Shown here: piece after piece, positions 1-35,204 of the stretch
Numbering within the stretch: position 1 is the first letter of the stretch
How the letters are laid out: each line of letters opens with the position of its first letter
Origin: a virus
Length of the DNA: 35,204 nucleotides
Direction: 5' to 3' (one strand)
Virus record (IMG/VR): IMGVR_UViG_3300046010_016315
Coordinates: 1 to 35,204 of that record
Program-made: the position numbers and the translations under genes
Notes under the pieces: model-generated
Told to the model about the DNA's origin: nothing
The model's input: the letters and a program-made list of their open reading frames with translations, nothing else
Databases searched by the model: none

Positions 1-183
1 GGGAATTGGATATTCCCATGTATAATTTTTATTCCTCGTGTAAATTGTTCTTCCAACTTCAACGCAAGGAAAAATTTGAACACCATCAGAAAATTCAAAT
101 TGAACATGAGACACAGAACTCATACAACATAATCTAATAACCCATGACAGAGGCAACATACTTGCACTAAAAACTATTTTCAC
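1..183 (-). CDS. Partial hypothetical protein, possible YiiX-like permuted papain fold
   Basis: An open frame of 61 codons runs off the left window edge. The likely start is GTG at 183-181, which forms a GTGA overlap with the stop of the 1866-aa structural gene. It has a good purine-rich ribosome site (GGAAGGAA) about 6-8 bases upstream; an ATG at 159-157 is an alternative. The visible protein begins with K-I-V-F-S-A and contains PLSWVIRLCCMSSVSHVQFE. The pattern P-x-S-x-x-I-R followed by S-H-V resembles the N-terminal half of permuted NlpC/P60 (YiiX-type) cysteine peptidases, where this His is catalytic and the Cys lies later. The decisive C-terminal half is outside the window, so the family call is weak, but the gene itself is well supported by coupling and ribosome site. 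Confidence 0.55.
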   Translation of the reverse strand, partial: MKIVFSASMLPLSWVIRLCCMSSVSHVQFEFSDGVQIFPCVEVGRTIYTRNKNYTWEYPIP

Positions 184-3100
184 TTTTGTTTCCTTCCGAA
201 AATCATATTTCTGACACGAGATTTTAACCATTTCTCTAGATATGGATAAACCGTTTCTCTGTTTTTGATTCCCCATGACATTGCTTTAGCAAGTAATTTG
301 CTTCTAAAGTTGTCGTGGTTCATTATATATTCAGTTAATTTATTTACAATATTAAACACTCTTGCTTTATGTTCTTGAGAAAGCGCATTTAATCCAACAG
401 TATTTTCTAGGTGAGTGATATAGCCTCTATATTGTTCTTCGTTGATGAAACCTTTCATGTACAATATGTAAGTTCCACCCGTACCAACTATGTTACTTAC
501 TGGCAATCCGTTGGCAAAATGGCTATTACCTGTTTCAAGCATTAAGTTATAAACTGCAATAGTTTTTTCTAGTGTTTTTATTACAGGCACATCAACTATT
601 TTTATTGACCCTAACCATGGAGCAAAATATTCAGCTTGTTCAGACATTGCGCACAATTCTCCATTTTCATTATAGAATGGGTGTTCTTCTGTGATGTAAG
701 CTTCTTCACCTTCTTTTGTTGCAAATATTCTTTTACCTGCTCCAAAGTCAATAAATTTAATACCAATAACTTTATTAGCTTTACCGGTTAAAGCATCTAT
801 TACATAGTCACCTATAACAATATCGGAGATTTTCTTTTTGCTGCCGTCAAACATGTCTATAAGTGTATCGGCAATAAAACAACCGCAACCCCCTCCGGCT
901 TCGCCTGCTTCACTTGCGTTTGTTGAAGTGCAACCATTAGTTGAAGATGAATCTCCTCCAGGTCCATCACCTGGGCTTTCATTATTAACGAATACTTCAT
1001 TATTGACAAATACTGGACCATCATAAAAACCAGGGTCATAAACCACTGCTGGTGGTGGAGGTGGTGGAGGTGGTGTTTCATCAAAATATGTTCTGTCTAT
1101 TTGAACAGTGTTGTAACGTGCTTGTGATGTCACTCCTCTGGCAGTTGTTATCGATGGAGAGTATTCAACATCAACAACCTTTTGAACCAGCCCTTGACTG
1201 AAAAATTTAGCCTGCCCATAAGTTTTTTCTGTGCCCGCATAGTTTATGAATTTTGAAGATCCTAGATATTGAATATAGCGATCATCAAGTCTGAACACTC
1301 TTTCTCCTACAGGGAAAATGCTAGGAGGAATATAAAATACTCCTGAAACATTTCCAACTTCGTCGGTTCTTATTTCATTGTTATCAGCTTCCCCTATCGA
1401 GTACACATCTCCATCTTTATAAGAAATATTTCCACCAAGTGTTGCAACTTTTGTTGAACCATTATACGCAGTAATTTTGACAAATCCGCCATATCCAATT
1501 GAAGTCATACCTTCAAAAGAGCCTGTTACAATATTAAAATATTTGCCGGTATAAAATTCATTAACAGATGATGCTTTTGAATTAAGTGTGACTGTGCTTG
1601 ATGCGGTCACAAGCCCAGAGGGGGAATTTATTTTACCAGCATAATGAGTTTGAGTAATATTTGCTGCGCTGACAGATGCAGAAGAGGATGCATATACGCC
1701 GTTACTGTCAAATGTTGCGTTGAATAAAGTTGTAAAAGAACCTGTAGTATAGGAGGTAGAATCCAAATCATCTATAACGTAAAGTATTTGTGAAGTTGTA
1801 GATAGGTTTGTAACTGATAATATTTTACCAGTTTTTACAAATGAGGTTGATGTTGGTTTATAACCAACCACATCACCTGCATTAAATTTACCACTTACAT
1901 TTGTACATCTTAGTATATTTGGTCGTCTAATTAATCTGGAAACTCTACCATCACTAAAAAATGCATGTAAATTTGTATTTGTTTTGAACCCTGTACCGAT
2001 AAATTGTATTTGCTGCTGTCTCATATAAGGTATTAATGAAACATTTGTCACATAAGTAGCTGTTAAACTATTGGTTTGGCTATAATTTCCATAATAATCT
2101 GTTGCGCTTCTTGATTCTGAAATCGCTCTATAGCCAGTATACTGAGTTTCATAAACTTTTTCTCCTGTTACCTTTGTTCCAGGAATGGATTGCCAATCAC
2201 CTTCTTGTAATAGATTGAGACTATTAATTGCTTGATATGTTTTTAGGTTGGGGTCAACAAAAAGTAAAGATGGGCTTCTTATTGTATCAATCCAATTGTC
2301 CATTGGTGGAGAAAGTTCGATGAATCCTTCAACGTTCCATGATGAGAATGCATTTACATCCTGACTTCTACTTGCAAGAGATTGTTTGATGAGAGGCTCT
2401 TCCGTATATGGAAGAGTGATTATGAAATTTTTTCCGGACTTGTGTAACTTATATCCTGCTGAGGTTTGTGCGGCTGTAGAAAGCGCACCAAAATTTTTGT
2501 TATCGAGTGTAGCCGAGTTTACAAGCTGAAAGTTTCTGATGGTTTTTGCAGGAGTTAATACTCCTTTTCTTGTGTTTATCGCAGCAATAAAATCATTATT
2601 AAAACTGTCTGCGATTCCAAATGTTGAAAAATTATCAACAAGTAAGCCGTTTTTGAATCTATTTAAACCTAATCCATCTGGTATTTGTAGAGAGCTACTA
2701 TTTTGTTCTAATAAATTTAATGTTGTATAATACTCTATATTGTTTATTCTTTCATTGAGCGTCGTGATATCTTTCATTTGCCAATTCTTATGTTGAACTG
2801 GTACAATTGTAAGACTGGGTACAGTTATAGTTCTTTCATTCGGAACGAAAGCTGTATAGGGCTCATGAGTTAATCTTGCGATTACCAATCCATTCGATGG
2901 ATCGGGAGGAAATTGAGGAATTATAGAAGGAACACCTTCTGAAAGAACGAACTCACCATCTTTGGTAAGTGAAAGTAGGTCTTTTCTTCCAAGATAAAAA
3001 CTGTAATCACTTGTGAATGCTGAAGTATCAATAGGTAACAATGAACCATATTGATTTGTTGTTGTAGGAGATACACTATATTTAAATGTGAATGCACTTG

Positions 3101-5780
3101 TAGCATTCGTTCTTGATGGTCTAAAATCAATACAATCTCTTAGTTGATAAGTGGTATTTTTAGAGTTTGTATATGTAGGTATTTGAGTATAGTCTTCATT
3201 TATATAAGAATTGATATTAAAATATCCATCACCTCCACTATGAGTATAAAGATCAAAAAATATCCAAAGCCCGCCAACTTTTGGTGCACCTGATCTTATA
3301 CGAATATTTCCATGATCGTAGTAAGAATCTCTTTGCCCATTATCAAATATAAAAGAAGATGTAACATCTTTTGAAGTGTTCGAATAATCTCCTATTACTG
3401 GAGTAGATGTTCCAACATTAATAATTTTTACTATACGTTTTATGTCAGTGACAAATAATGATTGAGGATTTGAATAACCATCGGCGGGTGGAGTTGGTAT
3501 ATAAATTTGACCTTTAGTTAGATCGATTCGTACACCGTTTACTGTAGCAGTAGCACCAGATATTCCAAGAGAGGTTGTATTAGCTTCAACTAAAGTTTTA
3601 GTTCTTCGAATAACTGAAGAATTATCTGCGTTGATAATATTTACTTTTGCAAAAACTGTACCATCAAAAGGTTGTAAGTCTGCTGCAAAGAATGTAGCTG
3701 TATTTTTACCTGCATCAACAGTTACAGTTCTTGTTGGAGAATTCGTAAATTGTACAATATCACCTTTTGCGACGTTACCATTAGTTTTTCCATCTGTAGC
3801 GATAACAATGAAGTTTTCTTTAATCGAATCAGCCGACTCTGCTGAACCAGTTCGAATAAAGTTTGCAACACTTGTAAATGCTCCAGACATTGAAATTTGC
3901 CCTTGAATACCACCAACTGTAGTACCAAAAGCTGTTCCTCTATATTCTTGCAGTGATTCGTATGAAGAATCGGACATTGTTGACACATATGGTTGGCCAA
4001 CTTCGAAAATCATTTGAGGTTCATCACTGTCTGTTAGAACTGTTGGGCTACTTAATGTGGCTGGGCTTCCTGATTTACTTAAAACATCAATTGTTGCTTG
4101 CCCAAATACTGCAAGATTTGAGCTTAAACCTGCACCCGCTTTAATTATTGAATTTATATTTTCAATACCAAATTTAAGTGTGAAGTTTGTGCTTGTTGTT
4201 GGTGTTGTTGAAAAAGCAGCGTCAACTGTAGCTGTTTTTGTTGTGCCATTGTAACCAACAATTTTTCGAATGTCGCCCTGCCCAGGTCCGCTTGTCAATA
4301 TAATAGAAACGCCATCATAAACATTTGATTTTGGGCTAAACTTATTAACTGCCACTGTGTCATAGAATGTTATTGTGGTTGTTGTGGCAGAAGAAGCGTT
4401 ACTCTTTAATTCTTTTGTAGTAATGTCATAGACATGAGTTTTATAAATGTATGAGATTGTGTTTGTTGAATCTGTATTACTTGAACTTTGATACTGTATG
4501 CTTCGAACTCTACCGTTAGCCGCAAGAGTTGATGTATAAGCAATAGAAGTATTTGTATTGACTACTGAAACGTTACCTAAATGAAAGTCTATAGTATCAC
4601 TTTGCGTGAAATCAATAAACGATCCATTTGCACCAAGCAAAGTATTCACATAGAAATATGTACCATAACTTGGATTTATTGTGTTGTTATTAACATTAGC
4701 TGTTGTTCGTGCTCTGTTACCATTTAATCTTAGGCTGTATTGATTTTCTGCTCTATATCCCTGAACATATGCTATACCAGGACCGACAGTTAGCACATAT
4801 TTATCGTCTTCGTTTTCATAATTTGGATATGCGTCTAGCTTAAAGTTTCTAACAATATAATCACCATTCGTTTCAAAAGTTCTTTTCGCAAAGTAATCAT
4901 CAATAGCTGAATATGAAGTACCATTGACTTGTCGAACGATTGTTCCATTTTCTACACGAACAAGTTCAATAAAGTTTTGGTCATTGATTGTGGTATCTGT
5001 TAATGATTTGGTTGTTAAATCCAGATCAATCGTATATCGATCTGCGCCTGGTGCTTGATAGTTCGTTGCACCAACAGCAGGATCTAATAGTGAAGAATCT
5101 GTAACATAGTCACTTACAAATTCGGAAATATCTAAACCCACTCTAACGTTTGGGCTATTACTATATTTTCCGATTATGATTGTTTGTGGTTGAACTGTAA
5201 CAAAGTTACCAATACTATATCTCGAAAATGTTCCGTCAGGATTTTCTACAGAAGAGAAATTATATCCGTTAACAACATAGAAAACGCCGTTTGCAATTGA
5301 TGCAACCGATGCGGCACCTACGGCATCGGCTGCAATAGATTGTGCAACAGCCGCAGAAGTTTGTGAAAATACATTTGATGAATTTGCAAATTCACCACCA
5401 GAAAAATAAGAAACAACTAGAGTGGGAGGATCACCACCTTCCACACCTTCTTCGGTCGCAAGAACTTGCCCGAGAACTGTACCAGTATCATCTGTAACAA
5501 CCTGATTTAAAAAATCGGACGCAACAACATCAACATCATTGAATGTTGAATTCAACTTGACATATCTTACTTTGGTATTGATCGTAACATCACCACCTTT
5601 AATCGGTGTATTTTGATTGAAAAAATGATCTGCAAAATTACTGATCTGGTTTTGTAGAATAGTTTGTGATTGCGTTAACTCTCTAGCCTGAACTGCTCGC
5701 CCAGGCCTAAAAAGAATACGATGATAATTTTTATTAGGATCAAAATCGTCGTAATATGGATCAACGTTGAAGTTAAGCAT
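180..5780 (-). CDS. Giant virion protein: DUF4815 N-terminus, C-terminal Hint domain
   Basis: This 1866-residue protein is the largest in the window. Its N-terminus (NVDPYYDDFDPNKNYHRILF, then PGRAVQARELTQSQTILQNQ) is recognisable as the DUF4815 type found in baseplate or tail-fibre proteins of T4-like marine phages. The middle is Ser/Thr/Asn-rich, beta-type sequence typical of fibres. A proline run near residue 1570 and a Gly-rich linker lead to a Hint (hedgehog/intein) module at about residues 1634-1763. That module has Cys1634 starting CFIADTLIDMFDG, the T-x-x-H block TEEHPFY (His1700), and the end block NSHFANGLPVSN (Asn1763). About 103 further residues follow, mostly charged and helical. 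The penultimate His of inteins is replaced by Ser and no Cys/Ser/Thr follows Asn1763, so normal splicing is unlikely. It is last of the baseplate run, after gp8. The ribosome site AAGGA precedes ATG 5780. Confidence 0.85.
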   Translation of the reverse strand: MLNFNVDPYYDDFDPNKNYHRILFRPGRAVQARELTQSQTILQNQISNFADHFFNQNTPIKGGDVTINTKVRYVKLNSTFNDVDVVASDFLNQVVTDDTGTVLGQVLATEEGVEGGDPPTLVVSYFSGGEFANSSNVFSQTSAAVAQSIAADAVGAASVASIANGVFYVVNGYNFSSVENPDGTFSRYSIGNFVTVQPQTIIIGKYSNSPNVRVGLDISEFVSDYVTDSSLLDPAVGATNYQAPGADRYTIDLDLTTKSLTDTTINDQNFIELVRVENGTIVRQVNGTSYSAIDDYFAKRTFETNGDYIVRNFKLDAYPNYENEDDKYVLTVGPGIAYVQGYRAENQYSLRLNGNRARTTANVNNNTINPSYGTYFYVNTLLGANGSFIDFTQSDTIDFHLGNVSVVNTNTSIAYTSTLAANGRVRSIQYQSSSNTDSTNTISYIYKTHVYDITTKELKSNASSATTTTITFYDTVAVNKFSPKSNVYDGVSIILTSGPGQGDIRKIVGYNGTTKTATVDAAFSTTPTTSTNFTLKFGIENINSIIKAGAGLSSNLAVFGQATIDVLSKSGSPATLSSPTVLTDSDEPQMIFEVGQPYVSTMSDSSYESLQEYRGTAFGTTVGGIQGQISMSGAFTSVANFIRTGSAESADSIKENFIVIATDGKTNGNVAKGDIVQFTNSPTRTVTVDAGKNTATFFAADLQPFDGTVFAKVNIINADNSSVIRRTKTLVEANTTSLGISGATATVNGVRIDLTKGQIYIPTPPADGYSNPQSLFVTDIKRIVKIINVGTSTPVIGDYSNTSKDVTSSFIFDNGQRDSYYDHGNIRIRSGAPKVGGLWIFFDLYTHSGGDGYFNINSYINEDYTQIPTYTNSKNTTYQLRDCIDFRPSRTNATSAFTFKYSVSPTTTNQYGSLLPIDTSAFTSDYSFYLGRKDLLSLTKDGEFVLSEGVPSIIPQFPPDPSNGLVIARLTHEPYTAFVPNERTITVPSLTIVPVQHKNWQMKDITTLNERINNIEYYTTLNLLEQNSSSLQIPDGLGLNRFKNGLLVDNFSTFGIADSFNNDFIAAINTRKGVLTPAKTIRNFQLVNSATLDNKNFGALSTAAQTSAGYKLHKSGKNFIITLPYTEEPLIKQSLASRSQDVNAFSSWNVEGFIELSPPMDNWIDTIRSPSLLFVDPNLKTYQAINSLNLLQEGDWQSIPGTKVTGEKVYETQYTGYRAISESRSATDYYGNYSQTNSLTATYVTNVSLIPYMRQQQIQFIGTGFKTNTNLHAFFSDGRVSRLIRRPNILRCTNVSGKFNAGDVVGYKPTSTSFVKTGKILSVTNLSTTSQILYVIDDLDSTSYTTGSFTTLFNATFDSNGVYASSSASVSAANITQTHYAGKINSPSGLVTASSTVTLNSKASSVNEFYTGKYFNIVTGSFEGMTSIGYGGFVKITAYNGSTKVATLGGNISYKDGDVYSIGEADNNEIRTDEVGNVSGVFYIPPSIFPVGERVFRLDDRYIQYLGSSKFINYAGTEKTYGQAKFFSQGLVQKVVDVEYSPSITTARGVTSQARYNTVQIDRTYFDETPPPPPPPPAVVYDPGFYDGPVFVNNEVFVNNESPGDGPGGDSSSTNGCTSTNASEAGEAGGGCGCFIADTLIDMFDGSKKKISDIVIGDYVIDALTGKANKVIGIKFIDFGAGKRIFATKEGEEAYITEEHPFYNENGELCAMSEQAEYFAPWLGSIKIVDVPVIKTLEKTIAVYNLMLETGNSHFANGLPVSNIVGTGGTYILYMKGFINEEQYRGYITHLENTVGLNALSQEHKARVFNIVNKLTEYIMNHDNFRSKLLAKAMSWGIKNRETVYPYLEKWLKSRVRNMIFGRKQK

Positions 5781-5789
5781 TTCTGTCCT

Positions 5790-7172
5790 TTAATATCCTA
5801 AAACTAATTTAAACTGCTCAGAACCGTCAGCATTTCTTTGTATTGCTTCTCTATTTTCAAGATATATTAGGTTACCAGAGAAGGGAACAAAAGAAGGATT
5901 TTGTTTTTGTAATACAAGTCTAGCAGTTTTTGTTGTATTTCCGTAAATGATGGCATTTGTGTTTGCTGTACCTAAAGTATTTATTAGCTTTAATGTATTG
6001 GTTGTTGAATCAAAGCTTAATACTGTTGCAGAAAATGTGGCTTCATCCAAATCGTCACTTGTTGGAGCTTGAAAAACCACCTCATCAGGTGTATATGATC
6101 CAAATCCTGAAGAAATTATTAAATCTGTTGTCGTCTTATACACTTCAGCATTAGCTATACCATAAGATGATGCACCAAAGTATGCAAAAGGATCAACGAG
6201 AATTCCAATTTGTCTATAATCTATATCTGTCGGCAAATTACCACCTTCATTTGTGTTAAATGCGGCAGTTATCATAACATGTCTGACACCCAATTCTGTA
6301 GTTGGATCAAAACCGTGCCCACCGACAGGAGAAACATATACAACTGCTGTGGCGTTCGACCCTTGCGAAGAAACAATTGAAACGTTTGCGTAAGTATAGT
6401 TTGTTCCTGTGTTTGCAATTGTTATATCTGTAATAGAACCCGCTGACACAACCGCGTTAGCCGAAGCAAATGAACCATCACCTGTTATACTAACAGTAAT
6501 AACAGCATTTGCAGGATCATAATTTGAACCACTATTTGTTATGTTAATAACTTCAATATCACCATAACCAGCAAAACTTTCAAGAGGATTGGGAGTTTTT
6601 GTACCTATAGGTACCGGCATCCATGCGCTATCCATAAATTTAAGTTTGGCACCAGATGTTATCGTGTACATATATTTCCACTTGTAATCATCTGCACCCT
6701 GAAAAATTTGATTTGGATTAAAAGTGCCTGGTTCAAAATATGGTTCTATAGTTGAAGGCTCATCATTATTATTCCAAAGACATTTAAAAACTTGATCGAA
6801 TCTATTTTTTACATAAAATCTTCTAAGTATAGTTCCATTTGTATCGAGGGCAAACATATCAATGTCATCACGATAATAACTATAAACTTCACCAGACGCC
6901 CAATTAATTCTTTCAATTATGGGAGATATATCATTCGTGGTTATTTTTTTGGCCACAAACATATTTTTAAATACAGTGTTAAGAAATTTTTGTGTTTGAA
7001 TTGGTGCTGGAGGATCTTGTTCATCAGGCCAAGGTAAAACTCTGGAAAGAAAACAATACATTGTACCTAATATTTTTCCTGTAACAGGAATCGTGGCTGT
7101 TGGAGCATAGTAAACGAGCCCACTATGAAATCTACCACTATATGATGTTAAAATCCCAGTATTAGCAGACAT
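5790..7172 (-). CDS. 8: Baseplate wedge protein gp8-like
   Basis: This 460-aa protein resembles T4 gp8 (334 aa), a wedge component of the baseplate. Shared signatures are an aromatic-Pro-Trp block near the start (FLSRVLPWPDEQDPP, compare FGRSEPW in T4), the central G-A-D-D-Y-K-W-K-Y-M-Y block (G-D-G-Y-V-W-E-Y-L-F in T4), and the closing IYLENREAIQRNADGSEQ (IYMENRPPIIMAMDQTEE in T4). The protein is longer than T4 gp8. The extra length appears to be a Gly/Asn/Thr-rich beta insert at about residues 205-285, similar in flavour to inserts in the neighbouring gp6 and gp7-sized proteins. It sits directly upstream of the giant DUF4815 gene and downstream of a fibre-like gene. AGGAT precedes its ATG. 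Confidence 0.88.
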   Translation of the reverse strand: MSANTGILTSYSGRFHSGLVYYAPTATIPVTGKILGTMYCFLSRVLPWPDEQDPPAPIQTQKFLNTVFKNMFVAKKITTNDISPIIERINWASGEVYSYYRDDIDMFALDTNGTILRRFYVKNRFDQVFKCLWNNNDEPSTIEPYFEPGTFNPNQIFQGADDYKWKYMYTITSGAKLKFMDSAWMPVPIGTKTPNPLESFAGYGDIEVINITNSGSNYDPANAVITVSITGDGSFASANAVVSAGSITDITIANTGTNYTYANVSIVSSQGSNATAVVYVSPVGGHGFDPTTELGVRHVMITAAFNTNEGGNLPTDIDYRQIGILVDPFAYFGASSYGIANAEVYKTTTDLIISSGFGSYTPDEVVFQAPTSDDLDEATFSATVLSFDSTTNTLKLINTLGTANTNAIIYGNTTKTARLVLQKQNPSFVPFSGNLIYLENREAIQRNADGSEQFKLVLGY

Positions 7173-7186
7173 TATTTAAAATCCTA

Positions 7187-8800
7187 TTATGCGTTTTGAA
7201 TTGCAACAAAAGTATTTGCGTTATCATCACCAATAGAGAAATAGCGCAAGTATGCTGAACTTGTTGCAGGCAATGTGACTGTGGTTGAATTGACGGTAGA
7301 ATTTTCGGCGAAACAGCCGTGTGTGACCGTTCTATTTGAACCAGAAGTATTTAATATCCAAACTTCCACAACTTTACCAGGTATATAATTCGAAAGAGTA
7401 ATAGTACAATCGGCTGCAATATTTGCTTTGATTAATGATGTTGTAGAAAAATCAATTGTAAATGCAGTTTGTGATCCTGCTAATATTGTAGGAACATATA
7501 TGAAACCTTTTTCAGGTTTAACAGTACCTCTAAATTCAACAGTGTTGGCATTAAAATCGGCTATTTCCTGTACAGTATTTGAACCAGTAGCTATATTATA
7601 AAAAACTATTTTTGATCCTCTAGCAGAATCTGTATAGTTTTCGGTTGCTACAATATCAATACGAGCAACACCGAGAGGCGCAAAACCTGTTGTACCCCAA
7701 CCATTTCCTGCCAGCCTCATCAGAATATCATTATTTTGTGTGGCTGTTGGTGAAACTACTGTACCACGAGCCGTTCTTCCAGCAACAATGCTATATGCAG
7801 AACCATCGGTACTAAATGAATCAAAAATAATCCGTGAGGGAGTATTTGCTTTTCCAGTAATGTGCAACATTGTGCCACTTTGTGACAATGCTTGTGTAGT
7901 GGTTGTTGCTTTAATTGTCATTGCAGCTTCAGTCGCACCAAAATTTGAATTCGCAAGAGTAAATGTACCGTTTACAAATCCATCACCTGAAATATAAAAA
8001 TCACCAGCCGTTAAAACGCCGTTCGTGTTTGCGATTGCATTATTTGCTTTGTCAAATGCTGATTGTGCAAAAGTATTTACTGTAGCAGTGTTGGTTGTTA
8101 TCGATGCATTGAGTGTTGCAACGTTAGAGGTTATTCTGCTATTAATTACAGAATTAGCTGAGGCGGCATTTGCCGTTATTTCTCCGCGAAGAGTTGATAC
8201 ATTTGCCGATATTCTGGTATTAACAATAGAGTTGGCTGAGGCGGCATTTGCCGATACAACTGAATCTATACCTTTTGAAAATATACCCGAAGTTGTAATT
8301 GAGCCGACTATATTATCTGTTTCCATTCCACCAACAACAAAATTAACTTTACCTTGACTATTTGTTGTACCAATAGTTAAATTACCTTTATTAGTGCCAG
8401 AACTTCTAATATAAAGATAACCGTCACGCTCTTTTGTTGCAGAATATTCTGAATCGGAGTATGTTGAGCCATTGATACCTAAGTCAATATAATGATCCGC
8501 ATCCGATCCGTCGTTGGACGTTACTACAAAATCACCGGAACCATCACTGTCTTGATTTCTTAAAGTAACTTGTAAATATTCGGACGAGTTACCAGTAAAT
8601 TGCCCGACAGCATTTGGAAGAATAATGTCGTTATTACCAACTCGTAAATTATTATTTGAATAAAGCCCATTGGCTATTGTTGTCAGTGTAATTTTACCTG
8701 TTATATTGGTTTCAACATCAACACCAACAACAAGCGTGTTAGCTGTATTCGCATTGACTACCGCAATTTGTGGTAATTCTGTAATTTTTACTGTTGACAT
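7187..8800 (-). CDS. Fibre-like virion structural protein with coiled Asn/Ala repeats
   Basis: A 537-aa protein in the baseplate operon. The N-terminus (MSTVKITELPQI) and the S-N-D-G-S-D ... Y-I-D-L-G-I block resemble structural proteins of T4-like marine phages, but I cannot assign a T4 number. Residues about 180-265 hold two and a half copies of a roughly 25-residue unit (ANAASANSxxNxRI-x-x-N-V-x-T-L), likely a trimeric coiled or beta shaft. The C-terminal part is beta-rich and ends with a compact domain containing G-K-V-V-E-V-W-I-L-N-T-S-G. Position between a gp7-sized gene and gp8 suggests a baseplate-attached short fibre or decoration. AGGAT lies before ATG 8800. Confidence 0.75.
   Translation of the reverse strand: MSTVKITELPQIAVVNANTANTLVVGVDVETNITGKITLTTIANGLYSNNNLRVGNNDIILPNAVGQFTGNSSEYLQVTLRNQDSDGSGDFVVTSNDGSDADHYIDLGINGSTYSDSEYSATKERDGYLYIRSSGTNKGNLTIGTTNSQGKVNFVVGGMETDNIVGSITTSGIFSKGIDSVVSANAASANSIVNTRISANVSTLRGEITANAASANSVINSRITSNVATLNASITTNTATVNTFAQSAFDKANNAIANTNGVLTAGDFYISGDGFVNGTFTLANSNFGATEAAMTIKATTTTQALSQSGTMLHITGKANTPSRIIFDSFSTDGSAYSIVAGRTARGTVVSPTATQNNDILMRLAGNGWGTTGFAPLGVARIDIVATENYTDSARGSKIVFYNIATGSNTVQEIADFNANTVEFRGTVKPEKGFIYVPTILAGSQTAFTIDFSTTSLIKANIAADCTITLSNYIPGKVVEVWILNTSGSNRTVTHGCFAENSTVNSTTVTLPATSSAYLRYFSIGDDNANTFVAIQNA
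8149..8260 (-). repeat. Two tandem ~75-bp coding repeats in fibre-like gene
   Basis: The segment GCTGAGGCGGCATTTGCCG occurs around 8158-8176 and again around 8234-8252 (plus-strand text), each followed or preceded by related sequence encoding ANAASANS-x-x-N-x-R-I. The repeat period of about 75 bases equals 25 codons, so copy number can change without a frame change. This looks like shaft expansion in a fibre protein rather than a mobile or regulatory repeat. Confidence 0.7.
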
Positions 8801-8803
8801 TTT

Positions 8804-11752
8804 TTATCCTAAAATTAAAACTCTTTCGTCTTGGGTTATAATATTTCTATCATCTTGTGTTAGAAGCTCTGGATAATATATTGTTCCAAGAGAATCGTAT
8901 ATTTTAACATCTAATGAATTTATGTTTCTTCCTATTGAAACATTTGCCACATCTGAACTGAACGATATTGTCGTGTTGGCAAATATGACACCGTTTGAAT
9001 AGCTAACGTATGTGACAGTGCCATGAAACACACTGCTGCCATTGACAACTCTAACACGATCACCTATGAAAACAATATCTTGTAACTTGTTCTGTGTATT
9101 ACTGTATTCACCGTTGTTAATTAGATCATACTGATCTGTAATTGTTCTTATATTTATTCTATTATTGGAAGTCAAGACATTTGCTGTTGCAACGTTCGCA
9201 AATGAGGTGAATACATTATCTCTAATAATAATTGTATTGCTGGTCGAATCGATGACTTGTACAATTCCAGAATAAACATTTGGACCGTATTGAGAATTAA
9301 GTGATATCGACATTCCTGTCTGTGCTATAGCTTCAATATTTGCACCGACAAGATTGAACAATTGTATAATATTATTACTTGGATTTTCAAACGTTGTGTA
9401 AATTGCTGCGTTAGAACCTGGATTACCAGTATAACCACCTAATGTTCTTGAATTTGATTGAAATGTTTCTCTGTGTACGTCAATTGTTTGCTGAGATTTC
9501 AATGCGTTGAAAGGTATCACTTTCATGCCAGAAGGATGTAACAATTGATATAGAACTTCTTTATAAGCTTCGAAAGATTTTTCTACAGTTAGTCGATATG
9601 TGAAGTTGTTATAGTCTTCGTCTTCTAGAACCTGGAAAGAACTTGGAAATCCATCATCATTTAGATACTGCCCCTGCCCAATAATTAATCCATTTAAAAA
9701 TCTTGCTGTAGCTTGTGCTGCGCCATTTCCGTATGTTCGAATACCATTTCTGAATAAGAAATTTCCCGATGCGTCGAGAGTGTTATATGATGTTACTAGG
9801 TCAATATAAAGGTTCGAACCACTAACTCTATCTGTAATTTTTAATTGTAAGTCTGTTTTGGTGTTTGATGTATAGTTGTATGTTCTGAGAGTGTATAAAG
9901 AATCTTCGGTGTTTGCAACATCTTCTTGTAATAAAGATATTGAATCAACAAAAGCTCTGAAAACTGAAGATTTTACATTAGGACCCTGATATATTAATTC
10001 ACCAGCTTTCACAACATCAGAAGGGTTTACATTTTTTACAATCAAATCTCTAACTCTTAAAGAAACGTTTGGTGCAGAAATATAATCTTCACCAAAATTT
10101 TCAATTACAAATGAGGTGATTGCTCCAATACCCCTTTCATCATCTGTTACAGAAAACTCTGCTCCTGTTCCCAGAATATTTGTAACAGTCAATTCTGCTC
10201 CAGACCCTCCTGAGCTAATGATTTCTAGCGTCGGAAGAGAATTTTGCCTATAACCTAGCCCACCTTTAGGAGTTGTTATAGTAGAAGATGCTCCATTTGA
10301 AAATTGATACTCTACTAATACAATTGAACCTGTACTATTGACTTTCACATTTGCATTCGCTCCTACTCCTCCTGCACTATTAGCAAAAACTACAATATCT
10401 CCGTTTGCATAACCTGTTCCTGGAGTGGAGATTGTAATTGGTCCAAGTATACCTAAAGCTCCCAAATCTCCTTTAATTGGATTAGAAATATTTGGATCAA
10501 GAGTATCGTAAATTGATATAGCTGAAACCGCAGGTAAAGATGTGTAACCTCCACCACCATTGTTTAATATAACAGTATCTATTGAGTATGTTGAATATGC
10601 AATAAAAGACAAAGCGTTTGCAAGAGTGCAATTTACATTTGCGCTTGTATTTGCAGGTAGTGCAGTGTAAACACCACCAATTGTCATATTTCTGACGCCT
10701 GTACTCAAATAATCTGATGGTATAAATGCAACATTTATCTCTGTTGCCGGGTCTACAGTGGAAACATTCGCAATTGCGCCTGAACCGCCGCCGCCAGTAA
10801 ATCTGATTACAGTGTTTGGATCCTGTCTATATCCATAAGAGCCATCAATAACCTCGATGCTTCTAAGTGAACCGGCAGTTGTTTCTGAAACAAAAGCTCT
10901 TGCTCCCACTCCAGTCGGAGAATTTAATCCTCCATAAAAAATTACAGGATCACCTGAATAGGTGCTTGACCTGCCCACATAAAGTCTTCCTCTTTTTTGA
11001 GGATTTATATCAACTGACGAAATACTACCGAGTATTTTTGCTTCTAATATTCCTGCACCGACGATTGTTGATGCAACAATTTCACCATCTTTAAAATATA
11101 CGGGTTGATTATTATTATCGACTATTTTTACATTTTCACCGGATTGAAAAAGTCTTTGAATATTTGAAATGTAAACTTCGATGTTGTCGCCAACTGCAAT
11201 AGCTCTTTCTATTGTTGCTATAGATTTAGATGTTTCGCCGAAAATTCTTAAGTTATTTGTTGAAAGCCAGTTTTCATCATTTGTATCGAGTCTTAAACTT
11301 TTAGAAACATACCACTTACCATCCGATGCTTTAAGTACAGCATCTCTTGTTAAAAATATTTCTGCATCAGAATTGTATAATGCTCTGAACAAAAATTGAT
11401 AGGATGATGGTGTTCCTTTATGTGTGTATAATTGTCGTGCAATTTTTATCAACTTTGCTTTGTCAGCCAGAGCATCTTTTGGAAAATTGGGCATGAAGTC
11501 ATTGATAAAATAATCAATGAACTTGTTAAAAGATTCTCCTGGTTTTACAAAATCAATATTGGAATAATTTAAAAGATTTTGTGTTGAATAGATTGGTCCC
11601 TCTTTTCCCGAACCAGTGTTACTCTGTTCCATCCATTCATAGTATGCTTGAATGAAAGAAACAAAAGTTTGATACTCTGTGGTACTCCTGATAAACTCAG
11701 GAAGTTCTTTAGGTATCTTTAGAGATGTTCTTTTGGCAAAATCTGTAGTCAT
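8804..11752 (-). CDS. Large baseplate wedge protein, gp7-like by size and position
   Basis: A 982-aa protein lying between gp6 and gp8, exactly where T4 places gp7 (1032 aa), the wedge initiator. I see no clear residue-level match to T4 gp7, so this is a positional assignment. The N-terminal 150 residues are helical and distinctive (LPEFIRSTTEYQTFVSFIQA followed by Y-Y-E-W-M-E-Q; later THKGTPSSYQFLFRALY), a block known from large structural proteins of T4-like marine phages. The remainder is built of Gly-rich beta repeats of the type G-G-G-G-S-G-A / G-x-G-Y-x-x-x-P, as in gp6 here. Overlap-free 5-base spacing to gp6 suggests co-transcription and co-assembly. Confidence 0.75.
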   Translation of the reverse strand: MTTDFAKRTSLKIPKELPEFIRSTTEYQTFVSFIQAYYEWMEQSNTGSGKEGPIYSTQNLLNYSNIDFVKPGESFNKFIDYFINDFMPNFPKDALADKAKLIKIARQLYTHKGTPSSYQFLFRALYNSDAEIFLTRDAVLKASDGKWYVSKSLRLDTNDENWLSTNNLRIFGETSKSIATIERAIAVGDNIEVYISNIQRLFQSGENVKIVDNNNQPVYFKDGEIVASTIVGAGILEAKILGSISSVDINPQKRGRLYVGRSSTYSGDPVIFYGGLNSPTGVGARAFVSETTAGSLRSIEVIDGSYGYRQDPNTVIRFTGGGGSGAIANVSTVDPATEINVAFIPSDYLSTGVRNMTIGGVYTALPANTSANVNCTLANALSFIAYSTYSIDTVILNNGGGGYTSLPAVSAISIYDTLDPNISNPIKGDLGALGILGPITISTPGTGYANGDIVVFANSAGGVGANANVKVNSTGSIVLVEYQFSNGASSTITTPKGGLGYRQNSLPTLEIISSGGSGAELTVTNILGTGAEFSVTDDERGIGAITSFVIENFGEDYISAPNVSLRVRDLIVKNVNPSDVVKAGELIYQGPNVKSSVFRAFVDSISLLQEDVANTEDSLYTLRTYNYTSNTKTDLQLKITDRVSGSNLYIDLVTSYNTLDASGNFLFRNGIRTYGNGAAQATARFLNGLIIGQGQYLNDDGFPSSFQVLEDEDYNNFTYRLTVEKSFEAYKEVLYQLLHPSGMKVIPFNALKSQQTIDVHRETFQSNSRTLGGYTGNPGSNAAIYTTFENPSNNIIQLFNLVGANIEAIAQTGMSISLNSQYGPNVYSGIVQVIDSTSNTIIIRDNVFTSFANVATANVLTSNNRINIRTITDQYDLINNGEYSNTQNKLQDIVFIGDRVRVVNGSSVFHGTVTYVSYSNGVIFANTTISFSSDVANVSIGRNINSLDVKIYDSLGTIYYPELLTQDDRNIITQDERVLILG

Positions 11753-11757
11753 TCTTA

Positions 11758-13827
11758 TTATGCGTTAACTGTTACTGTTACTGAATCTGGATCAAATTCG
11801 TCTATCGCTACTATTTTATTGTATGTTGAAGAAATGATCGTTGAATCCGGTACCACTGAGATAGTGAACTGCCCTAAAGCATTATTGATTGCAAACGGAG
11901 CAAAATCAGTTATCGTGATAATTCCTTTTTCATAATCAATTGTACCGGCGTTTGGATTTAAGATTACTTTTATATTATTATTGTTGTAATAATAGGTTCT
12001 TAAAGCTCCTATTGAACCTTGAAGATTTGCAACTCCGAAAGCGAAACCTCCAGAAGAATCTCCTGTGGCTGGTGATACCGTGACTGTTGCTTGAGTGTAA
12101 TTGGCACCAGCAGTAAGAATTTCTATATTAACTACTCTAGAACCCGCTAATACTGCTCTTGCTGTTGCTCCAGAACCATCACCAGATATTGTTACAATTG
12201 GCGTTCGAATATAACCAAACCCTTGGTTCACAATACTAATTGATTCTATACCATTAGTAATAGCTGGTACTTCTTCAAAGAAAACACCTGTTCGGATTGT
12301 ATTATTTGAATTTCTGTCTCTAACACTTACGTCAGGTGATGAGTATACACCAGCATTGAAGTAATTTCTTTTTAACTTGACACCAAAGTCTAATTTATAT
12401 GTCGTCGAAGTGTTTAAAGTTGGAAATATTTTTTTCTGAAGTCTAACTGTAGTTTCATTTGTTATGATTGAAGGGCTTGCCAATTGTATCGAAGTGATTA
12501 ATTCTGGCAATTTAAATGTAGAATTAAAAGTGTTTAAAGTAGTTTTACCAAAATTAATAATCGCTGTTCTTACGGTAGATTGTAATTGCCCAGCCGTCAA
12601 ATTAGTTTTTCTTGGATCGTATAAAACTTTTGTTTCAAGTCTGACATAATTATAATCAGGGTCCACAATTTGTGGAGTTACCGTCAGCACACTGATTGGT
12701 TTAATAACTTCTTCAATCAATCTTTCTTTTTGCGTAGGTGTTAGAATGAACCCACCCGAAGGTTTTACTGCGCAGAAAAGTTGCCCATAAACGGGTGGAT
12801 CATTTTCTTCACCACCCCATACAGAAACAGATTCAATCGGTAAATTAGTAGAATTGTTTTGTATAAGATAAATGTAATCTTCTTTTGTGACTGCTCTACC
12901 TTGAGCAAGATATGCTTTTGGTGCGGTGAATTTTATTGAATCTAACGTTTCACGGTCTGCTCCAGCCGAAGCTGATGTTACCGAATTTACAATCGTATTT
13001 GAAAAACCACCAACACTTGACATCAAAACAAAAGAATTGGCACCAGAAGATAAAGATCCATCTGTTGTAATGTAAGTTACGTTGATTACATTGTTATTGA
13101 TGAGTTTTTTACCTAGAATATTATCACCGAAATATATTTGATAATTACCGTTCATACCCTCTTGTAGAAAATATACTTTTGAAGAGGGAGTTAATTTAAT
13201 AAAATCTGTTGCAAGAGTATAAACTTCTGAAGTAGCATTTGAAGATGATTCTTGAACGGAAACTGTGAGTGTTGCAGTGTCGATGTTAGTATCAGGTATT
13301 TCAAATATTTGACTAGGATTTGATGCTGCATCATAGACGAAACTGTAACTTGCCGCTGTACCCTGTGCTATGATTACATCATTAAATATTGCCGTATTTG
13401 ATGATGCATTTACTGTTTGTGCATTTGTAGAAACAAAAGTGTAATTGACACCATCGACAGATTCTGAAAGAAACGGGGTGAATTTTGGAAGCGTCAATGA
13501 ACCTGTTGTGACCTGATTGACTCTGACTTGTACTGATGCTTTTGGTGCTACGGCTGATCTTGGAGTGTAGTTGAGTAATTTTGCATGTGACACAACTGAA
13601 TTTCTTTGAACTGCTGAATCTAAAAACAATTCATTTGCAATCATGTTCAAATAATAGGCATTGTATTGCGTATTATATGAAAGTAAATCTAACAATACAG
13701 ACAGAGCAGAAGCATCAAAATTATAATCTTTGAGTGTGTCCTGTTGCTGCAAAAAACCTTTGAGACTCGATTTGATAGCATCAAAATCTAGGTTTGTTAT
13801 TTGGAGCCCTGAATTAGCTGACGCCAT
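11758..13827 (-). CDS. 6: Baseplate wedge protein gp6 (baseplate J family)
   Basis: This 689-aa protein matches T4 gp6 (660 aa), the protein forming the dimer ring that ties wedges together around the baseplate. Recognisable parts are the N-terminus (NLDFDAIKSSLKGFLQQQ, then F-D-A-S-A-L-S-V-L-L-D-L-L-S-Y-N-T-Q-Y-N), the block ANELFLDSAVQRNSVVSHAK and the L-L-N-Y-T-P-R-S sequence. A later block near residues 290-340 (TAPKAYLAQGRAVTKEDYIY) is the baseplate J-like signature. A Gly-rich repeat region near residues 530-590 resembles inserts in neighbouring proteins. Its ATG overlaps the gp25 stop as TAATG, indicating translational coupling. Confidence 0.93.
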   Translation of the reverse strand: MASANSGLQITNLDFDAIKSSLKGFLQQQDTLKDYNFDASALSVLLDLLSYNTQYNAYYLNMIANELFLDSAVQRNSVVSHAKLLNYTPRSAVAPKASVQVRVNQVTTGSLTLPKFTPFLSESVDGVNYTFVSTNAQTVNASSNTAIFNDVIIAQGTAASYSFVYDAASNPSQIFEIPDTNIDTATLTVSVQESSSNATSEVYTLATDFIKLTPSSKVYFLQEGMNGNYQIYFGDNILGKKLINNNVINVTYITTDGSLSSGANSFVLMSSVGGFSNTIVNSVTSASAGADRETLDSIKFTAPKAYLAQGRAVTKEDYIYLIQNNSTNLPIESVSVWGGEENDPPVYGQLFCAVKPSGGFILTPTQKERLIEEVIKPISVLTVTPQIVDPDYNYVRLETKVLYDPRKTNLTAGQLQSTVRTAIINFGKTTLNTFNSTFKLPELITSIQLASPSIITNETTVRLQKKIFPTLNTSTTYKLDFGVKLKRNYFNAGVYSSPDVSVRDRNSNNTIRTGVFFEEVPAITNGIESISIVNQGFGYIRTPIVTISGDGSGATARAVLAGSRVVNIEILTAGANYTQATVTVSPATGDSSGGFAFGVANLQGSIGALRTYYYNNNNIKVILNPNAGTIDYEKGIITITDFAPFAINNALGQFTISVVPDSTIISSTYNKIVAIDEFDPDSVTVTVNA

Positions 13828-14222
13828 TACCTTGTCCTCTCAAGTATAAGACTTATTTCTGTTGGTTGCACGTTATTTGCAATGAAGAATAATAAACTAA
13901 CACTGTATGCATTATTATCAGGATCTTCATCTACAGTGACCTGAGCTAAATTTACTCTGGGTTCAAAGTTGTTTATCGTTTCTTCTATTTCTTTTTTGAT
14001 ATTATCAGCCGTCAAGAACGACATGGGTTCAAACAGCAATTGATCTATTCTTGAACCAAAGTTTGATTGGAACGGTCTTTCATAATTTTTCGTAAGAAGC
14101 AAGTAACGCAAGGATCTGATCACAGCCATTTCATCATAGCTTAATGCGATATCGTTTTTACCAGGAGTTCTAGTAAAAGAGAAATCTAAATCGGCATATC
14201 TTTTTTTAAGTGTCTGTACCAT
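13827..14222 (-). CDS. 25: Baseplate wedge protein gp25
   Basis: At 131 aa this is almost the length of T4 gp25 (132 aa). It carries the family core: Y-A-D-L-D-F-S-F near the start, then D-E-M-A-V-I-R-S-L-R-Y-L-L-L-T, R-P-F-Q-S-N-F-G-S-R-I, and L-L-F-E-P-M-S. gp25 forms the sheath-initiating core bundle with gp6 and gp53 and is conserved in all contractile injection systems; the old lysozyme annotation is a family name only. It precedes gp6 with a 1-base overlap. A 97-base gap upstream carries a possible hairpin terminator and a weak late-promoter-like element. Confidence 0.95.
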   Translation of the reverse strand: MVQTLKKRYADLDFSFTRTPGKNDIALSYDEMAVIRSLRYLLLTKNYERPFQSNFGSRIDQLLFEPMSFLTADNIKKEIEETINNFEPRVNLAQVTVDEDPDNNAYSVSLLFFIANNVQPTEISLILERTR

Positions 14223-14226
14223 TTTA

Positions 14227-14234
14227 TTATTTAT
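14227..14234 (-). promoter_or_regulatory. Possible late promoter GATAAATA before gp25
   Basis: On the minus strand the intergenic region reads C-GATAAATA-ATAAAATG, with the ATG being gp25. This fits a relaxed N-ATAAATA late -10 consensus. The spacing would put the transcript start at or within the start codon, so it would give a leaderless message, or the element is only an AT-rich leader. Weak support. Confidence 0.25.
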
Positions 14235-14265
14235 CGTAGAAGTAAAATGACTTTTTAAAACTCAA

Positions 14266-14291
14266 GGACCTGCTCGAAAAATTTCAGGGCC
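14266..14291 (-). terminator. Possible hairpin terminator between the 280-aa gene and gp25
   Basis: On the minus strand GGCCCTG and CAGGTCC flank a 12-base loop, a 7-bp stem with one mismatch, followed within about 10 bases by a TTTTAAAAA stretch. It lies after the stop of the 280-aa gene and before gp25. The palindrome CGAAAATTTTCG just upstream (14298-14309) adds structure. The T-run is not perfect, so it may be a partial terminator or processing site. Confidence 0.35.
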
Positions 14292-14319
14292 GGAACGAAA
14301 ATTTTCGAAAATTCCTTTT

Positions 14320-15162
14320 TTAAGTATTTGCCGTGTTTGCCGTAATATTAGCTGACTGTGCCAGGTCTGCTTTAAGTCTATCTGTACCAATTAAACTATA
14401 AATCAGATTATTTTGAGTATTTCCTATCAAATTAAATGAAGTTAATTTCATTGTATCCGTGACTATTATCGTTGCATTCGTAAAAAAGCTCCAATCTGAT
14501 GTTCTTCTCAAATAAATAAAATCTTTCAAAATATTGACATGATTATTAATCGTATCTACTTGAGCAGGGCTTAAATAACAGTTGCCATTTACTATTGATA
14601 CGGCATTATTTAGAGTGATGAAATCTGAAGCAATTATTGTGTTGTTGCTTTCTAATTCACTTGAAACATAAAGAGAAGTCATACTACCCAACATGGGCGT
14701 TGTATTTTTAATATTGTCAGTGGTACTCAAAATTCTAAGTAATTGATTTCCTATTGTCGTAGCAGTATCTAAACTGGGTATCGTATCTGTATTCGATGTC
14801 ATTGTTACCACACCAGATAAATTATCGGTGTGATTTTTGAATTCTTGTATCTCTATCAATAAAGTGTTTGCGCTTTCAAATAATCCATTCGCATTCGCTT
14901 GTGCAAAATCAAAAGGCACTGTATTTGCAAAAACTACAATACTAGTTGTATTAGATATTAAAGTATTGCATACATTAGCTAAAGGATTCTTATAATAATT
15001 TGTCATCATGATATTACCATTTGCAATATCTGATTGCATCCATGGATCTATTCTCATTGGCGCCGCATTCAAAAACGCATTTGCTTGAGGGCTTAAATAC
15101 TGCGCATCTCCAAAACGAGAAGAGTCGAAATTATATCCCAACTTATCAAATAAACTTGTCAT
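14320..15162 (-). CDS. Conserved-looking structural protein of unknown function
   Basis: I do not recognise this 280-aa protein. It begins MTSLFDKLGYNFDSSRFGDA and has a moderately hydrophobic, Asn/Thr-rich sequence with no membrane segment or catalytic motif. Helical heptad-like stretches (residues about 100-115 and 200-225) alternate with Ser/Thr/Asn stretches. It ends with A-N-I-T-A-N-T-A-N-T. Its place between the gp5-like spike and gp25 in the baseplate operon implies a virion or hub-assembly role. It starts 10 bases after the spike stop, so it is co-transcribed. Candidates would be a hub accessory or short fibre subunit, but this is inference from position only. Confidence 0.6.
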   Translation of the reverse strand: MTSLFDKLGYNFDSSRFGDAQYLSPQANAFLNAAPMRIDPWMQSDIANGNIMMTNYYKNPLANVCNTLISNTTSIVVFANTVPFDFAQANANGLFESANTLLIEIQEFKNHTDNLSGVVTMTSNTDTIPSLDTATTIGNQLLRILSTTDNIKNTTPMLGSMTSLYVSSELESNNTIIASDFITLNNAVSIVNGNCYLSPAQVDTINNHVNILKDFIYLRRTSDWSFFTNATIIVTDTMKLTSFNLIGNTQNNLIYSLIGTDRLKADLAQSANITANTANT

Positions 15163-15172
15163 AATATCCTCA

Positions 15173-15952
15173 TTACATTAATGGTATAGGTGTGCCCGTC
15201 ATACCTCGGGGAGCAGGGTGAGTATGTGTATTATATAGAAGACGAATTAGCTCCATTGTTCCTCTTACATCTTGAACCGACAATCCCTGTATAATTGGTG
15301 CGAAAACAGAAACTGCGGAAACAATGGGCCCTAAAGTTTCGATACCAAGGTTTGATGAAAGTTTTAAACCAGCCGTAACGTTTTGTATGGCGGAAATAGA
15401 TTGTCTTGAAATGATTGAACCACTAACATTTAAATCACTATTGATATCTACCGATTCTGCCGCTTCAATTGTGACAGTTCCCGTAGCTCCACCTGCAAAC
15501 AAAACAATATCTTCGGCTGAAACTACTTTTACCTTACCAGTCGAATTGATATTTGTCTTACCGTTGACTCTCATATATGAATTGCCGTCAACCTGTGTAT
15601 ATGCGTCCCCCTGAACATTCAAAATAGAATCACCATTTACTGTAATATTACATACGCCACTGATTAAAACATTGTTGTTTGATGCAATAATTTCATATTT
15701 GTCACCAATAACTTTTACGATTTGTTGCCCAGTTGACTGTATTTCCGTAAATGTGCCTGTTCTGTGTTGTATTCTAATTCTTTCTGCACCGGGAGTGTCA
15801 TCCATCTCCATGAAGTGCCCAGATTCGGTTGATGCAACAACCGTATTAAGTGGAGGTTTTGCATCCCAATCTGATGGAGGTTCAGTCCAAGAATAATCTG
15901 GGCTGGGTTTATTTGAGAAAAATTGTGCTTCTTCTTTTGCTTTTGAGGTCAT
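15173..15952 (-). CDS. Baseplate central spike, gp5 C-terminal beta-helix as a separate gene
   Basis: This 259-aa protein matches the C-terminal beta-helix of T4 gp5 and of VgrG/gpV spikes. The entry block GHFMEMDDTPGAERIRIQHR, then T-G-T-F-T-E-I, is the standard signature preceding the helix. Residues about 75-185 are repeated beta strands (for example G-D-A-Y-T-Q-V-D-G-N-S-Y-M-R-V-N-G-K-T). Near the C-terminus THTHP (His243, His245) matches the H-x-H metal site that sharpens spike tips. It would pierce the outer membrane. T4 makes this part as one polypeptide with the OB fold and a lysozyme; here the OB part is the adjacent upstream gene, joined by a TAATG overlap, and no lysozyme is seen. 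Confidence 0.88.
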   Translation of the reverse strand: MTSKAKEEAQFFSNKPSPDYSWTEPPSDWDAKPPLNTVVASTESGHFMEMDDTPGAERIRIQHRTGTFTEIQSTGQQIVKVIGDKYEIIASNNNVLISGVCNITVNGDSILNVQGDAYTQVDGNSYMRVNGKTNINSTGKVKVVSAEDIVLFAGGATGTVTIEAAESVDINSDLNVSGSIISRQSISAIQNVTAGLKLSSNLGIETLGPIVSAVSVFAPIIQGLSVQDVRGTMELIRLLYNTHTHPAPRGMTGTPIPLM

Positions 15953-17004
15953 TATGCAGTTCCATAAGATTTGGGGTCTAAAACATTTTTGGCTGAATTT
16001 GCGGTTGATTGAGCATTTCCTTGAACGTTGATTGCACTTTGTGTTGCATTTGTAACATCTCTATACAATCCTGACAATTGCCCAATTAAACTTTCATCGT
16101 CTGCACCAGTTGATTCAAAACCAAGTGCTCCTGTAATTGCAGAAGTTAACTCTGCTAAACAGTCTCTAAGTAATGCTAAAAGCTGTGCAGGAAGACTTAA
16201 TATCCAACTTATCATTGTTCGTATCCATGCTATATATGATGCAATTTCTAGAATGACTTCATTGATGAAATCGAGTATCTCTTTGATCATTCGTGCATAG
16301 CGTCTTAAAACTTTAATAGCACTTGTAACTTGTTGCGCTAAAGGTGATGGTGAATTTGCCGTAGTAACAGCTTCAATTGCTGTTCTTACAGTTTTGAATA
16401 CTTCCCAATTTTTTAATTCATTTATTGCATTCTGAAATCTGATGTTATTTGCAATATCACAAACATGCGCTCGGTTATTATCCGATTTTTCGATGCCCGT
16501 ACCTTTTGTTGTATATGCAACGGCTGGTGTAGTTGGAGCACCGACTCTCACAGGCTTCATAGCAGGAGTGTCTGTATAAGTAATAGCCCTTACACCCACA
16601 TCAACTGTTGTAGCTTTATCTTTTTCAGTAGTGGAATATTGTTTAGCTGTTGCACTAAATCCTAGTTGTGGAGCATTGTTTGCTTGTTCAGGAACATTTT
16701 GTGGGATTGCAGGAAATACACCAAAATAAACTGGTGATTGTTTTGCTAATCCGTCAGTGAAAAATCCGACCACATAGTCGCCTGGATATGGAGGGGCAAA
16801 ACTGCCTCTCATTCCAAAACCTGAAATTGGCATGGCCCATGGTAAATCTTTTGTTGGTAATTTACTTAAATCAGGAGTGTGTGTACCAAAAATCCTGATT
16901 TTACAACGCCCTAGAAATAAATTGTCTTCTCGGTCCTCTACAACACCGATCCACCAAACAAAATCATCATGCCCTATTATATTTTTAAAATCTTCGTTCA
17001 TCAT
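15952..17004 (-). CDS. 5: Baseplate hub protein, gp5 OB-fold domain, no lysozyme
   Basis: The 350-aa protein starts like T4 gp5: DFVWWIGVVEDREDNLFLGR corresponds to N-W-F-V-G-V-V-E-D-R-M-D-P-L-K-L-G-R, and L-P-W-A-M-P-I-S and P-G-D-Y-V-V-G-F-F follow as in the OB fold (residues about 12-110). The lysozyme domain present in T4 gp5 is absent. Instead residues about 190-345 form a helical, partly hydrophobic region (EILDFINEVILEIASYIAWI), possibly a trimeric stalk. It overlaps the hub gene upstream by ATGA and the spike gene downstream by TAATG, so the three are likely made in fixed ratio. Confidence 0.88.
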   Translation of the reverse strand: MMNEDFKNIIGHDDFVWWIGVVEDREDNLFLGRCKIRIFGTHTPDLSKLPTKDLPWAMPISGFGMRGSFAPPYPGDYVVGFFTDGLAKQSPVYFGVFPAIPQNVPEQANNAPQLGFSATAKQYSTTEKDKATTVDVGVRAITYTDTPAMKPVRVGAPTTPAVAYTTKGTGIEKSDNNRAHVCDIANNIRFQNAINELKNWEVFKTVRTAIEAVTTANSPSPLAQQVTSAIKVLRRYARMIKEILDFINEVILEIASYIAWIRTMISWILSLPAQLLALLRDCLAELTSAITGALGFESTGADDESLIGQLSGLYRDVTNATQSAINVQGNAQSTANSAKNVLDPKSYGTA

Positions 17005-18434
17005 ATTCTACTCCTTATAGCATTTTCCAATTCGTCTATGTTTCTATAAGTATCGACCGAAGATGCATAACTATCTTTTACTACCTCAATTATTGTCTCA
17101 TACTTTTTATTTGAATCTATGATGTGCCTGATAGCCGTAATCATATATCTGCCCGAATTATACTCATCAACTTCTCCAACATTGTATCCTGTACCACTAC
17201 CTTTATTTGAAGGTAAAAATATATCAATAATCATTCCTACAGTTAAATTTGGATCTCCAGCAACTGCAATTTTTATTCTAGAATAGTGTGATAATGCGAT
17301 TTGAGAAAATCTGTGAGAGATATAATTTTCAACAAAAAGATCGTTTGCAACTTCCCATGGTTTTTCCGATATACCTAACGCTTTCTTTTGCCCAGCATTT
17401 GACGTTACCACTTTAACAACAGCTTCATAACTTTCAGTTGGTGTTTTACCTAATCTATTTTTTAATTTTGGTGTTATTGAATGTTTATTTAATGTCGTAG
17501 CATTTTCAAAATAATTTTCATAATTGAAATCGGTAATTTTATATGTTCGAGTAAGAGGATCAATTGAATAAACTCTATTCGAAAATGCTCCAGTTGTTGT
17601 GCCGTACAAAGAATCAAAAGTATTCAAAAAAACATATGACTTAAGCCCAATTAAGTTTCTTGCAAGCTCTGAGGTTTTTAATCCTGAAAATTTATCGCCA
17701 AGGTTTCTTGGCATGTATATGTATCTGTTATATGAATTTTGGCTGAACAAATTTTGTAAAGAGTAAAAGTTAAATCCTTCAGCATTTTCATAGAATAAAA
17801 AATCTGCGCCTTTTTTTCCTATAGGTTTTGCATATTTTGATACCCATTGTATGGTTTCATATGGATTTTTATATGGCAATACTAAATCAAAAACACCTTC
17901 TGTTTCCTGTAGACGAATATATTTTTTATCGATCATCAAATCTTTATTTAAAATGTCATAAACAATTTCACTGATTTTTTTACCTGGGCAACTTCGACTT
18001 AATTTTATTTGTTGGGAAAGAAAAAACTCTTCTGTACAAAAATGTAACGTATATGTTTCAGTGGAGTTATTTGTCAATAATCTTTCACTGATCTTATAGA
18101 CACGAAAATATTTTTCTGTTGTGTATAGATTACCGGCGACTTCTGATTTACTAAATTTTAATTTCAAATAATCAAAACCAGTCATACCGAGTCTGTCGAT
18201 CATGTTAATCGAATCGGTAATCAATATATTACCACTACAAATGCCCGTTAAAATATCCTCATAATATGACATTTCAATCAATAAACTTTTAATGTCTGTT
18301 TTTGCGGTTGAAGTTATTAAGTATGCTTCTTCAAGAGCATAGTCGTCGGCTGTGATTATTCCACTAAACTCAGGAGTTTTGTTTTGCGTGACGGTAATTG
18401 AATTTTTGCCAGCGACTTCAACTTTTTGAACCAT
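17001..18434 (-). CDS. Baseplate hub protein, gp27-like
   Basis: A 477-aa protein placed immediately before the gp5-like pair, as expected for the gp27-type hub that bridges the tail tube and spike (T4 gp27 is 391 aa). Features consistent with the hub/gpD-like fold are the repeated tube-like beta domains: residues about 35-135 (LLIEMSYYEDILTGICSGNI) and the segment D-L-V-L-P-Y-K-N-P-Y-E-T-I-Q-W-V-S-K-Y-A near 210-230, a hallmark of gp27-like hubs in marine T4-like phages. The C-terminal part has D-P-N-L-T-V-G-M-I-I-D-I-F-L-P and G-R-Y-M-I-T-A-I-R-H, typical of hub proteins. Direct identity to T4 gp27 is low, so the assignment rests on pattern and position. Confidence 0.8.
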   Translation of the reverse strand: MVQKVEVAGKNSITVTQNKTPEFSGIITADDYALEEAYLITSTAKTDIKSLLIEMSYYEDILTGICSGNILITDSINMIDRLGMTGFDYLKLKFSKSEVAGNLYTTEKYFRVYKISERLLTNNSTETYTLHFCTEEFFLSQQIKLSRSCPGKKISEIVYDILNKDLMIDKKYIRLQETEGVFDLVLPYKNPYETIQWVSKYAKPIGKKGADFLFYENAEGFNFYSLQNLFSQNSYNRYIYMPRNLGDKFSGLKTSELARNLIGLKSYVFLNTFDSLYGTTTGAFSNRVYSIDPLTRTYKITDFNYENYFENATTLNKHSITPKLKNRLGKTPTESYEAVVKVVTSNAGQKKALGISEKPWEVANDLFVENYISHRFSQIALSHYSRIKIAVAGDPNLTVGMIIDIFLPSNKGSGTGYNVGEVDEYNSGRYMITAIRHIIDSNKKYETIIEVVKDSYASSVDTYRNIDELENAIRSRI

Positions 18435-19069
18435 TATCTAACTTCCATTAATCGTCTAAATGTTGTTTCGAAATCTGAAACAAAATCTACACTTAACAAT
18501 TTAATTTGTCTGCGAGATTCATTCAAATTTTCTTCATATTCAAAAAGCGTGACTATTTTTTTGTTAATTGTGACAGTTGAAACTGTTAAATCTGGAAGAG
18601 TGTAATTTGTTACCGATGTTGTTAACGCATTATATTGTTCTTGCGTGAGATTGATTATTGTTGTTTTCTCTTCTTCGCTGACGGAATTTTTAACTATTTG
18701 TATTTTTTGATATTGATAAACTTGTGTGTTCGTATATTCAAAAGGAGTTTGGTCTTCGGACTCAGCTTCAGTTGCATATTTGGCATCAATGTAACTCAAA
18801 AAAGTTGAGTCGTCAAGAGGCCAGTCCCATAATGGATCTAGAATTTCATTTGAAAGTAAAACGATCCAATACCGATAAGGATCACCATAGTATTTTTCGG
18901 CAATTATTTCTGGTGTGTCGCCTTCTTGAATTGCATATTCATAAAAAAGCAAAGGATTGTCTCTGAGTTTATCGATCAGCCTTGCTCTTGACACCAAATT
19001 AGTCAGAAGTATATTATTACCATTTTCGTCTGGCGTTATTATTTTTGGTAATGTATTGAAATAAAACAT
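18434..19069 (-). CDS. 53: Baseplate wedge protein gp53
   Basis: 211 aa, close to T4 gp53 (196 aa). The conserved LysM-like core is clear: YAIQEGDTPEIIAEKYYGDP, then Y-R-Y-W-I-V-L-L-S-N-E-I-L-D-P-L-W-D-W-P-L, matching Y-I-K-G-S-P-R-P-E-E-L-A-N-A-I-Y-G-N-P-Q-L-Y-W-V-L-L in T4. The C-terminus NESRRQIKLL parallels the N-E-K-L-R-Q-I-K-I-I element of T4. gp53 is part of the inner wedge core with gp6 and gp25. It is coupled on both sides by TAATG overlaps (gp48-like upstream, hub downstream). Confidence 0.92.
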   Translation of the reverse strand: MFYFNTLPKIITPDENGNNILLTNLVSRARLIDKLRDNPLLFYEYAIQEGDTPEIIAEKYYGDPYRYWIVLLSNEILDPLWDWPLDDSTFLSYIDAKYATEAESEDQTPFEYTNTQVYQYQKIQIVKNSVSEEEKTTIINLTQEQYNALTTSVTNYTLPDLTVSTVTINKKIVTLFEYEENLNESRRQIKLLSVDFVSDFETTFRRLMEVR

Positions 19070-20103
19070 TAGTAACCTTGTTCGATTTTTGTTTTATCGA
19101 TGATTTCAATTTCTTTAAACTGAAGAGATAATCTGGTCTGCACAGCCGAACCATCGTTAAATGTTGACCAACCATTTGGAGCATAATCAACGTTGATGTT
19201 TTCCAATACACATTCTGCTATTCTATGCACATTTGTATTTTGTTTATTTTTGTAAAAAAATTCTATACGAAATAGGTCAGGCACTTGTAAAAATACACCC
19301 TCTTTAAATACTCTTGTAGGCTCTATTCTTGGTGCGGCAGCTAATTTAAATTCCTTAATGATTTTTTTGACTTCTTCACTTTCTTTTTGACTAAACGGTG
19401 TAAATAAGAAATCAAATTGAAATGATCTAAAACCTATACCTTTAAATAAAACCTGTAACTGTGGATTGATGGCCTTTCCTAATTGCCTTACCGCCAACTC
19501 AGGTAAATTTTGAGCACCTGTTAAATTGCCTAATATTTTTGCTGCTGCCGTTGCTACGAAAGGATCCGATCCTGCTCGATTTGCAAGTTGTTGTAAAGTC
19601 TCACCGGATTTAGCTGCATCAAAGTAATCAAGAAAAGAAACTCCTGCTTGCGCAAGAAAATATGCTTTTCCTAGTGATTCTGTTAAACTGATATCATCAT
19701 AAACTGCTCCGTATGTCACATTGACAGTATCTGGAACATATAAAGAAATCGTTGTTCCATTTGTTCTTTCTACGTCAGATGCACCTAATTGTTCAAATAG
19801 AATTTTTCCTGCTCTTTGTGCTGCAACTTGAATATTTCCCGATTCTGGATCTAAAGGGTCTGCGTCTAATCCTGTTAGAAACGGACCTTGCACAGCAGTA
19901 AATAAATTTGATCTTATTTGAGAGATTGATGGTTTTCTAACTGTAAATCTTATCACATGACTTTTTGCAGGATTCGTACCGATATCTCTGGGATAATTCA
20001 GATTTGATTTATCATACTTGTTTTTATATAGCACATTGAGTGGTCCGTTGACCACACCAGGAACGGAAATACCAGCTATATTGGTTGGGATAGATATGGG
20101 CAT
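19069..20103 (-). CDS. Baseplate tail-tube cap, gp48/gp54 family
   Basis: A 344-aa protein, first gene of the minus-strand baseplate operon. The C-terminal block NVDYAPNGWSTFNDGSAVQT, then R-L-S-L-Q-F-K-E-I-E-I-I, is the tube-family ending also seen in T4 gp48 (I-R-F-D-K-T-P-N-G ... T-L-E-I-T-M-R-E-I). The central F-Q-F-D-F-L-F-T-P-F-S-Q-K-E is also typical. T4 has separate gp48 and gp54 proteins that start tube polymerisation on the hub; here only one such gene lies in this operon, and a gp19-like tube protein in the divergent operon could fill the second role. Two ATG codons stand near the start; 20103 is placed 30 bases after a perfect late promoter motif. No good ribosome site is visible. 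Confidence 0.8.
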   Translation of the reverse strand: MPISIPTNIAGISVPGVVNGPLNVLYKNKYDKSNLNYPRDIGTNPAKSHVIRFTVRKPSISQIRSNLFTAVQGPFLTGLDADPLDPESGNIQVAAQRAGKILFEQLGASDVERTNGTTISLYVPDTVNVTYGAVYDDISLTESLGKAYFLAQAGVSFLDYFDAAKSGETLQQLANRAGSDPFVATAAAKILGNLTGAQNLPELAVRQLGKAINPQLQVLFKGIGFRSFQFDFLFTPFSQKESEEVKKIIKEFKLAAAPRIEPTRVFKEGVFLQVPDLFRIEFFYKNKQNTNVHRIAECVLENINVDYAPNGWSTFNDGSAVQTRLSLQFKEIEIIDKTKIEQGY

Positions 20104-20132
20104 GGGAATTTATTTTTTGAAAGTAATATAAC

Positions 20133-20140
20133 TATTTATA
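20133..20140 (-). promoter_or_regulatory. T4-type late promoter TATAAATA for the baseplate operon
   Basis: The minus strand carries a perfect TATAAATA at 20140-20133, the -10 element used by the gp55/gp33/gp45 late system of T4-like phages. Transcription would start near 20126, about 23 bases before the ATG of the gp48/54-like gene at 20103. The element overlaps the first base of the divergent gp4 start codon (ATG 20140-20142). gp33 is encoded in this window, which supports a T4-style late programme. Confidence 0.65.
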
Positions 20141-20577
20141 TGGCATATAGCGGAAGATTTTTACCAAAAAACCCACAAAAATATCGTGGGAATCCATCAA
20201 ATATCATTTACCGTTCAACCTGGGAATGTCGGGTTATGAACTGGTTAGACACGAATGAATCAATACTGGAATGGGGATCAGAAGAAATCGTCATACCTTA
20301 CAGATCACCTGTTGATAACCGTGTTCACCGTTATTTTCCTGATTTTTACGTGAAAGTGAAGCAAAAAGATGATACAATTAAGGTTATGATTTTGGAAATT
20401 AAACCCGAAAAACAGACAAAACCACCAGAAAAGAAAAAAAGAGTTACAAAACAATATATCAATGAAGTTGTTACTTGGGGCGTAAACGAGGCAAAATGGA
20501 AAGCCGCGACTGAATTTTGTCTTGATCGAGGATGGCAATTTAAAGTATTGACCGAAAAGGATTTAGGTATAAAATGA
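20140..20577 (+). CDS. 4: Head completion protein gp4
   Basis: This 145-aa protein is a clear homologue of T4 gp4 (150 aa), needed to finish the filled head before tail joining. Shared blocks are M-A-Y-S-G-x-x-x-P-K-N-x-x-K-Y-R-G at the start, Y-R-S-x-W-E, W-L-D-x-N, W-G-S-E, and the later V-N-E-A-K-W-K-A-A with F-K-V-L-T-E. The arrangement E30 ... RYFPDFYV (about 63-70) ... ILEIKPEK (about 84-91) has the PD-(D/E)xK nuclease pattern, known to be present in this family. It is first in the plus-strand operon and its stop overlaps the next start (ATGA). Confidence 0.95.
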   Translation: MAYSGRFLPKNPQKYRGNPSNIIYRSTWECRVMNWLDTNESILEWGSEEIVIPYRSPVDNRVHRYFPDFYVKVKQKDDTIKVMILEIKPEKQTKPPEKKKRVTKQYINEVVTWGVNEAKWKAATEFCLDRGWQFKVLTEKDLGIK

Positions 20578-22331
20578 TTAGATTACACGTTTTATCTGTT
20601 CCACACACTGCATCAAGAAAAGAGTATACAGTTTGTGCATTTACACAAAAAGTCATTAATTTCTGTAAGATGTACAAAGATGAAGGTATGCACGTTATAC
20701 ATTATGGGCACGAAAATTCTGATGTTGTTTGTGATGAACATGTCACCGTAACAACACAAACCCTTCTCGATAAAGTTTATGGTATCTATGATTGGAAAAA
20801 AGAAGGTTTGAGATTTAATCAGCAGGATGAAGTATATCAAACTTTTAATTATAACTGTATTCAGGAAATAGCAAAAAGAAAACAACCACACGATATTATA
20901 TTGTGTTTTTTTGGCGTTGCTCAGAAACCTGTGTGTGATGCGCATCCTGAACTTCTTTGCGTTGAACCAAGTATTGGCTATCCCTCTCAGTTTGCACCAT
21001 ATAAAGTTTATGAATCTTATGCTGTGATGCACGGTTTACAAGGCCCAAACAGAATTGCTGAGGCAGAATATAAATTCTATGATGCCGTGATTCCTTCGGG
21101 TTTTGACATGTCTGAATTTGAATTTCGTGACAAAAAAGATGATTACTTTTTGATGTGCGGCCGAATGGTCTGGTCAAAAGGGGTCGATATTGCAGCTCAG
21201 GTCACAGAAAAAATTGGTGCAAAGTTGATTCTAGCTGGTACAACTTTTGGTCCTCAGGACTGTAATCTTGGAAATCAATGGCCAAAACACGTTGAATATG
21301 TTGGTTATGCAGATGTTGAAAAGCGAAAACGCCTCATGGCAGGCGCCAAAGGGCTATTTTGCCCAACAATTTATAATGAACCTTTTGGTTATGTGGCTAT
21401 CGAAGCCATGCTTTCCGGAACACCAGTGATTACGACCGACTGGGGAGCATTTACTGAAACCGTGCATCATGGGGTTACAGGCTTTCGGTGCAGGACTTTC
21501 GAACAGTTTGTCTGGGCTGCTAAAAACATTAATACCATTTCACCCAAAGCGTGTCGTGATTGGGCAGCGGAAAATTATAATTTCAAAAAAATTGGCAAAA
21601 TGTATCGAGAATACTTCGAATCGATCATCAATTTGTCGAAAGGTTCAGGCTGGTACACTGAAAATAATGAAAGAAACGAACTAGAATGGCTTACAAAAAC
21701 ACAACCGGCTAATCCAAAAACATTCAAAGAAATTCTGACTTGGTATAATAATAAAAGAAAAGGTAAACTAAAATTTCTTCAAGTTGGTGCAATGGATGGC
21801 GTGAGTCATGATGAATTACATTCGTTCATTCAGTGTTTTGATTGGAATGGCGTGCTGGTTGAACCTCTACCAGACATGTTTGACAAGTTGATGACAAATT
21901 ATGAAGGTAAATTAGGTCTTGAGTTTGAATGCGCAGCAATTACTGAGATTGATGGTGAAACGGAGATTCATAGAGTACCACCGGGAACAGAAAATGCGCC
22001 TGAATGGGCTGATGGTTGTTCAACTTTAGTGCCTGAAAAGCATATAGATTATCTAGTGCCAATGATGGTAAAAGAAAAAGTACGCACAATGACACTGAAA
22101 TCGTTGGTCGAAAAGCATAATTTGCAGGATGTAAATTTTGTACAAATTGACACTGAAGGTTATGATTTCAAGATTTTTATGCAGATGAACGGGTTGATCG
22201 AGCCAGAATTGATTAAAGTGGAAATTGCTCACATAACCTATACCAATGCTGTCTATATGCGTTATGTTTTGGAACAAAAAGGATACAAAGTTTTCATTGA
22301 CAATTACGATTTGGTAGCTTACCGTTTCTAA
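20574..22331 (+). CDS. Fusion: GT4-type glycosyltransferase plus FkbM-type methyltransferase
   Basis: This 585-aa protein has two enzymes joined. Residues about 1-370 are a GT-B glycosyltransferase of family-4 type: F-L-M-C-G-R-M-V-W-S-K-G-V-D near residue 190 and NEPFGYVAIEAMLSGTPVIT near 267-286, holding the E-x7-E donor-site motif. Residues about 395-585 look like an FkbM-family SAM methyltransferase: LKFLQVGAMDGVSHDELHSF (glycine motif), then V-L-V-E-P-L-P, and NFVQIDTEGYDFKIF. A plausible job is adding a sugar and methylating it on a virion protein or a host glycan; neither substrate is shown by sequence. It lies inside the head/tail operon, coupled to gp4 by a 4-base ATGA overlap, so it is expressed late with structural genes. 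Confidence 0.88.
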   Translation: MIRLHVLSVPHTASRKEYTVCAFTQKVINFCKMYKDEGMHVIHYGHENSDVVCDEHVTVTTQTLLDKVYGIYDWKKEGLRFNQQDEVYQTFNYNCIQEIAKRKQPHDIILCFFGVAQKPVCDAHPELLCVEPSIGYPSQFAPYKVYESYAVMHGLQGPNRIAEAEYKFYDAVIPSGFDMSEFEFRDKKDDYFLMCGRMVWSKGVDIAAQVTEKIGAKLILAGTTFGPQDCNLGNQWPKHVEYVGYADVEKRKRLMAGAKGLFCPTIYNEPFGYVAIEAMLSGTPVITTDWGAFTETVHHGVTGFRCRTFEQFVWAAKNINTISPKACRDWAAENYNFKKIGKMYREYFESIINLSKGSGWYTENNERNELEWLTKTQPANPKTFKEILTWYNNKRKGKLKFLQVGAMDGVSHDELHSFIQCFDWNGVLVEPLPDMFDKLMTNYEGKLGLEFECAAITEIDGETEIHRVPPGTENAPEWADGCSTLVPEKHIDYLVPMMVKEKVRTMTLKSLVEKHNLQDVNFVQIDTEGYDFKIFMQMNGLIEPELIKVEIAHITYTNAVYMRYVLEQKGYKVFIDNYDLVAYRF

Positions 22332-22339
22332 GATAAATA
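22332..22339 (+). promoter_or_regulatory. Possible late promoter GATAAATA
   Basis: The gap between the glycosyltransferase stop (22331) and the next ATG (22345) reads A-GATAAATA-AGGTT. It fits a relaxed N-ATAAATA late -10 motif, but the start site would fall on the ATG, and the same bases include the AAGG ribosome site. The same layout occurs before gp25, which is the only reason to list it. Confidence 0.2.
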
Positions 22340-22344
22340 AGGTT

Positions 22345-22944
22345 ATGTCTTCTACACTTACAAAAATAGCACTCGAAAGAACCTCTCTAGAACAAAATTT
22401 TTTGTCTAGACAGGCTGTTTCATGGTATCAAAAAAGAGTGCAAGAACTGAAATCTCCTATCAATTTGGCCCGAGAAATTGTAAGAGAAAAGGGTAGGAGT
22501 GGACAGTTTGTGATCGGTGGTTTGTATCACTTTTTTTATGACCCTCTAAGTAAAGAAAAGGCACCGTATTATGATATGTTTCCATTGGTAATTCCTCTTG
22601 ACAGAGACAAAGAGGGATTTCTTGGATTAAATTTGCATTATTTACCACCGAGATATCGAGCAGCATTCTTAGACAAACTTATGTCTTTTGCTGTACTCAA
22701 TGGTGATGATGAGCCAAAAAGATTACGAGTTACATATGATATACTTAAGACGGCAAAAACCTATAGAGAGTTTAAACCTTGTCTTAAAAGATACTTGGAT
22801 TCACAAATACGATCAAAAATAGTACCGATTAGACCTAATGAATGGGAAACTGCTTTGTTTTTACCAACTGCTATATTCAATGGTGCGACACCATCAAAGG
22901 TTTATACAGAGTCAATATCCAAAATACAAGGTAGGGTAGTGTAA
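22345..22944 (+). CDS. Conserved T4-like virion or DNA-packaging protein, unassigned
   Basis: A 199-aa protein with strong family-type blocks: S-R-Q-A-V-S-W-Y-Q-K-R-V near the start, Y-H-F-F-Y-D-P-L-S-K, YYDMFPLVIPLDRDKEGFLG, then L-N-L-H-Y-L-P-P-R-Y-R-A, and N-E-W-E-T-A-L-F-L-P near the end. I recognise this as a protein common in T4-like marine phages but cannot name it securely. Its closeness to gp4 would be consistent with a gp2-like (DNA end protector) or neck role; this is a guess from synteny. No membrane segment or nuclease motif is obvious. It is coupled to the tube gene by TAATG. Confidence 0.75.
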   Translation: MSSTLTKIALERTSLEQNFLSRQAVSWYQKRVQELKSPINLAREIVREKGRSGQFVIGGLYHFFYDPLSKEKAPYYDMFPLVIPLDRDKEGFLGLNLHYLPPRYRAAFLDKLMSFAVLNGDDEPKRLRVTYDILKTAKTYREFKPCLKRYLDSQIRSKIVPIRPNEWETALFLPTAIFNGATPSKVYTESISKIQGRVV

Positions 22945-23630
22945 TGGCAGGTTCAATATCAGAATTTAAATCCAGTTTTCGAACAGATGTAGCGAGACCA
23001 AATAAATTTGATGTTAACATTCCTGTTCCAATTGGTATGCTTCCTTTTCTAGGCACTTCAAGGAAATTAAACCTGAGGTGTGAATCTGCTGAGTTACCCG
23101 GAAGAACACTTGCAACAACGTCGATGAAAGTTTATGGCATCGAAGAGAAGTTTCCATATTTGACTACTTATAATGATCTTTCACTGACCTTTATCGTTGG
23201 TGACGACATGAAAGAAAAGAAGTTTTTTGACGGTTGGCTTAACTGGATCAACCCACAAATTAATTACAATTTCAAGTATAAAAATGATTATTCTGTAATT
23301 GTAAGAATCAATCAATATGATGTGCAAAATAAATTATCTTTTTCGGCTGATTTATTAGAAGCATATCCTATTGCAGTCAATCCACTTTCACTTGATTGGT
23401 CTTCTGATGGTTATCACAAACTCTCTGTCACGTTTGCATTTACTCAGTGGAGAAATAATTCACTTGAAAGTCTCGGCATGGAACTGCTTGAAAATACAAT
23501 TTCAAATTCTCTGTTTGGAAATGGTATACGTACTTCAGGTAATCTTGGGCAAGACTTGTTACCTTCAGTTCCGGAGACACCTTTCTTAGCAAGATTTTTT
23601 GGTGGTCCACCTCCACCTCGCCCTGAATAA
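22944..23630 (+). CDS. Tail tube family protein (gp19/gp54-like)
   Basis: A 228-aa protein of the T4 tail-tube family. The opening F-R-T-D-V-A-R-P-N-K-F-D-V-N-I matches A-R-P-N-L-F-Q-V-E-I in gp19; L-R-C-E-S-A-E-L-P-G-R matches F-Q-C-K-A-T-A-L-P-A-G; and L-S-L-D-W-S-S-D-G-Y-H-K-L-S-V-T-F-A-F matches L-Q-L-D-W-D-S-N-N-E-I-Q-T-F-E-V-T-L-A. It is longer than gp19 (163 aa) with a Pro-rich C-terminus (GGPPPPRPE). It may be the main tube subunit or a tube initiator equivalent to gp54; the main gp18/gp19 pair could lie outside this window. It is followed at once by the gp26-like gene. Confidence 0.83.
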   Translation: MAGSISEFKSSFRTDVARPNKFDVNIPVPIGMLPFLGTSRKLNLRCESAELPGRTLATTSMKVYGIEEKFPYLTTYNDLSLTFIVGDDMKEKKFFDGWLNWINPQINYNFKYKNDYSVIVRINQYDVQNKLSFSADLLEAYPIAVNPLSLDWSSDGYHKLSVTFAFTQWRNNSLESLGMELLENTISNSLFGNGIRTSGNLGQDLLPSVPETPFLARFFGGPPPPRPE

Positions 23631-23647
23631 AATTATGGAGTTATTAT

Positions 23648-24373
23648 ATGCCCTTACCGAAAATTGATACACCCATTTATGATTTAGTTTTACCACTTTC
23701 AAAAAAAGAAATACGATTTCGCCCATTTCTTGTAAAAGAGCAAAAAAATCTTTTGATGGCAATGGAATCAAATGACAAAGAATCGATTGAAAAGAATGTC
23801 AAACAAGTTCTAATTAATTGTACGGTGACGGAAAGTATTGACATTGAAAAATTACCTGTCGTTGATGTTGAATACTACTTTTTAAATCTTCGCGCAAGGT
23901 CTGTTGGTGAAGTAATTGAGAATCGTTATCGTTGTGACAATGAAGTCAACAACGAAAAATGCGGCAATCTCATGGATGTTAAACTAAACATTCTTGAAAT
24001 CAAAGTTGAAGGTGTCAAAGAAAATAATGATATCATTCAATTGACCGATAAAGTGTCAATGAAGTTAAGATATCCAGAATTCTCATTTCTCAAAAAAGTT
24101 TCAAAACTCGAAAACGTTTCTGACGTTGCATTTGAGATGATTGCTGATTGTGTGGAATATGTTTATGACGGCGAGCAATTTTATTATGCAAAAGAAATTT
24201 CAAGCAAAGAGATGGTAGAATTTATCGAGTCTTTGAATCAAACACAATTTACAAAGATCGAAGAATTTTTTGCTAATCTTCCTAAACTTGAGAAAAAAAT
24301 TGATATGAAATGCTCTAGATGTGGCTTTGAACACCGGCTCGATGTTGAAGGGCTCGAAAGTTTTTTCGGCTAA
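23648..24373 (+). CDS. 26: Baseplate hub/assembly protein gp26-like (T4_baseplate family), frameshift donor
   Basis: The 241-aa protein matches the T4 gp26 family: the N-terminal T-P-I-Y-D-L-V-L-P-L-S-K-K-E-I-R-F-R-P-F-L-V-K-E-Q-K block and D-I-E-K-L-P-V-V-D-V-E-Y-Y-F-L-N-L-R-A-R-S-V-G-E are typical. Four cysteines (96, 105, 222, 225; the last pair as C-S-R-C-G) could form a zinc ribbon. A ribosome site GGAG stands before ATG 23648. Two codons before its stop the message reads T TTT TTC in the correct phase for -1 slippage, giving a longer product with a gp51-like tail. The position (tube gene, then this, then tape-measure-like genes) is exactly that of the G/GT tail-assembly chaperones of other phages. 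Confidence 0.9.
   Translation: MPLPKIDTPIYDLVLPLSKKEIRFRPFLVKEQKNLLMAMESNDKESIEKNVKQVLINCTVTESIDIEKLPVVDVEYYFLNLRARSVGEVIENRYRCDNEVNNEKCGNLMDVKLNILEIKVEGVKENNDIIQLTDKVSMKLRYPEFSFLKKVSKLENVSDVAFEMIADCVEYVYDGEQFYYAKEISSKEMVEFIESLNQTQFTKIEEFFANLPKLEKKIDMKCSRCGFEHRLDVEGLESFFG
24361..24367 (+). other. Putative -1 ribosomal frameshift site T TTT TTC
   Basis: The heptamer TTTTTTC is phased as T TTT TTC in the gp26-like frame, the X XXY YYZ pattern for tandem -1 slippage. The zero-frame stop TAA is at 24371-24373, only one codon further. After slippage reading continues CGG-CTA-ACC and stays open to TGA at 24565-24567. Downstream, GAGAAATTA (24393-24401) and TAATTTCTC (24411-24419) can form a perfect 9-bp hairpin, although 25 bases from the slip site, which is further than usual for a stimulator. 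Confidence 0.72.
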
Positions 24374-24567
24374 CCTTTTGTCATGACAATTTGAGAAATT
24401 ATTATCGTACTAATTTCTCTTTGATGCAACACCATAAGTATAGTCTCACGGAACTTGAAAATATGATACCGTGGGAAAGAGACATATATGTCGCCATGTT
24501 GATTCAATATATTGAGGAAGAAAATTTAAAACTCAAACAAAGACAGAACGAAAGAAAGCTTAAATGA
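24367..24567 (+). CDS. 51: gp51-like -1 frame extension of the gp26-like protein
   Basis: This -1 frame adds 66 residues to the first 240 of the gp26-like protein, giving a product of about 306 aa. The segment reads N-L-R-N-Y-Y-R-T-N-F-S-L-M, then QHHKYSLTELENMIPWERDI, then Y-V-A-M-L and a charged helix. It resembles short gp51-type (baseplate hub assembly) proteins of T4-like marine phages and also the T part of GT chaperones. The only ATG in frame (24424) would give a 47-aa protein but has no ribosome site and cuts off N-Y-Y-R-T-N-F-S-L, which reads as continuous protein sequence. The frame is closed upstream at 24346. Its TGA overlaps the next gene's ATG (ATGA). I favour frameshift expression over a separate gene. 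Confidence 0.75.
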   Translation, partial: RLTFCHDNLRNYYRTNFSLMQHHKYSLTELENMIPWERDIYVAMLIQYIEEENLKLKQRQNERKLK

Positions 24568-26354
24568 ACTACCAGGAAGCTGCGGCAATAAGAAAGAGAA
24601 GCTTTGCTGAAATAATGACTCAAAAACTTATTGAGGGTGAAGGAGTAATTTCATCTTATCGTGGCACAAGGCAACAAATTTCTCAAGCTAAAAAACTTGC
24701 AAGAAAAGAAAGGTTTGATATTTTAAATGTCGCAAAGTTTTTAACAGGTGGCAGCACACTTGCACCCGCGCTTTTAGGTAGACTTTTAGGGCGAAGTTCG
24801 GCTGACATATCATATTTTACTGGTAAGAAAATGATGGGAACCGATTCGATGGAAGCGAATAAAGTTCTCATTGATATGTTAGATTTTATGAAAAGCTCTC
24901 GTGCAGCAAAAGAGAAAAACTACCAAACACAAATGATGTATCAAGAAATGAATGAATTGATGCGAAATGATAGGCATCAAGAAGTTCTTAATGTTTTTCT
25001 TGATGCGATCAAAAAAACAGAACCTAAAAGAAGACGAGTTAGAGCGTTTTCTACACCAATGAGTGGCGGCTTTGGCACTGCTGCGCTGCTAGTGGCAGGC
25101 GTTGCAGGTTTACTTCTCATGTCAAATGAATCTGTTGCAGCAATTAGAAAAAGATCGGATGGTGATTTAAAATCGCTTGAAGATTCTTCAGACAAGGAAA
25201 TAAAATCATTAAACAATCAATATGATGCAATCTCTTTCATTGCTGAACAAAAAAGTATAGAAAATGAATATGAAAAAGACCTCACAGAAATTACTGATGA
25301 TGAATCTAATTGGAAAGAAATAGAAAAAATAGATTTAGATAAAGAAGTTCCCGCAGAAAAAATAGAAGAAACGGAAGAAGAACCAAGGGGTGGTGGATTA
25401 ACGCTAATGCCAGAAAAACCACCAACTGTTGGACCAGAACCTACTGCAACACCTATTAATGAAAGTGAAGTGATGAGGCGCCAAATTGAAAGTCTTGTCA
25501 CTTCTCCTATGGGGGTTGGCCCAACGCAACCCATGATAACACCTGTATCTACTGCGCCAGCACCGACTGCACAAAGAGTAACTCCTGCTGATATATCAAT
25601 AAGAGGAGAAACAGGAGCAGCAACAACTGAAGAAGCTAAGAAAAAAAGTTCTCAGATTGTTAATAATGATCCAAAGCCTGGGCACAAGTCATATGGTATT
25701 TTTGGTATGAACACACTTTCTAAGACCATAGATCAATTCGTTGAACAAAATCCACAATTAGGTTTTAAAAATAAACCTGGTTCTAGTGAATTCGACAAAG
25801 AATGGAAAGAAATTTCTGAAAAAAGATCCGATGAAATTTATGAAGCTCAAATGAGATGGTATCAGAAAAACATTATAGAACCTTTAAGAAATGAACTCAC
25901 GACATTGTTACCACCAAAAATATCATCCGACGAAAGAGTTTTTGCTCTATTAGCCGACAGGAGAATCCAATACGGGCGTGTGATGGAAAAAAGCGCATTA
26001 GAGTATGCATCTGGTGCAAACACACCCGAAGAATTCATTGATAAAATTACTGTATTTGATAAATCGAACATAGGAAAAGCTTTTAAGACTTATCTTGCAA
26101 CAAATCCAGGTAATGAAAGAGGTTTGTTAAATCGAATACAAATGAGAAGAGATATGGCTCTTCAAATATCATTTAACAATCTTGGTCAAACTATACAATC
26201 CGGTTCGATTCAAAATAATGATATAAGAAAAGCTTTACTAAACAATGTGGGTCAGACAACAATCGTAAGTGATGCCTCGACAATCGTTAATCAAAAAACT
26301 ATTCAATTGGCACCTAAACCTATTCTCCCCTATCACCCCGTTTTAAGAAGCTAA
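24564..26354 (+). CDS. Tape-measure-like/hub protein A, paralogue of the next gene
   Basis: This 596-aa protein starts MNYQEAAAIRKRSFAEIMTQ and shares its first about 155 residues with the following gene, including E-R-F-D-I-L-N-V-A-K-F-L-T-G-G-S and GRLLGRSSADISYFTG. A single hydrophobic segment (about residues 167-187, TAALLVAGVAGLLLMSN) is followed by an acidic helical stretch and a Pro/Thr-rich linker (about 275-365). The C-terminal half is helical with R-R-I-Q-Y-G-R-V. Position after the chaperone-like gene and length near T4 gp29 (590 aa) suggest a tape-measure or hub role. The ATG overlaps the gp51-like stop as ATGA. Confidence 0.72.
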   Translation: MNYQEAAAIRKRSFAEIMTQKLIEGEGVISSYRGTRQQISQAKKLARKERFDILNVAKFLTGGSTLAPALLGRLLGRSSADISYFTGKKMMGTDSMEANKVLIDMLDFMKSSRAAKEKNYQTQMMYQEMNELMRNDRHQEVLNVFLDAIKKTEPKRRRVRAFSTPMSGGFGTAALLVAGVAGLLLMSNESVAAIRKRSDGDLKSLEDSSDKEIKSLNNQYDAISFIAEQKSIENEYEKDLTEITDDESNWKEIEKIDLDKEVPAEKIEETEEEPRGGGLTLMPEKPPTVGPEPTATPINESEVMRRQIESLVTSPMGVGPTQPMITPVSTAPAPTAQRVTPADISIRGETGAATTEEAKKKSSQIVNNDPKPGHKSYGIFGMNTLSKTIDQFVEQNPQLGFKNKPGSSEFDKEWKEISEKRSDEIYEAQMRWYQKNIIEPLRNELTTLLPPKISSDERVFALLADRRIQYGRVMEKSALEYASGANTPEEFIDKITVFDKSNIGKAFKTYLATNPGNERGLLNRIQMRRDMALQISFNNLGQTIQSGSIQNNDIRKALLNNVGQTTIVSDASTIVNQKTIQLAPKPILPYHPVLRS

Positions 26355-26357
26355 AAA

Positions 26358-28103
26358 ATGGAATATCAAACAGCAAGAGACATAAGAGGAAGATCCATAT
26401 CTTCTTTGATACGAGCAAATATAACGGCCGGTAGTAGTGTGACTTCCTCGGTCAAAAGAGCCATGTCTCAAAAGATACGAGCAAAAGGTACCGCAATCAA
26501 AGAAAAGTTTGATCCTCTAAATGTCGTTAGATTTATGACTGGCGGCAGCCGTCTTGCAACTGCGGCAGTTGGTAGGTTGACTGGAAGAAAACGATCCGAC
26601 ATAGAGTATTTTACTGGCGCTAGAAGAGCAAAGAGAACATATACAAATATATCAAAATCCACACCGGGACAACTTGACGCATCTTCTGTTGGATTACTTT
26701 CTGAAATTTTGAATTTTATGAAAGAAACTCATGAAAAAGATGCTCGTAGAGAACAAACAGAAAAAACGTTTCAAGAAGAACGAGAAAATGAGGAACAAAG
26801 ACGACACGAAAGATTTGTTGCCGTACTTCAGCAATATGTAAACACAACTTCAGGTTTAGGACCTATAGCGAAACCACAGGATGAAGAAAAAGAGGGTATC
26901 TTCAGTAAAATTCTTTCAACAATCAAAAGTGTAATCACAGGTATTTTTGATTCGATGAAAACCATTATATCATCTTTATTTAAAGGTGTTGTTGCACTTT
27001 TATCTAAATTGATGGGTGGTGTGACTGCTTTGTTGGGTACTCTGTTTGCTGGTTTTAGAAAAGTAGTTACTGGATTAATAGGCAAATTACTTAAAAGTTT
27101 AAGTTGGCTTAAAATATTTAAATCGATTGGTACAATAGGTAAATTTTTACTTAAACTTGGTCCTTTTATGGGAAGATTACTTTTAGCTTTACCTTCTGCT
27201 TTACCTTTTTTAGCTAGATTCGCAGGACCATTAGGATTGGTATTGTTAGCTGGTTCGGTGGGCTATTTGGTATTGAAAAAACTGAAAGAATGGGCTAAAA
27301 ATATGCCCGATGGCAAAGCTCTCACACCAGAAGGAGCTTTCAATTTACTTAAATCTGGTAATATACGTGATATGATGGAACAAACCAGGGAAAAAGATCC
27401 TTTTAGAGCTTATGCAGAATTACAAAATATTATTACGGATAGAAAAAAAGAAGCACAGGCTGCATTTGATGCAATTGTAAAAGATCCAGAAGATCCTAAA
27501 GCTAAAGAAGCGATAAGGAAATTAGGAGGCGCACAAAATGTAATTGATATTATCACAGGTCCAGACATTGATACTACTAAAATACCATCTTATAGAGAAA
27601 TTTTAGGAAGAGAAAGAGAACAAGTTGTATCTAGAAGTCAATTTAGACAAGCAGGCATCAAACCTGAAAAACTAGGCGAAAGATGGGATGATCTTTATGG
27701 GCATATATATGACCCTATTTCAGGTAGAAGAAAAGATTTAGTTGATTTTGAAGGGCCAGTTAGACCTGTTTTACCTGGAGCAATAACTCGCGGATTTTAT
27801 CCAAGTTCTTTTGGAGATTCTCCTGGTGGCGAACCGGGCCCATTGATGGACCCCAATATACCTACACCTATGACACCTAAGCCTGTACCACCAATAGATC
27901 GATCACAACTTTTAAACTATGATGATGATGCATTGATGATGACATTACCTTCACAGGGTGACACTAATGTTGTAACTAGATCAAATAATCCTGTTTCTGT
28001 GCCTGATGCACCATTACCTGTTGCTGCTGATGTGAGAAACAATTCTGACCCTACAAGAATAAAAATAGAATTGTTTATAAACGGTAGATGGGTCGGTAAT
28101 TAA
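26358..28103 (+). CDS. Tape-measure-like protein B with central hydrophobic region
   Basis: This 581-aa protein shares the N-terminal module with protein A (MEYQTARDIRGRSISSLI; K-E-K-F-D-P-L-N-V-V-R-F-M-T-G-G-S; GRKRSDIEYFTG). After a charged coiled-coil-like stretch (about 105-160), residues about 188-311 form a long series of hydrophobic helices (for example LMGGVTALLGTLFAGF and ALPFLARFAGPLGLVLLAGS), the hallmark of tape-measure proteins that insert into the inner membrane on DNA ejection. The C-terminus has a Pro-rich linker and ends I-K-I-E-L-F-I-N-G-R-W-V-G-N. It is the last gene of the plus operon and is followed directly by a strong hairpin. It is likely the gp29-equivalent. Confidence 0.75.
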   Translation: MEYQTARDIRGRSISSLIRANITAGSSVTSSVKRAMSQKIRAKGTAIKEKFDPLNVVRFMTGGSRLATAAVGRLTGRKRSDIEYFTGARRAKRTYTNISKSTPGQLDASSVGLLSEILNFMKETHEKDARREQTEKTFQEERENEEQRRHERFVAVLQQYVNTTSGLGPIAKPQDEEKEGIFSKILSTIKSVITGIFDSMKTIISSLFKGVVALLSKLMGGVTALLGTLFAGFRKVVTGLIGKLLKSLSWLKIFKSIGTIGKFLLKLGPFMGRLLLALPSALPFLARFAGPLGLVLLAGSVGYLVLKKLKEWAKNMPDGKALTPEGAFNLLKSGNIRDMMEQTREKDPFRAYAELQNIITDRKKEAQAAFDAIVKDPEDPKAKEAIRKLGGAQNVIDIITGPDIDTTKIPSYREILGREREQVVSRSQFRQAGIKPEKLGERWDDLYGHIYDPISGRRKDLVDFEGPVRPVLPGAITRGFYPSSFGDSPGGEPGPLMDPNIPTPMTPKPVPPIDRSQLLNYDDDALMMTLPSQGDTNVVTRSNNPVSVPDAPLPVAADVRNNSDPTRIKIELFINGRWVGN

Positions 28104-28104
28104 A

Positions 28105-28135
28105 AAAGGAGGGTGACAAAATATCACCCTCCTTT
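28105..28135. terminator. Bidirectional intrinsic terminator between convergent operons
   Basis: AAAGGAGGGTGA (28105-28116) and TCACCCTCCTTT (28124-28135) form a perfect 12-bp stem with a 7-base loop (CAAAATA). On the plus strand CTTTT follows; on the minus strand the stem runs into a TTTTTTA tract. It sits between the stop of tape-measure-like protein B (28103) and the gp32 stop (28139), so it can end transcription from both directions. Confidence 0.93.
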
Positions 28136-28138
28136 CTT

Positions 28139-29017
28139 TTACTCTTCAGCCAGCTTTGAGAAATAAGCTAGATCGTCATCATCGTCACTCATTGCAACAT
28201 CAACAGGTGCGGCTTTCTTAGGAGCGGCTTTAGCCTGTTCTACAGTTGTTTTGGGTACAGGAGGTGCACCATCAAGCCCGAGAACTTTATCAAGTTTTGC
28301 TTTGAGTTCATCATAAGACTTAAAATTTTCTGGCAGAAGGAACTCTTTGAGAGAGTGTTCAGATTTCCAGATTGATTCAAGTTTATCATCATCAAGGTCA
28401 CCAAGAACCGATGAAGATTCAAACTCAGATTTATCGTAATTCTGATAACCTTCAACTTTACGAATTTTAAGTTTGAAGTTTGCACCAGCCCACATATCAA
28501 AAGGATTCAAAGCTTTTTCATCTTCGAACTGAGGATTCATTGCTTCGTTAATCTTGTCAAAGATTTTCTTACCATATTTGTACAGAAAGACTTTACCTTC
28601 GTTTTGTGGATTCTTTGGATCTTCAACAACGTAAATGTTGGAGATGTAAGAAAGCCTACGTTTTTGTTTACGTGCGATTTCTTTATTTGCTTCTACACCA
28701 GAATTCCAAAGTTGTGTATTGTACTCAGAAACTGGATCTTTTTGACCAAGAGTGGTCAGTGAATTTTCAATGTACCAGCCACCGGGACCCTGAAAACCGT
28801 GATTGAAAACTTTAACCCACGGAAGCCCATCATCACCATCAATGGCTGGTTGAGGAAGAAAGCGAATAACAGCATAGCCATTACCTGCTTTATCTACTTC
28901 AGGTTTCCAAAAACTATCTTCTTTGCTGGTTTGCTCGTTCGAACTGAGTTGTTCGATTGCTTTGGCGAGTTTCTCCAGGTTACCGGAGCTTCGTTTGAGA
29001 TTTGCGAAAGATGACAT
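28139..29017 (-). CDS. 32: Single-stranded DNA-binding protein gp32
   Basis: At 292 aa it matches T4 gp32 (301 aa), which coats single-stranded DNA in replication and recombination. The N-terminal basic block (M-S-S-F-A-N-L-K-R-S-S-G-N-L-E-K-L), the core with W-K-P-E-V-D-K-A-G-N-G-Y-A-V-I-R-F-L-P, RKQKRRLSYISNIYVVEDPK, and the acidic tail S-D-D-D-D-D-L-A-Y-F-S-K-L are all typical. The zinc-binding H-C-C-C set of T4 gp32 is missing: the protein contains no cysteine, and the loop reads G-F-Q-G-P-G-G-W-Y-I-E-N-S-L-T-T-L-G-Q. AAGGAAA (29024-29030) is a good ribosome site 6 bases before ATG, and a sigma-70-type promoter stands upstream. Confidence 0.95.
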   Translation of the reverse strand: MSSFANLKRSSGNLEKLAKAIEQLSSNEQTSKEDSFWKPEVDKAGNGYAVIRFLPQPAIDGDDGLPWVKVFNHGFQGPGGWYIENSLTTLGQKDPVSEYNTQLWNSGVEANKEIARKQKRRLSYISNIYVVEDPKNPQNEGKVFLYKYGKKIFDKINEAMNPQFEDEKALNPFDMWAGANFKLKIRKVEGYQNYDKSEFESSSVLGDLDDDKLESIWKSEHSLKEFLLPENFKSYDELKAKLDKVLGLDGAPPVPKTTVEQAKAAPKKAAPVDVAMSDDDDDLAYFSKLAEE

Positions 29018-29075
29018 CGTATGTTTCCTTATGTTTGCGTTGTATTAAAATGTATAGCGACTTGTCCAAGATATC

Positions 29076-29104
29076 ATTATATACTGATATTTAGTTAAAG
29101 TCAA
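29076..29104 (-). promoter_or_regulatory. Sigma-70-type promoter for gp32
   Basis: On the minus strand TTGACT (29104-29099) and a perfect TATAAT (29081-29076) are separated by exactly 17 bases. The start would be near 29069, leaving a leader of about 50 bases to the gp32 ATG at 29017. The -35 box includes the TGA stop of the HAD gene (29103-29101). This gives gp32 host-polymerase expression independent of the upstream genes. Confidence 0.8.
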
Positions 29105-29580
29105 ATATACTTTTTCAGTGTTTCGATGGTTGTTTTGGCATTAATGTGAAGAATACCAATACCACCAGCTTCATTCCAATCATTGATAACTGATTCTGTG
29201 TCGTCAATGATGATAGAATTTGTATTTGCATACTGCTTTTTCAGATGTTTACCTGGAACAAAAATCTTAGGCCACATGATATCTTTGTCGGTAAGCCATT
29301 TCATTTTTTGCATTGAAACGTTTGCATGTTTTTCTTTACGCCCAGTAGAAGAAAGTATACATTTTTCCACCGAAAGCGATTCAAGAAAACTTTTAAGTGT
29401 TGAAAAACCAACTAGAGTATCCAATGTAGCAAAGTGCCCACCATCAATCAGTGTACGAAAATTTTCTTCAAAGTTGATCCTATCTGATGCTGATACGCCA
29501 AATAGTTCTTTGTAACGTTTATTGAAATCGGTAAGAACACCATCCATGTCTACAAAAATCTTAGTTATGCTGGTTGACAT
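29101..29580 (-). CDS. HAD-family 5'-nucleotidase-like phosphatase
   Basis: A 159-aa HAD protein. Motif I is K-I-F-V-D-M-D-G-V-L-T-D with the catalytic pair Asp11 and Asp13; motif II is L-S-S-T-G near 76-80; a Lys near 111-115 suits motif III; and I-I-I-D-D-T-E-S gives the metal-binding Asp126/Asp127 of motif IV. The short cap and the D-M-D-G-V start resemble deoxyribonucleotidases of the NT5C type, which remove phosphate from dNMPs. The substrate is not proven. It is wedged between gp59 and gp32, genes that are adjacent in T4. Its ATG lies 16 bases inside the gp59 end. Confidence 0.85.
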   Translation of the reverse strand: MSTSITKIFVDMDGVLTDFNKRYKELFGVSASDRINFEENFRTLIDGGHFATLDTLVGFSTLKSFLESLSVEKCILSSTGRKEKHANVSMQKMKWLTDKDIMWPKIFVPGKHLKKQYANTNSIIIDDTESVINDWNEAGGIGILHINAKTTIETLKKYI

Positions 29581-30170
29581 ATTTTTTCCTTGATATAAGA
29601 TTTAAACTTTAATTTATCGTAATTAAGAAAAGGTTTATATTTTTGGCATTTGTTCATGAAATCGGGAAAAACAATATCATCGGCAATTTTTTTTCTCCAC
29701 ATAGGAAGAAAATTCATCATATCATTCATGATAATTATCGTTTCTATTGTTATTTTTCCTTGCAAGTATTCATTATACAGCAAAGGATATTGCCCGTCAA
29801 CCACTTTCAGCATATCTTCTGGCATTTCTACCAAATCAAAAAGGTGGTCTAGATTTTGTTTAAAAACATAAGACAAAGACTGCTGCACTTTCAGCCACGA
29901 TTTGAATGTTTGATCCGCTTCTTCTTGAAGAAGATCACCTGCCCATGTATTTGAATTGACCAGTAGGTTTGAAACGAAAAAACCAAAAAGTTCTTCTTTA
30001 TTGTATTTTCGAGACAACTTATAGAAACTAAATTTATCTTTTCGAACCATAAACTGGTCTTTGGTTACATTTGTTTTGCCGTTATACTTTACATAATCAT
30101 ATTTACCGTTAAAATGAAGTTTGAGCGCATGATATGTCGTAAATGCTTCAAATCCACCAATCTCATTCAT
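29565..30170 (-). CDS. 59: Helicase loader gp59
   Basis: The 201-aa protein matches T4 gp59 (217 aa), which loads the gp41 helicase on gp32-coated forks. Matching stretches are H-F-N-G-K-Y-D-Y-V-K-Y-N (H-M-N-G-K-Y-D-V-I-K-Y-N in T4), R-K-D-K-F-S-F-Y-K-L-S-R-K-Y (R-R-D-K-Y-F-F-Q-K-L-S-E-K-Y), F-F-V-S-N-L-L-V-N-S-N-T-W-A-G-D (F-I-S-N-L-V-A-N-Q-D-A-W-I-G-D), and the late I-T-I-E-T-I-I-I-M-N-D element. The gene overlaps gp33 by ATGA, keeping the T4 order 33-59. Mainly helical, no membrane segment. Confidence 0.93.
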   Translation of the reverse strand: MNEIGGFEAFTTYHALKLHFNGKYDYVKYNGKTNVTKDQFMVRKDKFSFYKLSRKYNKEELFGFFVSNLLVNSNTWAGDLLQEEADQTFKSWLKVQQSLSYVFKQNLDHLFDLVEMPEDMLKVVDGQYPLLYNEYLQGKITIETIIIMNDMMNFLPMWRKKIADDIVFPDFMNKCQKYKPFLNYDKLKFKSYIKEKICQPA

Positions 30171-30400
30171 ATTGGTAACTTATTCACCTTTTTCATCATG
30201 TTTAAGTCTTGGGCTTCATCGCCAATCTTTGCTTTGATCGGTGCAGTTAGCAAAGATGCCGCCATTTCTACTTCGAAACCCGTTAGTTCACAGTGGTGAA
30301 CAACAGCTTCCATATATGACATTTTTTTATGTTCAACGATTTCCTGTATTAATTCAGAAAACTTTCTTTGTTCTTCTTTTGTGGGCATTTTATACTTCAC
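30167..30400 (-). CDS. 33: Late transcription coactivator gp33
   Basis: A 77-aa protein resembling the C-terminal two-thirds of T4 gp33 (112 aa): I-Q-E-I-V-E-H-K-K-M-S-Y-M-E-A-V parallels I-I-E-K-M-V-E-E-F-G-M-S-Y-L-E-A-T, followed by I-K-A-K-I-G-D-E-A-Q-D-L-N matching I-I-E-K-I-Q-S-E-A-I-D-E-N-L. gp33 binds the RNA polymerase flap and links it to the sliding clamp and late sigma gp55. Location before gp59 is as in T4. The given start is GTG at 30400, in a GTGA overlap with the membrane-protein stop; an ATG at 30388 giving 73 aa is equally possible, as neither has a strong ribosome site. Confidence 0.85.
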   Translation of the reverse strand: MKYKMPTKEEQRKFSELIQEIVEHKKMSYMEAVVHHCELTGFEVEMAASLLTAPIKAKIGDEAQDLNMMKKVNKLPI

Positions 30401-30789
30401 TTAAAAAGAATAAGAGCCATGAATACTGCATTGACCATAAAACCAACACCAATCGTAAGAATGACCACCGTATCTTTCAATATGGCGGCACGAACAAAAA
30501 AGGTAATCAATGCTGCCCACATGAACAGTACAAGATCGATTGGTGGCATCTTGTCAGTAATTCCTGCCATAACAGCTAGAAAAGTAGGAATGACCGCAGA
30601 AAGAAGTAGTACAAGCCCCAGCCAACCGATTGACTCGGCTGTGCTAGGTTTTAGTTTATATTGAAGAAAATTACCAAGACAAGATTTCAAATTGTATAAT
30701 TTTTCTAGCCAATTAACCTTTGTAGAAGATGTGTTTTCCAATTTTTGCAACTCTTTGTCTTTTCCATCGGGGGTTGATGTAATCTGCAT
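30397..30789 (-). CDS. Three-helix membrane protein, holin candidate
   Basis: This 130-aa protein has a polar N-terminal region (about 50 residues) and three predicted membrane helices: about 55-76 (GWLGLVLLLSAVIPTFLAVM), 84-104 and 107-128, the last two joined by A-A-I-L-K-D. Its C-terminus ends in L-F-K. Size, number of helices and position directly after a SleB-type endolysin fit a class I-like holin, but the family is not recognised, and the long polar N-terminus is unusual. The first 77 bases of the gene overlap the end of the endolysin gene in another frame; no other ATG is available until inside helix 1. No strong ribosome site is visible before ATG 30789. Confidence 0.6.
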   Translation of the reverse strand: MQITSTPDGKDKELQKLENTSSTKVNWLEKLYNLKSCLGNFLQYKLKPSTAESIGWLGLVLLLSAVIPTFLAVMAGITDKMPPIDLVLFMWAALITFFVRAAILKDTVVILTIGVGFMVNAVFMALILFK

Positions 30790-31246
30790 GATAGAACAGT
30801 GTGTCCTCTTTAATAATATCGAGTTTAAATCCTTCGAGTAAAACCTTTCTTGCTACAGCTTCAGATTCTCTATAAGTTGCCTCATGTATTGGTTTTACTT
30901 TTGCCCTTGTGTCACAATACCAACTAAATTGACATATTAAATTATTGTACACTAAATTTCTTTCGTACACAACAGCACAAATGTCTTTAGGGAATTTACC
31001 AGATTTGGTTCTATTGATTGTTACTTGCGCAACAGCTACTTTTCCTTCAAATGGTTCTGTACCTGCCTCATAGTAAATGTTTTTCGCTAAACATTCCAGT
31101 TCTTTTTCACGTTGAGCCATCGTTATGAAATTTGGATGACTTGCTTCTTTCACCTCTTCAAATTTTTGATCAACAATTAAATGAAAATGTTGTGTGAAAA
31201 AGTAACCAAGAATGCCTATGAAAAGCAATTTCATAAGATGCATCAT
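30713..31246 (-). CDS. SleB-type cell wall hydrolase, probable signal-anchored endolysin
   Basis: A 177-aa enzyme with the Hydrolase_2 (SleB) domain at about residues 50-175: CLAKNIYYEAGTEPFEGKVA with the presumed catalytic Glu60, then Q-V-T-I-N-R, C-Q-F-S-W-Y-C-D, F-Y-H-A-D-Y-I-N-P-R-W and K-I-G-K-H-I-F-Y. Members cut peptidoglycan glycan strands. The N-terminus (LMKLLFIGILGYFFTQHF, about residues 4-21) is a single hydrophobic segment, suggesting export and possibly SAR-type anchoring. AAGGAG with 5-base spacing precedes the first of two ATGs (31246, 31243). A hairpin that is repeated upstream of the barrel gene lies in its leader. Confidence 0.88.
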   Translation of the reverse strand: MMHLMKLLFIGILGYFFTQHFHLIVDQKFEEVKEASHPNFITMAQREKELECLAKNIYYEAGTEPFEGKVAVAQVTINRTKSGKFPKDICAVVYERNLVYNNLICQFSWYCDTRAKVKPIHEATYRESEAVARKVLLEGFKLDIIKEDTLFYHADYINPRWKRQRVAKIGKHIFYKG

Positions 31247-31262
31247 AGATTCTCCTTGGGTG

Positions 31263-31293
31263 GGTGGGTTATTTTAGGAAACCCACCGAAACC
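31263..31293 (-). repeat. Hairpin repeat copy 1, leader of the endolysin gene
   Basis: GGTGGGTT (31263-31270) and AACCCACC (31280-31287) make a perfect 8-bp stem with a 9-base loop. The 17-base segment GGAAACCCACCGAAACC (31277-31293) and GGTGGGTTATT (31263-31273) recur exactly in copy 2. It sits between the barrel-gene stop and the endolysin ribosome site. No T-run follows on the minus strand, so it is not a standard terminator. Confidence 0.85.
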
Positions 31294-31303
31294 TGGTGAG
31301 CTT

Positions 31304-31741
31304 TTAGAAAGTGCTTTTAAGCCCGAAAGTAATCAGAGAGCCTTCGTAATTGGTATCTTTTTTGATATCCCAACGATAGCTATAATCGGCAGAAACAGAC
31401 AGGTGTTTATTCAGTGGGTAAGAAACTTCAAAACCAGTGGCTGCAACACCACCACTTTTAAGTGTGCTTGTATCAGCCCTAACGTAGTTCAGTGAAGTGT
31501 AAGGAAGAAGCCCAACACCAAAAACAGTGAAGGTTTTTCCTACGCTCGTTCCAATGCTGTGATAAGTTCCTTCAACTCGTGACAGGTCAACAGAAGTATG
31601 AAGCCCTGCAACTTTAGTACCGACGGTAAGAACAGTAAGATCCCTATCAAATTTTCGATCTGTACCAACAGATAGCCCAATATCGGCGGCTTGAACACCG
31701 AATGCTGAAGCCATCAAAATAGCAAAAACAGGTTTACGCAT
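31304..31741 (-). CDS. Phage-encoded outer-membrane beta-barrel protein
   Basis: A 145-aa secreted protein. Residues 1-18 are a classical signal peptide (M-R-K-P-V-F-A-I-L-M-A-S-A-F-G-V-Q-A) with an A-x-A-like cleavage site before A-D-I. The mature 127 residues show alternating beta strands (for example L-T-V-L-T-V-G-T-K-V, Y-H-S-I-G-T-S-V-G-K, L-S-V-S-A-D-Y-S-Y-R-W) and end in S-L-I-T-F-G-L-K-S-T-F, with the terminal Phe used for outer-membrane insertion. This suits a small barrel of about 8 strands. Function is unknown: candidates are receptor masking, superinfection exclusion, or help in lysis, given its place beside the endolysin. AAGGAG precedes ATG 31741. Confidence 0.8.
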   Translation of the reverse strand: MRKPVFAILMASAFGVQAADIGLSVGTDRKFDRDLTVLTVGTKVAGLHTSVDLSRVEGTYHSIGTSVGKTFTVFGVGLLPYTSLNYVRADTSTLKSGGVAATGFEVSYPLNKHLSVSADYSYRWDIKKDTNYEGSLITFGLKSTF

Positions 31742-31766
31742 TATAAATCTCCTTTTTTAGTAAAAT

Positions 31767-31803
31767 GGTGGGTTATTCTGTTACGAGGAAACCCACCGAA
31801 ACC
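31767..31803 (-). repeat. Hairpin repeat copy 2, leader of the barrel gene
   Basis: GGTGGGTT (31767-31774) and AACCCACC (31790-31797) form the same 8-bp stem as copy 1, here with a 15-base loop. GGAAACCCACCGAAACC (31787-31803) is identical to copy 1. The outer end overlaps the last hairpin of the tmRNA coding piece. On the minus strand the stem is followed by ATTTTACT, so weak termination or RNA processing between tmRNA and the barrel gene is possible. Confidence 0.85.
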
Positions 31804-31817
31804 CTAGGCTGGGTTTA

Positions 31818-31862
31818 GGCAGCCAATGCGAAACGATCTTCGTTTGCGTTTACTTCATTTGC
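31818..31862 (-). other. tmRNA tag reading frame (ANEVNANEDRFALAA)
   Basis: Fifteen codons GCA-AAT-GAA-GTA-AAC-GCA and onward, then TAA. The A-L-A-A end is the standard degradation signal for ClpXP-type proteases. The resume codon is inferred from the usual GCA-AAT/AAC start; the two GAA codons before it would be non-coding. Confidence 0.85.
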
Positions 31863-31955
31863 TTCTTCGGCCGGGAAGTCCCAACCCTAACGGCTTTCAC
31901 ATTGCCGAACTGTCCATCTTCCTACTCTTTGCCCTGTCGAAACCTGGTCAGCCCC

Positions 31956-32042
31956 ATCAGAAGTGTCCTGCTGTTCACAGGTTGGGAATTCCAATCCTCA
32001 GAGTCTTGTTAAACTCCTACATATCACCCTAAACAACACTTC
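31956..32042 (-). other. Intervening segment of the tmRNA precursor
   Basis: These 87 bases separate the CCA end of the acceptor piece from the 5' end of the coding piece. The bases at its two ends pair (AGAAGTGT with ACACTTCT, plus-strand 31959-31966 and 32036-32043), extending the acceptor stem as in a precursor that is later cut. It is expected to be removed by processing. No gene is seen here. Confidence 0.75.
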
Positions 32043-32128
32043 TGGTGGAGCTGGGGAGAATCGAACTCCCGTCCAGAACACTTTTTGGTTAACTTCATAC
32101 AGTCATAAATGATATTTTACTGCATTCC

Positions 32129-32136
32129 TATTTATT
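32129..32136 (-). promoter_or_regulatory. Possible late promoter AATAAATA before the tmRNA
   Basis: AATAAATA on the minus strand lies in the short gap after the nuclease gene stop (32139) and about 30 bases before the likely tmRNA acceptor piece. It fits a relaxed N-ATAAATA late motif. The same motif occurs by chance inside genes, so the evidence is mostly positional. Confidence 0.3.
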
Positions 32137-32138
32137 TG

Positions 32139-32798
32139 TCAAGTGTTTTTATGGTAAAAATCAATGTGTTCTGCTAGATTTTGTATATGATCTTGAGTTT
32201 TTTGCACAAAAACAAGAGGTTCCTGTGCTTCGACCGCCATTAGGATGACAATTTGATTCACCGGGACACCAATTCTTTCTTCATACATCAAAGCATATGC
32301 AGTACACTGAGCAAAATAGTCTTGAATGTCTTCTTCTTTCTTAATCTTAGAAGAGGTCTTAAAGTCGATCACAGATAGCATACCTTTCCATTCTGCAATG
32401 CAGTCAACAGTGCCAGCCATACCCAACTTTTCAGACCACAGAGATTGTTCCTGATAGTGTATATTATTGATATGTTTCAATTCTTTTTTAAGAGAGTGAT
32501 ACATCGATACACTATCAGGCATTTCTGAAATAAGATTTAGCTTTTCATTGTTCAAATGTTTTTCAACAAAAGTATGAAGTCTGGTGCCTCTTCTTGATGC
32601 TGCATTTGAAATACGATTAGCTTCCTCATTCCCAACTCTGTTTCTCCACTCGGTGATTATATGCTTCTTTTTAGCACCAATAATTGTTGTGACTGATGCT
32701 AATTTTTTACCACCGGGAGAGACATAGTATCTTTTGCCATCAGGGAAGGTTTCAGATACTAGTCTCTCAAGTGTTTTAGGTGGGCAATGATTGTACAT
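32139..32798 (-). CDS. PD-(D/E)XK exonuclease, Cas4/RecB-like
   Basis: A 219-aa nuclease of the type common in T4-like marine phages. The motifs are in order: R-G-T-R-L-H with His75, the E-Q-S-L-W-S-E-K-L-G-M-A-G-T-V-D block with Glu118 and Asp132, V-I-D-F-K-T-S with Asp145 and Lys147, and the Q-C-T-A-Y-A-L motif near 164-170. It has no cysteine set for the iron-sulfur cluster of true Cas4. It probably trims DNA ends in recombination or host DNA breakdown. Its ATG overlaps the phoH stop by one base (TAATG), so the two are co-translated. Confidence 0.88.
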   Translation of the reverse strand: MYNHCPPKTLERLVSETFPDGKRYYVSPGGKKLASVTTIIGAKKKHIITEWRNRVGNEEANRISNAASRRGTRLHTFVEKHLNNEKLNLISEMPDSVSMYHSLKKELKHINNIHYQEQSLWSEKLGMAGTVDCIAEWKGMLSVIDFKTSSKIKKEEDIQDYFAQCTAYALMYEERIGVPVNQIVILMAVEAQEPLVFVQKTQDHIQNLAEHIDFYHKNT

Positions 32799-33499
32799 TA
32801 TAGTTTAAGTTTTTCTTTTTGTGTTAGATATGATTTAACAAAGCCTGAACGAACAATGTCTTCAAGCCCAAAACGAATGTGTGATATGTATTCAATTTTT
32901 TCTAGAATTCGCACAATGTCTTCAAAACCAGATTTCTCTTTTTTCATATTCAAATCGTTTTGATTACAGTCACCACAAAGTAAGAATCTACAGTTTTCAC
33001 CAATACGTGTCAAGACCGTATCAATTTCATGAAATGTCGCAGATTGAAACTCATCAAAGATGATAATACAGTTTCGAAAGGTCAAACCTCTGAGAAAGCT
33101 TGTTGTTTGAAACTGAATGATTTCTTTGTTGAATAGGAAGTGCCATGCATCACCACGCCCAATTAGTTCGTTGACGATATTCATGTAAGGTTCTTGATAA
33201 ATTTTAGATTTTTCTTCAAGAGTTCCTGGTACAAATCCTAAATCTCTTGATGGTACGGCTGAACGTATGATGATGACTCGTTCATAATATGAATTTGTTG
33301 CAAGCAAATCTTTAAGTGAAAGATATAAAGCAAGAAAAGATTTACCTGTACCGGCTGAACCTGAAAGAATTAAGTTGTGCCCTTTTTCATATTCTTCAAA
33401 AGTTTTTCTTTGATTTTCTGTTAATGGTTCAACTCCTTTTAGCCCAAAATGCTGCGACTGTGCCTGTGCAGCGGCGGTTTTCTTTTTTCCTGTAGCCAT
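32798..33499 (-). CDS. phoH: PhoH-like ATPase
   Basis: A 233-aa P-loop protein of the PhoH family. Walker A is G-S-A-G-T-G-K-S at residues 47-54, Walker B is C-I-I-I-F-D-E-F-Q (Asp149, Glu150), preceded by I-I-R-S-A-V-P-S-R-D-L-G-F-V-P-G-T, and C-G-D-C-N-Q-N-D gives the sensor region. This is the core PhoH domain without extra RNA-binding modules. PhoH genes are very common in marine phages; the exact function (possibly RNA metabolism or phosphate stress) is not settled. A start at ATG 33499 gives a Lys-rich tail before the domain. Confidence 0.93.
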   Translation of the reverse strand: MATGKKKTAAAQAQSQHFGLKGVEPLTENQRKTFEEYEKGHNLILSGSAGTGKSFLALYLSLKDLLATNSYYERVIIIRSAVPSRDLGFVPGTLEEKSKIYQEPYMNIVNELIGRGDAWHFLFNKEIIQFQTTSFLRGLTFRNCIIIFDEFQSATFHEIDTVLTRIGENCRFLLCGDCNQNDLNMKKEKSGFEDIVRILEKIEYISHIRFGLEDIVRSGFVKSYLTQKEKLKL

Positions 33500-33513
33500 T
33501 GATTCTCCTCATT

Positions 33514-33795
33514 TTACCATTCCCTTGGCATTTTTGTTTTGTGTGTTCGGGCTAGATTGTTACCTGGCACTTTTTCTCTAATACGCCCGATGATTTCTCT
33601 CTCAAACCTTGCGTCTGGTTGTCCCGCTTTTGGAACACTCATACGAAGCCCATCTCCGAAAACTGGCAGACTATCAACAGAGTGATATGTCTCTAAATGA
33701 GGATTTAATTGTTTAAATTCGTCCAACTTCTTATGGCTAAAAGTGTATTCTTCTAGTTCGTTGGTTTCTTTATTTAAGAATTGATAGGTGGGCAA
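33514..33795 (-). CDS. Small conserved T4-like phage protein, TTG start
   Basis: A 93-aa protein starting (M)PTYQF-L-N-K-E-T-N-E, with a Y-T-F-S-H-K-K-L-D-E-F-K element and a basic, Pro-containing C-terminus ending K-M-P-R-E-W. This M-P-T-Y-x-F opening is typical of a small protein family in T4-like marine phages and recalls the N-terminus of FmdB-type zinc ribbons, but all cysteines are lacking. Function unknown. The start codon at 33795 is TTG: no ATG is available nearby, and the family N-terminus supports this start. Confidence 0.8.
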   Translation of the reverse strand: MPTYQFLNKETNELEEYTFSHKKLDEFKQLNPHLETYHSVDSLPVFGDGLRMSVPKAGQPDARFEREIIGRIREKVPGNNLARTHKTKMPREW

Positions 33796-33807
33796 GATAA
33801 TATCTCG

Positions 33808-34389
33808 TTATAGATTAAAAACAATTGAAATACGTGGTTCTTTTGAATGATTAGGTGATACTTCATGGTACAGCCATGCTGGCCACATCAACAACAAACC
33901 AGGATAAGGAGTATAGTCATAGTGACTCAATGTATACCAGCTTGACTTATCTTTGACATGAAAAAAATAATCAAAGAAGTCACGAAATGGTTGATTAGGC
34001 ATAAACCTAATATTTGAAGATCCTGGAGGCGTTTGAAGATAGAAGATACCAGAGATAGTACACTGTGAATGTACATGACGAGGGTGTGCGCTACCTTCTA
34101 GAAAATAATTCAAAAAGAAATATGGATTGAAACGAACCGAGCTTGAATCGAATCCTTGCACATCTAGAAACTCTCTACCCTTTGCAAGAATAAAATCTGT
34201 AAATGGTTTATATTCTGGATTTTTTTGAAGGTCTAGCCCAGTACCATGTGTGGTTCTACCGTTGTAATAAAAATTATCATTATATGATTGTGTTTCAAAA
34301 AAACTTTCCACCTTTGGTAGAAGATGTGACACCCAATCTTTATGTTCTTCAACGCCAACGACCGAAGGGAAAAAATTATCTAATCTCAT
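33808..34389 (-). CDS. 2OG-Fe(II) oxygenase superfamily protein
   Basis: A 193-aa protein of the phage-type 2OG-Fe(II) oxygenase family. HPRHVHSQCTISGIFYLQTP holds the proximal iron ligands (His105/His107 region), LLLMWPAWLYHEVSPN gives the distal His175, and R-I-S-I-V-F-N contains the 2-oxoglutarate-binding Arg186. The double-stranded beta-helix pattern is clear. Substrates of the phage versions are unknown; nucleic acid or protein hydroxylation is possible. Its ATG overlaps the MazG stop by ATGA. Confidence 0.88.
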   Translation of the reverse strand: MRLDNFFPSVVGVEEHKDWVSHLLPKVESFFETQSYNDNFYYNGRTTHGTGLDLQKNPEYKPFTDFILAKGREFLDVQGFDSSSVRFNPYFFLNYFLEGSAHPRHVHSQCTISGIFYLQTPPGSSNIRFMPNQPFRDFFDYFFHVKDKSSWYTLSHYDYTPYPGLLLMWPAWLYHEVSPNHSKEPRISIVFNL

Positions 34390-34664
34390 TGTGTTTCACT
34401 TTCAACTGGTAAAAATATTTTCAGTTTTTCTTTTTTTCTTTCTATTGCATCATAGATTTCTTCTACTTGAATATTTATATTTGTTTCTGTCAGAAGTATA
34501 TCTATCATCGCAAGAACATCACCAATTTCGGTAATAAGTGCTTCTTTGTTAGTTACGCCATTCCATGAATTATCAAGCCCAAACCGATACACTTTTGATA
34601 TGGCTTGAATGACTTCTGCACATTCTTCCTGAAGAATTGACATTACCTTTTCACGATCACGCAT
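34386..34664 (-). CDS. mazG: MazG-like nucleotide pyrophosphohydrolase
   Basis: A 92-aa all-helical protein with the MazG metal motif: E-E-C-A-E-V-I-Q (Glu13, Glu14, Glu17) and E-I-G-D-V-L-A-M-I-D (Glu46, Asp49). Such enzymes split NTPs or dNTPs to monophosphates, or act on ppGpp in some models. A single compact MazG domain, as usual in phages. It overlaps the oxygenase by ATGA and its upstream neighbour by 8 bases. Confidence 0.88.
   Translation of the reverse strand: MRDREKVMSILQEECAEVIQAISKVYRFGLDNSWNGVTNKEALITEIGDVLAMIDILLTETNINIQVEEIYDAIERKKEKLKIFLPVESETQ
34472..34479 (-). promoter_or_regulatory. Possible internal late promoter TATAAATA inside mazG
   Basis: A perfect TATAAATA on the minus strand lies inside mazG, about 83 bases upstream of the oxygenase ATG. 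It could give late expression of the oxygenase and genes below. Since it is coding (I-N-I-Q region), chance is possible. Confidence 0.35.
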
Positions 34665-35204
34665 TGTTTACTCCATACCAATGAGGAGTAGGGCGATTTT
34701 TCCATGACGCAAGATGCGTTTTGTTTTTGTTGTAGTAGTTGCGATATGATGCAAGAGAATCACCGGGAACTTTTACATCATCAGGCATTGCTGGTGTGGG
34801 AGGATAAAACTTACACGATTTAATGTTGTTCGGAGGTAGATACAACGCATTCATCATACGTTTTTCCACGGCATGAATTTTACCATAACGATAAGTATAT
34901 TCTTTGCATAGGTAATACCATAGTCGATACAACCAAACATAGTTTTCTTTTGTTGCTCGTGCCCATACGGCTGAAGGATGGTTAATGTGTGAAGCCTTCA
35001 TCATGATACTTTCATTCTCACCTTCAAGACGCCAACGTTTGATTGAACGCCCATTAGCCGTTTTATCAAGATATGGAGCACCATCAAGCAAACGGTGTGC
35101 CGTTGACATAAGTTGGGAGTATTCGATAATCATCTTTACGGTATGCTTATCGTTGTGCATTTCTGCGCAGACTTTTGGATCGGAATCAATATAAAAGATA
35201 TTCA
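34657..35204 (-). CDS. Conserved phage protein of unknown function, start codon cut by window edge
   Basis: The frame is open beyond the internal ATG at 35160 to the end of the window. The extra residues read N-I-F-Y-I-D-S-D-P-K-V-C-A-E before M-H-N-D-K-H-T-V-K-M, and the last two visible bases would complete an NTG start codon with the next base, giving about 183 aa. This N-terminus with D-K-H-x-V-K-M-I-x-E-Y-x-Q-L-x-S-T-A-H-R-L-L-D-G is a pattern I know from many marine phage genomes. Other blocks are NHPSAVWARATKENYVWLYR and the C-terminal P-T-P-H-W-Y. No function is known to me; His, Asp and Trp conservation suggests an enzyme. Confidence 0.8.
   Translation of the reverse strand, partial: NIFYIDSDPKVCAEMHNDKHTVKMIIEYSQLMSTAHRLLDGAPYLDKTANGRSIKRWRLEGENESIMMKASHINHPSAVWARATKENYVWLYRLWYYLCKEYTYRYGKIHAVEKRMMNALYLPPNNIKSCKFYPPTPAMPDDVKVPGDSLASYRNYYNKNKTHLASWKNRPTPHWYGVNNA

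Follow-up and report, generated by a model that had tools for sequence, protein, structure and literature searches.

A permuted, two-piece tmRNA gene in a viral genome raises two questions: whether the gene works, and what lies in the intervening segment (IVS) between its two pieces, which is described as absent from the mature tmRNA (PMC11915505). The window, meaning the whole stretch of DNA that was analyzed, is IMG/VR record IMGVR_UViG_3300046010_016315, positions 1-35,204. This 35-kb record is a fragment of a T4-like phage. Phage permuted tmRNAs as such are already published (two-piece forms are 53 of the 133 unique tmRNA structures from phages, 50 aquatic; PMC9004378), and the IVS was not discussed there. 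The real novelty, judging from sequence comparison, is that the IVS is a conserved and exchangeable cassette, a feature missed by an earlier note on this DNA.

The two pieces of the tmRNA gene

The earlier note had proposed a phage-borne permuted tmRNA on the minus strand and had named covariance and ARAGORN searches as the check. Two Rfam models matched that strand at gathering level: RF04321 (tmRNA_permuted) with 127.5 bits (E 8e-25, cut-off 47) and RF01850 (beta_tmRNA) with 123.5 bits (E 2e-37, cut-off 84). ARAGORN called a tmRNA* at 32135-31724 with the tag ANEDRFALAA. Since these results agree, the call is not due to chance, and the proposal is confirmed. The gene is of the betaproteobacterial type and lies at 32156-31761 on the minus strand, with the acceptor piece first and the coding piece second, which is the permuted order (Table 1).

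Table 1. Features of the tmRNA locus and its upstream neighbor
Feature	Position	Strand	Basis or remark
Sigma-70-type promoter-like site, TTGACA-17-TAAAAT	32114..32142	-	11/12 consensus positions; consensus match only
Acceptor piece (helix 2 5' strand, T arm, 3' acceptor strand, encoded CCA)	32043..32107	-	5' end estimated from promoter
T arm, GGGAG-TTCGATT-CTCCC	32054..32070	-	Stem sequence differs in relatives, pairing retained
3' acceptor strand CAGCTCC (U70 pairs with G3)	32047..32053	-	Direct reading and relatives
Encoded CCA	32045-32043	-	Direct reading
IVS, 87-nt exchangeable cassette of structured-RNA type, without ORF	31956..32042	-	97% identity despite divergent flanks; consensus fold, 3 pairs with compensatory changes
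Coding piece (5' acceptor strand GGGGCTG, D-like region GGTTTCGAC, helix 2, tag, 3' hairpin)	31767..31955	-	3' end approximate
Extra hairpin GGTTGGG-ACTT-CCCGGCC, upstream of tag	31869..31886	-	Sequence comparison by eye
Tag frame ANEDRFALAA-stop, resume codon GCA at 31847-31845	31815..31847	-	ARAGORN
3' hairpin GGTGGGTT...AACCCACC, loop TCCTCGTAACAGAAT	31767..31797	-	z -3.7 for 31760-31815
Cas4-like/T4-type exonuclease (phrog_298), upstream neighbor	32139..32798	-	Anchor for finding relatives

Several details were read directly as first described: a 7-bp acceptor stem with G3-U70 (GGGGCTG, 31955-31949, with CAGCTCC, 32053-32047; 7 of 7 pairs), the encoded CCA, a T arm and a tag frame terminating in TAA. 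The tag had to be shortened to 10 residues. The 15-residue version began five codons too early: the beta_tmRNA consensus has UAAAuGC at the resume position, which here corresponds to the GCA that comes after GUAAAC. The added residues ANEVN are a misreading of the A-rich stretch that is conserved ahead of this codon. The tag keeps its ordinary ALAA end and therefore gives no hint of retargeted tagging, a role that had been suggested for it. The original gene extent, 31799-32100, was also too short, since a promoter-like site lies ahead of it and a 3' hairpin ends at 31767. The promoter-like site comes from a scan in which about one match of any quality is expected by chance.

The expectation that the two pieces would fold together held in part. 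Cofolding produced the expected acceptor, T and P2 helices, and helix 2, which would hold the pieces together, was predicted both in the covariance model alignment and in the cofold. The binding energy, however, was no different from that of shuffles (-8.5 kcal/mol vs -7.6, sd 3.3). The structural case for a two-piece tmRNA is carried by covariation. In the distal part of helix 2, the sequence differs among relatives and pairing is retained (by eye).

The gene has the same order, acceptor, T arm, G3-U70, CCA and ALAA end as the permuted beta tmRNAs of the RF01850/RF04321 type, together with the context of their resume codon and a predicted helix 2. It differs from them in being phage-borne, in its extra hairpin ahead of the tag and in its IVS of 87 nt, compared with 5-44 nt in the bacterial loci parsed. 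The extra hairpin is common to some phage tmRNAs and absent from the bacterial beta forms seen (by eye).

The phage, its host and related tmRNA genes

The genes of the window are T4-like and include baseplate proteins, a gp32-like SSB, a gp59 helicase loader, PhoH, MazG, a 2OG-Fe(II) oxygenase and an exonuclease. The closest cultured relatives of the gp32 and the exonuclease are found in cyanophages and pelagimyophages (approximately 44-66% identity), and GC content is 35-37%. Near the baseplate genes, a 145-aa protein (20140-20577, plus strand) has a TnsA-like endonuclease N-terminal domain (PF08722); in T4-like phages it is possibly a head-completion or packaging nuclease instead of a transposition protein. 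Directly downstream of the tmRNA (31304-31741, minus strand) is a small outer-membrane beta-barrel-like protein (weak PF13505), a possible surface protein. No anti-phage-defence families were detected near the tmRNA by PADLOC.

The likeness to betaproteobacteria, first seen in the end of the tag, was borne out: among the Rfam subtypes, beta scores best, and bacterial permuted tmRNAs of this type, carrying such tags as ANDERFALAA, were found. The subtype suggests a betaproteobacterial host. The methylophage Melnitz and the pelagimyophages are likewise T4-like aquatic phages with a two-piece tmRNA (PMC9004378). The Melnitz tmRNA is alphaproteobacterial in the tree of that study, whereas the tmRNA of the window scores best as beta. 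Among the window's relatives, SmpB was absent from four related phage records of 161-175 kb, which points to reliance on host SmpB.

A pattern scan of named genomes matched only Herbaspirillum, Duganella, an unclassified proteobacterium and Stenotrophomonas, and their tmRNAs are not close to that of the window. In seven Herbaspirillum and Duganella loci, the permuted tmRNAs have tags of 11 residues that end in YGT, FGT or VGT, not ALAA (e.g., ANEPQFVAYGT); a mobile element is a possible source. The Stenotrophomonas loci L088 and L089, as well as L092, combine a permuted tmRNA and a phage-like TGTATGAAG motif with an odd tag, ANADYYDQDEEVILRVA; the L088 genome has an additional standard tmRNA near smpB (ANDDNYAPVALAA). 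In a genome of the order Burkholderiales, a permuted tmRNA has by our parse an IVS of just 5 nt (TCGAC) and a predicted tag of 28 residues.

Related phages were found through the exonuclease. Among 80 viral loci chosen by this gene alone, ARAGORN detected a permuted tmRNA at most 4 kb away in most, and 17 of 18 records searched whole contained one. One apparent loss (L003) was dismissed, as the tmRNA sits elsewhere on the same contig. The comparison set consists of 352 unique phage permuted tmRNAs among the matches listed, obtained by pattern-based sampling that favors an IVS of 45-168 nt. These have at least 15 types of acceptor stem, all with G3-U70 and nearly perfect pairing. The mean of 7.00 pairs is conditional on a parse that demanded at least 6 of 7; when acceptor strands were swapped between sequences, the mean was only 5.6. 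From the widespread presence of the tmRNA near the exonuclease and from stems that vary and remain paired, we conclude on comparative grounds that the phage gene is maintained and functional.

Prophages can carry ssrA fragments (PMC9004378), and a non-functional remnant, or a host tmRNA fragment gained by imprecise excision, might be mistaken for a gene. The gene in the window, however, is complete, with intact stems, tag and promoter-like site, and it is kept in a T4-like lineage in which the stems have diversified yet still pair. Such an origin is already contradicted by the covariation across phages, and we regard it as very improbable.

The tags of the phage tmRNAs are diverse, with 164 different tags in 335 unique genes. 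Ten residues is the length in 216 of the 335. Most end in ALAA, and some in RLAA (28 tags), RIAA or LMAA. Long tags of 27-33 residues (e.g., ANADTFDFSAMSFTGNTVSGKSKVALAA) occur in about 40 unique genes. In phage S-CAM3, an annotated hypothetical protein (T040910_205; 561-701 of locus L530) overlaps the tmRNA gene, and the 41-aa family phrog_12117 matches a translation of tmRNA (MMGLPWFRQG). Misread tmRNA may therefore account for some small phage protein families.

Conservation and exchange of the intervening segment

The core of the window IVS is present in 25 contigs of the viral collection, solely in the tmRNA slot, and its family is found with acceptor stems of five types. Between members with different acceptors, the IVS is 96.9% identical, compared with 69.6% for the acceptor piece and 71.0% for the coding piece; by the same measure, unrelated phage tmRNAs give 65.7% and 61.1% for these two pieces. 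Thus, the supposedly discarded part is the most conserved. The reverse was also seen. In 46 pairs (a pairwise count, and so non-independent), the acceptor is the same, the coding piece is at least 93% identical and the IVS is unrelated. The coding piece of the window is 93% identical to that of locus L489, which has an unrelated IVS of 119 nt. Among the matches listed, the nearest phage whose tmRNA differs (its exonuclease is 86% identical) has another cassette. The same IVS in divergent tmRNAs and unrelated IVSs in near-identical tmRNAs establish, at the level of sequence, that the segment is an exchangeable cassette. Many segment families exist among the phage IVSs.

None of 4227 Rfam families, besides the tmRNA models, was confined to the window IVS (E up to 5), and gathering scans of related loci yielded no family in the IVS. 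The window cassette was not found in 369 bacterial genomes of the class, searched with strict filters and without a positive control. The literature search, which had most subscription papers outside its reach, returned no earlier report of IVS cassettes. A glutamine riboswitch reported with phage ssrA was rejected as the identity of the IVS; in phage Mosig, the riboswitch lies approximately 19 kb from the tmRNA.

Recombination offers one account of this pattern. T4-like phages recombine often, the flanks CCACCA and TGATGGG are conserved, and the near-identity of the IVS could come partly from recent recombination and not from constraint. The IVS might then be a mere processing spacer of an ordinary phage permuted tmRNA, made identical by recent exchange between co-infecting phages, with the T-arm and acceptor flanks serving as homology. 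However, the acceptor stems, which lie between the T arm and the IVS, do not travel with the IVS, and bacterial beta-type spacers are mostly simple hairpins at the 5-44 nt seen.

An identical cassette in tmRNAs with differing flanks would also be expected if small selfish elements homed to the position that separates CCA from the coding piece, where excision makes them tolerable. Mobile elements typically find refuge in excised positions, and one permuted tmRNA has a repetitive element in its IVS (PMC11915505). With sizes of 48-163 nt, however, the cassettes are too small for a nuclease or transposase, no copy of the window cassette was seen outside tmRNA in the viral collection, and no occupied/empty polymorphism at one site came to light. 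We consider this origin quite doubtful. The same study describes an intact tRNA-Ala in the IVS of a nominally archaeal permuted tmRNA. Both published cases also have an extra element in the IVS, but they are isolated oddities, whereas the phage segments form many recurring families, are exchanged and include mini-ORFs.

The cassette of the window appears to be a folded RNA. RNAalifold gave its family a multibranch consensus fold in which positions 1-7/77-83 form a closing stem and 14-20/48-59 a helix in two parts; there are two hairpins besides, and 99.6% of the cells are paired. Pair 26-43 occurs as AU, GC, GU and UA, and two further pairs have changes on both sides. No shuffle of 500 reached the covariation score, which depends on a few divergent members, mainly L222 and L262. 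The UUGUU linker (7-11) and the AACAA loop (33-37) are both near-invariant and could form a pseudoknot. In a second family of 19 unique segments, compensatory changes were found in 8 of 14 pairs. Thermodynamic z-scores were set aside as proof of structure: the window IVS alone has z of about -1.4 to -2.3, most IVS interiors are not unusually stable (mean z -0.44), and just the closing stem stands out. This last result favors a spacer. Against a spacer stand substitutions that leave the pairs intact, with AU, GC and UA all seen at one of them.

Other cassettes appear to be tiny genes. A near-full-length mini-ORF was found in 49 of 352 segments (e.g., MNDDLTPLAIGVVVVLVVFAIVLL and MTDIEKMQKVTDWFDANHHLFKLDQYYGIDIIAELYRLVNEVSL), starting shortly after CCA, mostly at IVS offset 9-14, behind a Shine-Dalgarno that directly follows CCA. 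The stops cluster at the end of the IVS, and 27 segments use as their stop the TGA in the conserved TGAT that precedes the coding piece. With a looser ORF definition, 59 of 352 segments qualified vs 14-29 in shuffles. Differences within mini-ORF families show a third-position excess (e.g., 79/45/103 and 11/8/21 at codon positions 1/2/3). In several segments, the closing stem contains the Shine-Dalgarno and, at the end of the ORF, its complement, which suggests translation control. A tblastn search with three of the peptides found no match to ordinary genes in cultured phages. The peptides had no strong PHROG; phrog_12117 matches only their tmRNA-derived tail and may itself derive from misread tmRNA loci. 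A spacer would not be expected to have long conserved loops, or complete mini-ORFs with an excess of third-position differences, and we think the spacer account unlikely. Neither recombination nor selfish elements explain the pair-preserving substitutions and full-length ORFs.

Long IVSs also occur in an unrelated phage family. The Achromobacter phages JWDelta (KF787094) and Axy11 (MK962630), of the Schitoviridae, have permuted tmRNAs with nearly the same tRNA-like domain and different IVSs of 207 and 113 nt. The JWDelta IVS has a fold z of -5.5 and no Rfam family; the Axy11 IVS does not stand out (z 0.3). The permuted tmRNAs of these two (in the stretches read) and of PaMx31 (JQ067090) have a long IVS and are unannotated as tmRNA. 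JWDelta and Axy11 are useful cultured models.

A probable cassette slot in a rescue RNA

We consider it probable that the T4-like phage of the window has a permuted tmRNA gene that works, and that the IVS of this gene is a slot for exchangeable cassettes and is released by ordinary processing. A single transcript would be processed like a pre-tRNA. RNase P would cut ahead of the coding piece, and the acceptor piece would end in CCA after 3' processing. Both pieces would remain paired and be charged with alanine via G3-U70. Using host SmpB, the tmRNA would rescue stalled ribosomes with the tag ANEDRFALAA. That it acts by established trans-translation is near certain, and its processing would follow that of known two-piece tmRNAs.

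The excised IVS would not be waste under the cassette-slot reading. It would be a slot for exchangeable cassettes: an 87-nt folded RNA in the window, and a different folded RNA or an entire mini-gene in other phages. With its closing stem stacking on or continuing the acceptor stem, the cassette would be freed by RNase P and 3' trimming as a discrete small RNA or mini-mRNA. Release by tmRNA processing is likely, and the chances that a cassette then has an independent function during infection are about even. In mini-ORF cassettes, the closing stem may sequester the Shine-Dalgarno, making translation dependent on the processing state. More generally, the IVS may be a cargo slot, with tmRNA processing co-producing phage-specific small RNAs or tiny proteins that are independent of the rescue RNAs and exchangeable between them; we hold the case for and against this as evenly balanced.

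If true, the discarded spacer of a near-universal rescue RNA would be a compact expression slot, in which one promoter yields a ribosome-rescue RNA and a small RNA or peptide at a near-fixed ratio. Annotation would have missed numerous new families, both of small structured RNAs and of phage peptides of 20-50 residues. This would also be a possible reason for the permuted form being kept in many aquatic phages.
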